The notes beneath the pieces are model-generated. The model did not search any database. It was not told the origin of the DNA and saw only the letters and a program-made list of their open reading frames with translations. From Butyrivibrio fibrisolvens 16/4 (GTDB lineage: Bacteria > Bacillota > Clostridia > Lachnospirales > Lachnospiraceae), in assembly GCA_000209815.1 (NCBI GenBank), contig FP929036.1:2392035-2456034 (forward strand): a DNA stretch of 64,000 nucleotides. Reading direction: 5' to 3'. Made by a program: the position numbers and the translations under genes. This document shows positions 1-64,000 of the stretch, piece after piece. Numbering within the stretch: position 1 is the first letter of the stretch; each line of letters starts with the position of its first letter.

Positions 1-13
1 CCGACTAACAAAA

Positions 14-31
14 GGGCGCCCTGCGGCGCCC
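14..31 (-). terminator. Rho-independent terminator
   Basis: GGGCGCC and GGCGCCC pair around a CTGC loop and, read on the minus strand, run into TTTTGTT. It closely resembles the hairpins at 306-322 and 1338-1353. It would end a minus-strand transcript crossing 32-300, but no convincing gene lies there, so it may be a second terminator for the Rpn gene. Confidence 0.55.
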
Positions 32-305
32 TTCACAATCTCATATATTAATTATTCTTTTGTTATTCTATCCCTATCTTTAAAGTCTTCATTGGCGTTC
101 TCACAATATTTGCCGATAAATGGAGTTTATTGCCAATTTTTACTATATAAACTCCAATTATCTGCAATTTTTTTGAGCAATTTGGATTTTCATTCTATTT
201 AATATATCAAATCTCCAATTATCCATCATTTTTCTTTAATAGTTGGAGTAAGCCGTTGTATAGCTATCAAAGAAATAGTAACCGTGCAAAATATATAAAC
301 AAAAA
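32..305. repeat. AT-rich non-coding stretch with repeated TGGAG boxes
   Basis: No convincing gene lies between the two terminators. The stretch is very AT-rich. It holds two imperfect direct repeats of about 30 bp (about 143-172 and 201-232) sharing CTCCAATTAT, and an inverted pair TGGAGTTTAT (121-130) / ATAAACTCCA (146-155) that can form a hairpin. A further TGGAG box lies near 243. Only a 23-codon ORF without a ribosome site is found on the minus strand. The origin is unknown; it could be decayed sequence or a regulatory region for something left of the window. Confidence 0.4.
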
Positions 306-322
306 GACGCCCATCGGGCGTC
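306..322 (-). terminator. Terminator of the Rpn-family gene
   Basis: GACGCCC, ATC loop, GGGCGTC, followed on the minus strand by TTTTTGTTT. It lies about 50 nt after the stop codon of the Rpn-type gene. Confidence 0.8.
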
Positions 323-372
323 CATTCTTAAATCCATAAATTAAAGCATCATATCATTTTCCTTACTACTCT

Positions 373-1245
373 CTATAGCATTGGCATATATTTACTAAAA
401 TCACCTTTATCAATACCTAATGCTTCCATTGCCTGTTCAGCAGAAAGTTCTAGATTATTCATAAGATTCTTGATATCGGTAACTTTACTTTCTTCCATGC
501 CTTCTTTTCTACCTTCTTCTAATCCCTGACTATGCCTATAGTCACCATATGCTTCTTTCAATTCTTCATCATTTAATAATGCAAACATATAATCTTCAAC
601 CTCCCGTCTATGTTCTGAAAGGTATCTTACCAATTTCCCCTGTTCTATACAGATACTAATAGTAGCTTGTATTGCTTTCTGTTTATCATTATTATACAAC
701 AGAAGCTGCTCTTTTAGAATAGTACAGAATGCTAGATATTCTCCAATTATGTCATCTCTATCATCATCCGCAAAGATTATATTCGCTCTCAAATCCACAG
801 GACCATCACCTCCAAAGAATTCATCTTTTAAAGATAATACCGATGGCTTATTTCCTTGCTTTCCCGCATAAAGCACATATAGCTCAGCTTTAGGAATAGA
901 TATCTTTGAATCAGAGTACAATCTAGCTTTCATTTCCGGCTTACTAAAAATGTATGACTGATATGTTTTTGAAAGATACAAAAGCAATCTCACAACTATA
1001 TTTACGCTCCATGTACTCTGAGCCTCCACTAATACAACCAATCGATCATTTGCTATAAATCCTAAATCATTATAAATGTCATTAGTAAGAGCATTTTCAA
1101 TTGTTATAATTTTCAAATTATCAGTGCCCATCTCTTTATCCTCAGGATGCAATGCCTGATACAACTGCAGTAAGTATTCCTTACTTTCATCCCCAAACAT
1201 GTGGGTAAACAAACTGTCTTTCACAGTAGGCTTTATTTTTTCCAT
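373..1245 (-). CDS. Rpn family recombination-promoting nuclease / putative transposase
   Basis: 290 residues, the usual size for the Rpn / PDDEXK_2 family, which are RecA-independent recombination-promoting DNases once annotated as transposases. The N-terminal third carries the PD-(D/E)xK nuclease core: D10 in VKDSLF, an NDLGF segment near residue 59 and VLVEAQST near residue 70, where E and Q sit in the expected metal-binding strand. The C-terminus holds the typical EEGRKEGMEE run (about residue 243). The start is supported by AAAGGAAG upstream. It has its own promoter with an operator-like palindrome at 1283-1311 and its own terminator. Family assignment is firm; the biological role (genome plasticity or defence) is inferred from the family only. 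Confidence 0.85.
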   Translation of the reverse strand: MEKIKPTVKDSLFTHMFGDESKEYLLQLYQALHPEDKEMGTDNLKIITIENALTNDIYNDLGFIANDRLVVLVEAQSTWSVNIVVRLLLYLSKTYQSYIFSKPEMKARLYSDSKISIPKAELYVLYAGKQGNKPSVLSLKDEFFGGDGPVDLRANIIFADDDRDDIIGEYLAFCTILKEQLLLYNNDKQKAIQATISICIEQGKLVRYLSEHRREVEDYMFALLNDEELKEAYGDYRHSQGLEEGRKEGMEESKVTDIKNLMNNLELSAEQAMEALGIDKGDFSKYMPML

Positions 1246-1282
1246 ATTTATTCTTCCTTTTATTAATATCTTCTTTCATAGT

Positions 1283-1311
1283 ATAATAATTCGCTATAGC
1301 GAATTTGTCAA
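1283..1311 (-). promoter_or_regulatory. Promoter of the Rpn gene with palindromic operator in the spacer
   Basis: On the minus strand TTGACA (1306-1311) and TATTAT (1283-1288) are separated by 17 nt. The spacer and flanks contain the perfect 18-bp palindrome AATTCGCTATAGCGAATT (1288-1305). A repressor bound there would block RNA polymerase. The neighbouring XRE protein is the obvious candidate binder, but this is inference. Confidence 0.75.
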
Positions 1312-1337
1312 CTGCTTATGGTTTTCTAAATAAAAAA

Positions 1338-1353
1338 GGCGCCTATCGGCGCC
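1338..1353 (-). terminator. Terminator of the XRE regulator gene
   Basis: GGCGCC, TATC loop, GGCGCC, followed on the minus strand by TTTTTTATTT, 16 nt after the regulator stop codon. Confidence 0.85.
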
Positions 1354-1368
1354 ATTAAAATATTTATA

Positions 1369-1842
1369 TCAATTATTGTTTATAGTTAGTATTCCCTGAA
1401 GATAAGATAACAAATACTTCTTATCTGATTTTGATAATGCATCCACCATATGAATAATGCTTTCAACATCATTATCAGAAGTTCCATCTTTTAATAAGGT
1501 GTTCGGAGAAACCCCTAATGCCTCTGATATTAAAAGGATTTTATCTATTCCAGGTACCTTTCCCTTATTCTTCCATTCACTGATTGTGCTTTCCGGAATA
1601 CCTGTCATCTTAGATAGCTGCTTCTGTGTTATTCCTTTTTCTTTTAATACTTTAAATATCTGATTATTCATAATTATCCGATCTCGGTTCCTAGCAGCAA
1701 CCTTTAACTGTTTTAACATAAAAGAAGATAACTCTGGACAATCCTCATCATATTCTATTGGTTTCTTTTTAGCCTCATCTAATTCCAAAGCAATTTCTTC
1801 TGGAGTTAATTCTGGTAAATTATCTGAGTAAACTGTTGCCAT
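1369..1842 (-). CDS. XRE-family helix-turn-helix regulator with acidic N-terminal extension
   Basis: 157 residues from the ATG at 1842, chosen because AAGAGAGA precedes it; a longer frame begins inside the upstream gene but has no ribosome site. Residues about 60-115 form an XRE/lambda-repressor-like HTH (ITQKQLSKMTGIPESTISEW, then ISEALGVSPNTLL). The first 55 residues are acidic and contain LTPEEIALELDEAKKKP and DEDCPELSSFML, a pattern that recalls short antitoxin N-termini; this is an impression, not a domain call. The gene follows ugd directly (1 nt gap) and precedes the Rpn gene. It could repress the Rpn promoter. Confidence 0.8.
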   Translation of the reverse strand: MATVYSDNLPELTPEEIALELDEAKKKPIEYDEDCPELSSFMLKQLKVAARNRDRIIMNNQIFKVLKEKGITQKQLSKMTGIPESTISEWKNKGKVPGIDKILLISEALGVSPNTLLKDGTSDNDVESIIHMVDALSKSDKKYLLSYLQGILTINNN

Positions 1843-1843
1843 A

Positions 1844-3082
1844 CTAATCTCTCTTAAATATATCTCTTGTATAAACCTTATCAATCACATCGTCAAGACA
1901 AGAATCATATCTATTGGCGATGATGCTATCGCTCATATCCTTAAACTTCTGTAAATCATTTACCACCAAGCTGCCAAAGAATGTATCTCCATCCTTAAGT
2001 GTTGGCTCGTAGATTACCACCGTAGCACCCTTGGCCTTGATTCGTTTCATAATACCTTGGATAGAGCTCTGACGGAAGTTGTCCGAATTTGATTTCATTG
2101 TAAGTCGGTACACACCAACTGTAACAGATTTCTCCTTTTCAGCATTCCATGTATTACCCTCAGAATATCCATAATAGCCAGCCTTCTGAAGCACTCTATC
2201 AGCGATGAAATCCTTACGAGTTCTGTTGCTTTCTACAATGGCTGACATCATATCCTGTGGTACATCCTTGTAGTTTGCAAGAAGCTGCTTTGTATCCTTA
2301 GGTAAGCAATATCCGCCATAACCAAATGAAGGATTATTGTAATGTGAGCCGATTCGTGGATCAAGGCAAACACCGTTGATAATCTGCTGAGTATCCAGCC
2401 CCTTCATCTCTGCATATGTGTCCAGCTCGTTAAAATAAGAAACTCTAAGAGCAAGATATGTATTAGCAAAAAGCTTAACAGCCTCCGCCTCAGTAAATCC
2501 CATATAAAGTGTATCGATATCCTCTTTGATGGCGCCCTCCTGAAGGAGTCCTGCAAATGTGTGGGCAGCCTTCACTAATCTCTCGTCATCCAAATCTGTA
2601 CCAACGATAATTCTTGATGGATAGAGATTATCATATAACGCCTTGCTCTCGCGAAGGAACTCTGGGCTGAAAAGAATATTTTTAGAACCAAACTTTTCTC
2701 TAACCGACTTTGTGTAGCCTACAGGGATTGTAGACTTGATAACCATTATGGCATTTGGATTGTACTTCATTACCAGCTCAATTACATTCTCCACAGCTGA
2801 TGTATCAAAATACTGTGTCTGGGAATCGTAATTTGTAGGAGCTGCAATAACTACAAACTCTGCATCTGTATATGCTTTCTTCGCATCCAAAGTAGCAACC
2901 AGATTTAATTCTTTTTCTGCAAGATACTTTTCGATATATTCATCCTGGATAGGAGAAATTCTTTTATTAATCTTTTCCACCTTTTCAGGAATAACATCAA
3001 CAGCGTGCACCTGGTGGTGCTGTGCTAATAATGTTGCTATTGAAAGTCCTACATATCCTGTACCTGCTACTGCAATTTTCAT
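1844..3082 (-). CDS. ugd: UDP-glucose 6-dehydrogenase
   Basis: 412 residues. Oxidises UDP-glucose twice with NAD to UDP-glucuronate, a precursor for acidic surface polysaccharide. The N-terminal Rossmann fold begins with [11 protein letters not shown] (residues 4-14), and the acidic D29 follows at the end of the second strand. The catalytic cysteine is C259 in [15 protein letters not shown]; the ESKALY segment near residue 145 is the conserved substrate loop. Short UDP-GlcDH of the single-domain-linker type common in Firmicutes. It lies 1 nt after the metallophosphoesterase gene in a four-gene minus-strand operon (DUF4422, phosphoesterase, ugd, XRE). GDP-mannose dehydrogenase is the alternative but less likely. 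Confidence 0.93.
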
Positions 3083-3083
3083 T

Positions 3084-3940
3084 TTATTTATCCTCTTTAT
3101 CTCTATGTAATTTCACGCAAACAATCTCTCGTGGATTATTCCAACGAGGCACTCTGGCATCGCCTAATCCTGCATTAGATACCATTATAGAATTCTTATC
3201 CCAATATAAGCCGTGATAATACTTTGGGAAGAATGAAAAATCCGAACCAAGTAAACCACCTACAAATGGTAGCACTATCAGTCCTCCGTGAATATGCCCG
3301 GAAAATATCAAATCATATCCATACTCAGAAAAGTAATTGAACTTTGATGAGTCGTGACATAATAAAATATTAAAATAAGATAAATCAGCGTATCCAACTA
3401 CATCCCTAAGATTGGATATAGAATTCCGCCAGTCCAATCCGCTTATACGAATCTTTGCTCCGTCCTTTTCAATATCACAGGTCTCATTATCAAGAATCTT
3501 TACATCATTATCCAAGCACAACTCCTGAAACTCCTGATATGGAGCACCGCCATAAGGTCCCCAAGTATAGTACTCGTGATTACCAGTGACGTAATACATA
3601 GGAGCCACACCCACAAGGCCTTCGATAAGGTATTTAGCATTATCAATGGTGTGTTCTTCATCCACTATATCGCCTGTAAAAACAATCAAATCAGGATGAA
3701 GATTTTTATTTTCCTGATAAGCTGATCTTCTTTATCTCCAAATTCCTTGCAGTGGAAGTCGCTTATCTGAACAATCTTGTATCCATCAAATTCCTCTGGC
3801 AAGGAACTGGAATGAATATCATATTTAGTTACTTTCAAAGGACTGATAAATCCACATAACAGCATAACTATTATGAGAAGAATTATCTTAATCCATAAAT
3901 GTCTGTGTTTCTTTTTACTTTTACCATTTAAGTTAAGCAC
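3084..3940 (-). CDS. Membrane-anchored metallophosphoesterase (1-nt frameshift)
   Basis: Two frames form one 285-residue YkuE/YaeI-type calcineurin-like phosphoesterase. The first part has a basic start, one membrane helix (about 17-35) and the metal motif ISDFHC; the second has [24 protein letters not shown] and FSGHIHGG, which complete the dimetal site. The join is a T5 run at 3703-3707 (A5 on the coding strand); one extra A restores the reading [14 protein letters not shown]. Family members act outside the membrane on phospholipid or nucleotide-type phosphoesters, and lipid A-like or undecaprenyl-linked substrates are possible. The start overlaps the end of the DUF4422 gene by 8 nt, so they are coupled. 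I think the frameshift is an assembly error. Confidence 0.85.
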
Positions 3941-4760
3941 TCTTTGTATATTTTTTCCCGAAAAACTTTGCCTGAAGGAACCAATAGCCCTTCTTCACCC
4001 AGTTAATCTTTTCAGAGTACGCTGCTGTGGCTTCTGTCACAATCTTTCCCTCTGACTGCATCTTAAGAATCCATACGTTCATAAGAATCTCGCTGACACG
4101 TCCGAAAAGTCTGGCCTGGAAACTGCTGAGCCCAGTCACATCCACGCGCTCCTCCACCCCGGCAAGCAAAGCAAATAGCCACTGACTATATTCGTCAAAA
4201 AGCTCTTTTTTCATGATGCACATATTGTACATGCTACCGTTAGTGCGTGAGAAAATTGCATCCATATATTTTAAATCTTCTGGACAAACCTTTCCCATAA
4301 CCTCACGTGCCACATCCAAATGCATTCCATCCATTGTATGAGCATAGTGACTGTAAAGAGTCTCTATGAAATACTTGTTTCTCTTTGGGATAACGATATC
4401 CGCATCCAACATAAGATGCTCTATATCCTTTTGTGACAATACATTTAAGAAAGGCTCCTGGTCTGTACCAAGGCTTTTTTTATTAGCAAAAAAACGTCTG
4501 TAATGGCAAAGCCCCACAACATCCGCTTTAATATTTTTCCAAATATAGTAAGTAGCTGTAAGCTCGCAGTAGTATGGATTCTTCTGTGAGATATTCTCTC
4601 CAGCATCATCCCTGATGATATTACCTTCACGACCTGCTATACCTACATCGCTATATGAAATTGATTCTTTTCCCTGGGCGCCAACCTGTATCGGATAATA
4701 ACAAGGTATCTCCGGAAGCTGGCAAGGCTTATGTGTAGCTACAAATATTTTAATATCCAA
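3933..4760 (-). CDS. DUF4422 family putative glycosyltransferase
   Basis: 275 residues, full length for DUF4422. The diagnostic features are the start IKIFVATHKPCQLP, GREGNIIRDD near residue 43, ELTATYYIWKN near 66 and VGLCHYRRFF near 80, the signature of this family. Members lie in capsule and exopolysaccharide clusters and are thought to be glycosyltransferases; the reaction is not established. It is the first gene of the operon that continues with the phosphoesterase and ugd, which supports a polysaccharide role. No membrane helix is evident. The start is preceded by GGGAGACTAGAGC. Confidence 0.85.
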   Translation of the reverse strand: MDIKIFVATHKPCQLPEIPCYYPIQVGAQGKESISYSDVGIAGREGNIIRDDAGENISQKNPYYCELTATYYIWKNIKADVVGLCHYRRFFANKKSLGTDQEPFLNVLSQKDIEHLMLDADIVIPKRNKYFIETLYSHYAHTMDGMHLDVAREVMGKVCPEDLKYMDAIFSRTNGSMYNMCIMKKELFDEYSQWLFALLAGVEERVDVTGLSSFQARLFGRVSEILMNVWILKMQSEGKIVTEATAAYSEKINWVKKGYWFLQAKFFGKKYTKSA

Positions 4761-4779
4761 GCTCTAGTCTCCCATAAAA

Positions 4780-4808
4780 AAAGACGTCTACCTTAAATAG
4801 ACGTCTTT
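4780..4808 (-). terminator. Strong hairpin terminator
   Basis: AAAGACGTCTA and TAGACGTCTTT form an 11-bp stem with T-rich flanks on both sides. It lies 21 nt after the small membrane peptide gene and separates it from the DUF4422 operon. Confidence 0.85.
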
Positions 4809-4829
4809 ATTAATCATAATCGGATTGTA

Positions 4830-4967
4830 CTAATCCTCTTCGCCGTCCTCTTCGTCAACAATTGCTGCCGCAGCACCTGAAACCGCAGACACTACTGCAA
4901 TAACTGCAACAATGACAACTAACAATATTAATGCAAAAAAGAAAATTAAAAAACCGCCTTCAGTCAT
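4830..4967 (-). CDS. 45-residue single-pass membrane peptide
   Basis: A short gene not reported by a length-limited ORF search. ATG at 4967 is preceded by AGGAGGGTTTAAT, an excellent ribosome site, and the stop is followed by a strong terminator, so this is a complete transcription unit. The product starts MTEGGFLIFFFALILLVV, has one hydrophobic helix (about residues 6-30), an Ala-rich stretch and the acidic tail DEEDGEED. Orientation is probably N-out or a small regulatory micropeptide; no family recognised. The neighbours are polysaccharide genes but the function is unknown. Confidence 0.75.
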   Translation of the reverse strand: MTEGGFLIFFFALILLVVIVAVIAVVSAVSGAAAAIVDEEDGEED

Positions 4968-5027
4968 ATTAAACCCTCCTTCTCACGTTTCTAATTATAT
5001 ATCTTTTCTTATGTAAAATCAAATAGA

Positions 5028-5050
5028 GGGCAAACCTTTTGGATTCGCCC
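5028..5050 (-). terminator. Terminator of the GT2 gene
   Basis: GGGC(AAA)CC, TTTT loop, GG(ATTC)GCCC, with T-rich sequence on the minus-strand side. It lies just after the stop of the glycosyltransferase at 5074. Confidence 0.5.
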
Positions 5051-5073
5051 CTGCTTTAATCAATTGTAATCTA

Positions 5074-6161
5074 TTATCTAATCTGTTTTGCCCTGTTAAA
5101 CACACCTGGGAAATGTCGCTTGGTGTACTGCATCAATCTGGCCCTGCGAAGAGCAGTACCAAACATTCCCTCTGTAAGCGGTTTGTACAAAAGCTTGATA
5201 GTCTTGGAACCCTCAGGAAGATATTTCTTCAATTCCTGATAGATATCTGTCTCAGCCTCTTTCTTGCACCACTTCAGTATATCATCACTCTTTACTCCAC
5301 TCTCAAGCTGACGCACAAGTGCAGACTGAAAACTTCTAAAATACTCCTTTGACAAAATTCCAAGAGCCTCAAAATCGCAGGTTTTCCATCCCTGTTGCTG
5401 ATCAAAAATCCTCTGAACTCTGGTCTTTTGAAGCTCAAAATAATCTTTAATATCGCCGCCAGTCAGACGAATCTGGCCCTGATTGCGATAGTGATAAAGC
5501 ACATCATTTAATATGGTCATTGATGATGTGTAATCAAGGAAATCGCAATTAAACAGAATATCCTCTACATGCTTAATCTTCTGGAAGCTAAGATTATTAT
5601 CCTTGATGATGCTGGCCTTGTAGCATTTGTTCCAAGGATAGCCAAGCATGGTAACCTCTTCCATCTGCATAGCAACCTTATGAATAATGACAGGGTCGTT
5701 TGTGGTAAGCATGTCATCATCAAAATCCAGCATCTCCAGATTAATCTTTTTGTATATTCCACTTTACCCGATTCGTAATTACGATAATCCTCTGTAAAGC
5801 TATATATCAAAACATCCACTGGATTTCTCTTTAATGCTGCTGCACAAACCCTTAGAAGATTCTTCTCGTACAAATCATCCGGATCCAAAAACAAAATATA
5901 ATCCCCGGTAGCCTGCTCAATGCCTGTATTTCTCGCTGCAGAAACCCCCTTATTTTCCTCGTGCCTAATATACATAAATCTATCATCACGATTCACAAAG
6001 CTACGAGCAATAGCCCCCGAATTATCCGGTGAACAATCGTCCACAATAATAACTTCGAAATTGTCGTAGGATTGCATCATAAGACAGCCCAAAGCATCCC
6101 CAATATATTCGCCCACTCCGTATGTAGGCATTATCACGGAAAATTTAATTTCGTCGCTCAT
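5074..6161 (-). CDS. Family 2 glycosyltransferase (1-nt frameshift)
   Basis: Together 362 residues. The N-terminal frame is a textbook GT-A fold: FSVIMPTYGVGEYI, VIIVDDCSPDNSG (about 36-48), NKGVSAARNTGIE and FLDPDDLYEK with the DxD-type metal motif. The C-terminal frame continues with GYPWNKCYKASII, typical of WcaA/EpsJ-like enzymes, and ends in a basic helix. The frames join at the T5 run 5747-5751; adding one A to the coding-strand A5 gives VEYTKKINLEMLDFD. No Shine-Dalgarno is present; a promoter sits so close that a leaderless mRNA is predicted. It probably adds a hexose to a surface glycan; donor and acceptor are unknown. Confidence 0.85.
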
Positions 6162-6167
6162 AAGTTT

Positions 6168-6196
6168 ATGATAACAAAAAACACTTGGACTGTAAA
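6168..6196 (-). promoter_or_regulatory. Promoter giving a predicted leaderless GT2 mRNA
   Basis: Minus strand TTTACA (6191-6196), 17-nt spacer, TATCAT (6168-6173), then only 6 nt to the ATG at 6161. No ribosome site is present. Confidence 0.6.
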
Positions 6197-6226
6197 ATCT
6201 AAGCCTAACAAGCTTCGCTTACTTGA

Positions 6227-6256
6227 TTGTCTATTCCATCACTAATATGCTAAAAT
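6227..6256 (+). promoter_or_regulatory. Promoter giving a predicted leaderless vanZ-like mRNA
   Basis: TTGTCT (6227-6232), 18-nt spacer, TAAAAT (6251-6256), then 7 nt to the ATG at 6264; no Shine-Dalgarno. It is divergent from the GT2 promoter within the same 100-bp gap. Confidence 0.55.
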
Positions 6257-6263
6257 ACACCAT

Positions 6264-6707
6264 ATGAAAAAGAAGAAAATTTTACTATGTATTTTAATTG
6301 TGGCCTGGCTTTGTGTGATATGGGGTCACAGCTTGCAGCCTGCTGTCGAATCGGAATTCGAAAGTGCGAAATGGTTGGAAGTTATTTCAAAATTTATTCC
6401 AGTAGTTACCAATGATGATCAGGGAATGTTTCTTGTTAGAAAGGCCGCTCATTTTACAGAGTATGCAATCCTTGGAGTGCTTCTCGCACTGGAGCTTGCA
6501 AATTATGTAAAGGGATGGCTTAGAAGATTTGTGGAGCCTTTGGCATTCGCCCTTTCTGCAGCATTCATTGATGAGACAATCCAGCTTTTTGTAGAGGGTC
6601 GATCTGGCCAGATAGTTGATGTTTGGATTGATTTATCTGGGGCAGCTCTTGGTATTTTAATCACACTTGCTATTATTGGAAATCGCAGAGGAAGACGAGC
6701 ATATTAA
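6264..6707 (+). CDS. VanZ-like family membrane protein
   Basis: 147 residues with four predicted membrane helices (about 4-20, 68-84, 93-110 and 122-140). VanZ-family signatures are visible: VRKAAHFTEYAILG (RK..H..EY), IDETIQLFVEGRSGQ (DE..Q....R.G) and VDVWIDLSGAALG (D...N/D..G). Plasmid VanZ gives low-level teicoplanin resistance; chromosomal homologues are widespread and their role is not settled. It begins without a ribosome site 7 nt after a -10 box. The stop is followed by the carbamate kinase start 13 nt later, so the two are probably cotranscribed. Confidence 0.85.
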   Translation: MKKKKILLCILIVAWLCVIWGHSLQPAVESEFESAKWLEVISKFIPVVTNDDQGMFLVRKAAHFTEYAILGVLLALELANYVKGWLRRFVEPLAFALSAAFIDETIQLFVEGRSGQIVDVWIDLSGAALGILITLAIIGNRRGRRAY

Positions 6708-6720
6708 AGGGAGGCATAAT

Positions 6721-7653
6721 ATGAGCAAAAAGAGAATAGTTATTGCACTTGGACATGACGCACTTGGCACCACAGTGCTGGAGCAGTGGAACGCTACAAA
6801 ACGCACAGCAGTGGCAGTGGCAGAATTTATCGGGCAGGATTATCAGGTGGTCATCACCCACAGCAACGGTCCACAGGTAGGTATGATTCACACAGCACTT
6901 TCAGAGTTCTATCACAACCATCCAGATTACACACCTACACCTATGTCGGTTTGTTCTGCAATGAGCCAAGGTTACATCGGTTACGACCTTCAGCAGGCTA
7001 TTCGTTCTGAGCTTGTAGGCCGCGGCATTTACAAGCCAGTTTCTACAGTCCTTACACAGGTTACTGTTGATCCTTATGATGAGGCTTTCTACAAGCCTAC
7101 TAAAATTATCGGACGAGTTCTTACAGCCGAAGAGGCTGAGCTTGAAGAGGCAAAGGGCAATCACACAGTTAAGGTAGACGGTGGATTCCGTCGAATCGTT
7201 GCTGCTCCAAAGCCTATAGAAATTGTAGAGATTGATGCCATCAAGGCACTTTGTGATGCAGATCAGGTTGTTATCGCTGCAGGCGGTGGCGGTATTCCAG
7301 TACTCACCCAGGACAACAAATTAAAGGGCGCATCTGCAGTAGTTGAAAAGGATACAGCAGCCGGACTTCTTGCTTCAGAACTTGATGCAGATATGCTTGT
7401 CATCCTTACATCAGTTACAAAGGTTTGCAAGAACTTTGGTCAGCCAGATGAAGAGCCTCTCGACTATATCTCAGTTGCAGATGCTAAAAAGATGCTTGAG
7501 GCCGGTGAATTCGGTGCTACAGATATGGCACCAAAAATTCAGGCAGCCATTGATTACATTGGCGATTCCGCAATCAGAAAAGTACTTATCACAAAGCTTT
7601 CAGATGCAGGAAACGCTGTAGGTGGTCAGACAGGCACTATGATTGGAAAGTAG
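6721..7653 (+). CDS. arcC: Carbamate kinase
   Basis: 310 residues from the ATG at 6721, preceded by GGGAGGCATAAT; a longer frame running back into the VanZ-like gene lacks a ribosome site. The amino-acid-kinase fold is clear: VVITHSNGPQVG (about 44-55), AGGGGIPV, KDTAAGLLASELDADMLVIL, and GSMAPK-like ATDMAPKIQAA. It transfers phosphate between carbamoyl phosphate and ADP, giving ATP in arginine or allantoin/agmatine breakdown. It is unusual in that the N-terminal ALGGNAL motif reads ALGHDALG. No arginine deiminase or carbamoyltransferase lies in the window, so the source of carbamoyl phosphate is not visible. Confidence 0.92.
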   Translation: MSKKRIVIALGHDALGTTVLEQWNATKRTAVAVAEFIGQDYQVVITHSNGPQVGMIHTALSEFYHNHPDYTPTPMSVCSAMSQGYIGYDLQQAIRSELVGRGIYKPVSTVLTQVTVDPYDEAFYKPTKIIGRVLTAEEAELEEAKGNHTVKVDGGFRRIVAAPKPIEIVEIDAIKALCDADQVVIAAGGGGIPVLTQDNKLKGASAVVEKDTAAGLLASELDADMLVILTSVTKVCKNFGQPDEEPLDYISVADAKKMLEAGEFGATDMAPKIQAAIDYIGDSAIRKVLITKLSDAGNAVGGQTGTMIGK

Positions 7654-7659
7654 TAAAAA

Positions 7660-7691
7660 GAAGGAAGCCCCAAACTAAAGGGACTTCCTTC
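7660..7691. terminator. Bidirectional terminator between arcC and htrA
   Basis: GAAGGAAGCCCC / GGGACTTCCTTC stem with AAACTAAA loop. T-rich sequence follows on the plus side (TAATTTTATT) and on the minus side (TTTTTACT). It serves two convergent genes. Confidence 0.8.
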
Positions 7692-7715
7692 TAATTTTAT
7701 TAAGCTTATTTGCTA

Positions 7716-9095
7716 TTATTGAACTTTATCAATTCTTCTTGTAAGAGTAACCTTTATTGTCTCTTCCTTGTAATCATTAGAAGCCTTAGCTACTGTTACA
7801 TCTACTGTAGTTCCAGCTGAAATGTACTGCATAATGTTATTCAATGTGTTTACTGAAGTAACTGTTCTTCCATTGAATGCAGTGATAACATCCTCTGTCT
7901 GAATACCTGCAGCCTCTGCTCCTGAGCCAGAAACAACCTGAGCTACATATACACCAACTGGAACATTGTACTGCTCTGACATCTCCTGAGTAATGTCCTT
8001 ACCTGCGATACCAAGGTATGAAGCATCAAGCTCTGATACAACATCATTATCTACCATCTGCTGAATGATTGACCAAGCAAATGAGATTGGAATTGCATAT
8101 CCCATACCCTCAACATTTTCCTGTGCAAGCTTTACTGATACGATACCGATAACCTCTCCCTTTGCATTAAGGAGTGCGCCACCTGAGTTACCAGGGTTAA
8201 CAGCTGCATTTGTCTGGATAAGTGAATTTGAAACAATATTTCCATCATCATCCTGAACAGAAACCTCACGATCCTTAGCAGAAATGATACCGTTTGTTAC
8301 TGATGTACCATATCCCATAGCATTACCGATTACGATAGCTGCCTCACCAACAACTGTGCTATCTGAATCACCCAGTGTTGCAACCTTGATTGCTGAAAGT
8401 GTATCACTAGGAATATCCTTTACTGCAACGGAAACAACCGCAAGATCGCAAGAAGAATCAGTACCCTTAATAGTACCCTCTACTGCCTGTCCATCGTTGA
8501 ATGTTATTGTAAGAGTCTCTGCACCACTGACAACGTGATTGTTTGTAGCAATGTAGATGTTTGTATCATCCTGTGAAACGATGATTCCTGAACCAGCTGA
8601 CTGTGTAGGTTGCTGCATTGTACCAAAGAATGTCTGATATTCTTTGATTCCTGCATTTGTAACCTGTACGATTGCAGGAAGTACATTCTCAGCTATCTCA
8701 GATACATCTGTTGTAATCTTTGTAGCTGTAGTTGTGCCTGTGGCTGTCTTAGATGCAGTAGTTGATTCTGATTTAGAATCTGAATCGGAATCCTTTGTAG
8801 TCTCTATGCCTACCTTGTTATCTTCCAAATCCCATAGCTTGTTTGTAACTGCAACGATGGACTGGAATGAAAGTCCTGCCACAAGACCAAATACCAAGGC
8901 AATAGCCGCTGCATTTCCAAGCTTCTTTCCAAAAGTCTTAGTCTTCTTTTTCTTTGCTCTATTGCCATCATCGTATGGTGACCATTGATAGAATGATTCA
9001 CCCTGATTAATTTCATCCTTTTTATATGAATATGTTCCTGAGTTGTTTTGCTCTTCTGTGTTTGAGCCATTGTTGTTATTGAAGTAATCGCTCAT
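7716..9095 (-). CDS. htrA: HtrA/DegP-like S1C serine protease, membrane anchored
   Basis: 459 residues. A hydrophilic Asn/Ser-rich cytoplasmic head (1-47) and a KKKKTKTFGKK patch precede one membrane helix (about 60-82). A Ser/Thr linker (100-128) follows, then the trypsin-like domain with H187 (ATNNHVV), D217 (SCDLAVV) and S304 (NPGNSGGAL). A single PDZ domain occupies about 360-450. This is the standard Gram-positive HtrA layout: an extracytoplasmic quality-control protease that degrades misfolded exported proteins. All catalytic residues are present. It has AAGGAAGGCGAGTAAG upstream of the ATG and lies downstream of glmS but behind that gene's terminator hairpin. Confidence 0.93.
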   Translation of the reverse strand: MSDYFNNNNGSNTEEQNNSGTYSYKKDEINQGESFYQWSPYDDGNRAKKKKTKTFGKKLGNAAAIALVFGLVAGLSFQSIVAVTNKLWDLEDNKVGIETTKDSDSDSKSESTTASKTATGTTTATKITTDVSEIAENVLPAIVQVTNAGIKEYQTFFGTMQQPTQSAGSGIIVSQDDTNIYIATNNHVVSGAETLTITFNDGQAVEGTIKGTDSSCDLAVVSVAVKDIPSDTLSAIKVATLGDSDSTVVGEAAIVIGNAMGYGTSVTNGIISAKDREVSVQDDDGNIVSNSLIQTNAAVNPGNSGGALLNAKGEVIGIVSVKLAQENVEGMGYAIPISFAWSIIQQMVDNDVVSELDASYLGIAGKDITQEMSEQYNVPVGVYVAQVVSGSGAEAAGIQTEDVITAFNGRTVTSVNTLNNIMQYISAGTTVDVTVAKASNDYKEETIKVTLTRRIDKVQ

Positions 9096-9161
9096 CTTAC
9101 TCGCCTTCCTTTCTCAATTACATAACCGTAGTGTAAACCTCTTATGTGATGGATAAGTGAA

Positions 9162-9195
9162 GGGCAGTTGTTTTTATCCGGAAAAACAACTGCCC
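9162..9195 (-). terminator. Terminator hairpin after glmS
   Basis: GGGCAGTTGTTTTT and AAAAACAACTGCCC pair perfectly over 14 bp with a 6-nt loop, 6 nt after the glmS stop. A downstream T tract is weak, but the hairpin itself is very stable. Confidence 0.7.
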
Positions 9196-9201
9196 TATGA
9201 T

Positions 9202-11034
9202 TTACTCTACTGTAACTGATTTAGCTAAGTTTCTTGGATGATCAACATCAAAGCCCTTACCAACTGATACATAGTAGCCAAACAACTGCAGTGGAATGAT
9301 TGCAAGTGAGTTTGTAAAGTATCTGTTAGTCTGAGGAATATACATTACATAATCTGCAACTTTTTCAATGTCCTCATTACCAATTGTAGTAACCGCAAGA
9401 ATGAAAGCACCACGAGTCTTACACTCTACAATATTTGAAACTGTCTTAGCATATACATTATCCTGAGTAGCTACTGCTGCAACAAGTGTATTATCCTCGA
9501 TAAGAGAGATAGTACCGTGCTTTAACTCGCCGGCAGCATAAGCCTCTGAATGAATATATGAAATCTCCTTGAGCTTAAGTGAGCCCTCAAGAGAAATTGC
9601 GTAGTCGATACCACGTCCGATGAAGAATACGTCCTTAGCTGCAACAAATCTGTTAGCAAACTTCTGGATGCGCTCCTTATTTCCAAGAAGCATCTCAATC
9701 TGCTCTGGAAGCTTCTTTAAATCCTGGATAAGAGACTTCATCTCGTCCTCTCCAAGAAGTCCTCTAACCTCTGCAAACTTCATAGCAAGAAGATAGAATG
9801 CAACAAGCTGAGCTGAGTATGCCTTTGTTGTGGCAACAGAAATCTCTGGGCCAGCCCAAGTGTACATAACCTTTTCAGACTCGCGGGCGATTGATGAACC
9901 TACTACGTTAACGATAGCAAGTGTCATATTGCCCATAGCGCGTGCCATACGAACTGCTTCCTTTGTATCTGCTGTCTCACCCGACTGTGAAACTGCAATA
10001 ACAAGCTCATTCTCCTGAAGGATAGGATTACGATATCTAAACTCTGAAGCGATATCAACCTCTACAGGGATACGAGCCATATCCTCGAATACGTACTTTG
10101 CAGTAACGCCTGTGTGATAAGCACTACCGCAGGCAACGATACGAATACGAGAGATTGCCTTAATCTCCTCGTCTGTCATACCAAGCTCTTCGATAACTAC
10201 CTTATCATCCTTAATACGTGGATTAAGAGTATCACGAACAGTCTTAGGCTCCTCGTGGATTTCCTTAATCATAAAGTGGTCGTAGCCACCCTTTTCTGCT
10301 GCATCAACATCCCAATCGATTGTCTTTGATTCCTTCTCGATTGGCTGACCATCAACATCATAGAACTCGATGCTGTCCTCTGTAAGCTTTGCGATTTCCT
10401 CGTTCTCGATGAAGTATACCTGACGAGTATATTTAAGAACTGCAGGAACATCTGATGCAATAAGATTACCATCCTTGCCAAGACCTACGATAAGTGGGCT
10501 ATCCTTACGAACTGAATAAATCTCGTCTGGATAATCTGCAAAGATGATACCGAGGGCATAAGCACCCTCAACACGGTGCATAACCTTTGTTACGCAAGTA
10601 AGTGGATCGTTGCCCTGCTTGTAATAATAATCAAGAAGGTGTGCAACTACCTCTGTATCTGTCTCTGACTTGAATGTGTAACCACGCTTGATAAGCTTTT
10701 CCTTAAGCTTTGCATAGTTTTCAATAATACCGTTGTGAACAACAGCGATTGTCTCTTCCTCATTAAGATGTGGATGAGCGTTTGTCTCGCTAGGCTCTCC
10801 GTGAGTAGCCCAACGTGTGTGGCCAATACCAATAGTACCCTGCATAGTCTCGCCATCGTGAGTCTTCTCGCTAAGGAGCTTTAAGCGTCCCTTAGCCTTC
10901 TCGTACTCAATCTTCTGGCCATCGTACACTGCCATACCAGCTGAATCATAACCTCTATACTCCAACTTGCTAAGTCCATCAAGCAAAATAGGTGCTGCCT
11001 GTGACTTTCCTACATATCCAACTATTCCACACAT
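9202..11034 (-). CDS. glmS: Glutamine--fructose-6-phosphate aminotransferase (isomerizing)
   Basis: 610 residues, full length. Makes glucosamine-6-phosphate from fructose-6-phosphate and glutamine, the entry to UDP-GlcNAc for wall and capsule. The N-terminal nucleophile glutaminase domain begins MCGIVGYVG, with C2 catalytic, then YRGYDSAG and GIGHTRWATHG. Two SIS domains follow (CGSAYHTG and SQSGETADT near residues 302 and 350; FIGRG and KLKEISYIHSEAY in the second). Only 27 nt separate it from the LCP gene, so there is no room for a glmS ribozyme; the two are cotranscribed. Confidence 0.97.
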   Translation of the reverse strand: MCGIVGYVGKSQAAPILLDGLSKLEYRGYDSAGMAVYDGQKIEYEKAKGRLKLLSEKTHDGETMQGTIGIGHTRWATHGEPSETNAHPHLNEEETIAVVHNGIIENYAKLKEKLIKRGYTFKSETDTEVVAHLLDYYYKQGNDPLTCVTKVMHRVEGAYALGIIFADYPDEIYSVRKDSPLIVGLGKDGNLIASDVPAVLKYTRQVYFIENEEIAKLTEDSIEFYDVDGQPIEKESKTIDWDVDAAEKGGYDHFMIKEIHEEPKTVRDTLNPRIKDDKVVIEELGMTDEEIKAISRIRIVACGSAYHTGVTAKYVFEDMARIPVEVDIASEFRYRNPILQENELVIAVSQSGETADTKEAVRMARAMGNMTLAIVNVVGSSIARESEKVMYTWAGPEISVATTKAYSAQLVAFYLLAMKFAEVRGLLGEDEMKSLIQDLKKLPEQIEMLLGNKERIQKFANRFVAAKDVFFIGRGIDYAISLEGSLKLKEISYIHSEAYAAGELKHGTISLIEDNTLVAAVATQDNVYAKTVSNIVECKTRGAFILAVTTIGNEDIEKVADYVMYIPQTNRYFTNSLAIIPLQLFGYYVSVGKGFDVDHPRNLAKSVTVE

Positions 11035-11061
11035 ATTAAATTCCTCTTATATATCTATTGA

Positions 11062-12606
11062 TTAGTTACCTGAACCATCTACAGCTTGATTTATTTCAGC
11101 GCTTGATTCAGTCAAACCTGTCTCAGACTGAATGTGGTCACTGATAGCATCAACATCTTCAGTAGGATCATAATCATCCTGATCAAACAGGAACTTATGA
11201 AGCTGAACAACATTTGATGTAAGTGTACAAGGTACAACAACACTACCTGTCTTCGAGCTAACTGTCTTTGTTTTAAGTGCAAATGGGAAGCCTGAAGACT
11301 CTGCCATATTGTACTTACTAACATCTGCAGCCATACCTACACACTGTGCAAGTGAAAGGCTTGTAGAAATCTTAGGGAATACGTCATCAGCAATCTTATT
11401 AAGCTGACTTACGTTTGCCTTCTTAGCTTTTTCTACGATAAGCTTGATAACTTTACGCTGATTTTCTGCACGTCCGTAGTCATTGTTAACAGCGTATCTG
11501 TTACGGCAGTAACCAACTACCTGAGCACCATTGAGGTGATATGTACCTGGCTTATCAAAGTAACAGTCTGAATACTTCCAGTATTCTTTTTCATCTGGAT
11601 AGTACTTTAATACATTTTCTACCTCTGCAATATATCCTGCAAGAGCATTCTGATGTGTCTCAGGGTTGTCTGTAGTAATCATCTTGTTTGTGATTTCAAG
11701 ATCAAGACCACCAAGGTCATCAACGATCTTTGCAAGCGCATAGAAGTCAACTGATACATATCCATCAATCTTGATATCAAGGTTTGTGTTGAGCATCTCA
11801 AGGGCGCTTTCTACGCCACCGTGATTGTATGCGTAGTTACATTTACGATAAAGATCCTTTTCTACCTGGAAATAAGTATCTCGCTGAACTGAAAGCATCT
11901 TAACATCCTTTGTATCATTATTAATAGAAACAATAATGATAGCATCAGAGTTACCTGTATCGAGATTTCCGTTTGAACGGTTATCAACACCGAATAAGGC
12001 GAAGGTCTTGTAATTGCTAAGAACCTCTTCTGTAGCTGCATCAAGGTTATTAGTCTTAACCTCATCCATCTGGATGTTGTCCCAATTAACCTTGCCAAAC
12101 TTGCTCCAAAGGAAAAATACAAGTGCAAGAATAAGAAGGATTACTATCTCAACAACAATGATAGTTGTTCTCTTCTTTTTCTTCTGAGCTGCCTTGCTAC
12201 CCTTTCCGCCTCTAACTGGGCGGCTGTTTGAAGGACGACTGCTACGTCTGTCAGCTGCTGCTCTAGAGCTAGCTGAACGGCTACCCTGTGGACGTGTGCC
12301 TGTAGGGCGACCACTAGCAGAGCGAGAGCCTGAAGGTCTGCTGCCAGCTGGGCGAGAGCCTGCTGAACGTGAACCTGATGGACGAGAACCTGCTGGTCTG
12401 CTACCTGCTGGGCGTCTTGTACCCTGACGTGACTGACTGCTTCTGGAAGCAGCTGGACGAGAGCCTGCTGGGCGTGCCCCCTCTGGACGTCTTCTTCTAA
12501 CTTCAGGTTCATAATCGTACATATCTAATTCGTCATCAAGATTATAATTTCGCTGTGAATCATATTGCCTATCAAAGTCAAAATCGTAATCGTCAAAATT
12601 ACTCAT
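11062..12606 (-). CDS. LytR-CpsA-Psr (LCP) family glycopolymer ligase
   Basis: 514 residues. LCP enzymes transfer lipid-linked glycopolymers (wall teichoic acid, capsule) to peptidoglycan on the outer face. Residues 1-35 are acidic and Tyr-rich; 36-145 are a basic, disordered tail with 5-residue GSRPA-type repeats; one membrane helix spans about 148-168; the LCP domain follows (ALFGVDNRSNG, DAIIIVSINNDTKDVKMLS, RDTY, YNHGG, VSVDFYALAKIVDDLGGL, YCRNRYAVNNDYGRAENQRKV split over about 200-385), retaining the conserved Arg and Asp residues of the pyrophosphate site. The long repetitive cytoplasmic tail is unusual. Context: first gene of a unit with glmS. Confidence 0.93.
   Translation of the reverse strand: MSNFDDYDFDFDRQYDSQRNYNLDDELDMYDYEPEVRRRRPEGARPAGSRPAASRSSQSRQGTRRPAGSRPAGSRPSGSRSAGSRPAGSRPSGSRSASGRPTGTRPQGSRSASSRAAADRRSSRPSNSRPVRGGKGSKAAQKKKKRTTIIVVEIVILLILALVFFLWSKFGKVNWDNIQMDEVKTNNLDAATEEVLSNYKTFALFGVDNRSNGNLDTGNSDAIIIVSINNDTKDVKMLSVQRDTYFQVEKDLYRKCNYAYNHGGVESALEMLNTNLDIKIDGYVSVDFYALAKIVDDLGGLDLEITNKMITTDNPETHQNALAGYIAEVENVLKYYPDEKEYWKYSDCYFDKPGTYHLNGAQVVGYCRNRYAVNNDYGRAENQRKVIKLIVEKAKKANVSQLNKIADDVFPKISTSLSLAQCVGMAADVSKYNMAESSGFPFALKTKTVSSKTGSVVVPCTLTSNVVQLHKFLFDQDDYDPTEDVDAISDHIQSETGLTESSAEINQAVDGSGN
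12172..12501 (-). repeat. In-frame 15-bp repeats coding (GSRPA)n in the LCP gene
   Basis: Codes residues about 36-145 of the LCP protein. The units alternate GSRPA, GSRPS and GSRSA, so the DNA is a degenerate 15-bp tandem repeat; the best-conserved core is about 12280-12430. Slippage in multiples of 15 would change tail length without breaking the frame. Confidence 0.8.
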
Positions 12607-12644
12607 CTTAATTATCTGTCTCCATTCTTTTTTACAAAAATTTT

Positions 12645-12668
12645 ATGCTGTCAAAATCATGACAGCAT
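12645..12668 (-). terminator. Hairpin between the GT2 gene and the LCP gene
   Basis: ATGCTGTCA and TGACAGCAT form a perfect 9-bp stem with a 6-nt loop and AAAATTTTTG after it on the minus strand. It may end the upstream GT2 transcript or lie in the LCP leader; which is not decided by sequence. Confidence 0.5.
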
Positions 12669-12710
12669 TATGGTTTAGTCTACTCTACCGGTTCCGGACT
12701 TGTCAAGGTA

Positions 12711-14053
12711 TTACGTACCCGGCAGAATGTAGTTTTCCATGCCAAGAGGCAGATTAATATTGTAAAAAACGTCGCCTTTGCCTATTAACTCGCCATGTTT
12801 TTCCATTAATCTTTCGTGACTGGTTTCCAAACTTTCATTGTTTTATTTTTGTACTTTGCAATACAATTAGGAATTACTACTGTTCTAAATCCTTTTGCCC
12901 TGGCCCTGATACAAAAATCCATCATAGCATCTCTGCCGGAAAGACTGGTATCGAATCCCCTAAGCATCCTGTAAACCTTAGCATCTATCAAGCAGCATCC
13001 ACTGTCAACAAAGGACACATCCCTGGCCATACTTCCTAGTCCCTCATAGGTATCTCTAAAGATTCTCTGACCGTGAAAGGCTGGATACTGAGCACCATTC
13101 TCATCAAAAATATAGCCTGCATTATCATAGGTAAAGCCCTTGCCTAAAAAACGCACACCAACTACGGCCACATCAGGCTGACAGAGATATCCATACATTT
13201 TCTTAACATTATTTCTGGTAAACAGACTTACATTGTTTTCTTTCAAAAACATGTAGTCCCCACCAAATCTTCTAAAACCACTGCTGTCATATTCAACATG
13301 CCATTTTTTTAAAGAAGCATCAATTCTGCCATCACAGGACACCCCTTCGTTTCTAAGATAAGAAAGAGACAACGCCAAATGCTCCTTGCAGGAATATGTG
13401 GCTGCAAGACGCTCTTCCTTAGTCATACCTTTGTTTTCAGTACGCTTATGATATAGAAGCGATGGTACATGGGCTATTTTGATTTTTTTAAATGCAGCCC
13501 TTAAAAGATATTCGTATATATAGGAAACAGTTGCCTTCTCATTGAACTCTCCAATCTGTCTAATGAGAGCCTTGGAGATGCAAATGAAATCTCCTATGTA
13601 ATTAGTCTGTAGGAAAAGTTCCTTATTAAAATCACTTTTAAAATGAGGATTCATTCTGTCCAGCCCCACCAATTCATCGTGGTCTGAATAAATGATATGT
13701 GCATCCTCTTCAAGCTCCTGAATCTTATCATTAAAGGTACTAAGAGTATTTACACTTAGTCTGTCGTGCTGGCCAAGGAATATGAGATGATTACCCTCGG
13801 AAAAATGTATTCCTATATTATAGGCATAGGCACCACCATTTTTCTTCTTCAATCTACGGTAGTGAACCTTATCCACAATGTCAGGGAAAAATTCCTTGAT
13901 TATCAACTCTAACTCGTTACCCTTGTTGTTATCTAAAATATATAATTCGAAATTACGATAATCCTGCTGATCTATGGACTCTAGCATATCCTTAAACTGT
14001 TCCACATTGGTATCAGCCGTCCAAACAATAATGGAGAAATAAACCTCGCTCAT
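12711..14053 (-). CDS. Family 2 glycosyltransferase (1-nt frameshift near 3' end)
   Basis: 447 residues once repaired. The N-terminus is a GT2 domain (YFSIIVWTADTN, LYILDNNKGNELE, NGGAYAYNIGI, FLGQHDRLS as the metal motif), followed by IIYSDHDEL and a second part with AVVGVRFLGKG and MARDVSFVDSGCCLIDAKVY, as in RgpB-like two-lobe transferases. The long frame stops at 12806, but one extra A in the A3 at 12823-12825 extends it through SHERLMEKHGELIGKGD and FYNINLPLGMENY, which matches the C-terminal tails of the other GT2 enzymes here (GDPYYNPNLS). The start overlaps the stop of the initiating transferase gene by 1 nt. Donor sugar unknown. Confidence 0.85.
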
Positions 14054-15477
14054 TATTTTGACCCCTTTCCTCCTAATACAACAGCAACAGTTTTAAGTAA
14101 AATCTTTAAATCCATCATCAGTGACCAGTTGGAAATATACTCTGTATCCAGCGCCACAACATCCTCAAAATCTGTAATGTCGCTTCGACCACTAACCTGC
14201 CACATTCCAGTAAGACCTGGCTTTATGGATAATCGAGCCTTGTGATGCAGAGCATAATTTTCGTACTCCTCCTCCAAAGGTGGGCGCGTACCAACAATTG
14301 CCATATCTCCTTTTAAAACATTCCAAAACTGTGGAAGCTCATCGATGGAATACTTTCTCATAAAATGCCCAATTGGAATGATTCTTGGATCGTTTTCCAT
14401 CTTGAACATATTGCCCTTTATTTCATTCTTTTCTAACAGCTCCTGTTTTCGCTCCTCAGCATCCACATACATGGTTCTAAATTTATAGAATTTGAATTTA
14501 CGTCCATTTTTCCCTATTCTGGTCTGGCTAAAGAACACAGGCCCCTTAGACTGAAGCTTGATAATAGGTGCAAAAATAATGAATGCAATAACCACAAAAA
14601 TCAATCCAACGATAGAGCCCAAAATATCGCCTACTCGCTTGCAGAAGGCCTGACGGTTGTTGGCAATATGCATACTTGTAGTAAGAACGATGTAATGACC
14701 GTAGGTTTCCATTATTCTGTTTGGCATAAGATTGTCTGTGTGAATAAGGGATACATGAACTGTAAGTCCCTGCTCTACCAAACGTGTTACCAAAGATTCT
14801 TCGCGATTTCTGGTATCAGCATCCAGAAATACTTCATCTACCACGTTGGCCTTTAGATATTCAAATACTGTATCAATGGAAGCAACAACTGGCACGCCCT
14901 GAATCACCTGGCCTGTCATATCTTTATCAATAACAGCCACTCCGTTTACCTTAAATTCCATGTATGGACTGTGAGCCAGCTCTGTAAGGACCTCCTCCAC
15001 AGTTGCTGACTCGGACACCACAATAAGGGATGTCTTGTTAACATCCTTGAGCATTCTTCTGCGAACCACACGCTTCCAGCCACATCTGAACATGTATGAT
15101 AGGAACAACATCACAAATCCAGAAATAGCCAGTGCTATTCGTGAAAAGAAGAAAGTGGTTTTCATGGCCTGCATATATAAAAGCACCGCCAATGCATTAA
15201 CTGCGCAATGCCACAATGCGGCCCCAGCTTCCTGATATTTAGTTCTTCGTAAAATCCCCGTGTAGGTCTCTGTAAAAAGTACACCAGTCAAATCCAAAAA
15301 TGGCAGAATCAATGCCAAATCCTGATACATAGTGTAGTGTTCAAACCTACTTAAAAATATTATTGCACCCTCGAATTTTATAAAAACACCCACAAACAAT
15401 GCCAGCTCCGCTGCCAGCATATCAAGCAGGATAAAATCAAGATGCTTTACCCACGAGCGCTTCTTTTTCTTGTACAA
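14053..15477 (-). CDS. Undecaprenyl-phosphate sugar phosphotransferase (polyprenyl glycosylphosphotransferase)
   Basis: 474 residues. Initiates a repeat unit by moving a sugar-1-phosphate from a UDP-sugar to undecaprenyl phosphate. Four membrane helices (about 14-30, 48-66, 85-103, 111-128), a cytosolic Rossmann-like middle domain (about 145-265), a fifth helix (about 285-310) and the catalytic bacterial sugar transferase domain. The latter has KFYKFRTMYVDAE, NDPRIIPIGHFMRKYSIDEL, PQFWNVLKGDMAIVGTRPP and PGLTGMWQVSGRS, the complete signature of the WbaP/CpsE type. TTG start at 15477 behind GGGAGAAG. Coupled to the downstream GT2 gene. Galactose-, glucose- or GlcNAc-phosphate cannot be told apart from sequence. 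Confidence 0.93.
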   Translation of the reverse strand: MYKKKKRSWVKHLDFILLDMLAAELALFVGVFIKFEGAIIFLSRFEHYTMYQDLALILPFLDLTGVLFTETYTGILRRTKYQEAGAALWHCAVNALAVLLYMQAMKTTFFFSRIALAISGFVMLFLSYMFRCGWKRVVRRRMLKDVNKTSLIVVSESATVEEVLTELAHSPYMEFKVNGVAVIDKDMTGQVIQGVPVVASIDTVFEYLKANVVDEVFLDADTRNREESLVTRLVEQGLTVHVSLIHTDNLMPNRIMETYGHYIVLTTSMHIANNRQAFCKRVGDILGSIVGLIFVVIAFIIFAPIIKLQSKGPVFFSQTRIGKNGRKFKFYKFRTMYVDAEERKQELLEKNEIKGNMFKMENDPRIIPIGHFMRKYSIDELPQFWNVLKGDMAIVGTRPPLEEEYENYALHHKARLSIKPGLTGMWQVSGRSDITDFEDVVALDTEYISNWSLMMDLKILLKTVAVVLGGKGSK

Positions 15478-15571
15478 AATACTTCTCCCAATACATTATA
15501 AAATATAAATAATGAACCCCATTTTTCCGTTATTTGTTACCTTCTATTATAAAGAAATTCATCCTCGTTTT

Positions 15572-17414
15572 CTACTTAAATGAGTAGTCAAATTTTGTCA
15601 GTGAAAGGTTTGGATTGTAGTATGGATCCCCCTGATTTATACACATCCCTCCACTTTGACATAAAGTACTCTGTCTCAGCCTCCATTCTGGCCTTTTTCT
15701 CTGGATCTTTGTGATCCAATCCGCGGCTAACTGACTCCAAATGGTACCACTCTGAAAATGGTGTGTAGACGCAAAGTAAATTCTTGGCGCGAAGCTTTAA
15801 ACAATAGTCAACATCATTGAAAGCTACAGCCAGTCCTTCATCAAATCCGCCTACCTTCTGGTAATCAGCCTTACTTGTAAGTAGGCAAGCCCCTGTAACT
15901 GCTGATAAATCCTGGACGCAGGTGCTTCTGTAGAAATAGCCCACCTGCTCTCTACCGCTGCCTAAGAACTGAGAATTAGCCACGCCCCCAAGGCCAAGAA
16001 TCAGTCCTGCATGCTGTACAGTGTTGTTTCCGTAATATAGTCTGGCACCAACTGCACCAACATCACTTCTTCGCACAAATCCCATCATCTCAGAGATTGC
16101 ATTTTTATTAATCATTCTGGTGTCGTTGTTTAGAAGGAGAATGTACTCTCCGTCTGCCATATCCACGCCATAATTTACCAGCTTAGAGAAATTGAAGGTT
16201 CCCTTTGTCTCAGGGTATTCTGCAGTAAAATCTACTATCTTTGCATTGATATCGCTTCTAAGCTCCAACTCCTTGTAGTACTCAAAAACTGCGGGATCAT
16301 CGGAATTATTCTCCACAATTATAAACTGAATATTAACGTAGTCGCTGTGACCTACAATGCTATCAATACAATCCTTCAAATCGGTGGCGTGATTCATATT
16401 CGGAATTACGATAGACAAAAGTGGATTATCTGGCCACTCATAAATAGTGCGATAATATCCCAAATGTGTATCCAGCTCTACCCTTGCTGGCACGCCGATT
16501 CTCTTGTAGTGCTCCTCCACAGCTCTACGACCATTATCGTAAGCGTACATTTTTGCCTCTGGATGGTCCGCTGTAGATGCAGGATGAGTACGCCAATGAT
16601 AAAGGACCCTTGGAATGTGGTAGATATTAGTGCACTGTTCCAAAATTCTTAAATCAAAATCGTGATCCTGGGCCCCATCAAACTCGGATTTGATTCCGCC
16701 ACTGGCCTTTACCAGATCGGCCCTGGCCACGAAAAGATGAGTGATATAATTGTGGGAGCACAAAAGGTCTATATTAAAATCTGATTTAAAATGAGGAAGA
16801 AAATATTCCTTGCCCTCCATATCGATTTTATCTTCGTCGGAATAAAGGGCCTCGATGGTATTGTCCTCGTTTAGCGCCTTTGCGATATAAAACATTGCAT
16901 CAGGAGTAATCAAATCATCGTGATCCGTAAATCCGATATAAGCACCTGTGGCAAGCTCCATAGCAGCATTTGTATTCCCAGCAATTCCAGTGTTGTCTGT
17001 AAGCTTCTTATAGCGGATTCTGTTATCCCACTGCCCACCAGTGGCCTTTAAAATAATGTCCTTTAAACCATCCTTTGGGCTGCCATCTCCCAAGCAAAGC
17101 TGCCAGTTTGGATAGGTCTGATTAAGGAAAGATTCTATCAGCTCTGTCAGGAATTTCTCAGGAGTATTGTAAAGAGGAATGACAATACTGATAACAGGAT
17201 TATACGTAAATACGGTATGTCTCTGTTTGTCCAGCTCCTCCTCTGTCAGTGGATGCTCCTTTAAAAATTTACGATAGCTGTAGTGCTCCTGGTCGTGTCC
17301 GATAGCCTTAAGGAAAGTCTTTGTAACTGTACGTTTCACTCCATAATGCTGAAGATACATCAGACCTTTTTCGATTTTATTTTTAGGCTCTTTATACTCT
17401 ATAATCTCGCTCAT
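15572..17414 (-). CDS. Two-domain family 2 glycosyltransferase (1-nt frameshift near 3' end)
   Basis: 613 residues after repair. An N-terminal helical leader (1-65) is followed by GT2 domain one (ISIVIPLYNTPEKF about 74, CLGDGSPKDG, GFTDHDDLITPD) and GT2 domain two (LLSIVIPNMNHATDL about 335, FIIVENNSDD, LLLNNDTRMI), an RgpA/RgpI-like or rhamnosyltransferase-like tandem architecture. The long frame ends at 15588 as SGGSILQ; removing one C from the C5 run at 15628-15632 restores GDPYYNPNLSLTKFDYSFK and a stop at 15572. This tail is shared with the GT2 at 25762. Probably makes rhamnan-type backbone. It overlaps no neighbour; 10 nt follow the acyltransferase gene. Confidence 0.87.
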
Positions 17415-17424
17415 AATTTTCCTT

Positions 17425-18498
17425 CTATTTTAATTTTAATAACTGCTTTTCGAAGCAATGCCAGCTAATTAGCGAAAGTGGCACTACGATTAAGACGGAC
17501 ACCCAGAAATTCTGATAAGTGTCCATATAGTAGGCTCTGTAGCCAAGAGGAATTGCTCCTAACCATTCTGTCACACGCTGCTGCACGAAAAATGACATAA
17601 TATAAACGCCGTAGGAAATGTCTCCCACCTTGTTGTAGTATTTTGAAATGCCATAGTAGCTGAAGCCAAGATACAAAATAACGTAGGCTCCAAAAAGTGC
17701 AAAGACAATCTCGTAATCCAACCAGTAGGAACCAGATATAATGCCAGCTACAGCAATTAAAAACTTGTTTCGTGACATTATTATTTTATCCCTGTAAAGG
17801 TAATAGCAGACTCCCACTAAAAAGTGTAAAGTCAAACGTCCCAGATTAGTTAATGTAATCTTTGATACTATGTAAAAATTAGGATCTGTCCAGCCATAGG
17901 TGAAAAACAAATAGACTCCAGCGGACGCAGCTATCATCACAAAAATCAGCTTTTTGTATTTCCTGAGAAGTGGCAAAATAGCAAGCACTAAAATATAGCA
18001 AACCACCTCGTATTGGAGAGTCCAGATACTGCCGTTTGCACTGGAATTAATATGGCTGACAAACACTCCTGGAAGTCTGGTCTGGGATGATATAAACACA
18101 AGATTAAGTAAATATCCTTTTATATCTCCTGCAAAATATTCCTTCATTGAAAGGTCTGTAAACATTGGTCCAAAAATGAAGGCAGTAGAGAGGATAAACA
18201 GTGCCAATAGCGGCCAGATTCTAAGGAAACGAGCCTTTAAATATTTGCCAATGTTGTTGCCTCTGTCATAACTTCTATAAATCAAAAAGCCGCTGATTAC
18301 AAAGAAAATATCCACTCCCACCTGACCGGAAAGTGCATGGCCAAAGGTGAGTGTGTACATCAAATCCTGCTCCAGATTAGCCTGGCATAGTGCAAAGGAA
18401 TGCATGTACATAACCAACAGAGCTGCTATCAGTCTCACAAGGTTTAAATTATTGTCTTTTCCCTGAGACAAGGTATCTAAGGTGCATCTATTATTCAT
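17425..18498 (-). CDS. Acyltransferase family 3 (OafA/YrhL-like) membrane protein
   Basis: 357 residues, about ten membrane helices. Starts with the family motif LNLVRLIAALLVMYMHSFAL (about 19-38), where the helix-1 His is the conserved catalytic residue, and then GVDIFFVISGFLIYRSYD (about 60-77) and KARFLRIWP. Integral acyltransferase-3 enzymes O-acetylate or otherwise acylate polysaccharides on the lipid carrier or outside the cell. Divergent from the plus-strand acyltransferase at 18639; followed after 10 nt by the GT2 gene, so likely cotranscribed with it. Ends with the C-terminal SWHCFEKQLL typical of the family. Confidence 0.88.
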   Translation of the reverse strand: MNNRCTLDTLSQGKDNNLNLVRLIAALLVMYMHSFALCQANLEQDLMYTLTFGHALSGQVGVDIFFVISGFLIYRSYDRGNNIGKYLKARFLRIWPLLALFILSTAFIFGPMFTDLSMKEYFAGDIKGYLLNLVFISSQTRLPGVFVSHINSSANGSIWTLQYEVVCYILVLAILPLLRKYKKLIFVMIAASAGVYLFFTYGWTDPNFYIVSKITLTNLGRLTLHFLVGVCYYLYRDKIIMSRNKFLIAVAGIISGSYWLDYEIVFALFGAYVILYLGFSYYGISKYYNKVGDISYGVYIMSFFVQQRVTEWLGAIPLGYRAYYMDTYQNFWVSVLIVVPLSLISWHCFEKQLLKLK

Positions 18499-18555
18499 TA
18501 AAAAATTTCCCTATTTTAAATAATTTTAACGTTGTCATTTTATCATATTCCCCCA

Positions 18556-18583
18556 TTCACATACAAATTTATGATATTATAAT
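18556..18583 (+). promoter_or_regulatory. Promoter of the acyltransferase / LTA-synthase-like unit
   Basis: TTCACA (18556-18561), 16-nt spacer, TATAAT (18578-18583). A ribosome site GAAGGGAT precedes the ATG at 18639. Confidence 0.55.
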
Positions 18584-18638
18584 CACAATGAAATAAGGTA
18601 GAAATTCAATTACCATTTTTGAAGGGATAATTTTTTAA

Positions 18639-19711
18639 ATGAATAAATCAAAGAACAACGCCATTCAGGGTCTTCGATTCTGGGCAATCACCCTGATTAT
18701 TTTTTCCCACTGCGGATTTCTTGCACAAGGAGGTCTTGGCAATAATATATTCTTCGCTATGAGTGGATTTTTCGTTTGCCAGCCTTTTACGAATGATGAT
18801 TACGAATACAAATATTTCAGTCCAAAAGCATTTCTCGTATATTATCTAAAAAGAATAGTTCGAATCTTTCCAGTTTGCTGGATTTGTATGCTTTTTGGCA
18901 CCTTCGGACTTACCTTTTTCGATTTCAGAGATTTCACTACTGACAACAGCCTACTTTTGAATATGTTTTTATTAAGAGCAAGAATCATCTTTGGTTCTTA
19001 CAGCAGGAGATTTTATTCTACTTCCTTGCTCCATTTCTTATTTTGATTATTGCATTAATCAAGAAGAGACTTAATAGATTCAAGCTCTCTGATGTGGTTT
19101 CAAATGCAGTGATTTTTGTGGTGCTAAACATTTGCGTTTACATCACATCCATCACTATGCCTGTGTCCCAACTGTTCCGCCTCTATGGCAATGGCTCTTA
19201 TAATCCATTTCGTTTATGGCTTTTCCTCATTGGAATGTCATTTGCGTATGTTCTAAAGATTTTAAAGGCTTTACAGGAAAAGATTACTGAAAAGATGGCA
19301 TCTGTCCTGTCAATAATTGGTTCCATTTATGTATGTTTATGCCTTATTCTATCGGTTGTAAGCTCACATCAGATTCTTTCTAAATTTGATGCCAGCTATA
19401 CAGATTACCTTGTAGGATGGGAGCACCCAATCCTCATTACCTATATGGCATCTTTAGTTATTGTGGTGCTTTGCCTTTTATCAGAGCAAAATATCGTAAA
19501 AAGATTTTTAGGCAACCCAGTATTTAATATGATTGGAAATGTAAGCTTTTCTATGTATCTGCTTCATTTCATTTTCATAATTTATTTTGCAATGCTTTCT
19601 ACCTACAGATTAATCATTGTAGTTTATGCAATATCACTTGCATTGTCGCTGGCCATCTACACCTACGTAGAAAAGCCATTAATCAATAAAACAAAGGAGT
19701 TATTACATTGA
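18639..19711 (+). CDS. Acyltransferase family 3 membrane protein (1-nt frameshift)
   Basis: 357 residues after repair. First frame: AIQGLRFWAITLIIFSHCGF (helix 1 with catalytic His) and NIFFAMSGFFVC; second frame: eight further helices and YTYVEKPLI at the end. The join is near 18980, where one missing base (GCAAG to GCAAAG) restores NHLWFLQQEILFYFLAPFLI, the expected family segment with a conserved HLWF. Unlike the other cases the site is only an A2 tract. Its stop overlaps the start of the next gene (CATTGA), so the pair is translationally coupled. Probably acylates the same polymer the downstream enzyme modifies. Confidence 0.82.
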
Positions 19712-21326
19712 TTTCACGATTAAAAGATAAAGACTTCCGCAGAAGCCTTTATACTGTTTTAAAGTTTATTATCGCAATAGTTTTTACCTGCCTTACTTAC
19801 TCCACCACCAAAAACGCCACTTATATTGTGGTTGGCTTCATAGAGTTGGTATTAGTTTTCCTGATTTATAATCTGATTGTTGATAGACACAAATTCCTAC
19901 AGTTCTGTGGCAACATGCTTTATTTTGTATATCTGGCACAGATGGCTGTACTTTATTTCGGAAACAGCTTTACTACTCTTGCTATGATTAAAAATATCAA
20001 GTTCTTAAAGGATCTTGGTGGTCAGGCTGTCACCTATATTTTAGGAACCGTACTTGTATTATTCTTTGTTTTCCTGCCTGGAAAGGCTGTTGTTAAAACT
20101 CGCAAGGTGTACGCTTTAGTACTTGTGGTTTTGATTGTTGGTGAAGTCTTCATCAATATGGATTACAAGCGATTCAGCCCACTGCAGAGCTTCGGTTCAC
20201 TTTTTACAGAGGAGCTTCGCTACCAGCATGTTAAACGTGCTGCCGCAGATCCAGAGGTTGCTCTTGCTACATTCCATAAGGATGGGTTGACAGATGCTGT
20301 TGCTAAGCCAGCCAACCTATCAGAAAAGCCTAATATTATCGTCATTTTCACTGAGGGATTATCTTACAACATCATCGCCGATGAAGAAAAAGACATTATG
20401 CCAAACGTGAGAGAGTTTGAGAAATCCTGCATCACCTTCAAAAACTATTACAATCACACCTTCCCTACTCTTCGAGGTGTTCAGGGACAGCTTTACAGTG
20501 GTTACAAATTCGATGATGACAAACAGGGCAACAACCTTGTTTCCGTTCAAAGCGTTTTAAAGGATCAGGGTTATCGCACAGCTTTCATCAATACAGAGCC
20601 ATTCAATGATGAGTTTACAAAATACCTTAACAATCTTGGCTTTGATGAAATCATAGATGACGAGGATAATGTCAGCGGACTTGCTGATGGTATGACAGAT
20701 GGTGAGGCCTACAGACTTCTTATGGATTCCGCCCACGATCTCGCAAAGGATAAGGATCAGCCATTTATGCTTGGCATTTATACCTTTGGTACTCACGTTT
20801 CCTTCGACTCAAGAGAGTATCAGTACGGCGATGGTGCCAACGGATTTTTGAATAAATTTTACAACTGCGATCAGATGTTTAAATACTTTTTAGATGATTT
20901 CAAATCATCCGAATTAGCTGATAACACTATTCTTATTTTTACAACTGATCATTCCACATACGCAGACCAGTCCTACACAGATGTATTTACTGATTACAAA
21001 CGCAACTGTACCGACTGCGATGTAATGCCACTGTTTATTTATTACGATGGCATTGAGCCACAGGAGATTGACGCAGATGGACGTAACTCACTTTGCTTCG
21101 CTCCTACAGTTTTGGATTTCCTTGATTTAGATGCTGAGAATTACTTCTTAGGTAGCAGCCTCTTTGATCCAGATGGCAGTACCACTTTTGATAGAATGTT
21201 TTATGATGCAGCATTTATGATTAGTACAAAAACAACGAAGTAAGATATTTAGACAACACTGAAATTGAAGATTTAGTAAGCCACGTATTACCATATTTCA
21301 GTGCAGTGGAAGCAGAAAGAAAATAA
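19708..21326 (+). CDS. LTA synthase-like sulfatase-fold transferase (1-nt frameshift at 3' end)
   Basis: 539 residues after repair. Five membrane helices in the first 155 residues, then a periplasm-side alkaline-phosphatase/sulfatase fold: VIFTEGLS with metal ligand E216, HTFPTLRGVQGQL with nucleophile T254, and IFTTDHSTYAD with D and H ligands. This is the LtaS/phosphoglycerol transferase type, moving glycerol-phosphate from phosphatidylglycerol to a glycan; a phosphoethanolamine transferase is the alternative. TTG start 19708 behind AAAGGAG. The frame ends at 21243, but one extra A in the A5 at 21228-21232 continues it with NNEVRYLDNTEIEDLV to a stop at 21326, just before the terminator. 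Confidence 0.85.
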
Positions 21327-21350
21327 TTCGCATATACGATATACTTTAAG

Positions 21351-21376
21351 AAAAGGCCTGAGAAATCAGGCCTTTT
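21351..21376. terminator. Bidirectional terminator containing the surface-protein stop codon
   Basis: AAAAGGCCTGA, GAAA loop, TCAGGCCTTTT. It lies between convergent genes and includes the TGA of the minus-strand surface protein in its stem. Confidence 0.85.
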
Positions 21377-24300
21377 CTGTTGCTCCATTTTCACTTTCTT
21401 TATCTGTATCAGTTACGTTGCTTGCTATAGAGAGAGCCAGCAATGTAAGTAGTGCCACTATCCATACATATACACAGATGCCTAAGAAGGTTGGACAACG
21501 ATGGCAAACATGGCAGATTGCCTGTTTGCTTTCAGCTGGTTCTGATTCCGGCTCTACCTTTGCCTCTTCCTCCTCTATCTCCTGTTCCACTACCTCTGGT
21601 GTTGGTTCTGGAGTAGGTGTTGGTGTAGGTGTTGGAGTTGGTGTTGGCTCTATGATTACCTGGGCTACCTGTTTAGGCTTCTTATTTACCACCTTGTATT
21701 TCTTAACTACAGGCACTTCATCTTCCACCGGTTCAAAGTTCTTATTCCTCTCATATGGCTTTGTCATTACGTTATCTGGAAGGCCAAATATAATCGGTTT
21801 GTCAGAGCCTCTTGGAGGGGTTACTGCTGGTGGTTCTGGCGTTGGCTCTGGGGTTGGCTCTGGAGTTGGTTCCGGCGTAGGTGTAGGTGTTGGTGTAGGT
21901 GTTGGTGTAGGTGTTGGTGTTGGCTCTGGTGGGTCTTCACGAAGCACAGTTACTCTTAGGATGAAATCATTATAATTGCTCTTTGATACTCTATATACAA
22001 AGTGGTCGTTATCCTTTGCTTCGATACATTCTCCTAAAACCCACCCATTTTTTTCTGCCACAAAAGCTGCCGCTCTCGCATCCGCTATAGGCTGACCAGG
22101 CTCTGAGGTAGGATATGCAATAATTGTATCTGTTTCTTGATCAGGTATTGCAGCTGGAAGTATCGTATAGGTGTAGGAACCATAAACAGTATAATATCCA
22201 TCCTGCTTCACCTTGTAATAAACTCGTTTTCTACTTACTACATCGGTAGCTTTTGGCTTTGCTGATTCATCAGCAGAATATGTTCCATCACGTTCGTGTG
22301 TATAAAGGATTTGTACTCCTTCTCTTGCCATTTCTGGGGAGATTTCATCTTGCTTAATTGAAAAATCATATTCATCTCCTGTGTAAGGTACAACAACATC
22401 ATTATTGGAAAGATTCAGTATACTGTTAGCCTCTACTATAATTCCTAGACTTTCATTAGATTTTGGATATCTGTCTGTTACTGCAGGGACGACAGATTTA
22501 ACCATAAACTCATTTCCATTAGCTGAATCCACGGTAAACTCTACTCGTCCGTTAACAGGGTTTGTCCATGCACTAAGTGGCGCAACAGCAGGTGTATAGA
22601 TTCGATATTGCTGAGGGAATGGAATTGGTTGTTGGTTATTATCATCATATTCCTTAATTATAATTTTTGAGCTACCATCAGTTGGTATCGGCTCCAAGGT
22701 AAGAGCCTGCTCCGGTGTATTCACCTCTCGCTGAGGAATTTCCTGTTGTCCATCCACAGACTCTGGACGTTCAGCTATATCAAAGGATATTTCTGTATTT
22801 TTACTTTATCTTTTACGTGTATTGTTTTTCCTATGAAATCATATCTTTGACCGTTATCATCAACTTTCACTAATTCAAACTTTCCAGCAGCGTCAGTAGT
22901 AATTACATATTCAAAGTTAGAATTACCTGCAGTGACGTGATAAACAGTATCTGCATCCAGTCCCTCTATTACCTCTGCTACATACTCTGGTTTACCTTTT
23001 CCAGGAAGGACGCTCTTTAAATCACCTACTGAAAAAGTAAAGCCTACGGTTCCTCCTGGAGGGACGTTAAGCCAGGATACAGACATAGCAGAGTCCACAC
23101 CGGATACAGCTGATGATATGTTCTCGTGTGTAATATCATTTATCTTAATCGTATCGCTTCCCGCTTGAAAACCAAAATAATTGACTCTCGTATATTGTCC
23201 TATCGCAAAACAAAGGCCATTTGTTTTATCTGGAGTAATTACAAATGCAGGAGCATCATCTGGAGCATTTACTGAACTTTCTGCTCCAATCATTGATATA
23301 TTCTTCAATTCATCATTCTCATCTTTATTTGCTTCTAATGCGGCCCTATCAGAATAGCTACCACTGGTTAAGTTATTTCCTAATTTGGTATCAGTATACA
23401 TTGCAAAAGCTTCCTGAGTCTCCTCCAAATCTACCTGAAACCTTACTACATATTTTTCATTTTCATCAAAAGAACAATACATATCATCTAGAATAGCTGG
23501 AAACGATGAACTTGGTGCTGGTTGTGCATTTACAGAACTATAAAGCTGCCATCCACGTCCACCATATGCTGTCTGCAGCATATACTCCCCAGTAGAATTT
23601 CTATAGAATCCAGTTACATCAAATTTATTACCATAATGACAATAAGCCATAGTTCCATTGCTTATATACCATCCACCGTTTGTAATTGGTTGTGTCCATT
23701 TTCTTCCTTTAAAATCCAAATAATTTGGTGTAGCCCCAACATTAACTAACTGCACTGCCTTACTCTCATTACCATTTACAAGGCACCTAATCCAAGTGCC
23801 GCTAGCCTCTCCTGAATAGGTATAGGTTGAATCGTTTGCGTTTTCTTCAATATCCGCAAATGTTTCATTATCAGAGCTTCTTTGCCACTGGAATGTAACA
23901 TCATCCACATTTACTCCATCAATAATCTTTAGCTTCAGAATATATCCTTTACTATTATCTCCACCATAAGGATACCCGTTATTTGCCAGTACATTAGGGC
24001 CTGCTCCAAGAAGCATCAAACCATAAGGAGAAAAGCCTGTCAATTCTGCAGAGACAGTCTGTTCCTTTGTTGATGTAGATAGATGCTCAACTACTGACTC
24101 CTCTTCATTGATATGCAGAATTTCAGGCACCACATTTCCCATTCCTGCCTGTTCCACAGTAAAGCTAAGGCGCATTCTACCTACAGTTGTATTAGGCTGC
24201 ACCTCATTTGCATTACTATCCAGAACCTTTATGTCAAAGAAATACTTACCCATTATTCTTTCTTCATCGTACTTTGGCTCCACCAGGCTATTAACAGTTT

Positions 24301-25492
24301 CCATTTCCTGATCTGTCAGCTTTCTGGCAAACAATGAGGAGCCCTCAGGAAATACTCCTTCCTCCGCCTCAAGAGTAATCACTACTCCATCTACAGAAAC
24401 TGATTCCTTGAATGCAGGCAGTAGCACTGGAGATGCAATTTTTACTGTAATAGAAGGAGGGGTCGCATGAATTGGATAGTCGCTTGTTATTTCTGGTTCG
24501 TAGACATAAGTAGCACCCAGCTGAGCAGATATAAATACTGGCTGGGTACTTTTTTCTGTATTTAGATGCCAACCTGTGCATGTCACCTCTATTTCAGAGG
24601 TTTGCTCCTTAGCACTGGCTGTTAGTGGCGATAAAAGCTTTTCCACAAACATAGCCACAGGTGACCCTGGTTCTGCAGGCTCCGATGATTGTGCTGGTTC
24701 AGGTGCAGGAGCAGACTGAACCGACTCAGGGGCTGGGGCCACTGGAGCTGGTTCTACTGGGGCAGGTTGTTCCGGTGTTTCCACTGGGGTGTCTGCAGGT
24801 GTATTTACAGCAGGGGCCCCCTCTGGATTATTCTCTGTTGGTGTTACAGGTTCATCAGGATTTTCCGATGGATTTGGCTCAGTTGGATTTTCTGGATTAT
24901 CTGGGTTTTCTGGGTTCTCAGGTGAATCCGGATTTTGTGGGTCTACTACCTCAGGCGTTGGTTCTGGTGATGGTTCTGGTGTGGGCTCTAACTCTGTAGT
25001 AGGTTCAGGTACAGGTGTAGGCTCCGTCTCCTGCTCTCCTTCCGATTCCTGGGCTCCCCCATTTTCACCATTTTCATCTGGATTTTCGTTTTCTTCTCCA
25101 GGCTCTATTTCAGGGTTCTCTAGATTTTCTTCCTCCTCCAGCTCCTCTTCCATTTCATCTTCTGGCTCTTCCTCATCAGGAACCTGTGTAGACAAAGTAG
25201 CCTGTAAGGTCTCAGGGAATTTAATAGCGTTTTCTCCCGCACCTAAATCCACAAACTGAAAAGCCACATCTGATGGAAGCTCTGCAAAAGCTGTGACAAT
25301 CGGTGTATCTCCCTCAGTCTCAGCTATGGTAAATGGCAGTACCAAGGTAGTAAAAATCATGGTTGCAACCACACAAAATGCTGCAACTCTTCTCATATTT
25401 TTCCTGTTAGAAATAAATCCTATAAAAGCCTGGTAATCCTCCTTTAAGCTTTCCTTAGTCTTCTGTAAGAATTTTCCAAAGGCCAAAAGCAC
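21366..25492 (-). CDS. Giant Pro/Glu-rich surface protein with Cys-rich C-terminal membrane anchor (1-nt frameshift)
   Basis: About 1375 residues; two frames join at the T5 22798-22802 (one extra A gives DKVKNTEISFDIAERPESVDG split across the site). Order: juxtamembrane start, signal-like helix (AAFCVVATMIFTTLVLPFTI, about 38-57), a Glu/Pro/Asn-rich stalk (about 110-270), a beta-rich region with VSAELTGFSPYGLML, Ig-like repeats, two (TP)n stalks, and the end ICHVCHRCPTFLGIC plus a 22-residue hydrophobic helix and short tail. No LPxTG sortase signal. It looks like an exported adhesin held by its C-terminal helix. Start is uncertain: GTG 25492, ATG 25396 (AGGAAAAAT site) or an extension to 25617. 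Function unknown beyond surface display. Confidence 0.75.
21598..21648 (-). repeat. Tandem GGTGTT/GGTGTA hexamers coding (TP)n, distal stalk
   Basis: Six-base units encode a Thr-Pro stalk just before the Cys-rich anchor of the surface protein. Loss or gain of a unit changes length by two residues. Confidence 0.85.
21833..21931 (-). repeat. Tandem hexamer repeat coding (TP)n and EPTP stalk
   Basis: GGTGTA/GGTGTT units merge into GGCTCTGGGGTT-type units coding PTPE; together about 30 residues of Thr/Pro/Glu stalk in the surface protein. Confidence 0.85.
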
Positions 25493-25617
25493 ATTAATAA
25501 AAACAGCGCAGGAATAAGCATCAGCATAAATGCTGTTTGCTTCCTGTCGCTGCCGCCACGGGTTTTTCTAATATAAAATCTTGCTATTGCCTTTTTTAGA
25601 TTACGTAACTTACCCAT
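25444..25617 (-). other. 57-codon frame; probable N-terminal extension of the surface protein
   Basis: ATG at 25617 opens a frame with a basic head (MGKLRNLKKAIARFYIRKTR) and a hydrophobic helix (TAFMLMLIPALF). It stops at 25444, but one extra A in the plus-strand A5 at 25499-25503 would run it straight into the surface-protein frame as PALFFINVLLAFGKF. This gives a sensible membrane helix. Against it: no good ribosome site at 25617 and a terminator only 27 nt upstream. It could instead be a separate small membrane peptide. Confidence 0.45.
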
Positions 25618-25643
25618 ACCAAAACTTTTAAACTAATAAAAAA

Positions 25644-25674
25644 GGCGACCCTCGCCAAAAGCGAGTATGCCGCC
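25644..25674 (-). terminator. Terminator of the GT2 gene at 25762
   Basis: Minus strand GGCGGCATACTCGC / GCGAGGGTCGCC stem (one internal loop) followed by TTTTTTATT. It separates the polysaccharide operon from the surface protein. Upstream of it lies another inverted pair, CCCCTT (25682-25687) / AAGGGG (near 25711-25716), of unknown role. Confidence 0.75.
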
Positions 25675-25761
25675 GAAAAATCCCCTTACTTGTTATTGAT
25701 TATACACCGCAAGGGGCAAAAATTATGAATTTTAACAGTAAGTTCATTTAGAATTCATAGA

Positions 25762-28227
25762 TTATTCTTCCTTCAATCTAAACCATCCATCCAGGATAGA
25801 AAGATTTGGGTTGTAGTATGGATCACCCTTTTCTAAAATATCTGGCCAGCGCTTCTCCAGCTTCTCAACTTCGGAATTAAATCTGGCAACCTTTTCTCCT
25901 GTGTCCTCATAGCCGCGGGACTTTGATTCGTAGTGATAAAGCTCTGCATGAGGATTGTAAACTACAAGATATCCCTTATCGCGAACCTTCATACAAAAGT
26001 CCACATCATTAAAAGCAACAGCCAATTCCTCTGTAAGACCGCCAACTTCCTCAAATACGTCTTTACGAACCATAAGGCAGGCTGCTGTAACAGCGGAAAG
26101 ATCCTGAGTGGTAACTGCACGGAACATATAGCCTGGCTCGCTTCTCTCAAGACCTACAAAAGTATGTCCTGCAATACCGCCGATTCCCATAACAACGCCA
26201 GCGTGCTGCACTGTGTTATCTGGATAGTAAAGAAGGGCTCCGCAGATACCAACATCTGGGCGAAGACATACGTCAACAAGCTCTCTGATACAGCCTTCGT
26301 TGATAATCTCTGTATCGTTATTTAGTAGCAGATACATCTCACCGCTTGCTGCCTTTGCTCCGCAATTGTTGATTGCAGAGAAATTGAAGCCTGGTGTCTC
26401 ATAGCGAACAATCTTTACATCAGGACGACCTTCGATTGACTTGTAATATTCGAAAGTCTCTGGCTCAGTAGAATTGTTCTCCACGATGATGTACTCGATA
26501 TTTTTGTAATTGCTCTTTGCATCGATTGACTTGATGCACTTGTCCAAATCATCAGTGTGATCCTTGTTAGGAATGATGATAGAAACAAGTGGCTCCTTAT
26601 CCCACTGATAAATAGTGCGGTAGCAACCATAGAAGGTATCCTGCTCAACCTTTGCAGGAATGCCCAATCTGTCGTAGTGAGCCTGAACTGCACGGGCACC
26701 AGCATCAAAAGCGTAAAGCTTGCTCTCAGCACTCATTGCAGTAGAAGCTGCGTGGCTTCTCCAGTGATAGAGCGCCTTTGGAACGTGATGAACATTTCCA
26801 GCTGCCTCACAACAACGGAGAATGAAATCGTGATCCTGTGCACCATCAAACTCTTTATTAAATGCTCCCACCTTCTCATAGATATCACGTCTGAAAATGA
26901 AAAGATGGCAAATATAATTTACTGAGCAAAGGAAATCAAGGTTGTAATCTGGCTTGAACACTGGCTCGAAGTAATCCTTTGAGTCCATAGAAATCTTGTC
27001 CTCATCAGTGTAGATTACATCGATGCTGCGGTCCTTGTTAATTGCAGCAACGCACTCGTACATAGCATTAGGAGCAAGTGTATCATCGTGATCAGAAAGC
27101 ACAATGAAATCACCTGTTGCAAGAGCAATAGCCGCGTTTGTGTTGTCGGAAATACCAAGGTTTTCCTCTAGTAATGTGTATTTGATGCGGCTGTCTCCGC
27201 CATATTTCTTTTCAATAAATTTTCCAAGACTATCATCTGGGCTACCATCTGCAAGGCAAAGCTCCCAGTTAGAATATGTCTGAGCCACGATTGAATCAAT
27301 CAGCTCCACAAGGAACTTTTCAGGAGTCTTGTACATAGGAATTACAATACTCATTAAAGGATTGTAATCGAATTTCTCATCACGCTGACGCTGAAGCTCT
27401 ACCTCGGTAGGACCGAAGCTTGTGAGGAAATCCATGTATGTGTACTTAGGGGCATCAGCATTTTTAAACTTATCAATGGCATGCTTGATAGTGGCGCCGA
27501 TACCATTGTCCTGACGGTAAAGCTCAATACGCTCCCACAAAGATTTCTTTGGAAGAAGATTTCCACCAGTAAGCACGTGAGCTGTATCCACCTTGCAATC
27601 GTAAACCTGACCATTTGCAGTGATTGTAAGACGAAGCTTTTTATAATTACCCTTATCAAAAACGATTTCCAAACCGGAATCGCACTTTTCTGTAAGCTCT
27701 GGATAAACGCCGTACACATCCTTACGGAACATACGCTTTACAGAAATTGGGATTTCAGTGTTGCCATCGTAAAGATGGAACTCCTCAGGAACATTTCCGA
27801 TAGCCCAGCCAAGAATCTGAATCTTATCGTCTGTAACTGCCGCGCGCTCCAGATTGTACTCATACTCCTTCTTGAGCTTTTCAAGATCACGGCCAGTAGC
27901 CTTGTAAACCTCTGAGCGAACCTGGTTTGCAGCACCATTTTCACCTAAAACGCAAATAAGCTTTAGGCTCTTAACAGACTTTAAATCCTCTGGAAGAGCA
28001 ATCTCACCAACATATTCCTTTGAAACGCTCTTGTGGGCAGCAATGTAGCGACGACGAACCTCATTGCCTTCGTTGATGGTGATGTCCATCTTGTAAGGCT
28101 GTCCGTTTAGCTCTGCCACAAGGTCGTATCCCTTAGGATTGTCAAAAGGGTAGAAGCCCTGAAAGAGCAAAGTATTCTTTTTAGTTAAATGGTATCTAAT
28201 GAATACCACGTTAAAAGTATCTCTCAA
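25762..28227 (-). CDS. Large two-domain family 2 glycosyltransferase with N-terminal beta domain
   Basis: 821 residues. Residues 1-270 are a non-GT region with two similar beta-rich halves (for example ILGWAIGNVPEEFHLYDG about 137), perhaps glycan binding. GT2 domain one follows (MSIVIPMYKTPEKF about 292, CLADGSPDDS, LSDHDDTLAPNAM) and GT2 domain two (VSIIIPNKDHTDDL about 547, YIIVENNSTEPE, LLLNNDTEII). The tail GDPYYNPNLSILDGW is shared with other GT2 enzymes here. TTG start at 28227 behind GAGGTG. Last gene of the wzm/wzt-type cluster, so it probably extends the exported glycan, likely with rhamnose; the donor is not proven. Confidence 0.88.
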   Translation of the reverse strand: MRDTFNVVFIRYHLTKKNTLLFQGFYPFDNPKGYDLVAELNGQPYKMDITINEGNEVRRRYIAAHKSVSKEYVGEIALPEDLKSVKSLKLICVLGENGAANQVRSEVYKATGRDLEKLKKEYEYNLERAAVTDDKIQILGWAIGNVPEEFHLYDGNTEIPISVKRMFRKDVYGVYPELTEKCDSGLEIVFDKGNYKKLRLTITANGQVYDCKVDTAHVLTGGNLLPKKSLWERIELYRQDNGIGATIKHAIDKFKNADAPKYTYMDFLTSFGPTEVELQRQRDEKFDYNPLMSIVIPMYKTPEKFLVELIDSIVAQTYSNWELCLADGSPDDSLGKFIEKKYGGDSRIKYTLLEENLGISDNTNAAIALATGDFIVLSDHDDTLAPNAMYECVAAINKDRSIDVIYTDEDKISMDSKDYFEPVFKPDYNLDFLCSVNYICHLFIFRRDIYEKVGAFNKEFDGAQDHDFILRCCEAAGNVHHVPKALYHWRSHAASTAMSAESKLYAFDAGARAVQAHYDRLGIPAKVEQDTFYGCYRTIYQWDKEPLVSIIIPNKDHTDDLDKCIKSIDAKSNYKNIEYIIVENNSTEPETFEYYKSIEGRPDVKIVRYETPGFNFSAINNCGAKAASGEMYLLLNNDTEIINEGCIRELVDVCLRPDVGICGALLYYPDNTVQHAGVVMGIGGIAGHTFVGLERSEPGYMFRAVTTQDLSAVTAACLMVRKDVFEEVGGLTEELAVAFNDVDFCMKVRDKGYLVVYNPHAELYHYESKSRGYEDTGEKVARFNSEVEKLEKRWPDILEKGDPYYNPNLSILDGWFRLKEE

Positions 28228-28237
28228 TATTACACCT

Positions 28238-28282
28238 CATCCACCGCTAACGCGGTCCCCCTTCCCCTTTCCAAGGGAAGGC
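28238..28282. repeat. Palindromic intergenic repeat (REP/MITE-like)
   Basis: Two adjacent hairpins: ACCGC/GCGGT and CCTTCCC/GGGAAGG. From memory, similar double palindromes with CCTTCCCC...GGGGAAGG are common between genes in Clostridiales. Only one copy is in this window, so copy number was not tested. Confidence 0.55.
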
Positions 28283-28283
28283 T

Positions 28284-31200
28284 TTATATTTTCCAAGTTC
28301 CTGTATTTATGTCGAATTTCTGGACTCCGCCACGGGAATAGCCATCCTCCACAGTAAGGGATTCTGCAATCTCCGGTGTCAAAGTGCCAGCTGCAATTAT
28401 ATCATAGAATAAATCTTCTACAAGTACCGGGTCACTCTTAAGCTGATTGCCAGCATTTTTGGTAGCAGTAGCATATTGGATAACGAAATCCAAAATACCT
28501 CTCTGAAGCTGCTTTACATCCTCGCTTACAAAATCATCTCCCTTGAAAGCTGGCTTTGGTCTGCCATTTTCCATGGTGAAATTAATAAGCTGACCAAATG
28601 GTGCGCTAAGGGCATTCTCCAGGAAGAGCTGATAGCGTAAAAGCTTGCTTTCTCCAATTAGATTAGGATCGGTGATTTCATAGATTGCATCAGCCTTGCC
28701 GCCGATTCGCTCTGGCTTGTTGGAATGAAGAGCAAGATAATGTCCTGCAATATCTCTTCCAGTAAGCTTCATCAAGAAGTACTGGATAGTGCCAGAAAAT
28801 CCTACATCAACAACTGCTATGTCATTTGATGTGGCAAGAAAATCGCTGGCGTAGTTCAAGTAAGCTGTTTTTCCACAGCTGCCTTGGCAAAAATCTCTTT
28901 CTTGTATGGTGCCAAAGCTTCCATTAATTCCTCTGGCTTTATTTCATAATCAAACTGTCTGTCCACATCATCTGTGTGAAGCTCCAGTCCAAAACGCTCC
29001 TTTAAAAGATTGCTGAAGCTTCCCTGATATTTCTGAGAAACCAGCTCCCTAATATCCTCATCATTTTCAAGGGCAGGCACTGCGCAGGCACGTCTTGATG
29101 TAAGGAAATAGTGAATATCTGGAACCTGAATTCCCTTGCCCTGGCAGTAGCCGCGAATAAGCTGCTCTAGCATATAGCCTTCGCGAGCAAGCAAAAGCAG
29201 ACGCTCACCACTCTTTTGATTTTCATCAACCAGCCACTCCACAAATCGTGCCATCAAAGGTCCCATGGTGGTGTAGCCAAAATCATACATATTCTTAAAG
29301 GTTAGCTTTCCTTTTTCATCAAATGCAAATGGGGAATTAAAGATTCCACCATTCATAGCCTGTCCCACAATCACTGAATCTGCAAGACTTCTCTTTGCGA
29401 ACTGTGCAAAATCAGCAAAATCTGAAAGAGCCAGCATATCCCTTGGACTAAGAACAATGTGTGTAGCCACGTGCTTATCCATAAGAATCTGGGAATCCGA
29501 ACGGAAATTATCTCCAACGTGGATAAATGTATTTGGATTGATGTTTGAAAGCACATAATCCCACATAGAACCATCATCCTTGCGGGCACCTACCTCGCAG
29601 GAAATCAACAGCTCGTCATAATAAGCAATGCCACATTTGTGTAGCAAACCTACTATCTGAGCACGATTCAAATACATATCGCTTACAAGGATAACGGTCT
29701 TGCCCATTGATTTCAGGGCATTGTAAACCTCTACCATATCCTTTCTAGGTATACATACTGCTGTCTCGATTTCCACCTCAAGCTTCTTGATATCCATGGC
29801 AATATTGCCTATGGTTTTATCATTTGAAACCTCTACGTAGATTTTGTCCAGAGTGGTCATTGCCCCGTATTTAGCAGTAGCCGCAGCCTCTGCCTCCTTG
29901 CGAAGCTTAAGGAAATCAACATTTTTTCCAAATTTATTTGCAATGGATTTCTCCAGAATTCTAAATACATCATCAGGATCATATACAGTTCTTGTGATGA
30001 GTGTGTCGAAAATATCAAAGGAAATCACATCATAGGCTGAAAGCTTTATAATGAGAAGCTCCTTGTCTATTTTGAAATTGCTATAAAATGGACGAAGGCT
30101 CTTATTTCTGGCTGTGTCACTATCCTCCAAATAAAGGATGTAATCGTCGTAGCCCAGCTTACGTGAAACGAATGGAATGATTCGCTCTAATGCGTGGGCA
30201 AGAGTGCCATCTGTTTGTCCTGCCTCCTCTGGGAAATCCTCGTAAATATAATTACGATTAAATATTGGCATTAAGGCATCTGTTCTTGCCCAGAAGAATG
30301 AACCGGCTGGGTAGTTGAAAACTGTAGGCATTTCTCCCAGCTCAAACTCGTCAAATAATTTTCTGCCAAGTCCTGCATTAGCCAGCCACGAATAAGCTAT
30401 CATTGGCACTTCTTCGTGAATGTCTGGATAAACAAGTCCTGCGTTTTTATTTTTAAATAAATTAAATATAGAATTAACCTTTTCTGGAGAGCCCAGTAAC
30501 AGCTCAAGTGAGAACTGTCTCCAGCCACCCTTTTCAGCTCCGGAATAAAGTGACTTCTTGCTGTGAACATGAAGGAAATAATCGTGCTGTCTAATCTCGT
30601 CAGCAAAGCCTACATAAAGTGGTGCAAGATCTCGACCTCTATTTGGAAGTGGTCTGATAACCACTTTGTTTGCCATTTTCAATTCCTTTACACCAGATTT
30701 AATAACGCTAACATCTGCGCCCTCCTGACAGGAAATATACAAATCGAATCTGAAAGGAATATTTGCAAAATAGCTGACAAACTCTGGTAGCAAATCCACA
30801 TAGAAAAGGTGAAGATGCACTGCTACAGATGGAGCTTCCTCCCCCTTTGCTGCTGCCTTTTTAGCTTCTTTTGCTGCGGCTTTTCTAGCCTTCTTCTCTT
30901 CCTTTTCCAGTCTCTTGGCCTCGCGGGCAGGGCTTGGCTTTCCTGTAAGGAATGATTTGAAGGCGCGGATGCTCTCTAAAGCCTTGTAGCCCTTGGTATT
31001 TACAGTATTATCGTATATTACACGAAGCTGCTCATTAACAGCCTCGATATTTCTAATGTGCACGTCCTTTGCGGCAATCAGCTCCTGAAGCTGCTTTATC
31101 TGATAATCACGACTGGCGATAGCAAAATCTGCACTTGTCTTGCTGCGGCTTTCTGCATGGTCAAAAAGCTCCTTCAGATTCTTCACATCCTTAAAACAAT

Positions 31201-31810
31201 AATTGCTCTGGAAGTGATTTTCCATCTTTTGATATTCAGCCTTTTCCTCATCAGAAATCTCCACAAGATTTCCTGGAAGCTCACTAAATTTCACCACTCG
31301 ATAAAGCATATAATTGATTGGAACAGGGAAATCGAAGGTCCACTCATAATCAATTATCTGCCAGCCTTTGTCAGTCTTGATAATGTTGTCGAAAATCAAA
31401 TCAATATCTAGGTAGTTGCAAGCCAGCACTCCTCTAGGAAGTGATACCTGACCAAACACCTCTTCAAACTCTGGTGTGCTGACAAATTCCTTAGCGGAAG
31501 GCAGGAATGCAGCCTTTACCGCATCAATAAATGCCTGACCATCCTCTGCTGTAAGATGTGCACCCTCTAAAAATTCACTTTCGATGGAATCTCCCACTAA
31601 AGTACTGTCATTTACGCAAAAATCAGAGCCCTGCAGTAATTCCTGCAAGCCTCTGTAACTATCAAAAACTCTGTGTATATGCCCTACAGCCTCGGCATCG
31701 TAGGGCTTTTTAATTACCACCCTTTTTCCGTCACGCTCAACTATATCGGTGATGATGTTGTATTTTGGGTTGCGCTCGTTAGAGAGCTTCTCGTATAGTA
31801 ATCGTTCCAT
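28284..31810 (-). CDS. Kinase-like / RgpF / HAD fusion protein of rhamnan-type polysaccharide synthesis (1-nt frameshift)
   Basis: 1175 residues after repair. (1) 1-200: aminoglycoside-kinase-like fold, with LDIDLIFDN and IIDYEW (about 134-157) resembling catalytic and metal loops. (2) 205-330: coiled, Lys/Ala-rich linker. (3) about 328-590: RgpF-type domain (VAVHLHLFYVDLL, RPLPNRGRDLAPL, FLHVHSKKS, NYPAGSFFWAR). (4) from 595: HAD hydrolase domain, SFDIFDTLITR with D599 and D602, VSDMYLN, HVGDNFRSD, plus about 300 further residues. The break is the T5 at 28868-28872; one extra A gives VEKTAYLNYASDFL. It abuts the methyltransferase gene (1-nt overlap). Probably modifies and builds the exported glycan; individual activities are inferred. 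Confidence 0.83.
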
Positions 31811-32298
31811 TATTTGGCAATGAGCAGATAATCGCCTGCTCCTCCCCCTGCATAATCCTCTGAATATATTTCTTTTGTGAATAAGTAATCCGGACTCACT
31901 CTGAAGGTAGTGATATCCTTAAATCCTGCTTCTTTCAAAAGATTCTTTAGGAAGCTGGATAATCGGTCCTTTTCTGAGATGGCGTAAACCAATCTGCCAT
32001 CTGTTGATAAGTGTTTTTTGAGAGTAGATGGCGTCTCTGAAAGATGACCAAGATTAATAATCAGGCTGAAGCTGCCCTTTATATCATTCAAAGCGTTTTC
32101 CTGTGCCACAGTAACTTCGGCCGCTTTTTCCTGAAGCCACTCTACTAAAGACTGGCAATCAGGCTGGATAATCAGCACATTATCACCTTTTGTGATGCCC
32201 ACCGGAGAAAGCACGTTGCTCCTCATATGGCTAAGATTTTCAATCGCTTCAATGGTTCCTTCATCAAAGATCCGTCTATTATACCTCTCTTGTATCAT
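31810..32298 (-). CDS. Small SAM-methyltransferase-like protein
   Basis: 162 residues. NVLIIQPDCQSLVEWL (about 40-55) resembles motif I of class I methyltransferases but lacks the usual glycine loop (Gx GxG); FSLIINLGHLSE and LKKHLSTDGRLVYAISEK match motif II-III regions, and LKEAGFKDITTFRV the C-terminal strand pair. The fold is likely, but SAM binding may be weak or lost. It lies between wzt and the RgpF fusion, sharing 1 nt with the latter, so a role in glycan methylation or as a partner subunit is plausible. Start supported by AAAAGGAGAGCCT. Confidence 0.6.
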   Translation of the reverse strand: MIQERYNRRIFDEGTIEAIENLSHMRSNVLSPVGITKGDNVLIIQPDCQSLVEWLQEKAAEVTVAQENALNDIKGSFSLIINLGHLSETPSTLKKHLSTDGRLVYAISEKDRLSSFLKNLLKEAGFKDITTFRVSPDYLFTKEIYSEDYAGGGAGDYLLIAK

Positions 32299-32334
32299 AG
32301 GCTCTCCTTTTCACTCATCCCCGTGTCACCCAGG

Positions 32335-33644
32335 TTAATCACTAACCTTTGTAACAGTAACCTTTGAATTCATATCATAATATCCAACAGTGTTCTTAGT
32401 GCTGACCACTGTAATGTTCATAACATCGTAAAGTCTGTGGTATGCCACAAAATCCACTCCATCATAGCCGGTGCAGCTAATGGACATAAGGTATTCTCCG
32501 CCTTGCATATCCATCTTTTGTGTGAAGGTAGCCACATATTCGCTGCCTTCCTTGCAAAGACCTACATCGCACTTTTCATACATGGTGTTTGTGCCAGTGA
32601 CGTCAATGCCCTTAAGAGTCTTAAAGGTAAGTGTGAAGATAGGATTTTCAATGTCTGTATTAAAGTGCACCTTTGATTTAACTGTGAAGGTGCTACCCTT
32701 CATAATAGCGTTTGTGTAATTGCCATTGTCGTCGATAACTGCAAAATCAACAATGCTGGCTCTGCCATCACCGTATTCATTCACATTTGGATTAAGCTGA
32801 TAATTGGACTTCCAGTTTGTGCTGCCTGGCTGCTCTGATGTGCCAGTGGCATCTGTGCCTTCTGTGCCAAAGGCATCTGCCAAATCAACCTTGCTGGAAA
32901 GCACTGGCTCCTGTCCTACAAGAATTTTCTTGTAGATATCTATCATATCCTTTGGTGTGCCCTCTGCCACCTTATCACCCTTGTTGATAAGCACTGCTCT
33001 GTCGCAATATTTGCTGATGGCGCCCAAATCGTGTGAAACGAAAAGTATAGTCTTTCCTGCTGCCTTGAACTCCTCGAATTTCTTGTAGCATTTTGCCTGG
33101 AAGAAAACATCTCCTACAGAAAGGGCCTCGTCTACAATGAGAATCTCTGGATCGATATTTATGGCCACTGCAAAAGCAAGACGGACAAACATACCAGATG
33201 AATAGGTCTTAACTGGCTGGAAGACGAAATCTCCAATATCTGCGAAGCTAAGGATATCATCCAGCTTTGCATCTATCTCTTCCTTAGAGTAACCAAGCAT
33301 AGTGCCATTTAAATAAATGTTCTCGATGCCTGTGTATTCCTGATTAAAGCCTGCCCCAAGCTCCAAAAGAGCTGAAATTCTGCCATTTACCTGAACATCA
33401 CCCTTTGTAGGTGAAAGCACGCCTGTAATAATCTTTAAGATTGTGGATTTACCGGAACCATTTGTGCCGATAAGCCCAACACATTCCCCCTGCTTTACAG
33501 CAAAGGACATATCTTTTAGAGCATAATGCTCTTTGTAATTCTTTTTCTTGTGATGCCGAGAGTATCAGCTACTCTGGCCTTATTGCTATCGAAAAGCTTG
33601 TAGACCTTGTCTACATGATTAACCTCTATAACGTAATCGCTCAT
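32335..33644 (-). CDS. wzt: ABC transporter ATP-binding protein for polysaccharide export, Wzt type (1-nt frameshift)
   Basis: 436 residues after repair. The start is ATG 33644 behind AGGAGACGAT; the first 40 residues (DYVIEVNHVDKVYKLFD) lie in another frame and join at the T5 33542-33546, where one extra A gives RKKNYKEHYALKDMSF. NBD: Walker A GTNGSGKST, signature YSSGMFVRLAFA, Walker B ILIVDEAL, H-loop FVSHDLG. Residues about 285-436 are a Wzt C-terminal beta domain (ENPIFTLTFKTLKGIDVTG), which in E. coli O8/O9a recognises the capped chain end. It drives export of undecaprenyl-linked glycan with the permease at 34914, from which it is separated by the GDPD gene. Confidence 0.9.
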
Positions 33645-33899
33645 ATCGTCTCCTATGGGTACTATTCAATCCCCATTTTACCACACTTTCCCAATTGCTT
33701 AAAGTGGTGATGGTTTATCGGGCTCTTAGGCCTTTTCCCCTTACTCCAAAGTTTTCCATGCAAAAAGAGCACCGGTTCCCCAGTGCTCCTCTTGGCTTTA
33801 GGTGACCCCAACACCTAAAGCGGGTGTATAATCATGACTATTACTGTAATATATTTGGTTAAAATGCAGCTAATAAAGGCTACATTTTAATCTTCATGA
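33645..33899. promoter_or_regulatory. Intergenic region with three hairpins between GDPD and wzt
   Basis: No gene found. Three inverted repeats: 33767-33788 (GAGCAC/GTGCTC, then TTTTTGC on the minus strand, so a terminator for the GDPD gene), 33796-33820 (CTTTAGGTG/CACCTAAAG) and 33859-33890 (TTAAAATG.AGC / GCT.CATTTTAA). A further pair CCACACTTT / AAAGTGGTG lies at about 33677-33705 in the wzt promoter region, near a possible TTTAAG-17-TAAAAT promoter. Confidence 0.55.
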
Positions 33900-34718
33900 T
33901 TAATTGATTTCTACGTAGTCAGTGATTACGCCATCAACACCTAGTCTCTGAAGAGACAACATCTGTCCCTTAGTCTCTGGTGCGTAAGAATATACCTTTC
34001 CCCCTGCTTCATGAATTGCTCTAACTGTACGTGGAGTCAAAGTCTTCATATTGATTCCATAATACTCTGCTGGGTATTTTGTTGGAAGTGTAGATTTTCC
34101 AAACGACTCCAGCTTCATAATAGGCTGATCAGGATTGATCTCCTTGATTACAGATAAATAATCATAATTGAATGACAGGAATATGACCTTATCCAGTAAC
34201 CCCCTGTTCTGGAACATATCATATACCTGGTAAATAGCTTCCGGATTAGTGCCAAGCTCTTTAAGCTCGCAGAACATCCTCATGTTTGTAGATTGAAGTA
34301 AATCTAATACCTGTTCCAGAGTAGGAATTCTCTCTCTAGCAAATTCCTCACTGTACCACTCTCCTGCGTCAAGCTCCATAAGCTCTTCGTAGGTGTGATC
34401 AGCAATGGAAGTTTCGCTGCCATCCAGCTTTTCAAGTGTGTCATCGTGATAGATAACAAGCTCTCCATCCTTTGTGGTTCTAACATCAAACTCTACTGTC
34501 TTAGCCCCGTGTGCATAAGCCCCCGCAAAAGCACTAAGGGTGTTCTCTGGGTAGGCTCCTGAATAACCTCTGTGAGCCACCACCTGAACCACAATATCCT
34601 CATCAGCATCGGCTGGTAAATAGTTGAATTCGTTTAGAAAAGCGAATGAACAAAGTAAGGCAACCATGCTGACTGCGACGGTTCTTCCTACTCTTCTAGA
34701 AAATAGTTTACCCCTCAT
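33900..34718 (-). CDS. Glycerophosphodiester phosphodiesterase, membrane anchored or secreted
   Basis: 272 residues from ATG 34718 (GAGAGGGGG upstream). One N-terminal hydrophobic helix (about 13-33), then a GDPD TIM barrel: VVAHRGYSGAYPENTLSAF with catalytic H and the R.GY..ENT motif, VEFDVRTTKDGELVIYHDD with E, D and second catalytic H, and FCELKELG. It hydrolyses glycerophosphodiesters or polyglycerol-phosphate to glycerol-3-phosphate and acts outside the membrane. Its presence inside the exporter cluster, together with an LtaS-like enzyme, suggests turnover of glycerol-phosphate decorated polymer; this is inference. It has its own palindrome (34742-34763) and terminator. Confidence 0.9.
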   Translation of the reverse strand: MRGKLFSRRVGRTVAVSMVALLCSFAFLNEFNYLPADADEDIVVQVVAHRGYSGAYPENTLSAFAGAYAHGAKTVEFDVRTTKDGELVIYHDDTLEKLDGSETSIADHTYEELMELDAGEWYSEEFARERIPTLEQVLDLLQSTNMRMFCELKELGTNPEAIYQVYDMFQNRGLLDKVIFLSFNYDYLSVIKEINPDQPIMKLESFGKSTLPTKYPAEYYGINMKTLTPRTVRAIHEAGGKVYSYAPETKGQMLSLQRLGVDGVITDYVEIN

Positions 34719-34741
34719 ACGCAAGCCCCCTCTCTCTAGTT

Positions 34742-34763
34742 AGTTATATTTTAGCATATAACT
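34742..34763. promoter_or_regulatory. Palindrome upstream of the GDPD gene
   Basis: AGTTATAT, 6-nt spacer, ATATAACT, 24 nt before the GDPD start and over a TAAAAT box. A plausible operator; the binder is unknown. Confidence 0.35.
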
Positions 34764-34820
34764 GCAAACTCAAATTGTTTTTCAGCATAAAAAAGTGTCT
34801 GAAAAATAAGAGGGGATTTT

Positions 34821-34867
34821 AGTATATTTTTCACAATATACTCTTCCACAAAGCTCTTTCCTTTGTG
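34821..34867 (-). terminator. Hairpins ending the tdk-wzm transcript
   Basis: CACAAAG, CTCTTTC, CTTTGTG (34847-34867) and AGTATATT, 6 nt, AATATACT (34821-34842). They lie 46-93 nt after the wzm stop; U tracts are modest. Confidence 0.45.
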
Positions 34868-34913
34868 AATAAACTCTATAGGATTATTATTTTATGACAA
34901 GTAAATCTATTTC

Positions 34914-35730
34914 TTACAGCACATCAGCAAACTGACTCTGGAGCTTCTTAAAAACATGTGTGCCAAGCAAAAACATAACAATGGTAAATATCCAAAAATA
35001 TGCTGTAAGTACTGGACGTGTCCAAAAGCCTGTCTGAGAAATCAGGCAATCACGATAGCCGCTGGTGATGTAATACATTGGATTAAGCTTTAATACAAAT
35101 GCCATCCAGCGTGGAATTGTGCCATCTATTACCATTCTGTCGAAATTCCACATAATTGGTGTAGCCCAAATTCCAACCTGAAGGAAAATATTAACAAGCT
35201 GTGCCATATCCTTGAAGAATACGCAAAGTGCGCTTGTAAGATAAATCATTCCAATAACAAGAGCCATCATTGCAACAAAATAATAAACCACCTGGAAAAT
35301 GTAAGGTGTGATTCCAAATCCATAAAGAAGCCCAACAACAAAAGTAAATACAACGAAAAATACATGTACAAAGACTGATGAAATAGCCTTTACAATCGGA
35401 AGCACGTTGATTGGAAACACTACCTTTTTTACAAGATAATTGTACTCGTGAAGCACCACAGTTCCTGCTGAAAGTACCTCGCTAAAATAAAACCAAGGAA
35501 CAATTCCTGCTGAAAGCCAAAGAACGAAAGGTGCATTGATACCGGCCTTTGTCCCCCTGTGTGCCCTGACTAAGTGCCTTGTCAAAAACAATCCAATAAA
35601 CAAGGACAGTGATTACAGGCTGAACGAATGCCCAGATAACTCCAAGGGTGGAGCCGGCAAACTTTTGCTTGAAATCGTTTTTTGCAAGCTTGGTTATTAA
35701 TTTTTTATTCTTGATAATGTCTTTAATCAT
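34914..35730 (-). CDS. wzm: ABC-2 type polysaccharide export permease, Wzm/TagG type (1-nt frameshift)
   Basis: 271 residues after repair, the usual length. N-terminal frame: LITKLAKNDFKQKFAGSTLG, VIWAFVQPVITVLVYWIVF; second frame: APFVLWLSAGIVPWFYFSEV and five more helices ending QSQFADVL. The break is at the C5 run 35553-35557; removing one base restores GTQGTKAGINAPF. Six membrane helices with the conserved interface helix. Partner of Wzt for export of undecaprenyl-linked glycan. The start overlaps the end of the upstream polytopic gene by 8 nt. Confidence 0.9.
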
Positions 35731-37683
35731 ACTTGTAAATTGATACCTCTGTATTGTTAAATACTAATTTAAGATTTCTGCTTATTGGCTGATATTCGGG
35801 GTGTCCCATTGATGTAACAACAAGATAATCCACTCCACTGACCTCTATAGCTGTATCTGCCAAAAGAGGATCAGAACTGAAAAACTTATCGTTCATAGAT
35901 AGCTTTGCCTCTACCTGATCTTCTGATATATCAGAGTAATCATAGCCCTCTAAGTAGCACTGTCTCTCTGCAAAAGCACTAGCATAGAAATAAATGCTTC
36001 TGTAATCCAGCTCCTCTGACAATCTATCAACCGCGATAACTGAATCCTCTGGTGTATTGTCTCTCAGCCAAAGATAAGCCTCCATAGTATCTGAAGAAAC
36101 TAAATCAGCTCTATCTGCAGCCTCCTGTGAGTATGATTTATTCTGCTTCACATCGGCATAGGCAAAATAAACAACATCAACTGCCAGCAGTATAGTACCT
36201 ATAAAGAAGCAAAAATGCATAAACTTATAAATTGTCTTTAGGAGATTTTCAAACATATATCGCAATGAGCAATAGAAAATCAGCCCCGCGCTGGTAATAA
36301 CAAAATACCCTTGGGAAAGACCCGGAACGCTGACAAAAGAAAAACCGATGAGTCCCATTAATGTCATTCCAATGGCGAACCAGTCGAAAATATCTCCAAT
36401 AACATTCTCTTTAATAAGAGTTGTAAATTTGCCGATAGTGAAGGCTGTAAATGGAACAATGCAAGGTCCCAAAATACAAATAATCGAAAGAAGAACTGCG
36501 ATTATCACCCAAGGGAATGCCATATAATCAAGACCAAGCTTTGTAAAGAGCTGTCCTACACGACCGGCCTCTAAAGTGCCCTGTGCGGTAAGCTGCATTG
36601 CTCTGTTATTTGCCCCTGATGGTGTCAGTCCCACAGTCACAAAAATGTATGTAAGAACGAATCCTAAAGTTAAAGCAAGATTATATAACAGGTTTTGCAA
36701 GTGGAATTTCCTGATAATAATAAGCTCAATGATAAACACAGCCCAGCTGATTCCCACCAGCATAATTCCTGTAGTGCCCTTGAAGCCTGTGGCTGCAACA
36801 GAAAAGATATAAAGCACTATCAAATTTCTGTAATCAAGCTTGTCATACCAAATCTCAGCAAGAAAATCGACTACCAGGATTGTAATCGCCAAGGCAAGTC
36901 CCATTGCATTAATATTGCTAAATATATGATTGCCAAGCCAGGATACTGGCAGCCTTCCACCTACCACAACAAGTGGAAGCATACATAAGCCTGATACCAA
37001 AAGTCCTGCACAATAGAAGAAATATCTAAATGGCGAAATCTCCCTAAATCCTCTGATTCGCTCGCCTATGGTAATCATAGCAAGTGTCAGTGGGAAGGCA
37101 CACACAAGTGCATTACCATTGATGTAAAGTCTAAATGCATCCATTCCAAAAATGTGCTTGCACATTGCAAAAATCAGCTCATAGAAATAATGATAGTAGA
37201 AGGTAAGTCCTTCTATTCTGATGTCAGTATTTGGAAATGAACGACTAAGTGAAACAATATTTCCAGTGTGGAACAGGCAATCGTGATAAACCTGAGTGCT
37301 GGCCCCAGATAAAGCAAATAAATACTTTAACTGGAAATTAAGCATTGATACCACATACAAAAATACAAAAATAATGAGATATGTCCATCTGAAACGCTCT
37401 AATGCATTGAACACGGAAGGGCGTCCTTTTTTGAAATAATAGATTGCGCTAACCGCTGTGGTGATTGGGCCTGCAATCATTATGATTCCATTTATACCAA
37501 GGAGTGACTCTAGGTAATATAGGGTAGCCATAAATACAAAGCCTATAAAAATCCAGCAAGCAATCTGGTGGAAAACTTTAATTTTCTAGGCAGTAAAAGG
37601 CTGCCAAAAAGCATTCCTGGAAGCTGTATCCAGACAGCACTATACAATATAAAAATCAAAGTTATTGGTAAACTAAATGTCAT
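35723..37683 (-). CDS. Polytopic membrane protein, possible GT-C-like glycosyltransferase (1-nt frameshift)
   Basis: 653 residues after repair. ATG 37683 behind AGAGGAA opens MTFSLPITLIFILYSAVWIQ; one extra A at the T4 37582-37585 joins it (PRKIKVFHQIACWIFIG) to the long frame. About 13 hydrophobic helices, an extracytoplasmic loop after helix 3 with HTGNIVSLSRSFPNTDIRIE and YHYFYE, and a soluble C-terminal domain (about 530-653) with MEAYLWLRDNTPEDSVIAVD. The layout recalls GT-C enzymes and DUF2079/DUF6541-like proteins, and the segment WLRDNTPEDSVI is common in such C-terminal domains. Activity not established. It sits between tdk and wzm and is coupled to wzm. Confidence 0.7.
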
Positions 37684-37693
37684 TAAATTCCTC

Positions 37694-38260
37694 TTATTTA
37701 TCCTTAAGCTGTCCTAGCTTAAAATGTTTTCTGCATAACGCTACGTATGAATCGTTTGCCCCAAGCATAACCTGTGGGCCTGAACGAACTACGCCTTTTT
37801 CATTATAACGGCAATTACAGGTAGCCTTGCGACCGCACCAGCACACCGTCTTAACCTCGTGAATAACATCTGCTATGGCGATGAGACGCTCGGAACCTGG
37901 GAACAGCTTGTTTCTAAAGTCTGCTCGAAGACCGTATGCTACCACAGGAACATCCATAAAATCAACAATATCTGAAAGGAAATCCACCTGCTCAGGTGTG
38001 GCAAACTGCACCTCATCAACAATGATGCAATCGTATTTTTTGATTTCCTCCTCTGGCATCTCCACAAGATCCTCTAAGAAAATGCAAGGATTCTCAAGGC
38101 CAATTCTGGAATGAACCACCCTTTCGCCATCTCTTGTGTCGATTTTTGGCTTCACAAGCAGAGCGCTCTGGCCAACCTCCTCATAATTGAAGTGTGTCAT
38201 AAGGGCATTTGCAGTCTTTGATGACCCCATTGCGCCATAGTAAAAATAAAGCTTTGCCAT
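37694..38260 (-). CDS. tdk: Thymidine kinase, type II
   Basis: 188 residues. Phosphorylates thymidine to dTMP in salvage. Walker A FYYGAMGSSKTA (6-17), Walker-B-like IIVDEVQF (about 84-91) with the catalytic Glu, lasso region with YGLRADF, and the structural zinc site made by CWCG, C.C in ATCNC and the later LCRKH. Complete. It starts behind AGGGAGAATTTTTGTT and a consensus promoter at 38328-38356. Downstream genes (10-nt gap) are polysaccharide export genes, an unusual operon partner. Confidence 0.95.
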   Translation of the reverse strand: MAKLYFYYGAMGSSKTANALMTHFNYEEVGQSALLVKPKIDTRDGERVVHSRIGLENPCIFLEDLVEMPEEEIKKYDCIIVDEVQFATPEQVDFLSDIVDFMDVPVVAYGLRADFRNKLFPGSERLIAIADVIHEVKTVCWCGRKATCNCRYNEKGVVRSGPQVMLGANDSYVALCRKHFKLGQLKDK

Positions 38261-38285
38261 AACAAAAATTCTCCCTACATAAAGT

Positions 38286-38314
38286 GACAGAAGGCAATTA
38301 AAATACCTTCTGTC
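38286..38314 (-). promoter_or_regulatory. Hairpin in the tdk leader (or terminator of the GGDEF gene)
   Basis: GACAGAAGG, 11-nt loop, CCTTCTGTC. It lies about 7 nt after the predicted tdk transcription start and before the ribosome site, with no T tract on the minus-strand side. A leader stem or mRNA stabiliser fits better than a terminator. Confidence 0.5.
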
Positions 38315-38327
38315 TAATTAATTACAT

Positions 38328-38356
38328 ATTTTAATCCTTAACGGGCTACCTGTCAA
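38328..38356 (-). promoter_or_regulatory. Consensus sigma-A promoter of the tdk operon
   Basis: TTGACA (38351-38356), 17-nt spacer, TAAAAT (38328-38333) on the minus strand, 70 nt before the tdk ATG. Confidence 0.8.
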
Positions 38357-38377
38357 AATACTTTGTCCCAAAGCTGC

Positions 38378-39967
38378 TTAAATATCTCTTCTACCGTGAA
38401 TCAACCTGACATTTGCCTTGCCATTTTCCTTAACATGGTAAAGAGCATAATCGGCTGCATTCAGATAATCCCATGCCCTATTCAAATGATCTGGCACATG
38501 ATTAACAATACCCTGAGATACTGTCACATCTCCAATTCCAATGTCGTGTCCTACTTTTAATACCATCTCTTTGATTTCAGCCGCCGCATCTAATATCTCT
38601 TCATCGCTCATATCGAAATAGTAGACGATAAATTCATCGCCACCGTATCGAGCCACGAAAATATTTTCCAGGCCATCAAATATTTCCCTAAATCCTTGGC
38701 CCATATTTGCCAAAAGCTCGTCACCCTTAGCGTGACCGTAGGTGTCATTGACATGTTTGAACAAATCAACATCCATCATTTCTACACCAAGGTTTACCCC
38801 CTTGTCACTTGCCATTGTGAAGAGTTCATCTATAACATTATTAAGCTTCATTCTGTTAGCAAGCCCAGTAAGGGTGTCCGTCTCAGCCTGAGCCGAAAGA
38901 AATAGATTCTTGGTTTTTTGCTGAAGCAGCTCTGTCTTTAATCTAAGTGTAGTGATAAAAGATTTCCTGTTGTCATTTGAACGCTTTGAATCATATCGAT
39001 AGTAATTGTATGCACTCTGAGCGATTTTCGCCTTGTCATCAACGGCCTCGTACATTTTTATTTTCCACTTTTCCATTCGAAGGCGAATGTTGATTACCTC
39101 GTCCTCTTCGGCTTTGATTTCCACACGCTCAAATATTTTTTCAAGCTCCTTATACTCCTTTTGAGCCATCAAAAGTCTCACTATAGCTTCTATCTCATCA
39201 AACAGAAGGACCACATCCTTCACTTTATAAAAAGCGTCGATGCATTCCTGCTTATACTTTTTGGCAAGCTCCCCTTCTTTAACTGCATTGTAATAATACC
39301 AACGGCTAATCATAGCATCAAAGTTGGTATCAGCATCAAGTGTTTTACTATCGATCTCATCCATCAGATCAAGAATCTTTTTTGCATATTCCAAATCCCC
39401 CTGACGGACATAAAGTTTTGAAATATGAGCATAGGCCTTATCCAAAAGCATATTCTTAATTTCAGGGTTATCGATAAACTGGCAGCACTCCACTGCTCTG
39501 TAATTGTACTCTAAAGCCTCGTTTTTTGCCCCCATCTCCTCACATAGACTTGCGAAATTGACGCATCCCGCAGCCTCTTGATAGTAGATTCGATGAACTC
39601 TTGCAATATCGATGCAGTTAAGGTAGTTTTCCTCACTACTAATAAAATGGCCTTCAGAGCGCATAATGATGCCCATTTCATTGAAGCAACGACAAATCAT
39701 GTCATATTCGTCTGAATTAATAATCCCCTGTATTCCCGAAGACAAATAGTACACCGCCTGGGAAAACTCATTATTCCTAAACAGCGCGTCTCCTAAAATG
39801 CAGCTGGAATAATTTCTCAGACTGTCATTGCCACACTCTTGAGCCATATCAAAGAAATCGCAGGCTATGTCCACATATCTCTCACTGTCGACATTTTTAG
39901 CCGCCTCCATTTTCTTGATGAGCTCCACCGATTCCGGTGAATTCTTACTTAATAATACATCGTCCAA
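38378..39967 (-). CDS. Diguanylate cyclase with TPR-like N-terminal region
   Basis: 529 residues. Residues about 1-330 are helical repeats (TPR-like: ADALFRNNEFSQAVYYLSSG-type hairpins, AALEYNYRAVE-like AKNEALEYNYRAVECC), with no membrane helix. A short helix (about 345-365) leads to a GGDEF domain: DTLTGLANRMKLN, VDLFKHVNDTYGHAKGDELL and ARYGGDEFIVYY. The active-site GGDEF is intact, so it should make c-di-GMP from two GTP. The RxxD inhibitory site five residues before GGDEF is absent (LENIFVAR), so product inhibition is not expected. TTG start behind TAGGTAGGATAG, 13 nt after the VanW gene. Confidence 0.9.
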   Translation of the reverse strand: MDDVLLSKNSPESVELIKKMEAAKNVDSERYVDIACDFFDMAQECGNDSLRNYSSCILGDALFRNNEFSQAVYYLSSGIQGIINSDEYDMICRCFNEMGIIMRSEGHFISSEENYLNCIDIARVHRIYYQEAAGCVNFASLCEEMGAKNEALEYNYRAVECCQFIDNPEIKNMLLDKAYAHISKLYVRQGDLEYAKKILDLMDEIDSKTLDADTNFDAMISRWYYYNAVKEGELAKKYKQECIDAFYKVKDVVLLFDEIEAIVRLLMAQKEYKELEKIFERVEIKAEEDEVINIRLRMEKWKIKMYEAVDDKAKIAQSAYNYYRYDSKRSNDNRKSFITTLRLKTELLQQKTKNLFLSAQAETDTLTGLANRMKLNNVIDELFTMASDKGVNLGVEMMDVDLFKHVNDTYGHAKGDELLANMGQGFREIFDGLENIFVARYGGDEFIVYYFDMSDEEILDAAAEIKEMVLKVGHDIGIGDVTVSQGIVNHVPDHLNRAWDYLNAADYALYHVKENGKANVRLIHGRRDI

Positions 39968-39980
39968 ACTATCCTACCTA

Positions 39981-40841
39981 TTAGTTTTCAATATAAATCG
40001 CTGCTGTTAAAGCACTTCCCAATGTATTTTCGTAAACAATCATATTTTTGCCGTAAGTATTTTTGAATTTTAAATCCAGGTCGTTACCTGATATTGTTGC
40101 ATCCCAGCCCTCTGGAAGATAGGCTACTGGCAATGAATGTGGATGTCTCTCCGTTGCCTTTATTCCGGCTGTTTTCATGGTGGCATATATTGTTGATGAT
40201 ACCTGACAAACACCACCGCCAATTCCCATAGCATGCTCCTTATTTATGAATACCGGAGCTGTTACAAATCCGTTTTCTGGAGTACGTGGGCCAATGGCCT
40301 TGTTTGCAGAAAATGTCTTTCCTGGAGCCACCACTGTACCATTTACGTGAGATGCAGCTATCTGAATGTTTGTGCCCCTTGCGGCCTCTGGATCAAACTC
40401 TGTAGAGTATACTCCCAATAATTTCATGGTTGAAACTGCCTCTACATCTGCCCCAACAGTTGGTGTAGCATCTCTGCCCTCCAATCTTCCTGCGTATACG
40501 TAGTGAAAGGCGTATGCCGGCATATAATCGCCATATACCGCAACTAAATCAGGATTTTTATTCATATAGTCTGTGGCGTTAAAAGTAGCAGAAGCATTTC
40601 TTCCCTCGTTGATACCACAGTATGCATAGTGCATCAATAGCCAAAGCTGATCCCCATTGGCCTGCTGAGCCAGATTAGGATACATAGCAGCATAATATGC
40701 CCCATCAAACACCTTTGAAATGGCAATCAGCTCGTCATTAGACACCGCCTGGGCAGTAAGCTTTGGTGATGCTACAAATGCAATTATCAAAAAACATAAT
40801 GACAGACTTGTGCGATAAAACCATTTGTTTAATCTTTTCAT
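39981..40841 (-). CDS. Secreted VanW-family protein with two YxxxYxDL modules
   Basis: 286 residues from ATG 40841 (GGAGGAGATT site; an upstream in-frame ATG lacks one). Signal peptide about 1-31 ending in TAQA. Two repeats follow: FDGAYYAAMYPNLAQQ..HYAYCGINEGR and FNATDYMNKNPDLVAV..HYVYAGRLEGR. Residues about 140-286 are a VanW domain (YSTEFDPEAARGTNIQIAAS, VVAPGKTFSANKAIGPRT, GIGGGVCQVSSTIYATM, ERHPHSLPVAYLPEGWDAT split). VanW is found in vancomycin-resistance loci and many wall proteins but its activity is unknown. Followed by the GGDEF gene. The repeat module recurs in the protein at 55878. Confidence 0.85.
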   Translation of the reverse strand: MKRLNKWFYRTSLSLCFLIIAFVASPKLTAQAVSNDELIAISKVFDGAYYAAMYPNLAQQANGDQLWLLMHYAYCGINEGRNASATFNATDYMNKNPDLVAVYGDYMPAYAFHYVYAGRLEGRDATPTVGADVEAVSTMKLLGVYSTEFDPEAARGTNIQIAASHVNGTVVAPGKTFSANKAIGPRTPENGFVTAPVFINKEHAMGIGGGVCQVSSTIYATMKTAGIKATERHPHSLPVAYLPEGWDATISGNDLDLKFKNTYGKNMIVYENTLGSALTAAIYIEN

Positions 40842-40933
40842 AATCTCCTCCATATATACTGGTTTTGCGGACTCCCTAAATTTCCACACTAAACCTAGAA
40901 TATCAAGAATATTCTAACATTTTTAAAGACAAT

Positions 40934-40967
40934 AAAAAAGTGTGTCTCACAAAAGACACACTTTTTT
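40934..40967. terminator. Strong bidirectional terminator
   Basis: AAAAAAGTGTGTCT, CACAAA loop, AGACACACTTTTTT. It ends the minus-strand gene at 40981 and insulates the vanW unit. Confidence 0.9.
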
Positions 40968-40980
40968 CAATCCTATTATA

Positions 40981-41460
40981 TTATTTGTTTTTGCTCTGAG
41001 CTTCGAGCTCCTTGCGCTTATTTAATGCCCAAGCTCTAAGGCCCTTTTTCTTTTTAGCATCAACTGGTGCATTACCACCACGAAGACCTCTAACCTTTGT
41101 GATGTAAAGACCAGAAACAGTAGCCTTAACTTCCTTCTTAACTGGCATTTCATCAAAGATTTCTGCATCGCAGATGAGAGTCATCATCTGTGGACCAACC
41201 TTAGCCTTAACAACAGGCACCTTTGAATTTCTAGCATACCAAGGTGTAGCTGAAACAATAGCCTCTGGAAGGCCAGAATCCTTCATCTTTAAACGCTTCT
41301 TATCAATGATAAGCATAGACACCTGCTGAGCTACAGCATCCATCTGAGCCTTCTGCTCTTCCTGACGTGCCTGTGCTTTCTTACCCAAGAAATAAAGTAC
41401 AACAATAGCTATGATAAGTACGATAGCTATAACGAGTAACACAATACCAAGTGTGTTCAT
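40981..41460 (-). CDS. Small membrane protein of unknown function
   Basis: 159 residues from ATG 41460 (GGAGGATATCTT). One N-terminal membrane helix (about 3-26, IVLLVIAIVLIIAIVVLYFL), a short charged coiled coil (KKAQARQEEQKAQMDAV), then a soluble domain of about 80 residues (SMLIIDKKRLKMKDSGLP, VPVVKAKVGPQMMTLICD, EMPVKKEVKATVSGLYI) and a Lys-rich tail. Cytoplasmic orientation is likely. I do not recognise a family. A small hairpin (GCTCC CGA GGAGC, 41482-41494) lies in its leader. Monocistronic between glgP and a terminator. Confidence 0.75.
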   Translation of the reverse strand: MNTLGIVLLVIAIVLIIAIVVLYFLGKKAQARQEEQKAQMDAVAQQVSMLIIDKKRLKMKDSGLPEAIVSATPWYARNSKVPVVKAKVGPQMMTLICDAEIFDEMPVKKEVKATVSGLYITKVRGLRGGNAPVDAKKKKGLRAWALNKRKELEAQSKNK

Positions 41461-41545
41461 AAGATATCCTCCAATTTCTAAGCTCCCGAGGAGCCACAAC
41501 TAGGAGATATTCTAACATGAAGACTTTCTAAAATCAAGAACGCGT

Positions 41546-41560
41546 GTAACGCTCTCAAGC
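41546..41560 (-). other. Partial copy of the glgP/metY leader motif
   Basis: Plus-strand GTAACGCTCTCAAGC closely matches GTTACGCTCTCAATC in the glgP leader (43852-43866). The pairing arm is not found, so this is a fragment or coincidence. It lies just after the glgP stop codon. Confidence 0.3.
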
Positions 41561-41571
41561 TCCTTAAAATC

Positions 41572-43821
41572 CTATAAATGCCAGATATCGTTGTTGTACT
41601 GTTCAATTGTTCTATCGCTTGAGAAGAATCCTGCGTTTGCAATATTCTTAATCATCTTGCGGCCCCACTCTGTGCGGTTCTCGAAATCCTTGTAAGCCTT
41701 TTCCTTAGTCTGGCAGTAATCCTTGAAATCTGGGAATGTCATAAACCAGTCCTTATTAAGTAGCTCGTTGTAGAGGCGCTCAAGGTTCTCCTTCTGACCA
41801 ACTTCCATAAGCTTATCTGAAACGATGAAATCAACACACTTCTTAAGATTTGCATCCTTCTCATAGTAGTCGCGTGAGCAGTAGCTGGCCTCAGCGTAAC
41901 GCTTGATAACTGTGTCTGAATCCTCACCGAAGATATAAATATTATCGTCTCCAACGAAATCGTGCATCTCAACGTTAGCACCATCCATTGTTCCGATGGC
42001 AACAGCACCGTTAAGCATGAACTTCATGTTTGATGTACCAGATGCCTCCTTGGAAGCAAGTGAAATCTGCTCGTGAATATCGCAAGCTGGGATGAGCTTC
42101 TCTGCAAGTGTTACGTTGTAGTTTTCAACCATAACTACCTTAAGGTATTGACTAACCTCTGGATCATTTGCAATGATTTCAGAGAGGCAAAGGATAAGAT
42201 GAATAATATCCTTAGCAATTACGTATGCTGGAGCTGCCTTTGCACCAAAGATTACAGTGATTGGGCGGGCTGGCTTCTTGCCTTCCTTAATCTCAAAATA
42301 CTTGTTGATTACATAGAGGGCATTCATCTGCTGTCTCTTGTACTCGTGAAGTCTCTTAATCTGAATATCGTAAACAGAGTTGTCATCAATTCCGATTCCC
42401 TGTGTCTTTGCAAGGTAGTTCTTGAGAACTGTCTTTCTAGTGTTCTTTACATCAAGGAAACGCTGCACAACTGCATCATCATTCATAAACTGCTCCAGCT
42501 TCTTAAGCTCTGTAGCATCCTTTTTGAAACCTGGTCCGATAAGCTCCTCAATAAGCTTAGAAAGCTCTGGGTTGCAATATAATAACCAACGGCGGAATGT
42601 GATACCGTTTGTCTTGTTATTGAACTTTTCTGGATAGAGCTTGTAGAATGCGTTAAGCTCTGTATCCTTAAGAATCTCAGTGTGAAGCGCAGCAACACCG
42701 TTGATTGAAATACCGTAGTGGATATCCATATGAGCCATATGTACAAGGCCATCCTTGATGATATCTACTTCTGGATTCTTGTATTTCTTCGCGATTCTAT
42801 TGTGAAGCTCGCGAATAATAGGCATGAGCTGTGGAACTGCCTTCATCATAAAGTGGATTGGCCACTTTTCGAGAGCCTCTGCGAGGATTGTGTGGTTTGT
42901 GTAGGCAGTACATTTTGAAACCACATCAATTGCCTCGTCCATTGTAAGCCCACGAATCTGAAGGAGTCGAACTAACTCAGGAATTACCATTGATGGATGT
43001 GTATCATTTATCTGAATAACTGCGTAATCAGCAAGGTCGTAAAGGTTTGAGCCCTTCTCTACTGCCTCATCAAGGATGAGCTGGGCAGCGTTTGAAACCA
43101 TAAAATACTGCTGATATACACGAAGTAATCTACCGTTATCATCGGAATCATCTGGATAAAGGAAAAGAGTAAGATTCTTTGTAAACTCTGCCTTATCAAA
43201 ATTAATTCCATCTTTAATAATGCTCTCATCTACTGTTTCTACGTCGAATAGATGAAGCTTTGTACTAACTGAATCATATCCAGTAACATCGATATCGTAC
43301 ATTCTTGACTGAACATTGAAGCCGCCGAAATCTACCTGATATGTCTTTTCTGTCTTTGTCATCCAGCTGTGCTCAGACATCCAAGGATTTGGCTCCTCGT
43401 TCTGAAGATTATTGTTGAACACCTGCTTGAAAAGACCCATATGATATGCAAGACCTACGCCATCTCCATTAAGACCAAGTGTTGCAATTGAATCAAGGAA
43501 GCAGGCTGCAAGTCTTCCAAGTCCGCCGTTTCCAAGTGAAGGCTCTACCTCGATCTCCTCAATTTCTGCAAGTGACTTTCCGCAAGCCTCAAGCTCCTTT
43601 GAAACCTCATCGTAGAGGCCAAGGTTGATTAGGTTGTTTGAAAGAAGCTTTCCAATAAGGAACTCTGCACTGATGTAGTAGAGCTTTTTCTTGCCGCCTT
43701 TGATTTCCTTGTCCTGTGCCTTGTCTTTGACATACTCTAAAAGACCGATGTAGATCTCCTCATTTGTACACTGGTCCATGTGTCTGCCAAATCTTACCTT
43801 GATATACTCATTTGCTGTCAT
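41572..43821 (-). CDS. glgP: Glycogen/starch/alpha-glucan phosphorylase
   Basis: 749 residues, full GT35. Releases glucose-1-phosphate from alpha-1,4-glucan using phosphate and PLP. Visible: [13 protein letters not shown] (about 47-59), [17 protein letters not shown] (about 91-107), [41 protein letters not shown], the arginine-rich [23 protein letters not shown], and the PLP lysine in [20 protein letters not shown], followed by DGANVEM. All key residues present. Strong ribosome site AGGAGGATAAAAA and a structured leader at 43848-43930. Divergent from an AraC regulator, which may control it. Confidence 0.96.
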
Positions 43822-43847
43822 TTTTTATCCTCCTATTATTTTACCCC

Positions 43848-43930
43848 GCCTGTTACGCTCTCAATCCTGAGTATTGCTTCGTCGCAAGATTGGCTCCTTA
43901 AGCAACACTCAGAGATTGATAGCTACAGGC
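43848..43930 (-). promoter_or_regulatory. Structured leader RNA of glgP (copy B of a shared element)
   Basis: Read on the minus strand: P1 GCCUGU/ACAGGC (6 bp), an asymmetric A / GUA internal loop, P2 of 10 nt per arm with one mismatch (GCUAUCAAUC / GAUUGAGAGC), a small AG-rich internal loop, P3 of 11 bp with one G-U (GAGUGUUGCUU / AAGCAAUACUC) and a 20-nt loop. P1 ends 26 nt before the ATG, just before the ribosome site; a TATAAA box lies at 43934-43939. Stem lengths and the A/GUA loop match copy A at 49249-49333 although the paired sequences differ. Confidence 0.65.
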
Positions 43931-43999
43931 TCATTTATAAAATTAAAAATTTAATATCATATGATGGTAAGAGTATAATGCTAAGATGTACGATAATGC

Positions 44000-44029
44000 T
44001 TGCCTAATCCTATTCAAAAGTGATACTAT
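44000..44029 (+). promoter_or_regulatory. Promoter giving a predicted leaderless araC-type mRNA
   Basis: TTGCCT (44000-44005), 18-nt spacer, TACTAT (44024-44029), 6 nt, then ATG at 44036. No ribosome site. Confidence 0.6.
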
Positions 44030-44035
44030 TCTGCT

Positions 44036-44908
44036 ATGTTAAATATTAATGAATATCAAGCCATACACGAAAACGTTAGTCACTTTGACTACAACATACC
44101 GTATAATACGTACCCTTGTACTATCCCACTGGACTTTGAAAGTGTGCCTCTTCACTGGCACGAGGATGTGGAATTCATCTATATTAAGAAGGGTTCAGGG
44201 GTTATTGTAATCGATGGAAATGAACATATAGTGAACGCCGGGGATATTGCATTTATTATCCCTGGAATGGTCCACGGTATTTTCCAGCTGGGGACAGATT
44301 CTATGGAATATGAGAATATTCTATTTGATGGAAAATTGTTTTCTTCCAGCACTGATGATTTCTTTGATACTTTTCTGCTGCCATTCTTTAGTAATACTGT
44401 AGAGGTTCCACACGTTTTCAGGCAGGGTGTCGCAGGCTATGAAAGTGTGCGAAAGTATCTTGATAGCAATGACAATATCTCTAGCCATCGTGAAGGGGCC
44501 TGGGGACTTGCCATAAAGGGCAATCTGTATTTATTGTTGTTTGATCTGGTGACTCTATATGAAAAAAAGAACGATTCTTCTGGCAAGAAGAAAATAGATA
44601 AGCTAAAACCCGTCATAAAATATGTTGAGCTTCATTATTCAGAGTCTATGACTGTGGCTGAAATGGCAGACATCGCTGGCTTTTCAGAGTCACATTTTAT
44701 GAGATTTTTCAAAGACACCTTTGGGGTGAGTTTTGTTACTTATTTAAATGATTACCGCCTTTCAATGGCGGCCCGCCTGTTGCTTGCTACCGAGGATACG
44801 ATTCTGGATATTTCACAACAGGTTGGCTTTGAAAACCTTTCCCACTTTAACAGGAAGTTTAAGGCAAAGTACGACAAGACCCCCAAGGAGTACCGCATAA
44901 ATAAGTAG
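44036..44908 (+). CDS. AraC family transcriptional regulator with cupin sensor
   Basis: 290 residues. N-terminal cupin (about 25-110: LHWHEDVEFIYIKKGSGVIVI, NAGDIAFIIPGMVHGI) that in this family binds sugars; C-terminal AraC double HTH (about 190-290: MTVAEMADIAGFSESHFMRFF and LDISQQVGFENLSHFNRKFK). Divergent from glgP, so glucan or sugar control of glgP is plausible. No Shine-Dalgarno; a -10 box lies 6 nt before the ATG. Its last 96 nt overlap the opposite-strand permease gene, so the conserved second HTH is coded antisense to a membrane helix. Confidence 0.93.
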   Translation: MLNINEYQAIHENVSHFDYNIPYNTYPCTIPLDFESVPLHWHEDVEFIYIKKGSGVIVIDGNEHIVNAGDIAFIIPGMVHGIFQLGTDSMEYENILFDGKLFSSSTDDFFDTFLLPFFSNTVEVPHVFRQGVAGYESVRKYLDSNDNISSHREGAWGLAIKGNLYLLLFDLVTLYEKKNDSSGKKKIDKLKPVIKYVELHYSESMTVAEMADIAGFSESHFMRFFKDTFGVSFVTYLNDYRLSMAARLLLATEDTILDISQQVGFENLSHFNRKFKAKYDKTPKEYRINK

Positions 44909-45949
44909 TGTATATAAATAATAGAAGTCGTGAATACTGCTTAGGTAATGAAATGCCGGGCAGTATTTTTGTATTACTCTGGCCTGCTTAAAATCTATAA
45001 ACACAGGTGATAATATGCCCGTCAGGATAATTAAAGCAGGAGTTAACATTCCAAGAGTTCTTATGTTTTTCAATAAAATTCTAAGTAGCATGGCAAGCAT
45101 TATTACCGTAAATTCGTATAACAGCAGTGCTGGAATTTCTCTAGCTAAGTTGGTAAAGATACCGCTGTATATAAGGCTAACTACAGTTATAATTGTTGGC
45201 GCCAAAAAGGCGATTCCATAGTATCCCAGGTCTCTTAAGAAGGTTAAGTTTGTCTTCCACCACAAGAATAATCCCTTATTTTGATCCTCCAGATAATACA
45301 TTGATGTGGCTATTCCACACACCATCAGCCACAGTGCTAGGATTCCACGAAGTGGCATAAGAATAACCCCAGCATCTTTTACATTGGAATCGTCTAAATA
45401 GCCTGGAACAAAAAGGCTCTTTGATAGACCAAGGCTGTCATAAGATTTTTCTAGTGATGCTAGCTGGGCTTCTGATGGTGTCCCATCATACACTTTCAGG
45501 GACATATAATTAATTAAAAGTTGCTTTGCCACCAAAGGGTATACGCGGGAGGCTGCAATTTCTCTTCCTAAAAGATGAGTTAGACCGCTCTCCCTGATTA
45601 CCACCTGTATCTTTGTGGATGGAATGGAATTTGAGGCAGCCTCATTAATCAGCCCATCCAAATCTTCCGGCACAATCCAGCCTTCCGTGAGAGTTTTGTT
45701 TGCCACTGCATCTGTTAAAGATTCACTGGAATCGTAGAACATATATTTTACTGCTTCGCAATCTGTGAGAGATTCTCGCAATGTAGCTGAGCTGACATCA
45801 GTTCCTGGAATATATACCCCAATGGTCAGAATGCCTTCATCTTCCTTTCCCACTTCCTTTAGGAGAAGCACCATTAAAGGCACCAGAAGAAGCATCAATA
45901 TGTAACTCTTTTTTCGCATCAGGCGTTTTAGTAAAAGAAGGTATCTCAT
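44813..45949 (-). CDS. ABC-2 type exporter permease subunit
   Basis: 378 residues. One N-terminal helix (about 15-31), an extracytoplasmic domain of roughly 150 residues (TIGVYIPGTDVSSATLRESL, EGWIVPEDLDGLI, REIAASRVYPLVAKQL), then five helices clustered at 195-365. This is the ABC2_membrane_3 / YhgE-like layout of drug or lantibiotic exporters. Third gene of an ATPase-permease-permease operon; shares 1 nt with the permease upstream. The final helix (LLIYAVLLGGLVVLCLKL) is coded opposite the araC-type gene's 3' end. Substrate unknown. Confidence 0.85.
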   Translation of the reverse strand: MRYLLLLKRLMRKKSYILMLLLVPLMVLLLKEVGKEDEGILTIGVYIPGTDVSSATLRESLTDCEAVKYMFYDSSESLTDAVANKTLTEGWIVPEDLDGLINEAASNSIPSTKIQVVIRESGLTHLLGREIAASRVYPLVAKQLLINYMSLKVYDGTPSEAQLASLEKSYDSLGLSKSLFVPGYLDDSNVKDAGVILMPLRGILALWLMVCGIATSMYYLEDQNKGLFLWWKTNLTFLRDLGYYGIAFLAPTIITVVSLIYSGIFTNLAREIPALLLYEFTVIMLAMLLRILLKNIRTLGMLTPALIILTGILSPVFIDFKQARVIQKYCPAFHYLSSIHDFYYLYTLLIYAVLLGGLVVLCLKLPVKVGKVFKANLL

Positions 45950-47166
45950 TATTTTATCTTCTGTCTCCTAACAAGTATTGATAAGAACAAAAATACAAAT
46001 ACGTACAGGGCCATAACCAAGATAAATTGGTACCGCCTGGTGGCCATATATCTGAAGGCTACTCCTGTAGGTAATACTTCTCCGATTTTTTGCAGAACAT
46101 CCGGGAAGAATGACTTTGGGTAAAAGTAACCGGATATGTAGGACATTCCCATATACAAAATGAAGGCTGCCAAAAACATATTTATTACTCCCTGGATGGT
46201 CTCAAACAAGAAAAATGCCAGGCTAGTATATAAAATTAACGCCGGTATTATATTAAAGGATAATTTAATTATATTGACATTGTTTGTAAGTCCGGTATTT
46301 AACAGCAATCTGTTAGTGGATGCATAAACTGCTGCTATAATTATTTCAGCACAAATCAGGTTAACTAATAGATAAGCCAAGTACTCAGACAGAATCTGTT
46401 TTCCTGCTCCCATCCCCTTAGAACTGATAAACTGATAGGTGGCTTTTTTCTTGCCAAGGAAGAAACTGATGGAGCAAAATGTCATCAATAATAGAAAAAA
46501 CAATCCTAAAGAAATCCAGTAATACTCAGGCGTTGATAGCCCTTCTGATAGTCCTAATTCAGAAAACTCTACCATATCATCCCTAGCCAGCATTGCCCCA
46601 ACATAAAGCAATAAAAGCTGGTCAATTTCAGGGTTTATTGCCTCTGCAGGAAATCCTGCATTTCTCATTTCTTTCTCAAGGCATAGTAATCCTTTTTCAG
46701 AACTTACTACAAGATTAGATGCAATATCTGCTAGTTCATCCATCATGATATTAGTTATCCCTCTTTGGCCAGAGGTGGCAAAATATTCTAAACTTATATC
46801 ATTAGATAACGCATTAAGGGAATTTATGAAATCATCTGTTATCAAAACATAGGCTGATACCTGTCCATCACGTAAAGCTGTCCTGGCATCTTTCTCATCT
46901 TCAAATGGAACAATATCTACCATAAAACGGCTCTCATCATTGTTCTCTAAAAGCTCTACACCCATAGTCAGCATATCATCTTTAGTAGAACCAACAACTC
47001 CCAGCTTATAGCGCATTTGTTCCTGACGATAACTTTCGCTATTAAGGATTCCATAAGCCAGAGCACCTACCACGGCAGCAACCACAACAGCCATAATAAG
47101 TATGCCAGGCATAAATCTAATTCCCCTTTTCAGTTGTACCCGGAAATAGTCTTTAAACCTAATCAT
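45949..47166 (-). CDS. ABC-2 type exporter permease subunit
   Basis: 405 residues from ATG 47166; a TTG start 15 nt earlier lies within the ATPase gene and has no better site. Same layout as its neighbour: helix about 17-40, an extracytoplasmic domain (KLGVVGSTKDDMLTMGVEL, SAYVLITDDFINSLN), then six helices (about 220-400). It overlaps neighbours by about 1 nt on each side, so it is translationally coupled and the pair forms a heterodimeric exporter with the ATPase. Confidence 0.85.
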   Translation of the reverse strand: MIRFKDYFRVQLKRGIRFMPGILIMAVVVAAVVGALAYGILNSESYRQEQMRYKLGVVGSTKDDMLTMGVELLENNDESRFMVDIVPFEDEKDARTALRDGQVSAYVLITDDFINSLNALSNDISLEYFATSGQRGITNIMMDELADIASNLVVSSEKGLLCLEKEMRNAGFPAEAINPEIDQLLLLYVGAMLARDDMVEFSELGLSEGLSTPEYYWISLGLFFLLLMTFCSISFFLGKKKATYQFISSKGMGAGKQILSEYLAYLLVNLICAEIIIAAVYASTNRLLLNTGLTNNVNIIKLSFNIIPALILYTSLAFFLFETIQGVINMFLAAFILYMGMSYISGYFYPKSFFPDVLQKIGEVLPTGVAFRYMATRRYQFILVMALYVFVFLFLSILVRRQKIK

Positions 47167-47167
47167 T

Positions 47168-47833
47168 CTACAATCGTCCAATTAAATGTGCCAAATCACC
47201 GTCGTAATTGTAAGGACGAAGCACTCCGTCCTTTAGGATATAACATTTATTGCACAGCTCCACTTCCTGCAGCTCGTGAGTGGAAATAATCATAGTTCCT
47301 CCGCGACTGCGAAAATCCTCGAAATAATCATATATTTCCCCTCGGCAAACCAGATCAAGGGCCGCCGTAGGTTCATCCATTAGCATCAGCTTTGGCCCGC
47401 CCTTCATTGCGCAGCCTATGGTAAGTCGCTTTTTCATTCCTCCCGATATTTTGCTGACAGGAACCTTTAGGAATTCATCTATCCCCAGAAGCTTTAAAAC
47501 ACCATTTTTAAGCTCCTTATCCAGTTCTTCCCTGCTGTACCACATTCTAAGATTGTCTCTGGCATTAAGCTCCTCAATCAAAGGATTTTCCTGAGGCACA
47601 TAGGCCACCTGCTTATTCCTAAGCTTTGCATTTGCGATTAAATCTTTTCCATCTATTGAAAAATAGCCACCATTCGGCGGCTGTAAACCCGCAAGAATGG
47701 ACAGTAGTGTAGATTTACCACTGCCATTTGCGCCCAATATTCCTATTATCTCACCTGGTGCCACATCAAAAGTCACGCCCTTTAGCACCTGATGCCTTCC
47801 GTAGCTTTTTTCAATCCCCTTTATTTCAAACAT
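47168..47833 (-). CDS. ABC transporter ATP-binding protein
   Basis: 221 residues, a single NBD. Walker A GILGANGSGKST (about 32-43), Q-loop VPQENPLIEELNA, signature KISGGMKKRLTIGCAM, Walker B KLMLMDEPTAALD, H-loop ISTHELQEVE. Drives the two permeases that follow. Promoter at 47865-47892; start behind GGTGAGGGAAAT. The regulator at 44036 is convergent, not necessarily the controller. Short NBD and twin permeases suggest a small-molecule or peptide exporter. Confidence 0.92.
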   Translation of the reverse strand: MFEIKGIEKSYGRHQVLKGVTFDVAPGEIIGILGANGSGKSTLLSILAGLQPPNGGYFSIDGKDLIANAKLRNKQVAYVPQENPLIEELNARDNLRMWYSREELDKELKNGVLKLLGIDEFLKVPVSKISGGMKKRLTIGCAMKGGPKLMLMDEPTAALDLVCRGEIYDYFEDFRSRGGTMIISTHELQEVELCNKCYILKDGVLRPYNYDGDLAHLIGRL

Positions 47834-47864
47834 ATTTCCCTCACCTACTAAACTAGATATCTTT

Positions 47865-47892
47865 ATTATAGTCTTTTATTAGGTAATGCAAA
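47865..47892 (-). promoter_or_regulatory. Promoter of the ABC exporter operon
   Basis: Minus strand TTTGCA (47887-47892), 16-nt spacer, TATAAT (47865-47870), 32 nt before the ATPase start. Confidence 0.55.
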
Positions 47893-47904
47893 ATAAAAAA
47901 ATAA

Positions 47905-47931
47905 GGCTCCCCAGCCTTTGCTTAAGGAGCC
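47905..47931 (-). terminator. Terminator of the sulfhydrylase gene
   Basis: GGCTCC / GGAGCC stem with a 15-nt loop, then TTATTTTTTTATTTT on the minus strand, 21 nt after the stop. Confidence 0.8.
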
Positions 47932-47951
47932 CCATAAATCTGTCCAAAATT

Positions 47952-49225
47952 TTATTTCAATGCCTGTGCGATATCTGCGATAAGATCTGCGCTGTCCTCA
48001 AGACCACAGGATACGCGGATAAGTCCAGCAGGAATACCAGCAGCCTCAAGCTGCTCATCTGTCATCTGGCGATGTGTAGATGTAGCTGGATTTAAACAAC
48101 AGCTACGCGCATCTGCTACGTGTGTCTCGATAGCGATGAGCTTGAGCTTCTTCATAAATGACTCTGCTGCAGCTCTTCCACCACTAAGTTCAAAGGATAC
48201 TACGCCACATCCGCCATTTGGAAGATATTTCTGAGCGATTTCATAATATTCGTCGCCTTCAAGTCCTGGATATGTAACCTTTTTACCTCTGGCTGCTCTG
48301 ATAAGAACTTTGCAACAGCAAGTCCATTTTCAACGTGACGTGGCATACGAACGTGAAGTGACTCAAGACCAAGATTTAAAAGGAATGCATTCTGTGGTGA
48401 CTGAATGCAACCGAAATCACGCATAAGCTGTGCTGTAGCCTTTGTAATGAAAGCCCCTTCCTTGCCAAACTTCTCTGCATAAGTGATTCCATGGTAGCTA
48501 TCATCTGGAGTGCAAAGACCTGGGAACTTATCTGCGTGAGCCATCCAATCAAACTTTCCTGAATCTACGATACATCCGCCAACTGCTGCACCATGGCCAT
48601 CCATATACTTTGTAGTAGAGTGAGTAACAATATCTGCGCCCCATTCAATTGGTCGGCAGTTAACAGGTGTAGGGAATGTGTTATCTACGATAAGTGGAAC
48701 ACCGTGCTGGTGGGCTACCTTAGCAAACTTCTCGATATCTAATACCGTAAGTGCAGGGTTTGCAATAGTCTCGCCAAACATTGCTCTGGTGTTGTCTTGG
48801 AATGCCGCGTTAAGCTCTTCCTCAGTAGCCTTTGGAGAAACGAATGTAACATCTACACCCATCTTCTTCATGGTTACAGCGATGAGATTGAAAGTACCGC
48901 CATAAATAGATGATGATGCAACAATGTGGCTTCCTGCCTCGCAAATATTGAAAAGAGCGAAGAAATTTGCTGCCTGACCAGATGATGTAAGCATAGCTGC
49001 TGTACCACCCTCGAGAGCTGCAATCTTTGCTGCAACATAATCGTTAGTTGGGTTCTGAAGACGTGTGTAGAAATATCCTGAAGCCTCTAAATCGAAGAGC
49101 TTTCCCATGTCCTCGCTTGTATCATATTTGAATGTAGTAGACTGCACGATAGGAATCTGACGTGGCTCGCCATTTCCTGGAGTGTATCCAGCCTGTACAC
49201 ATTTTGTACCAATTCCGTTACTCAT
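47952..49225 (-). CDS. metY: O-acetylhomoserine sulfhydrylase (aminocarboxypropyltransferase) (1-nt frameshift)
   Basis: 424 residues after repair. PLP enzyme making homocysteine from O-acetylhomoserine and sulfide. ATG 49225 behind AGGAGGTAATGAA; an upstream in-frame start has no site. Motifs: SNGIGTKCVQAGY, PIVQSTTFKYDTS, YTRLQNPTNDYVAAKIAALE, GTAAMLTSSGQAA, PLIVDNTFPTPVNCRP and the PLP lysine in DIVTHSTTKYMDGHG. The frame breaks at the T5 48280-48284; one extra A gives PEVKKVTYPGLEGDEYYEIA and continues to the conserved CLNPATSTHRQM and IRVSCGLEDSADLI. A structured leader lies upstream. The housekeeping role argues the break is not real. Confidence 0.92.
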
Positions 49226-49248
49226 TTCATTACCTCCTAGTCTATGTG

Positions 49249-49333
49249 CACCAGTTACGCTAACAAGCATTATATTACTCACTCAATTAACACATTTCGC
49301 TAAAGTAACATAATAGCTTGTTAGCTACTGGTG
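49249..49333 (-). promoter_or_regulatory. Structured leader RNA of metY (copy A of a shared element)
   Basis: On the minus strand: P1 CACCAGU/ACUGGUG (7 bp), asymmetric A / GUA internal loop, P2 GCUAACAAGC/GCUUGUUAGC (10 bp), a single bulged U, P3 AUUAUGUUACU/AGUAAUAUAAU (11 bp, one G-U), 24-nt loop. Total 28 pairs. P1 ends 23 nt before the ATG; a TATAAA box at 49342-49347 lies 8 nt before P1. It does not show the SAM-I, SAM-II or T-box patterns. Confidence 0.7.
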
Positions 49334-49352
49334 TTCTTTACTTTATAAAAAT

Positions 49353-49375
49353 GGAGCTCGTTATTTACGAGCTCC
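49353..49375 (-). terminator. Terminator of the FucNAc operon
   Basis: GGAGCTCG, 7-nt loop, CGAGCTCC, then ATTTTTATAAAG on the minus strand, 41 nt after the NeuD-like gene. Confidence 0.85.
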
Positions 49376-49416
49376 TTATACTTTAGCACATTAAAGAGTG
49401 AATTAAAACTATTAAA

Positions 49417-50037
49417 TTATATTGGTACTATCCTAGCTGGAATACCCGCATACTTTCCAGGCTTTGTGATGTTCTTTACGACAACACCCCCTGCGCAGAT
49501 AAATGTATCAGCACAGATGTCGATGTTGTTGCTGACTATGCCACCTATACCAAGCCAACAATTATCGCCCATATTTACAGTACCTGCTGTGTGGGCCCCC
49601 ACTGAAATGTGGCAGTAATCTCCGATTACATTATCGTGATCCACAGAAGCTGATGTGTTGATGATGCAGCCCTTTCCAATGACAGTGCTAGGATTTATAA
49701 CTGCACCGGCCATAACAACAGTGCCAGCTCCAATCTGCACATCATATGCCACAGTGGCTGCTGGATGAACTAGTGAGACTATGTCTGCGCCCATCTCTTC
49801 TAGGTTTTTCTGGACCTTTCTTCTGATTTTGGCATCGCCAATGCCTACAACAAAATCATAATGGTGCTCCAGATAATAATCTAAATCTGTGTCCTCATCT
49901 GCCACTGGATATTCGCCCAGCATATCAATTTCTGGATTTTTATCGATGAAAACAATGTCATCATATCCATTCAAAAGTGCCAAATCCGCCACTACCTTAC
50001 AATGGCCACTGGCTCCCATAATTGCAATACTTTTCAT
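49417..50037 (-). CDS. NeuD/PglD-type sugar O- or N-acetyltransferase
   Basis: 206 residues. N-terminal Rossmann-like lid (IAIMGASGHCKVVADLALL, 4-22; IVFIDKNPE) and C-terminal left-handed beta helix of hexapeptide repeats (VHPAATVAYDVQIGAGTVVM, INTSASVDHDNVIGDYCHIS, IGGIVSNNIDICADTFIC), ending PGKYAGIPARIVP. H134 of the SVDHDN motif matches the catalytic base of PglD-like enzymes. Uses acetyl-CoA to acetylate a nucleotide or lipid-linked amino sugar. Last gene of the CapF-CapG-CapE unit; 3 nt after the SMR-like gene. Could also act with the DegT aminotransferase and PglF-like dehydratase at 56-62 kb. Confidence 0.88.
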   Translation of the reverse strand: MKSIAIMGASGHCKVVADLALLNGYDDIVFIDKNPEIDMLGEYPVADEDTDLDYYLEHHYDFVVGIGDAKIRRKVQKNLEEMGADIVSLVHPAATVAYDVQIGAGTVVMAGAVINPSTVIGKGCIINTSASVDHDNVIGDYCHISVGAHTAGTVNMGDNCWLGIGGIVSNNIDICADTFICAGGVVVKNITKPGKYAGIPARIVPI

Positions 50038-50040
50038 AGT

Positions 50041-50382
50041 TTATACTCCAAATGCTGCAATAACAATTCCCACAATAATAATTACCAAACCAAGAGCTTT
50101 TCTTGGGCTGATTTTCTCACTAAGGAACATCTTTCCAAGGATGGCAACCCAGATATAACCTGTAGCCTCCAGGATTGGTCCAATTGAAAGAGGAACACCC
50201 TTGTATCCTAGTACTGAACAAAGTGATGCACCAAAGAAAAAGATATATGCGCCGATTACCATAGGGTTCATATACTCAGCGATTTTGCTAGGATACTCTT
50301 TCTCAGCCGCCTTCTTTAAAATAATCTGTGAGCAAGAGGCAATGAATGTGCCTGAGAGCATAATAAGTGCATACTTAAGCAT
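50041..50382 (-). CDS. SMR/EamA-like four-helix membrane protein (subunit 2)
   Basis: 113 residues, four membrane helices (about 2-18, 41-60, 66-84, 95-112), with LSEKISPRKALGLVIIIVGIVI, the typical EamA half repeat. It overlaps its partner by 8 nt. Such half-size pairs resemble ArnE/ArnF, which flip undecaprenyl-phosphate-linked sugars; given the location a lipid-sugar flippase is plausible, a drug pump less so. Confidence 0.75.
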   Translation of the reverse strand: MLKYALIMLSGTFIASCSQIILKKAAEKEYPSKIAEYMNPMVIGAYIFFFGASLCSVLGYKGVPLSIGPILEATGYIWVAILGKMFLSEKISPRKALGLVIIIVGIVIAAFGV

Positions 50383-50770
50383 TCTTCTCTACCTCCTTTT
50401 TATCATCATTCTTTCCAGTGACATCCTCATCACCAGTTACAACAAAATATACTCCAACGATTACAACTGCTGCACCAACTATCTTAAGTGGTGTAATCTG
50501 CTCGTGAAAAACTAAGAATCCCCAAACAAGCCCCCAGATAGTAGTCACAGCCTTATTAGCATAGGCTACAATCAGTGGAAGATGCTTGATAACCTGCTGC
50601 CAAGCAATAGCATAAAATCCAAGGATGCAGATAACCAAACCATAAAAAAGAATCCATTCTTTACTCAAAAACTCGTACTGAGCTGCTGTCTTGGAGCAGA
50701 TTCCACTAATTGAAATTATCAAAATGATGATGTGTAAAATTATAAACCATTTAACGTTTTCTTTTTTCAT
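50375..50770 (-). CDS. SMR/EamA-like four-helix membrane protein (subunit 1)
   Basis: 131 residues with four helices (about 8-24, 40-57, 64-86, 95-113) and a charged cytoplasmic tail (GDEDVTGKNDDKKEVEKN). YANKAVTTIWGLVWGFLVFH and the EQITPLKIVGAAVVIVGVYF end mark an EamA half repeat. With the next gene (8-nt overlap) it would make an antiparallel heterodimer like ArnEF. Directly downstream of capE. Confidence 0.75.
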   Translation of the reverse strand: MKKENVKWFIILHIIILIISISGICSKTAAQYEFLSKEWILFYGLVICILGFYAIAWQQVIKHLPLIVAYANKAVTTIWGLVWGFLVFHEQITPLKIVGAAVVIVGVYFVVTGDEDVTGKNDDKKEVEKNA

Positions 50771-50793
50771 ATGTCACCTTTACTAACTTCGTA

Positions 50794-51837
50794 TTATTTT
50801 CCCCAGTTCTCTAACATCTCACGCACATAGTCAGTAGTCATAATCTTGTCTACTGTGCCCTGTACATCAAGGCGCTTTGTGTTGTGTGATGTGTAAGCAT
50901 CATTGGCCATAGTGTGAACCTGGCCGTCAACGAAGAACTTGTCGTAATTAAGGTCACGACCGTCTGGGAGTACGCGGTAATAGTTGCCCATATCAACTGA
51001 GCGAACGCACTCTTCGTTTGTCATAAGAGTTTCGAAGAGCTTCTCGCCATGGCGTGTACCTATAATCTTTGTGCCTGTATCTCCAAAGAGCTGCTGAACA
51101 GCCTTTGCTAAATCACCGATTGTAGAAGCATCTGATTTCTGAACGAAAAGATCACCTGGTTCGCCGTGCTCGAAAGCAAACATAACGAGAGCAACTGCCT
51201 CATCAAGATTCATAAGGAAACGAGTCATGTTAGGGTCTGTGATAGTGATAGGATTTCCTGCTTTAATCTGGTCGATGAAAAGAGGAATAACCGAACCACG
51301 AGAGCACATAACATTACCGTAACGTGTTGTGCAGATGGTAGTCTTGCCAGCTGCTACACGAGCATTTGCTCCGATAACCTTTTCCATCATAGCCTTAGAA
51401 ATACCCATTGCATTGATTGGGTATGCAGCCTTGTCTGTTGAAAGGCAAACTACACGCTGAACGCCTGCCTCAACAGCTGCGTGAAGCACGTTATCAGTAC
51501 CTTCTACGTTTGTACGAACTGCTTCCATTGGGAAGAACTCGCAAGATGGAACCTGCTTGAGTGCTGCTGCATGGAAGATGAAATCAACACCTGGCATAGC
51601 ATCCTGAACAGAGCGCATGTTTCTAACATCACCGATGTAGAACTTCACCTTGCCTGCAAGATCTGGGTGCTCTGCCTGAAGCTGATGACGCATATCGTCC
51701 TGCTTCTTCTCATCACGTGAGAAAATTCTAATCTCCTTGAGGTCTGAATCGAGGAAATGCTTAAGTACAGTACTTCCGAAGGAACCAGTACCTCCAGTAA
51801 TCATAAGAGTCTTATCTTTAAATAAATCGCAATTCAT
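50794..51837 (-). CDS. capE: UDP-GlcNAc 4,6-dehydratase / 5-epimerase (CapE/FnlA/WbjB)
   Basis: 347 residues. First step of UDP-L-FucNAc synthesis: inverting 4,6-dehydration of UDP-GlcNAc, then C3/C5 epimerisation. Extended SDR with MITGGTGSFGSTVLKHFL (about 12-29), FSRDEKKQDDMR, IGDVRN, and the catalytic STDKAAYPINAMGISKAMME, where Met replaces Tyr of the YxxxK motif, as in all 5-inverting dehydratases. C-terminal GTRHGEKLFETLMTNEE is diagnostic for this group. Follows capG after 55 nt that contain a partial leader motif. Strongly supported by the full capF-capG-capE set. Confidence 0.92.
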   Translation of the reverse strand: MNCDLFKDKTLMITGGTGSFGSTVLKHFLDSDLKEIRIFSRDEKKQDDMRHQLQAEHPDLAGKVKFYIGDVRNMRSVQDAMPGVDFIFHAAALKQVPSCEFFPMEAVRTNVEGTDNVLHAAVEAGVQRVVCLSTDKAAYPINAMGISKAMMEKVIGANARVAAGKTTICTTRYGNVMCSRGSVIPLFIDQIKAGNPITITDPNMTRFLMNLDEAVALVMFAFEHGEPGDLFVQKSDASTIGDLAKAVQQLFGDTGTKIIGTRHGEKLFETLMTNEECVRSVDMGNYYRVLPDGRDLNYDKFFVDGQVHTMANDAYTSHNTKRLDVQGTVDKIMTTDYVREMLENWGK

Positions 51838-51853
51838 ATTTAATCTCCAATCC

Positions 51854-51876
51854 GCCGGTTACCCTAACAATCCGGC
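51854..51876 (-). other. Partial copy of the glgP/metY leader motif before capE
   Basis: The plus strand reads GCCGG TTAC CCTAACAATC CGGC. The TTAC-CCTAACAATC part matches the 3' half of copies A and B, and GCCGG/CCGGC closes a small hairpin instead of the long stem. It ends 16 nt before the ATG. Shortened copy or convergent sequence. Confidence 0.4.
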
Positions 51877-51892
51877 TCACATAATTTTTTAT

Positions 51893-53050
51893 TTACATAT
51901 CTTTACGCCATACCATCTTATCTACAACTCTTGTATAAGATTGTATGATTTTTACTACCTTAGTTGAAACATTTTCTTCTATATAATCTGGAACAGGAAT
52001 TCCATAATCCCCTTCCTCATTCATATCAATCGCTGTTGTTACAGCCTGTAATAACGATTTTTCGTCAATACCAGCAAGAATAAAGCACGCCTTATCAAGA
52101 GCCTCTGGGCGCTCAGTAGATGTGCGGATGCACACTGCTGGGAATGGCTTGCCGATGCTTGTGAAGAAGCTTGATTCCTCTGGAAGTGTACCTGAATCAG
52201 AAACTACAGCAAAAGCATTCATCTGCAAGTGATTGTAGTCGTGGAAGCCAAGTGGCTCGTGCATACGAACTCGTGGATCAAGCTTGAAGCCTGTAGCCTC
52301 AAGACGCTTACGGCTACGTGGGTGGCAACTGTAAAGAATTGGCATATCATACTTTTCTGCCAGCTTATTAATGGCTGTGAAAAGTGATGTGAAATTCTTT
52401 TCTGTATCGATGTTCTCCTCACGGTGAGCTGAAAGAAGGATGTACTTCTTTGGCTGAAGGCCAAGCTTTTCAAGAACATCTGATGCTTCAATAGCCTCTA
52501 GATTCTCGTGAAGAACCTCTGCCATAGGCGAGCCTGTCACATATGTGCGCTCCTTTGGAAGACCGCAGTCTGCCAGGTAGCGGCGAGCATGCTCTGAGTA
52601 CGCCATATTTACATCTGAAATAATATCTACGATGCGGCGGTTTGTCTCCTCTGGGAGGCACTCATCTTTACATCTGTTTCCAGCTTCCATATGGAAGATT
52701 GGAATGTGAAGACGCTTTGCAGCGATTGCTGAAAGGCAGGAGTTTGTATCGCCAAGAATCAAAAGGGCATCTGGCTGAATCTCCACCATAAGCTCGTAAG
52801 ATTTTGCAATGATATTTCCTACTGTCTGGCCAAGGTTGTCGCCAACAGCATCCATATAAACCTCTGGGTCATCAAGCTGAAGATCCTTGAAGAATACTCC
52901 ATTAAGATTGTAATCATAGTTCTGGCCTGTGTGAGCGAGAACGCAATCAAAGTACTTGCGGCACTTTTTGATAACTGCGGCCAGACGAATGATTTCTGGG
53001 CGAGTACCTACGATAATTAAAAGCTTTAATTTTCCATTATTTTTAAACAT
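51893..53050 (-). CDS. capG: UDP-N-acetyl-sugar 2-epimerase, non-hydrolysing (CapG/FnlC/WbjD)
   Basis: 385 residues, GT-B-fold epimerase of the WecB superfamily. Last step of UDP-L-FucNAc synthesis. Motifs: IVGTRPEIIRLAAVIKKC (about 13-30), AHTGQNYDYNLN, ILGDTNSCLSAIAA, IFHMEAGNRCKDECLPEETN (the E and H needed for UDP handling), LSAHREENID, and VVSDSGTLPEESSFF. In this CapG subgroup GNRCKDE replaces the WecB GLRTGD, consistent with UDP-N-acetyl-L-6-deoxytalosamine rather than UDP-GlcNAc. Starts behind GAGGTATAAAC, overlapping the capF stop region. Confidence 0.9.
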   Translation of the reverse strand: MFKNNGKLKLLIIVGTRPEIIRLAAVIKKCRKYFDCVLAHTGQNYDYNLNGVFFKDLQLDDPEVYMDAVGDNLGQTVGNIIAKSYELMVEIQPDALLILGDTNSCLSAIAAKRLHIPIFHMEAGNRCKDECLPEETNRRIVDIISDVNMAYSEHARRYLADCGLPKERTYVTGSPMAEVLHENLEAIEASDVLEKLGLQPKKYILLSAHREENIDTEKNFTSLFTAINKLAEKYDMPILYSCHPRSRKRLEATGFKLDPRVRMHEPLGFHDYNHLQMNAFAVVSDSGTLPEESSFFTSIGKPFPAVCIRTSTERPEALDKACFILAGIDEKSLLQAVTTAIDMNEEGDYGIPVPDYIEENVSTKVVKIIQSYTRVVDKMVWRKDM

Positions 53051-53052
53051 GT

Positions 53053-54273
53053 TTATACCTCTTCAAAATACGTATCTGGTCTGTCCTGTTCCAGCAATTC
53101 GTTGGCCCACATTATGGTGACCAAATCCTGGGAATCTGACAGATTTATAATGTTGTGTGTGTAGCCTGGAAGCATATGAACAGCCTGAATCTTTTCGCCA
53201 GTCACCTCGTACTCGATGACTGGGAATGGATTGCCGTTTTCATCTACACCTACACGGCGCTGCTGAATCAGACCGTGGCCTGAAACGACGATGAAATACT
53301 CCCACTTTGTGTGGTGCCAGTGCTGTCCTTTGGTGATGCCTGGCTTGCTTATATTAACTGAAACCTGGCCATGGTCAATAGTCTTCACAAGCTCTGTGAA
53401 GGAACCGCGGTCGTCACAGTTCATTTTCAAATCTACAATAGCCTTTTCCTTTGGAAGGTAGCTAAGATATGTGCTGTAGAGCTTTTTAGCGAAGCTGCCA
53501 TTTGGGATAGCTGGCATAATCAGCGACTGTGGCTGCTCTACGAAGCTATCAAGAAGCTCTACAATCTCACCCAATGTAACTGTATGGAACACTGGAACAT
53601 ATGCGTATTTTCCAGCAGTATCAGGAACCACATTTCCATCTTCATCATAATCACAGCGATGCTCATTACCACGAAGTGCCTCCACCATTTCGTTTACTAG
53701 GTCATCGATGTAAACCAATGTAAGCTCTGTGGATGGATCATTTACTGTGATTTCAAGACCGTTTGCCTTGTTGTTGCAGAATGTGGCAACAGCAGAATTG
53801 TAATTAGGTCTGCACCATTTTCCAAAGAGATTTGGGAAGCGGTACACAAGAACCTTTGCACCTGTCTCGCTGCCGTATTTAAAGAACAGCTCCTCTCCTG
53901 CAAGCTTGCTGGCACCATACTCGCTGCCGGCATAGCGGCCAAGCAAAGTTGCCTGGATAGATGATGAAATCATAACCGGGCAAGTGTTCCCATGCTTTTT
54001 TAAAGTATCAAGAAGGGTGCTGGCGAAACCAAAATTCCCTTCCATAAATTCTTTTGTGTCTTTAGGACGATTGACCCCTGCAAGATTGAATACGAAATCG
54101 CAATCACTGCAATAGCGGTCCAATTCCTCTAGAGTGGAATCTCTGTCGTACTCGTAGATGGTAAGCTCCTCTGAAAGACTGTGAAATTTGTCTCTGCCAT
54201 CAGAAGCACATTTCAGTGTTTCCACAAGATTTTTTCCTACAAAACCGGCTGCACCGGTAACCAGAATTTTCAA
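53053..54273 (-). CDS. capF: Bifunctional UDP-4-keto sugar reductase/cupin epimerase (CapF/FnlB/WbjC)
   Basis: 406 residues. N-terminal SDR (ILVTGAAGFVGKNLVETL, 3-20; NLAGVNRPKD; YGASKLAGEELFF with Y and K) reduces the C4 ketone; C-terminal cupin (about 285-400: TKGQHWHHTKWEYFIVVSGH, IQQRRVG, MLPGYTHNIINLSD) binds zinc and epimerises at C3. The fused form is typical of S. aureus CapF. First gene of the unit capF-capG-capE; TTG start behind GGAGAGATTAT; a TATAAT box lies at 54325-54330. The product is the UDP-L-6-deoxytalosamine derivative used by CapG. Confidence 0.92.
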   Translation of the reverse strand: MKILVTGAAGFVGKNLVETLKCASDGRDKFHSLSEELTIYEYDRDSTLEELDRYCSDCDFVFNLAGVNRPKDTKEFMEGNFGFASTLLDTLKKHGNTCPVMISSSIQATLLGRYAGSEYGASKLAGEELFFKYGSETGAKVLVYRFPNLFGKWCRPNYNSAVATFCNNKANGLEITVNDPSTELTLVYIDDLVNEMVEALRGNEHRCDYDEDGNVVPDTAGKYAYVPVFHTVTLGEIVELLDSFVEQPQSLIMPAIPNGSFAKKLYSTYLSYLPKEKAIVDLKMNCDDRGSFTELVKTIDHGQVSVNISKPGITKGQHWHHTKWEYFIVVSGHGLIQQRRVGVDENGNPFPVIEYEVTGEKIQAVHMLPGYTHNIINLSDSQDLVTIMWANELLEQDRPDTYFEEV

Positions 54274-54343
54274 AATAATCTCTCCTATTTATAAAAGGGC
54301 ATACTTTTACCCATAATCTCTAGTATTATAACACAACAAAAAA

Positions 54344-54368
54344 GGAAGTGCATCAATAGTGCACTTCC
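54344..54368 (-). terminator. Terminator after the small soluble protein gene
   Basis: GGAAGTGCA, 7-nt loop, TGCACTTCC, then TTTTTTGTTG on the minus strand, 59 nt after the gene stop and upstream of the capF promoter. Confidence 0.85.
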
Positions 54369-54427
54369 ATAAAATACAATGATTTCATTGCTGACCCAAC
54401 AATAAAATTATCAGCAATAATCTAAAT

Positions 54428-54832
54428 TTATTTTCCAAAGAATTCCTTTACCTTTTCCCAGAATCCCTTGTTTCTTGTTTTGTAGGTGAATGACAATTTG
54501 GAATACTTTGCAAGAGGATCTGCCTCGGCTTCCAGCTTTTCTGTGAAAACCTGCATCCAGACTACATCCTCGTCTTTTCCCTGAAAATCGTTGAAGGCTG
54601 CTCCGCCTTCTTTTAGAGTGTTGTATCTCTTTCTTAGTGCCAATAGTCTATTAAAAGTGGCATCCCACTCTGGCAGGGCTTCCCTAGCCTCTACCACAGC
54701 CTCCTTCATCTTTGCAAGATAATGCTTTACTCCATCCTCTTCCACGTGGAATTTTTCGCAAAGCCTCTCGTCAAATAAAGTATAAGCATCAAAAAATCTC
54801 TCGTTAATTTCTCTCGCTTTCGAATTTGCCAT
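54428..54832 (-). CDS. Small soluble helical protein, function unknown
   Basis: 134 residues, mainly amphipathic helices (ARE INERFFDAYTLFDERLCE; YLAKMKEAVVEAREALPEWD; NRLLALRKRYNTLK), no signal or membrane segment, ends KGFWEKVKEFFGK. I do not recognise a family with certainty. It starts 31 nt after the GtrB-like gene and closes the operon, with an adequate ribosome site (AGAGGTGACCT). Could be a cytosolic accessory factor. Confidence 0.65.
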   Translation of the reverse strand: MANSKAREINERFFDAYTLFDERLCEKFHVEEDGVKHYLAKMKEAVVEAREALPEWDATFNRLLALRKRYNTLKEGGAAFNDFQGKDEDVVWMQVFTEKLEAEADPLAKYSKLSFTYKTRNKGFWEKVKEFFGK

Positions 54833-54863
54833 AGGTCACCTCTGGGCGTATTAGCCTAAGATA

Positions 54864-55826
54864 CTATTTAAGTTCTTCACCGTCTTTTGTAATAATACTG
54901 TCCACAATATATATCGGACGATTCTTTACTTCTGCAAATATAATCGCCAGATACTCTGATATAAATCCCCAAAATAATGAAAAGCACACCAAACATAAAG
55001 CAAAGCACAACGATAAGTGTGGAATATCCATCTGGGGCTGTGCCAAGGAAATACTGAACTATTGAATAAATCATCAAGATAAATGCCAGGAATAATGAAA
55101 ATACTCCTGCATAGATTCCCATTTTAAGTGGCACATCTGAGAAATTACAAATAGCATTCAGTGAAAGCTTTATGAGCGCCTTTAGATTGTAATTGCTCTC
55201 TCCTGCAATACGGGCACTGGCCTCAAACTCTAATGTAGTTTTTTAAAGCCAACATTCTGCACATAGCCACGAAGGAATCTGACACGCTCGCGATAATCAT
55301 TTTTCAGCACTAGTGCCACACGGCGTGATATAGCAAAAAAGTCTGATGAGTTGTTCTCGAACTTGGTCTTTCCAGACATAGCATTCATCACCTTGTAGAA
55401 TGCAGCTGAAGTGATTCTTTTGAAGATTCCAGCATCAGCTCTGGCTGTACGAACCATAGAAATCACGTCATAGCCTTCATCAAACTTTTCAACGATTTCT
55501 GGGATGGATTCTGGTGGATGCTGAAGATCTGCATCCATGCAAACCACACCATCTCCAGATGAATAATCGATTCCTGCAATCATAGCTGCCTCGTGACCTC
55601 TGTTTGCGGCAAAATTTACTACAGCTACCTTTTCATCTGCTGCAGCAAATTCCCTAAGCAAATCCAGACTTCCGTCACGACTGCCGTCATTGACAAAGAT
55701 TAATTCATAGTCCCAGCCTGTGCGCTGAGACATTTCTTTTAATATTGGGGAGGTGTGCTGATAAAACTGATTAAGTCCTAGCTCCTCATTATAAACAGAT
55801 ACTACTACTGATAATTTTTTAGCCAT
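54864..55826 (-). CDS. GtrB/DPM1-like bactoprenol glycosyltransferase (two 1-nt frameshifts)
   Basis: 320 residues after two repairs. GT2 domain: LSVVVSVYNEELGLNQF, LIFVNDGSRDGSLDLL, NRGHEAAMIAGIDYSSGDG and MDADLQHPPESIPE with the D.DLQ.PPE signature. Frame breaks: T6 at 55239-55244 (one extra A restores FKKTTLEFEASARIAGESNY) and C4 at 54967-54970 (one fewer G restores ILGFISEYLAIIF). The C-terminus has two membrane helices (about 232-252 and 265-288) and VKNRPIYIVDS. It makes undecaprenyl-phosphate-hexose for transfer on the outer face. Two errors within 300 bp of one gene point to sequencing, not decay. Confidence 0.85.
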
Positions 55827-55877
55827 TTTACTCATCCTTAATAAAGGCCGCCAGCAATTGGCAGCCTTTGAAATATC

Positions 55878-56492
55878 TTAGTATAAGATGCCTGCTGGAA
55901 TGTCAACATCGTACCAAACTCCATCCACATTCACTTTGTTAGACTTCATATCACTATTTGTGATTGCCTGAATACCAAGAGCATCCATAAAGAACTCGAA
56001 TGTCTCTGCATAGCCCTCGCTGGCTGTAGGCTGTGATGCCATAGGCCCTGTAATGTGATAGCTACGAGAATCTCCGCATGTGCCGTATGTCACGTTTGCC
56101 TTCATCCAGTTCTCAACAGCCTTAACCTTTTGGGCGTCTGTCATATCGTCAGTAACCATTGTGTCCAAAACGTCAAGGGCGAAAATCTTTGCATCTGAAA
56201 TGCCACTGCCAGCATTAAGCTGAGATTCAAGCACTTCCTTTGTAACCTTTACAATACGGCCTTCCTCTACACCAAAATATTTGTAGTGATTATAGAGGGC
56301 CTTTGAATCGTCACCAAAAGCTGCCTTTAAATCTGCGTAACGATTAGCGTAATCAGCCGCAGGGAAATTCTCCTCTGTAAAGTCGTAATTATAAACCTTT
56401 GCCTCTGCATTGATAGGGCGAGCAACGAATGCTGCACAAGCCATAGACAGAAGCAAACCACTTGTCAAAATTTTATAAATAGTGTTTTTCAT
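55878..56492 (-). CDS. Secreted transglutaminase-like protein, apparently catalytically dead
   Basis: 204 residues. Signal peptide about 1-31. A YxxxYxDL module (AADYANRYADLKAAFG..HYKYFGVEEGR, about 45-80) as in the VanW protein at 39981. Residues about 95-204 look like a transglutaminase-like fold: AVENWMKANVTYG, then SEGYAETFEFFMDALGI, where the catalytic Cys of C.GYA is Ser, and VNVDGVWYDVDIP, where the upstream HxW His is missing. So I expect a binding rather than an enzymatic role. It lies between DegT and the GtrB-like gene. Confidence 0.7.
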   Translation of the reverse strand: MKNTIYKILTSGLLLSMACAAFVARPINAEAKVYNYDFTEENFPAADYANRYADLKAAFGDDSKALYNHYKYFGVEEGRIVKVTKEVLESQLNAGSGISDAKIFALDVLDTMVTDDMTDAQKVKAVENWMKANVTYGTCGDSRSYHITGPMASQPTASEGYAETFEFFMDALGIQAITNSDMKSNKVNVDGVWYDVDIPAGILY

Positions 56493-56549
56493 AAATCCTC
56501 CTTTGAAGCTACGAATTACTATCCATTTAATTATATCAGAAACTATCTT

Positions 56550-57848
56550 TTATTCAAAACAAGCTCTTACAACTTCGATGATTCTATCCTGTTCCTCAGG
56601 TGTCATCTTATTGTCACTAGGGAGGCAAAGACCTCTGTTGAAGATATCTACGCCTCTATCAAGAAGCTTTCCATCCTGGCCCATAACGCCACCTGCGATG
56701 TAAGCGTTAGTAACAGCGCGTCCATTTCCTTCGCGAGTAATAAAAGGATTGAGACGATAGATGGGCTGCATATGCATTGGCTTCCAGATTGGACGGCCCT
56801 CTGCATTGATGCTGGCGATAGCCTGAAGGATTTCTGTAGGACAGCTCTTGCCGTGCTCTGGTGTGAAAAGTGCCTCCTGCTCGCCACGTACCTGTGGACA
56901 CATAGCATCTTCATCAATGATGAGGCAAGATAACCAGTAGTTTGGATTAGAGTTCTGAATATCCATTGGATTCATCTGAACTGGAAGCCCCTTAAAGCCT
57001 TCCTTGTATCTTTCGTAGATTGCCTTCTTCTGGGCGATGTGCTCCTCAAGGTATGGGAGCTGACCGCGGATTACACCAGCGATAACATTACTCATACGAT
57101 AATTGTAGCCAAGCTCCTCGTGCTGGTACCAAGCAGCTGCCTCGCGGGCCTGTGTAGACCACTTGCGAACCTTCTCTGCTGCCTCCTTGCTGTCTGTAAG
57201 GAAACATCCACCCGCAGAACCTGTGATAATCTTATTTCCATTAAATGAGATTGTGTTGTAATGACCGAATGAACCAGTCTGAACACCCTTGTATGTAGCA
57301 CCAAAAGACTCCGCTGCATCCTCTACAAGAATTGCACCATGTTCCTGTACGATTGCATTAATTTCATCAATCTTTCCAGGAGTACCATAAAGGTGAGCAC
57401 AAACGACAACCTTTACCTCTGGATAAATTTCAAATGCCTTCTTTAAGGCCACTGGGTCCATATTCCAAGTATCATCCTCTGTGTCGATGAATACTGGAAT
57501 ACCACCCTCGTAGATTACAGGGTTTACAGTAGCATCAAAAGTCATATCTGTGCAGAAAACCTTGTGTCCTTCAAGACATCCATGGCCAACTGCTGGCATT
57601 CCGTATGCCTCGATACCTGCAAGCTTCATTGAAAGGTGGAGTGATGCAGTACCTGCTGAAAGACCTACTGCGTATTTTACGCCTACTTTCTCTGCGCAGA
57701 TGCGCTCAACTTCATTTATATTAGTACCTGCTGTAGTCATCCAGTTAGTATCATAGGCCTCCTGAATGTACTTTAGCTCCTCGCCGTGCATTGAAGGTGT
57801 AGCGAGGAAAACCTTTTTCTCAAATTTCTCAATATTCTTTGTATACAT
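56550..57848 (-). CDS. DegT/DnrJ/EryC1 family PLP sugar aminotransferase
   Basis: 432 residues from ATG 57848 (the ATG 6 nt earlier is too close to the GAGGTG site). Typical: MHGEELKYIQEAYDTNWMTT, VGLSAGTASLHLSMKLAGI, VIYEGGIPVFIDTEDDTWNM, GAILVEDAAESFGATYKG and the PLP lysine in FNGNKIITGSAGG. It transfers an amino group from glutamate to a 4-keto (or 3-keto) nucleotide sugar. PglE-like lengths are shorter; the extra C-terminal 50 residues (ITREGNGRAVTNAYIAGG) are seen in longer WbpE-like forms. With the PglF-like dehydratase at 60454 it could give UDP-4-amino-4,6-dideoxy-GlcNAc, and the NeuD-like enzyme could acetylate it. This is a consistent bacillosamine-like route, but inferred. Confidence 0.9.
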   Translation of the reverse strand: MYTKNIEKFEKKVFLATPSMHGEELKYIQEAYDTNWMTTAGTNINEVERICAEKVGVKYAVGLSAGTASLHLSMKLAGIEAYGMPAVGHGCLEGHKVFCTDMTFDATVNPVIYEGGIPVFIDTEDDTWNMDPVALKKAFEIYPEVKVVVCAHLYGTPGKIDEINAIVQEHGAILVEDAAESFGATYKGVQTGSFGHYNTISFNGNKIITGSAGGCFLTDSKEAAEKVRKWSTQAREAAAWYQHEELGYNYRMSNVIAGVIRGQLPYLEEHIAQKKAIYERYKEGFKGLPVQMNPMDIQNSNPNYWLSCLIIDEDAMCPQVRGEQEALFTPEHGKSCPTEILQAIASINAEGRPIWKPMHMQPIYRLNPFITREGNGRAVTNAYIAGGVMGQDGKLLDRGVDIFNRGLCLPSDNKMTPEEQDRIIEVVRACFE

Positions 57849-57892
57849 TTTCATTCACCTCTATGTATAAAATCCAATTACATATACTAGAC

Positions 57893-59497
57893 CTATTCGC
57901 CTAACTTTACAATCACTTTTCCGCTAATTACTTTTATAGAACCGTCATTAGGATATGTAGGCATCGCCAAAACTTCTGGCTCTACAGCATAATTTCCATC
58001 ATCCACAATTACATTTTCATTTCCAAAACCAAGGTGTTCTCTAAGGAAATAGATTGACCCTTCGTAGCGAACCAAATCAGGGTAGCGTGGGAACTTCTGA
58101 ATCTTAACAGCATCCAGCTGCTCTGCATTGTCAACTGTGGCAAATGTACCATCTTCCAGATTAGACCAACCTACAAGAACGATTTCCATATCGTCCTCAA
58201 AGCCCTCTGTGGTTTTGATGGCTGTAATCATCTGATTAAAATATGCTATCGCCTGCTCCTGAGCAATCTCGCCCTTCATATAAGCAGCGTTGTCCATATA
58301 TGTGTAACCGAGAGTCATTATGGTGATTGATACAATCTGAATCCAGGTGGCTGCAACCATTATCGTATTTACAATACCAGTCCGAACTGCTCCAGCTTCC
58401 ATTCTTTCTACAAGAAGAAGTGGCAGGATAAATACAAAGATATCTCCATAAAGCATCAGCGAATCTACATTGTATTCGCTGCTGGTAGAAAGAAGATATA
58501 CCACGTTCATTCCTATTGGAAGGAAGATAAGACCTATAATGCCAAATAGCTTTATTGAAAGCTTGGTCTTTGCCTTAGTCAGAAGATATACAATCTGCAC
58601 TAACGTAATTACGAATATTAAAGCTGTGAATGCTTTCTGATATAAAACCGCATTGATGCCTTCTTGGGAGAATCCAAAGAAAGCCTTTATCATTCCTATA
58701 AATACTTCTGGGAATTTGGAGATATCATATCCCTCGTCCATTCCCTTGTAGTCTACAGCCACGATATGTTTTACAGTCATTGTCACCTTGCGAAGCACCG
58801 CCCATAACACAAGGCTTATTCCAAGGTGAGCAAGATATGTAAAGCCTCGCTTTACATACTGAATTGGCGATGTGAACTCATCATCCAAAACATCAAAGAA
58901 AAGCTGAATAAGAAACAGTGCAATAAGTACTGAAATGTATGCCTGATAAATGCCAAGGCCTATAGTGCATAATGCAATGGAACCTATAAAAGCAGGCAGG
59001 AACTTCTTATCCTTTGAAGAAAAACCGTCTTCCATCACCTTAGCTGAAAGGAATGTAAGAAGTAGTGCCAACTGATATTCCCAAGATGTAAACATAAATG
59101 AGAAGATGCTGGCAACTACTGGGTATACCACCATTATCACGCCTATGGCAGCAGCAATAAACTTGCTGGAAACATTGAACAGCTTTACAAAAACCATAGC
59201 CGCCATAGCGATAAAAACAATGGATAAAATTCCATTAAATACTGGCACTGAAAAAAGCTTTGTAGTCTTCATCTGTATATCATAGATGAAACCCAGCATC
59301 CAGCGACCTGATTCGTAGGTACCACCCAAATTAAAAAGGCAAGCAGTATTATCGTGATATGAAATCCTGTTAAAAATTATATATCCATGAGCAATCAGCC
59401 CAGCAACAAGCGCAGCCGCGAAGGCATACACCTGCTGTTCATTAAGACGATTTCTCATGGATTTAAAAAAGTTCTCTATTGGTGAAGTAAAATTCAT
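57893..59497 (-). CDS. GtrII-like membrane glucosyltransferase (Glucos_trans_II)
   Basis: 534 residues with about 11 membrane helices. RISYHDNTACLFNLGGTYES (about 46-65) and SGRWMLGF are the signature of this domain, where the D of YHDN lies in the first extracytoplasmic loop. The C-terminal 130 residues are a soluble domain. In phage serotype conversion systems GtrII-type enzymes move glucose from undecaprenyl-phosphate-glucose to O antigen outside the membrane. Here it directly follows a gtrB homologue (1-nt gap at 59498), a typical flippase-less pair. Decoration of a wall glycan with glucose is likely. Confidence 0.85.
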   Translation of the reverse strand: MNFTSPIENFFKSMRNRLNEQQVYAFAAALVAGLIAHGYIIFNRISYHDNTACLFNLGGTYESGRWMLGFIYDIQMKTTKLFSVPVFNGILSIVFIAMAAMVFVKLFNVSSKFIAAAIGVIMVVYPVVASIFSFMFTSWEYQLALLLTFLSAKVMEDGFSSKDKKFLPAFIGSIALCTIGLGIYQAYISVLIALFLIQLFFDVLDDEFTSPIQYVKRGFTYLAHLGISLVLWAVLRKVTMTVKHIVAVDYKGMDEGYDISKFPEVFIGMIKAFFGFSQEGINAVLYQKAFTALIFVITLVQIVYLLTKAKTKLSIKLFGIIGLIFLPIGMNVVYLLSTSSEYNVDSLMLYGDIFVFILPLLLVERMEAGAVRTGIVNTIMVAATWIQIVSITIMTLGYTYMDNAAYMKGEIAQEQAIAYFNQMITAIKTTEGFEDDMEIVLVGWSNLEDGTFATVDNAEQLDAVKIQKFPRYPDLVRYEGSIYFLREHLGFGNENVIVDDGNYAVEPEVLAMPTYPNDGSIKVISGKVIVKLGE

Positions 59498-59498
59498 T

Positions 59499-60437
59499 TT
59501 ATTCCTCTTCCTGTACCAGATAGATTGGTCGGTTCTTTGTCTCTAAATATGCCTTAGCAAGGTACTCGCCTAACACACCCATGCAAAGTAACTGAATACC
59601 TGAAACCAAAAGAATGATACATACCATTGATGGCCATCCATTTGTAGGATCACCGAAAGTCAATGTGCGAACTATGATTACAATAATGAAGATAAATGCC
59701 ACAAGGCACATAATCATTCCAAAGATGGAAGCCATAATAAGCGGCGCTGTAGAAAAGGCCACGATACCCTCAATGGCATAAATGAAAAGCTTCCAGAAGG
59801 ACCACTTTGTCTCTCCTGCTACACGTTCTACATTTTCAAACTCCAGCCACTTGCGTTTGAAACCAACCCAACCGAAGATACCCTTCGAGAAACGATTGTA
59901 TTCCTTCATAGAAAGGATTGCATCGGCTACCTTGCGGGTCATCATCTGATAATCGCGAGCACCATCTACGATGTCTGCGCTGGAAATCTTGTTCATAAGC
60001 TTGTAAAACTTTCTGGCAAACCAAGAACGAATAGGTGGCTCGCCTTTGCGGTCTACACGTCGGGTAGCTACGCATTCGTACTTGCCTGATTCGATGTATG
60101 TAAGCATCTCTGGAAGCATAGCAGGTGGATCCTGTAAATCCGCATCCATAATAACCACGTAATCACCCTTTGATTTCTCAAGGCCAGCGTAAATACCAGC
60201 CTCCTTACCAAAGTTTCGAGAGAAAGAAACAAAGTGTACTCTCTCATCCTGGCTGTGAAGATTTCGGCAAACCTCTAAGGTCTTGTCCCTAGAACCATCA
60301 TCCACAAATACAAATTCTAAATCTACAGAGGAAAGCTTATCCTCTTTTTCCATATCTCTGATTGTCTGATAGAAAATAGGAAGTGATTCCTCCTCATTGT
60401 AACAAGGTACAATGATTGTAAGTAATTTCTTATCCAT
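59499..60437 (-). CDS. GtrB-like bactoprenol glucosyltransferase
   Basis: 312 residues. GT2 domain LTIVPCYNEEESLPIF (6-21), FVFVDDGSRDKTLEV, FSRNFGKEAGIYAGLEKSKG and IMDADLQDPPAMLPEM, then two membrane helices (about 230-255 and 265-290) and ETKNRPIYLVQEEE. Makes undecaprenyl-phosphate-glucose on the cytoplasmic face for the neighbouring GtrII-like enzyme. All GtrB landmarks are present. Start behind GAGGATAAATA; 16 nt after the dehydratase gene. Confidence 0.93.
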   Translation of the reverse strand: MDKKLLTIIVPCYNEEESLPIFYQTIRDMEKEDKLSSVDLEFVFVDDGSRDKTLEVCRNLHSQDERVHFVSFSRNFGKEAGIYAGLEKSKGDYVVIMDADLQDPPAMLPEMLTYIESGKYECVATRRVDRKGEPPIRSWFARKFYKLMNKISSADIVDGARDYQMMTRKVADAILSMKEYNRFSKGIFGWVGFKRKWLEFENVERVAGETKWSFWKLFIYAIEGIVAFSTAPLIMASIFGMIMCLVAFIFIIVIIVRTLTFGDPTNGWPSMVCIILLVSGIQLLCMGVLGEYLAKAYLETKNRPIYLVQEEE

Positions 60438-60453
60438 TATTTATCCTCGCTAA

Positions 60454-62409
60454 TTAACCCTTGAATGTAGGGACTGTCTTTCTGATAGTTTCCACTACAT
60501 CCTCGGCATTATTGTCGTATGCAAGCACCATAAGTGTGCCCAGATTATTTAAAAATTCTTCTGAATCAAACTTGATAGGCTCCGCCACGTGAATGAGATG
60601 ATTTTCTGTTTCCTTCAAGCCTTCCTCACTCATAAGCTTTTCTTCATAAAGCTTTTCACCTGGACGAAGACCGATGTACTCAATCTCGATATCGATATCA
60701 GGGCGAAGACCTGCAAGCTCAATCATATTTCTAGCAAGATCAAGAATCTTTACTGGCTCTCCCATATCCAGAACGAAAATCTCCCCACCGCTGGCATTAG
60801 CACCGGCCTTTAATACCAGGCTGACTGCCTCAGGAATAGTCATGAAATATCTGATGATATCCTTGTGAGTAAGTGTGACTGGGCCGCCCTCTGCAATCTG
60901 CTTTTTGAAAAGAGGAACTACCGAGCCATTAGAGCCAAGTACATTTCCAAAACGAACTGCCACATATTCTGTGTGACCACTTCCAGCAGAAACCTTTTCT
61001 GCAGCATCCATATTTACCTCTAACTGATGAGAAAGAAGAACTGGGAGCTGGTCTTCCATATTATTACGAACGGCCTTATCAAAGGTCTGGATAATCATTT
61101 CGCATATACGTTTTGTAGCACCCATGACATTTGTAGGGTTAACTGCCTTGTCGGTGCTGATAAGAACGAATCTGTCGCAACTGTATTTCATAGCTGCGTA
61201 GGCAGTCTTGTAAGTACCAACTGCATTATTTTTTATAGCCTCACATGGGCTGTCCTCCATAAGAGGTACATGCTTGTGTGCTGCTGCGTGATAACAAATG
61301 TTAGGTCTGTATGTTTCGAATACAGAATTGATTCTTCGCGCATCACGAACAGAACCAATAAGTGTAACCAAATCAAGCTGCGGATATCTACGCTTTAATT
61401 CAAGCTGAATGTCGTATGCATTATTCTCGTATACATCAAAAATAATCAGCTGCTTTGGCTGATATTTTGCAATCTGTCTGCAAAGCTCCGAACCTATGGA
61501 ACCGCCACCACCAGTGACTAGGACTACCTTATCCTTTAACTGTGCAGCCACATCTTCCTGATGAAGGCTGATTGGATCACGTCCTAATACATCCTCAATA
61601 GTGATGTTCTGAAGACTGCCCGCACTGATAACACCTGCCTTTTCTGCGTACATATTAGGAAGCTGCTTAATCTTGCAATCTGTTTCCTTGCAGATATTAA
61701 TAAGATTACGCTTATCACTAGGTGTGATATTCGCAATTGCGATATAGATTTCGCTGATTTCAAACTTCTCTACAGCGTATAGAATCTTGTCACGGCCTCC
61801 GATGACCTCTACTCCATCAATGTAACGTCCCCATTTATTAGAATTATCATCGATAATGCTGACGATTTTAGTACCGGTCTTTTTATTTCCATTTACAAAA
61901 TTAACATCACGAAGAATCATACGGCCTGCAGAGCCTGCACCAATGAGGAGTACATTGTTCTCTACTATATTGGCTGCTCTGTTCTCACGAAGGAGCAGGA
62001 TGAATCTATATGAAAATCTGATGCTAACAGCAAAGAAAAACTGGAATGCGATACCAAAAACATAGTAGGAAATAGGCATTCTATATATAAACACAGTAAC
62101 TACTACTACATTTGTAATCAATGTAATAGCTGTAGCTATAACTAATTTCTTTAGCTCGTAGAAGCTGGCGAAGCGCCAAATGCTGCGGTACAAGCCAAGA
62201 AAATAATATACTGCAATTGTAAATATGGTATATGGAATAATAATGAGATAATATTTTGAAAGATACGGCTCCTGAATGTGAGTAAACTGGCAGTCAAAAC
62301 GAAGCCAGAGCGCCAAAAAATAAGACAGAGCGACTGTGAAGCAATCGTACGCTGTCAGAATGTAAGCAACCTTATGCCAATGTTTGATATTATTAAATAT
62401 GTCCTTCAT
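60454..62409 (-). CDS. PglF/CapD-type membrane nucleotide-sugar 4,6-dehydratase
   Basis: 651 residues. Four N-terminal membrane helices (about 15-140), a first Rossmann domain (VLLIGAGSAGRMILRDVNF about 152-170) and a C-terminal SDR (VVLVTGGGGSIGSELCRQIA about 297-316; GSVRDARR; YHAAAHKHVPLMED; STDKAVNPTNVMGATKRICE with Met for Tyr). It dehydrates UDP-GlcNAc to the 4-keto-6-deoxy sugar (retaining type). With DegT and NeuD-like enzymes this gives diacetamido-bacillosamine or a related sugar. First gene of a seven-gene minus-strand unit down to 54428. Confidence 0.93.
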   Translation of the reverse strand: MKDIFNNIKHWHKVAYILTAYDCFTVALSYFLALWLRFDCQFTHIQEPYLSKYYLIIIPYTIFTIAVYYFLGLYRSIWRFASFYELKKLVIATAITLITNVVVVTVFIYRMPISYYVFGIAFQFFFAVSIRFSYRFILLLRENRAANIVENNVLLIGAGSAGRMILRDVNFVNGNKKTGTKIVSIIDDNSNKWGRYIDGVEVIGGRDKILYAVEKFEISEIYIAIANITPSDKRNLINICKETDCKIKQLPNMYAEKAGVISAGSLQNITIEDVLGRDPISLHQEDVAAQLKDKVVLVTGGGGSIGSELCRQIAKYQPKQLIIFDVYENNAYDIQLELKRRYPQLDLVTLIGSVRDARRINSVFETYRPNICYHAAAHKHVPLMEDSPCEAIKNNAVGTYKTAYAAMKYSCDRFVLISTDKAVNPTNVMGATKRICEMIIQTFDKAVRNNMEDQLPVLLSHQLEVNMDAAEKVSAGSGHTEYVAVRFGNVLGSNGSVVPLFKKQIAEGGPVTLTHKDIIRYFMTIPEAVSLVLKAGANASGGEIFVLDMGEPVKILDLARNMIELAGLRPDIDIEIEYIGLRPGEKLYEEKLMSEEGLKETENHLIHVAEPIKFDSEEFLNNLGTLMVLAYDNNAEDVVETIRKTVPTFKG

Positions 62410-62468
62410 ATAAAATGGTATCCTCTAGTGTTTATATTCACCGGATATTTTAACATAAAATAAAAAAA

Positions 62469-62491
62469 GGGCGAGATTTATATACTCGCCC
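62469..62491 (-). terminator. Terminator of sodA
   Basis: GGGCGAG, 9-nt loop, CTCGCCC, followed on the minus strand by TTTTTTTATTTTA, 11 nt after the sodA stop. Confidence 0.9.
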
Positions 62492-62501
62492 TGGATTGAT
62501 T

Positions 62502-63116
62502 TTAAATTAATGATTCATATCTTGCCTCTACCTTTTTCCAATCAAGTATCTCCCAGAATGCTTTTATGTAGTCAGGGCGAAGATTCTTGTACTTAAGATA
62601 ATAAGCATGTTCCCAAACATCAAGAGCAATGAGTGGAATCTGGCCTGTGCCCTCAGAAATAGGATTGTCTTGATTCAATGTCTTTGACACATATAGCTTT
62701 CCAGATTTGTCTGTTGATAACCAAGCCCATCCAGAACCAAACTGCGCTGCTGCAAGAGCTGATATCTCGTCCTTGCAAGCATCCAAGCTGCCAAACTTCT
62801 CATTAATCGCTGCAAGAAACTTTCCTGTAGGAGCCTTTGCTGGATTTGGAGAGAACATTTCAAAATATAGGTTGTGATTGTAGTAGCCACCGCCCTGATT
62901 CTTTAAGCCCTGACGTAATGTTGCATCAGAAACTGAATCCAGGCTTCCGAGGATTTCTTCAGCACTCTTTCCAGTAAGGCCAGCTTTTTCTACCAAGTCG
63001 TTGAAATTCTTAGTGTATGTGGCGTGGTGTTTACCGTGATGAGTCTCTATTGTAGTCTGATCAATATATGGCTCTAAACCGTTTGTTGCGTAATCCAATT
63101 TAACCTGTTCAAACAT
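62502..63116 (-). CDS. sodA: Superoxide dismutase, Mn type
   Basis: 204 residues. Converts superoxide to peroxide and oxygen in the cytoplasm. Ligands: H27 in HHGKHHATY, H in YYNHNLYF, and D and H in DVWEHAYYLKYKN. The GGG before YYNH and Gln in LNQDNP are the Mn-type signature (Fe enzymes carry the Gln elsewhere). Excellent ribosome site AAGGAGGGTTTTACA. Upstream are inverted repeats GTTGA/TCAAC (63137-63152) and ATGCT/AGCAT (63159-63174) that could be operators. Monocistronic with its own terminator. Confidence 0.95.
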   Translation of the reverse strand: MFEQVKLDYATNGLEPYIDQTTIETHHGKHHATYTKNFNDLVEKAGLTGKSAEEILGSLDSVSDATLRQGLKNQGGGYYNHNLYFEMFSPNPAKAPTGKFLAAINEKFGSLDACKDEISALAAAQFGSGWAWLSTDKSGKLYVSKTLNQDNPISEGTGQIPLIALDVWEHAYYLKYKNLRPDYIKAFWEILDWKKVEARYESLI

Positions 63117-63136
63117 TGTAAAACCCTCCTTTTTAA

Positions 63137-63174
63137 GTTGAATATAATCAACATCTTTATGCTGATTGTAGCAT
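63137..63174. promoter_or_regulatory. Inverted repeats upstream of sodA
   Basis: GTTGA, 6 nt, TCAAC at 63137-63152 and ATGCT, 6 nt, AGCAT at 63159-63174, placed 21-58 nt before the ATG. Neither matches the PerR or Fur consensus. A possible operator. Confidence 0.3.
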
Positions 63175-63202
63175 TAGTGCTTGAGGTATACAATATGATC
63201 TT

Positions 63203-63693
63203 TTAATGTTCCCCAGGCAATGGTCTATGCTTTCCCGTCAGCTCCTCTACATCAATTCTCATTACAGTCACGATAGATGTCATTTTCTCGTCAAAGGTGA
63301 AGTCATTTTTCCTGTCTGAGTTTTCATAATAGCTCGTAGTCCTAAGTCCTTCTCGACAGGATCATCAACAAATGTAATCTTACCTGTGCCCATCAGGCAT
63401 TCGTAGCTCATCCCATACTGGCAAGCCATTTTGCCTTCAAAAGATTCTGCATATAGCTCCATTGTAAAGCAACACTCTGGATTCTTCTTTATGATGTCCA
63501 GCTTTCTTCCTGTGTGCCCACTATGAAGGTAAAGGATATAATGGCCATCAGCATCATCTCTAGCCACACCATAGTTCATGGGTACCACATATGGCTTTCC
63601 ATCATCCACTAGGCCGAGGTGAAGATATAGGCAATTATTCAATATCTGATCCAGTTTATTTTTGTCTGTTATTTCTCGTTCTCTTCGAGTCAT
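63203..63693 (-). CDS. Pyridoxamine 5'-phosphate oxidase-like flavin protein, NimA type (1-nt frameshift)
   Basis: 163 residues after repair. Split-barrel FMN-binding family related to NimA nitroimidazole reductase: REITDKNKLDQILNNCLYL, LGLVDDGKPYVVPMNYG, ILYLHSGHTGRKLDIIKKNP and VCFTMELY-like CCFTMELYAES. The frame stops at 63280; one extra A in the A5 at 63306-63310 yields GKNDFTFDEKMTSIVTVMRI and the family end LTGKHRPLP, stop at 63203. Ribosome site TCAGGAGGAACTG. Follows the small gene at 63711 by 17 nt. Substrate unknown; an NimA-like role is possible. Confidence 0.85.
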
Positions 63694-63710
63694 CAGTTCC
63701 TCCTGACAAT

Positions 63711-63897
63711 CTAGCTCTTCAATTCCGGTGCCTTCCAGCTACTAACAACCCTCTCCGGAGTCCCCATAAACTCCTCCATAGTTGCAGAAGTCTCAGAGCT
63801 GATACCTTCCTTCTTCACTACCGACTTCACCGTATCTTTCCGCCAAAGCATATAATTCATCTTTTGTGTAACCTTTAAGTCTGTTTGTAAGTAACAT
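63711..63897 (-). CDS. Small protein gene, frame possibly broken
   Basis: Begins ATG 63897 behind GGGAGAATAATA with MLLTNRLKGYTKDELYALAE. The open frame ends early after 34 codons, while another frame over the same region carries a protein-like run (DTVKSVVKKEGISSETSATM, EEFMGTPERVVSSWKAPEL) to a stop at 63711. Removing one base near 63836-63841 would join them into about 61 residues. No family recognised. Placed in a unit with the flavoprotein gene and the edge gene, whose stop is 2 nt upstream. Confidence 0.4.
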
Positions 63898-63899
63898 TA

Positions 63900-64000
63900 T
63901 TATTCTCCCAAATAATCATGTTTATATTCCAGCTTCCAAGGAAATATTTTACATATTTTTTCAATACTTCCCTTTGTAGTGTAATACCCATTGAGCTTTT
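63900..64000 (-). CDS. Partial gene at window edge (C-terminus only)
   Basis: The last 32 codons of a minus-strand gene, ending YYTTKGSIEKICKIFPWKLE and YKHDYLGE, stop TAA at 63900-63902. The other frames are interrupted. No family recognised from this fragment. Confidence 0.5.
   Translation of the reverse strand, partial: KLNGYYTTKGSIEKICKIFPWKLEYKHDYLGE

Follow-up and report, generated by a model that had tools for sequence, protein, structure and literature searches.

In E. coli, laoB and ano are examples of antisense overprinting. Long antisense overlaps in bacterial genomes are often dismissed as annotation errors, and the origin of a working overlap is rarely visible. In a survey of 338 genomes, the accessible part of which keeps 54 of 178 convergent overlaps longer than 60 bp as possibly true, such overlaps are said to arise through deletion or disruption of a stop codon or through a frameshift (PMC2478687). 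For convergent overlaps in E. coli, the accessible part of a second study places a putative rho-independent terminator inside the partner's coding sequence in 21 of 58 cases (PMC2174442). At the locus described here, the genes for an AraC-type regulator and an ABC exporter permease converge and share 96 nt. We consider it likely that this is a true, long-kept convergent overlap created by gene loss, with replacement of a membrane helix and with a terminator embedded in the partner gene.

Features are collected in Table 1, with positions counted in the window, i.e., the whole 64,000-nt stretch of DNA that was analysed. The two genes overlap codon on codon, their shared length being divisible by three and each second codon position pairing with a second position of the opposite strand: the permease stop is the antisense of AraC codon 260 (Ser TCA, 44813-44815), and the AraC stop TAG (44906-44908) is the antisense of permease Leu348. 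The regulator belongs to the AraC/XylS type, with a C-terminal domain holding two helix-turn-helix (HTH) motifs (PF12833, E 1.5e-22, residues 210-287; PF00165 in two stretches). Since the best PF00165 stretch spans residues 251-287 and the overlap codons 260-290, the overlap takes in most of the second HTH, while on the opposite strand 16 of the 19 residues in the most hydrophobic permease window are encoded within it. The initial annotation had described an antisense overlap of two intact reading frames, a conserved second HTH on one strand and the last permease helix on the other, and these elements were recovered at exactly the position it gave.

Table 1. Features of the convergent locus (window positions)
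Feature	Position	Strand	Details
AraC-type regulator	44036..44908	+	290 aa; orthologue in 29/29 genus genomes
ABC-2-like exporter permease 1	44813..45949	-	378 aa; orthologue in 27/29 genus genomes
Convergent overlap, codon on codon	44813..44908	both	96 nt
Second permease, same ABC cassette	45949..47181	-	PF12698, E 5.9e-19
ABC ATPase, same cassette	47168..47833	-	PF00005, E 1.1e-31
Permease C terminus, most hydrophobic 19-residue window	44861..44917	-	residues 345-363
Permease residues 352-378, antisense of AraC codons 261-287	44816..44896	-	alignment A3 of 21 permeases; codon view of 29 AraC genes
Permease residues 348-351 (LLIY) / AraC last residues INK and stop	44897..44908	both	alignments
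Terminator-like hairpin and U-run for the AraC transcript (IQKYCPAFHYLSSIH)	44932..44976	+	stem dG -15.8 here; 6/6 overlap genomes

The ABC-2 label of the window permease derives from its orthologues: the window protein itself had no match among Pfam or NCBIfam profiles, while 14 of 21 aligned orthologues matched PF12698 at E<=0.01 (best 1.3e-18). A profile of the 21 permeases found no solved relative at E<=0.1, and an AlphaFold model of the permease, built from a two-row alignment (pLDDT 40.9), was of too low quality for the helix to be located. With a crude ORF method applied to 464 kb of the genome, with ORFs unverified as genes, 96 nt was the longest overlap among 27 convergent pairs (each ORF at least 120 aa; 39 pairs at a threshold of at least 80 aa), and one other pair lay at -92 nt.

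Relatives were drawn from 29 genomes of one genus, Pseudobutyrivibrio according to one named record (Pseudobutyrivibrio sp. 49). Of the two facing genes, only the permease is missing anywhere (from G020 and G028), and in all 27 genomes that have both genes the two are convergent. Their spacing varies: the overlap measures 96 nt in five genomes (G000, G003, G009, G022 and G026), 105 nt in one (G005; together "the six" below) and 44 nt in two (G013 and G017), while a gap of 3-13 nt separates the genes in six genomes and one of 1.6-4.5 kb in 13. Counted from the start of the match, the 27 permeases are 358-389 residues long, against 378 for the window permease. Permeases ending about 32 residues earlier, which the initial annotation had proposed to look for as a sign of a lost stop codon or another indel, were found in none of the 27. 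Both genes are thus of normal length relative to their orthologues, and the overlap of 96-105 nt recurs in several species (6/29 genomes), as is characteristic of true long convergent overlaps.

The contents of the wide gaps point to how the overlap may have arisen. Gap contents were examined at 15 loci, including eight of the 13 wide-gap genomes, and in each of these eight the space between AraC and the permease was occupied by one or two ORFs of 537-815 aa. An N-terminal zinc ribbon (PF13240) was found in two of three intervening proteins tested, the G007 protein giving no match. When one of these proteins was used to search the 29 genomes, 12 of the 13 wide-gap genomes gave a match next to the permease; the exception, G007, carries a 537-aa ORF in its gap that the search did not match. 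The same query had no match anywhere in the six or in the six genomes with gaps of 3-13 nt, and in the two 44-nt genomes it had weak N-terminal matches on other contigs only. We infer that the intervening gene was lost in the lineages with 96-105 nt overlaps, 44-nt overlaps and 3-13 nt gaps, a gain by the others being less likely. In the wide-gap genomes (loci L059, L061 and L073), this gene is a fast-evolving ORF of about 540-815 aa.

In the alignments, the permease matches relatives that carry SLLIY (such as G010, G011 and G016) through LLIY; beyond it the relatives keep their own helix and end, whereas the six read antisense AraC (alignment A3 holds 21 of the 27 permeases). Residues 352-378, comprising the second part of the last helix and a basic tail, appear to replace the ancestral C terminus, with the junction presumably at this point. 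AraC proteins of most relatives end in REYR plus at most one or two residues and those of the six in KEYR[IV]NK, whose final [IV]NK is encoded opposite LLIY. The DNA at 44897-44908 is apparently original permease sequence that would now give AraC its INK and stop codon. A deletion joining both 3' ends would explain the permease switch and the AraC tail alike. The AraC tail of G028, which lacks the cassette, reads KEYRLNQ, and to judge from this genome part of the tail may predate the overlap, which counts against a simple single event.

The 44-nt overlap has a different junction and a different phase, 44 not being a multiple of three, and at least two junctions therefore exist; in this phase, the overlap may encode a third to a half of the final helix in G013 and G017. 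Permeases of G017 and G013 (L026 and L027) are 358 residues long, and their C-terminal ends, too, are read from the antisense of the AraC tail. In the permease tree, the six form one group with support 100/100, apart from the 44-nt pair, whereas the AraC trees place G013 and G017 among the six with moderate support, and one clade for the six in the AraC tree was not rejected (p 0.148). G001, in which AraC is cut by a contig end, was omitted from the AraC tree and from codon statistics. The trees thus conflict over whether the 44-nt and 96-nt overlaps are independent, and with that over the number and order of the presumed deletions.

The sequence of events that we favor would begin with an ancestor in which AraC and the permease faced each other with another gene between them. 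A deletion would have removed that gene and cut into both 3' ends. With its final 15-20 codons gone, the permease frame would have continued into the opposite strand of AraC, while AraC would have lost about its last codon and acquired a stop from permease DNA. The permease would have stayed usable because the antisense of the AraC C terminus offered a ready-made membrane helix followed by a basic tail. Selection on AraC codon choice, as in the use of the rare Pro codon CCC, could then have preserved or refined the helix, and a new AraC terminator would have formed within permease codons.

The genetic code itself may account for the ready-made helix. In the codon-on-codon phase, Lys, Glu and Tyr codons give Leu, Phe, Val and Ile on the opposite strand, so that the AraC tail FKAKYDKTPKEYR reads as AVLLGGLVVLCLK in antisense. 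Because Lys, Glu and Tyr abound at the AraC C terminus, its antisense is a hydrophobic helix, which could insert into the membrane and leave the permease usable. The Phe codon TTT and the Leu codon CTT both give Lys on the opposite strand, and the permease tail is basic because it is the antisense of the Phe- and Leu-bearing HTH. A "2 over 2" antisense hydropathy rule, by which hydrophilic sense residues give hydrophobic antisense ones, is described in the accessible part of the literature source (PMC10400600). Among the 23 AraC genes without a 96-105 nt overlap, this phase runs open for 20-50 codons (of at most 50 examined), with a best 15-residue antisense hydropathy of 1.0-2.4. Since the phase is already open and hydrophobic in these genes, the propensity existed beforehand. 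All 27 permeases have a hydrophobic stretch near the C terminus, their best 19-residue hydropathy being 1.6-2.9.

Codon usage in the six suggests that the helix has also been maintained. The antisense helix is open and hydrophobic in 6/6, with a hydropathy of 2.17-2.62 in the helix part versus 0.66-2.06 in 22 others. Counting R, K, D, E, P, W, H, Q, N or a stop as bad for a membrane helix, the helix part holds a single bad residue per genome in the six, versus 1-4 in the others (one also in G011). When the AraC gene of each of the six was recoded according to the codon usage of its genome, the observed hydropathy was reached or exceeded at a frequency of 0.005-0.108, the values being modest in three of the six (0.065, 0.090 and 0.108). 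A neutral synonymous simulation on the AraC tree, which starts from majority codons and hence tests upkeep and not origin, gave P 0.083 for all six being open, P 0.020 for as few bad residues in the helix part, P 0.002 for open frames and few bad residues jointly, and P 0.011 for hydropathy. At invariant amino-acid columns, P was 0.0034 for overlap hydropathy, compared with 0.18-0.996 in 24 partly overlapping control windows of AraC; for bad residues, it was 0.071 over the whole overlap (not significant) and 0.019 in the helix part. The six genomes are related, and these statistics do not represent six independent trials.

Synonymous differences and the choice of one Pro codon bear on the same question. 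In the six, the AraC synonymous difference is 0.313 in the overlap versus 0.517 in the adjoining codons 221-259, and versus 0.469 expected from the AraC-tree simulation; the AraC amino-acid difference in the overlap is 0.073. Elsewhere the decrease between the corresponding regions is slight, at 0.508 versus 0.538 in other genomes and 0.258 versus 0.312 in the group with 3-13 nt gaps. For the permease, the synonymous difference is 0.13 in the overlap versus 0.42-0.61 in 20-codon blocks of codons 1-320. AraC codons 1-70 (44036-44245) in the six are as low as the overlap (0.29-0.33), and codons 1-60 show 0.30 in the six and 0.487 in other genomes, possibly reflecting another element on that stretch; because these 5' codons are equally low, the synonymous-difference test alone is not specific. 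The overlap Pro codon is CCC in 6/6 and in 3/23 other genomes, while CCC makes up 6/121 background Pro codons in the same genes of the six. On the opposite strand CCC reads Gly, whereas every other Pro codon would give Trp or Arg there. Overall, the overlap bears signs of selection on both frames, as in overprinted (dual-coding) sequence, within these six related genomes. Constraint on both strands, as the initial annotation had proposed, thus finds support in the overlap of 6/29 genomes, in the drop in AraC synonymous difference and in antisense hydropathy above the neutral level.

The same annotation had held that no terminator separates the genes. Overlapping genes leave no room between them, but the claim is not supported in view of a putative AraC terminator hairpin inside the permease gene in 6/6 genomes. 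It lies 24-60 nt past the AraC stop, within the permease codons for IQK(C/Y)(C/Y)PAFHYLSSIH, and has up to 14 pairs and a stem dG of -15.8 to -18.9. In each of the six, this stable hairpin stands directly before a U-run on the AraC strand, the sequence signature of an intrinsic (rho-independent) terminator. Its minimum free energy (MFE) is -16.8 to -23.5, compared with means of -5.3 to -6.5 after the permease had been recoded synonymously 1000 times (P<=0.002 in all six genomes, each taken separately). The AraC and permease transcripts would overlap even so, by roughly 160 nt if the hairpin works. For the permease transcript, the terminator scan returned weak candidates only (dG about -8) in 4/6 and none in the window genome or G009.

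A standard terminator scan, limited to loops of 3-8 nt, reported nothing at the junction, and the hairpin was found with a custom scan. In the 44-nt and 3-13 nt groups, the custom scan found no strong hairpin around the AraC stop, though its reach is limited, as it reports nothing for G024 despite an inverted repeat and T-run visible by eye. In G028 (L064), where the cassette is missing, a strong terminator-like hairpin lies at +8 after AraC; its stem letters resemble those of the embedded hairpin of the overlap clade, through common origin or chance.

Three other explanations deserve consideration. A lost stop codon, a frameshift or a misannotation could have lengthened the permease recently, and 124 of the 178 convergent overlaps longer than 60 bp were classed as 3' extensions in the accessible part of the survey (PMC2478687). 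We rejected this explanation, which seems extremely improbable here: several species have their permease stop at this same place within AraC, an overlap of the same kind is shared by six genomes in which the other five permeases are 59-65% identical to the window permease, there are no orthologues about 32 residues shorter, and the DNA past the junction is AraC and not an old permease end. Alternatively, the overlap may be a tolerated accident, with the functional part of the permease stopping short of the overlap and with an antisense tail that amounts to harmless read-through, its hydrophobicity a by-product of AraC residues. Most codon choices do give a hydrophobic antisense, as the open frames of the 23 other AraC genes illustrate, and neither the probability that all six are open (0.083) nor the count of bad residues over the whole overlap (P 0.071) is striking. 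However, every one of the 27 permeases holds a hydrophobic C-terminal stretch, the hydropathy of the helix exceeds the neutral simulation, and the Pro codon that spares the opposite strand a Trp or Arg is used in 6/6. We therefore regard an accident as unlikely.

The hairpin, in turn, could be a chance structure in permease codons rather than an AraC terminator. In one pair of the stem both partners differ between genomes (G-C in five genomes, A-U in the window genome, with Tyr for Cys), but this single compensatory change is not significant as covariation (88/500 shuffles as high), and the clades with 44-nt overlaps and 3-13 nt gaps have no strong hairpin close to the AraC stop. On the other hand, stability beyond synonymous recoding and a U-run on the AraC strand recur in all six, and of the 21 permeases outside the clade, the 12 tested at these codons, among them two from the 44-nt group, fold weakly (-2.4 to -7.9, P 0.018-0.761). 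The permease synonymous difference in the hairpin codons is 0.23, compared with 0.42-0.61 in the 20-codon blocks of codons 1-320. A chance fold is accordingly quite improbable, and a role of the hairpin in ending the AraC transcript appears the better reading.

If an overlap created by gene loss is indeed the correct reading, antisense hydropathy of the genetic code would be a simple reason why both proteins survived. What are likely stages of the process stand side by side in one genus, from a gene between the two, to a gap of a few bases, to a 44-nt and then a 96-nt overlap, and about 160 bases carry a DNA-binding motif, a membrane helix on the opposite strand and a putative terminator. More speculatively, the C-terminal ends of regulators may form a back-strand store of helices and basic tails, drawn on twice here, once codon on codon in the clade with 96-105 nt overlaps and a second time by G013 and G017. 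Loss of a gene beside a regulator could in that case swap a transporter's last helix in one step and couple two genes physically. We offer this tentatively, as a possibility that we would not call probable. The locus lends itself as a natural case in which to study dual-strand constraint and how protein segments are born.

Like the cases in the accessible part of the 338-genome survey (PMC2478687), this overlap is convergent, longer than 60 bp and common to several species, with both partners of normal length. Unlike the cases described there, it appears to reflect the loss of a whole intervening gene, which would have replaced a C terminus, and the non-overlapping stage persists in relatives. 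As in the E. coli cases, one gene's putative terminator is embedded in the coding sequence of its convergent neighbor, but compared with what the accessible part of that study describes (PMC2174442), the hairpin here was followed over six species, tested against recoding and absent from 12 of the 21 outside permeases, those tested. A partial literature search found no earlier description of gene loss swapping a transporter's last helix for the antisense of a regulator HTH with earlier stages preserved, which is weak evidence of novelty. The segment resembles antisense overprinting in being read from the opposite strand of a conserved gene; unlike laoB or ano, it appears to be a replacement part of an old membrane protein and not a new orphan gene. 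Convergent overlaps and embedded terminators are known, and a replaced helix with its earlier stages preserved is an unusually clear variant of them.
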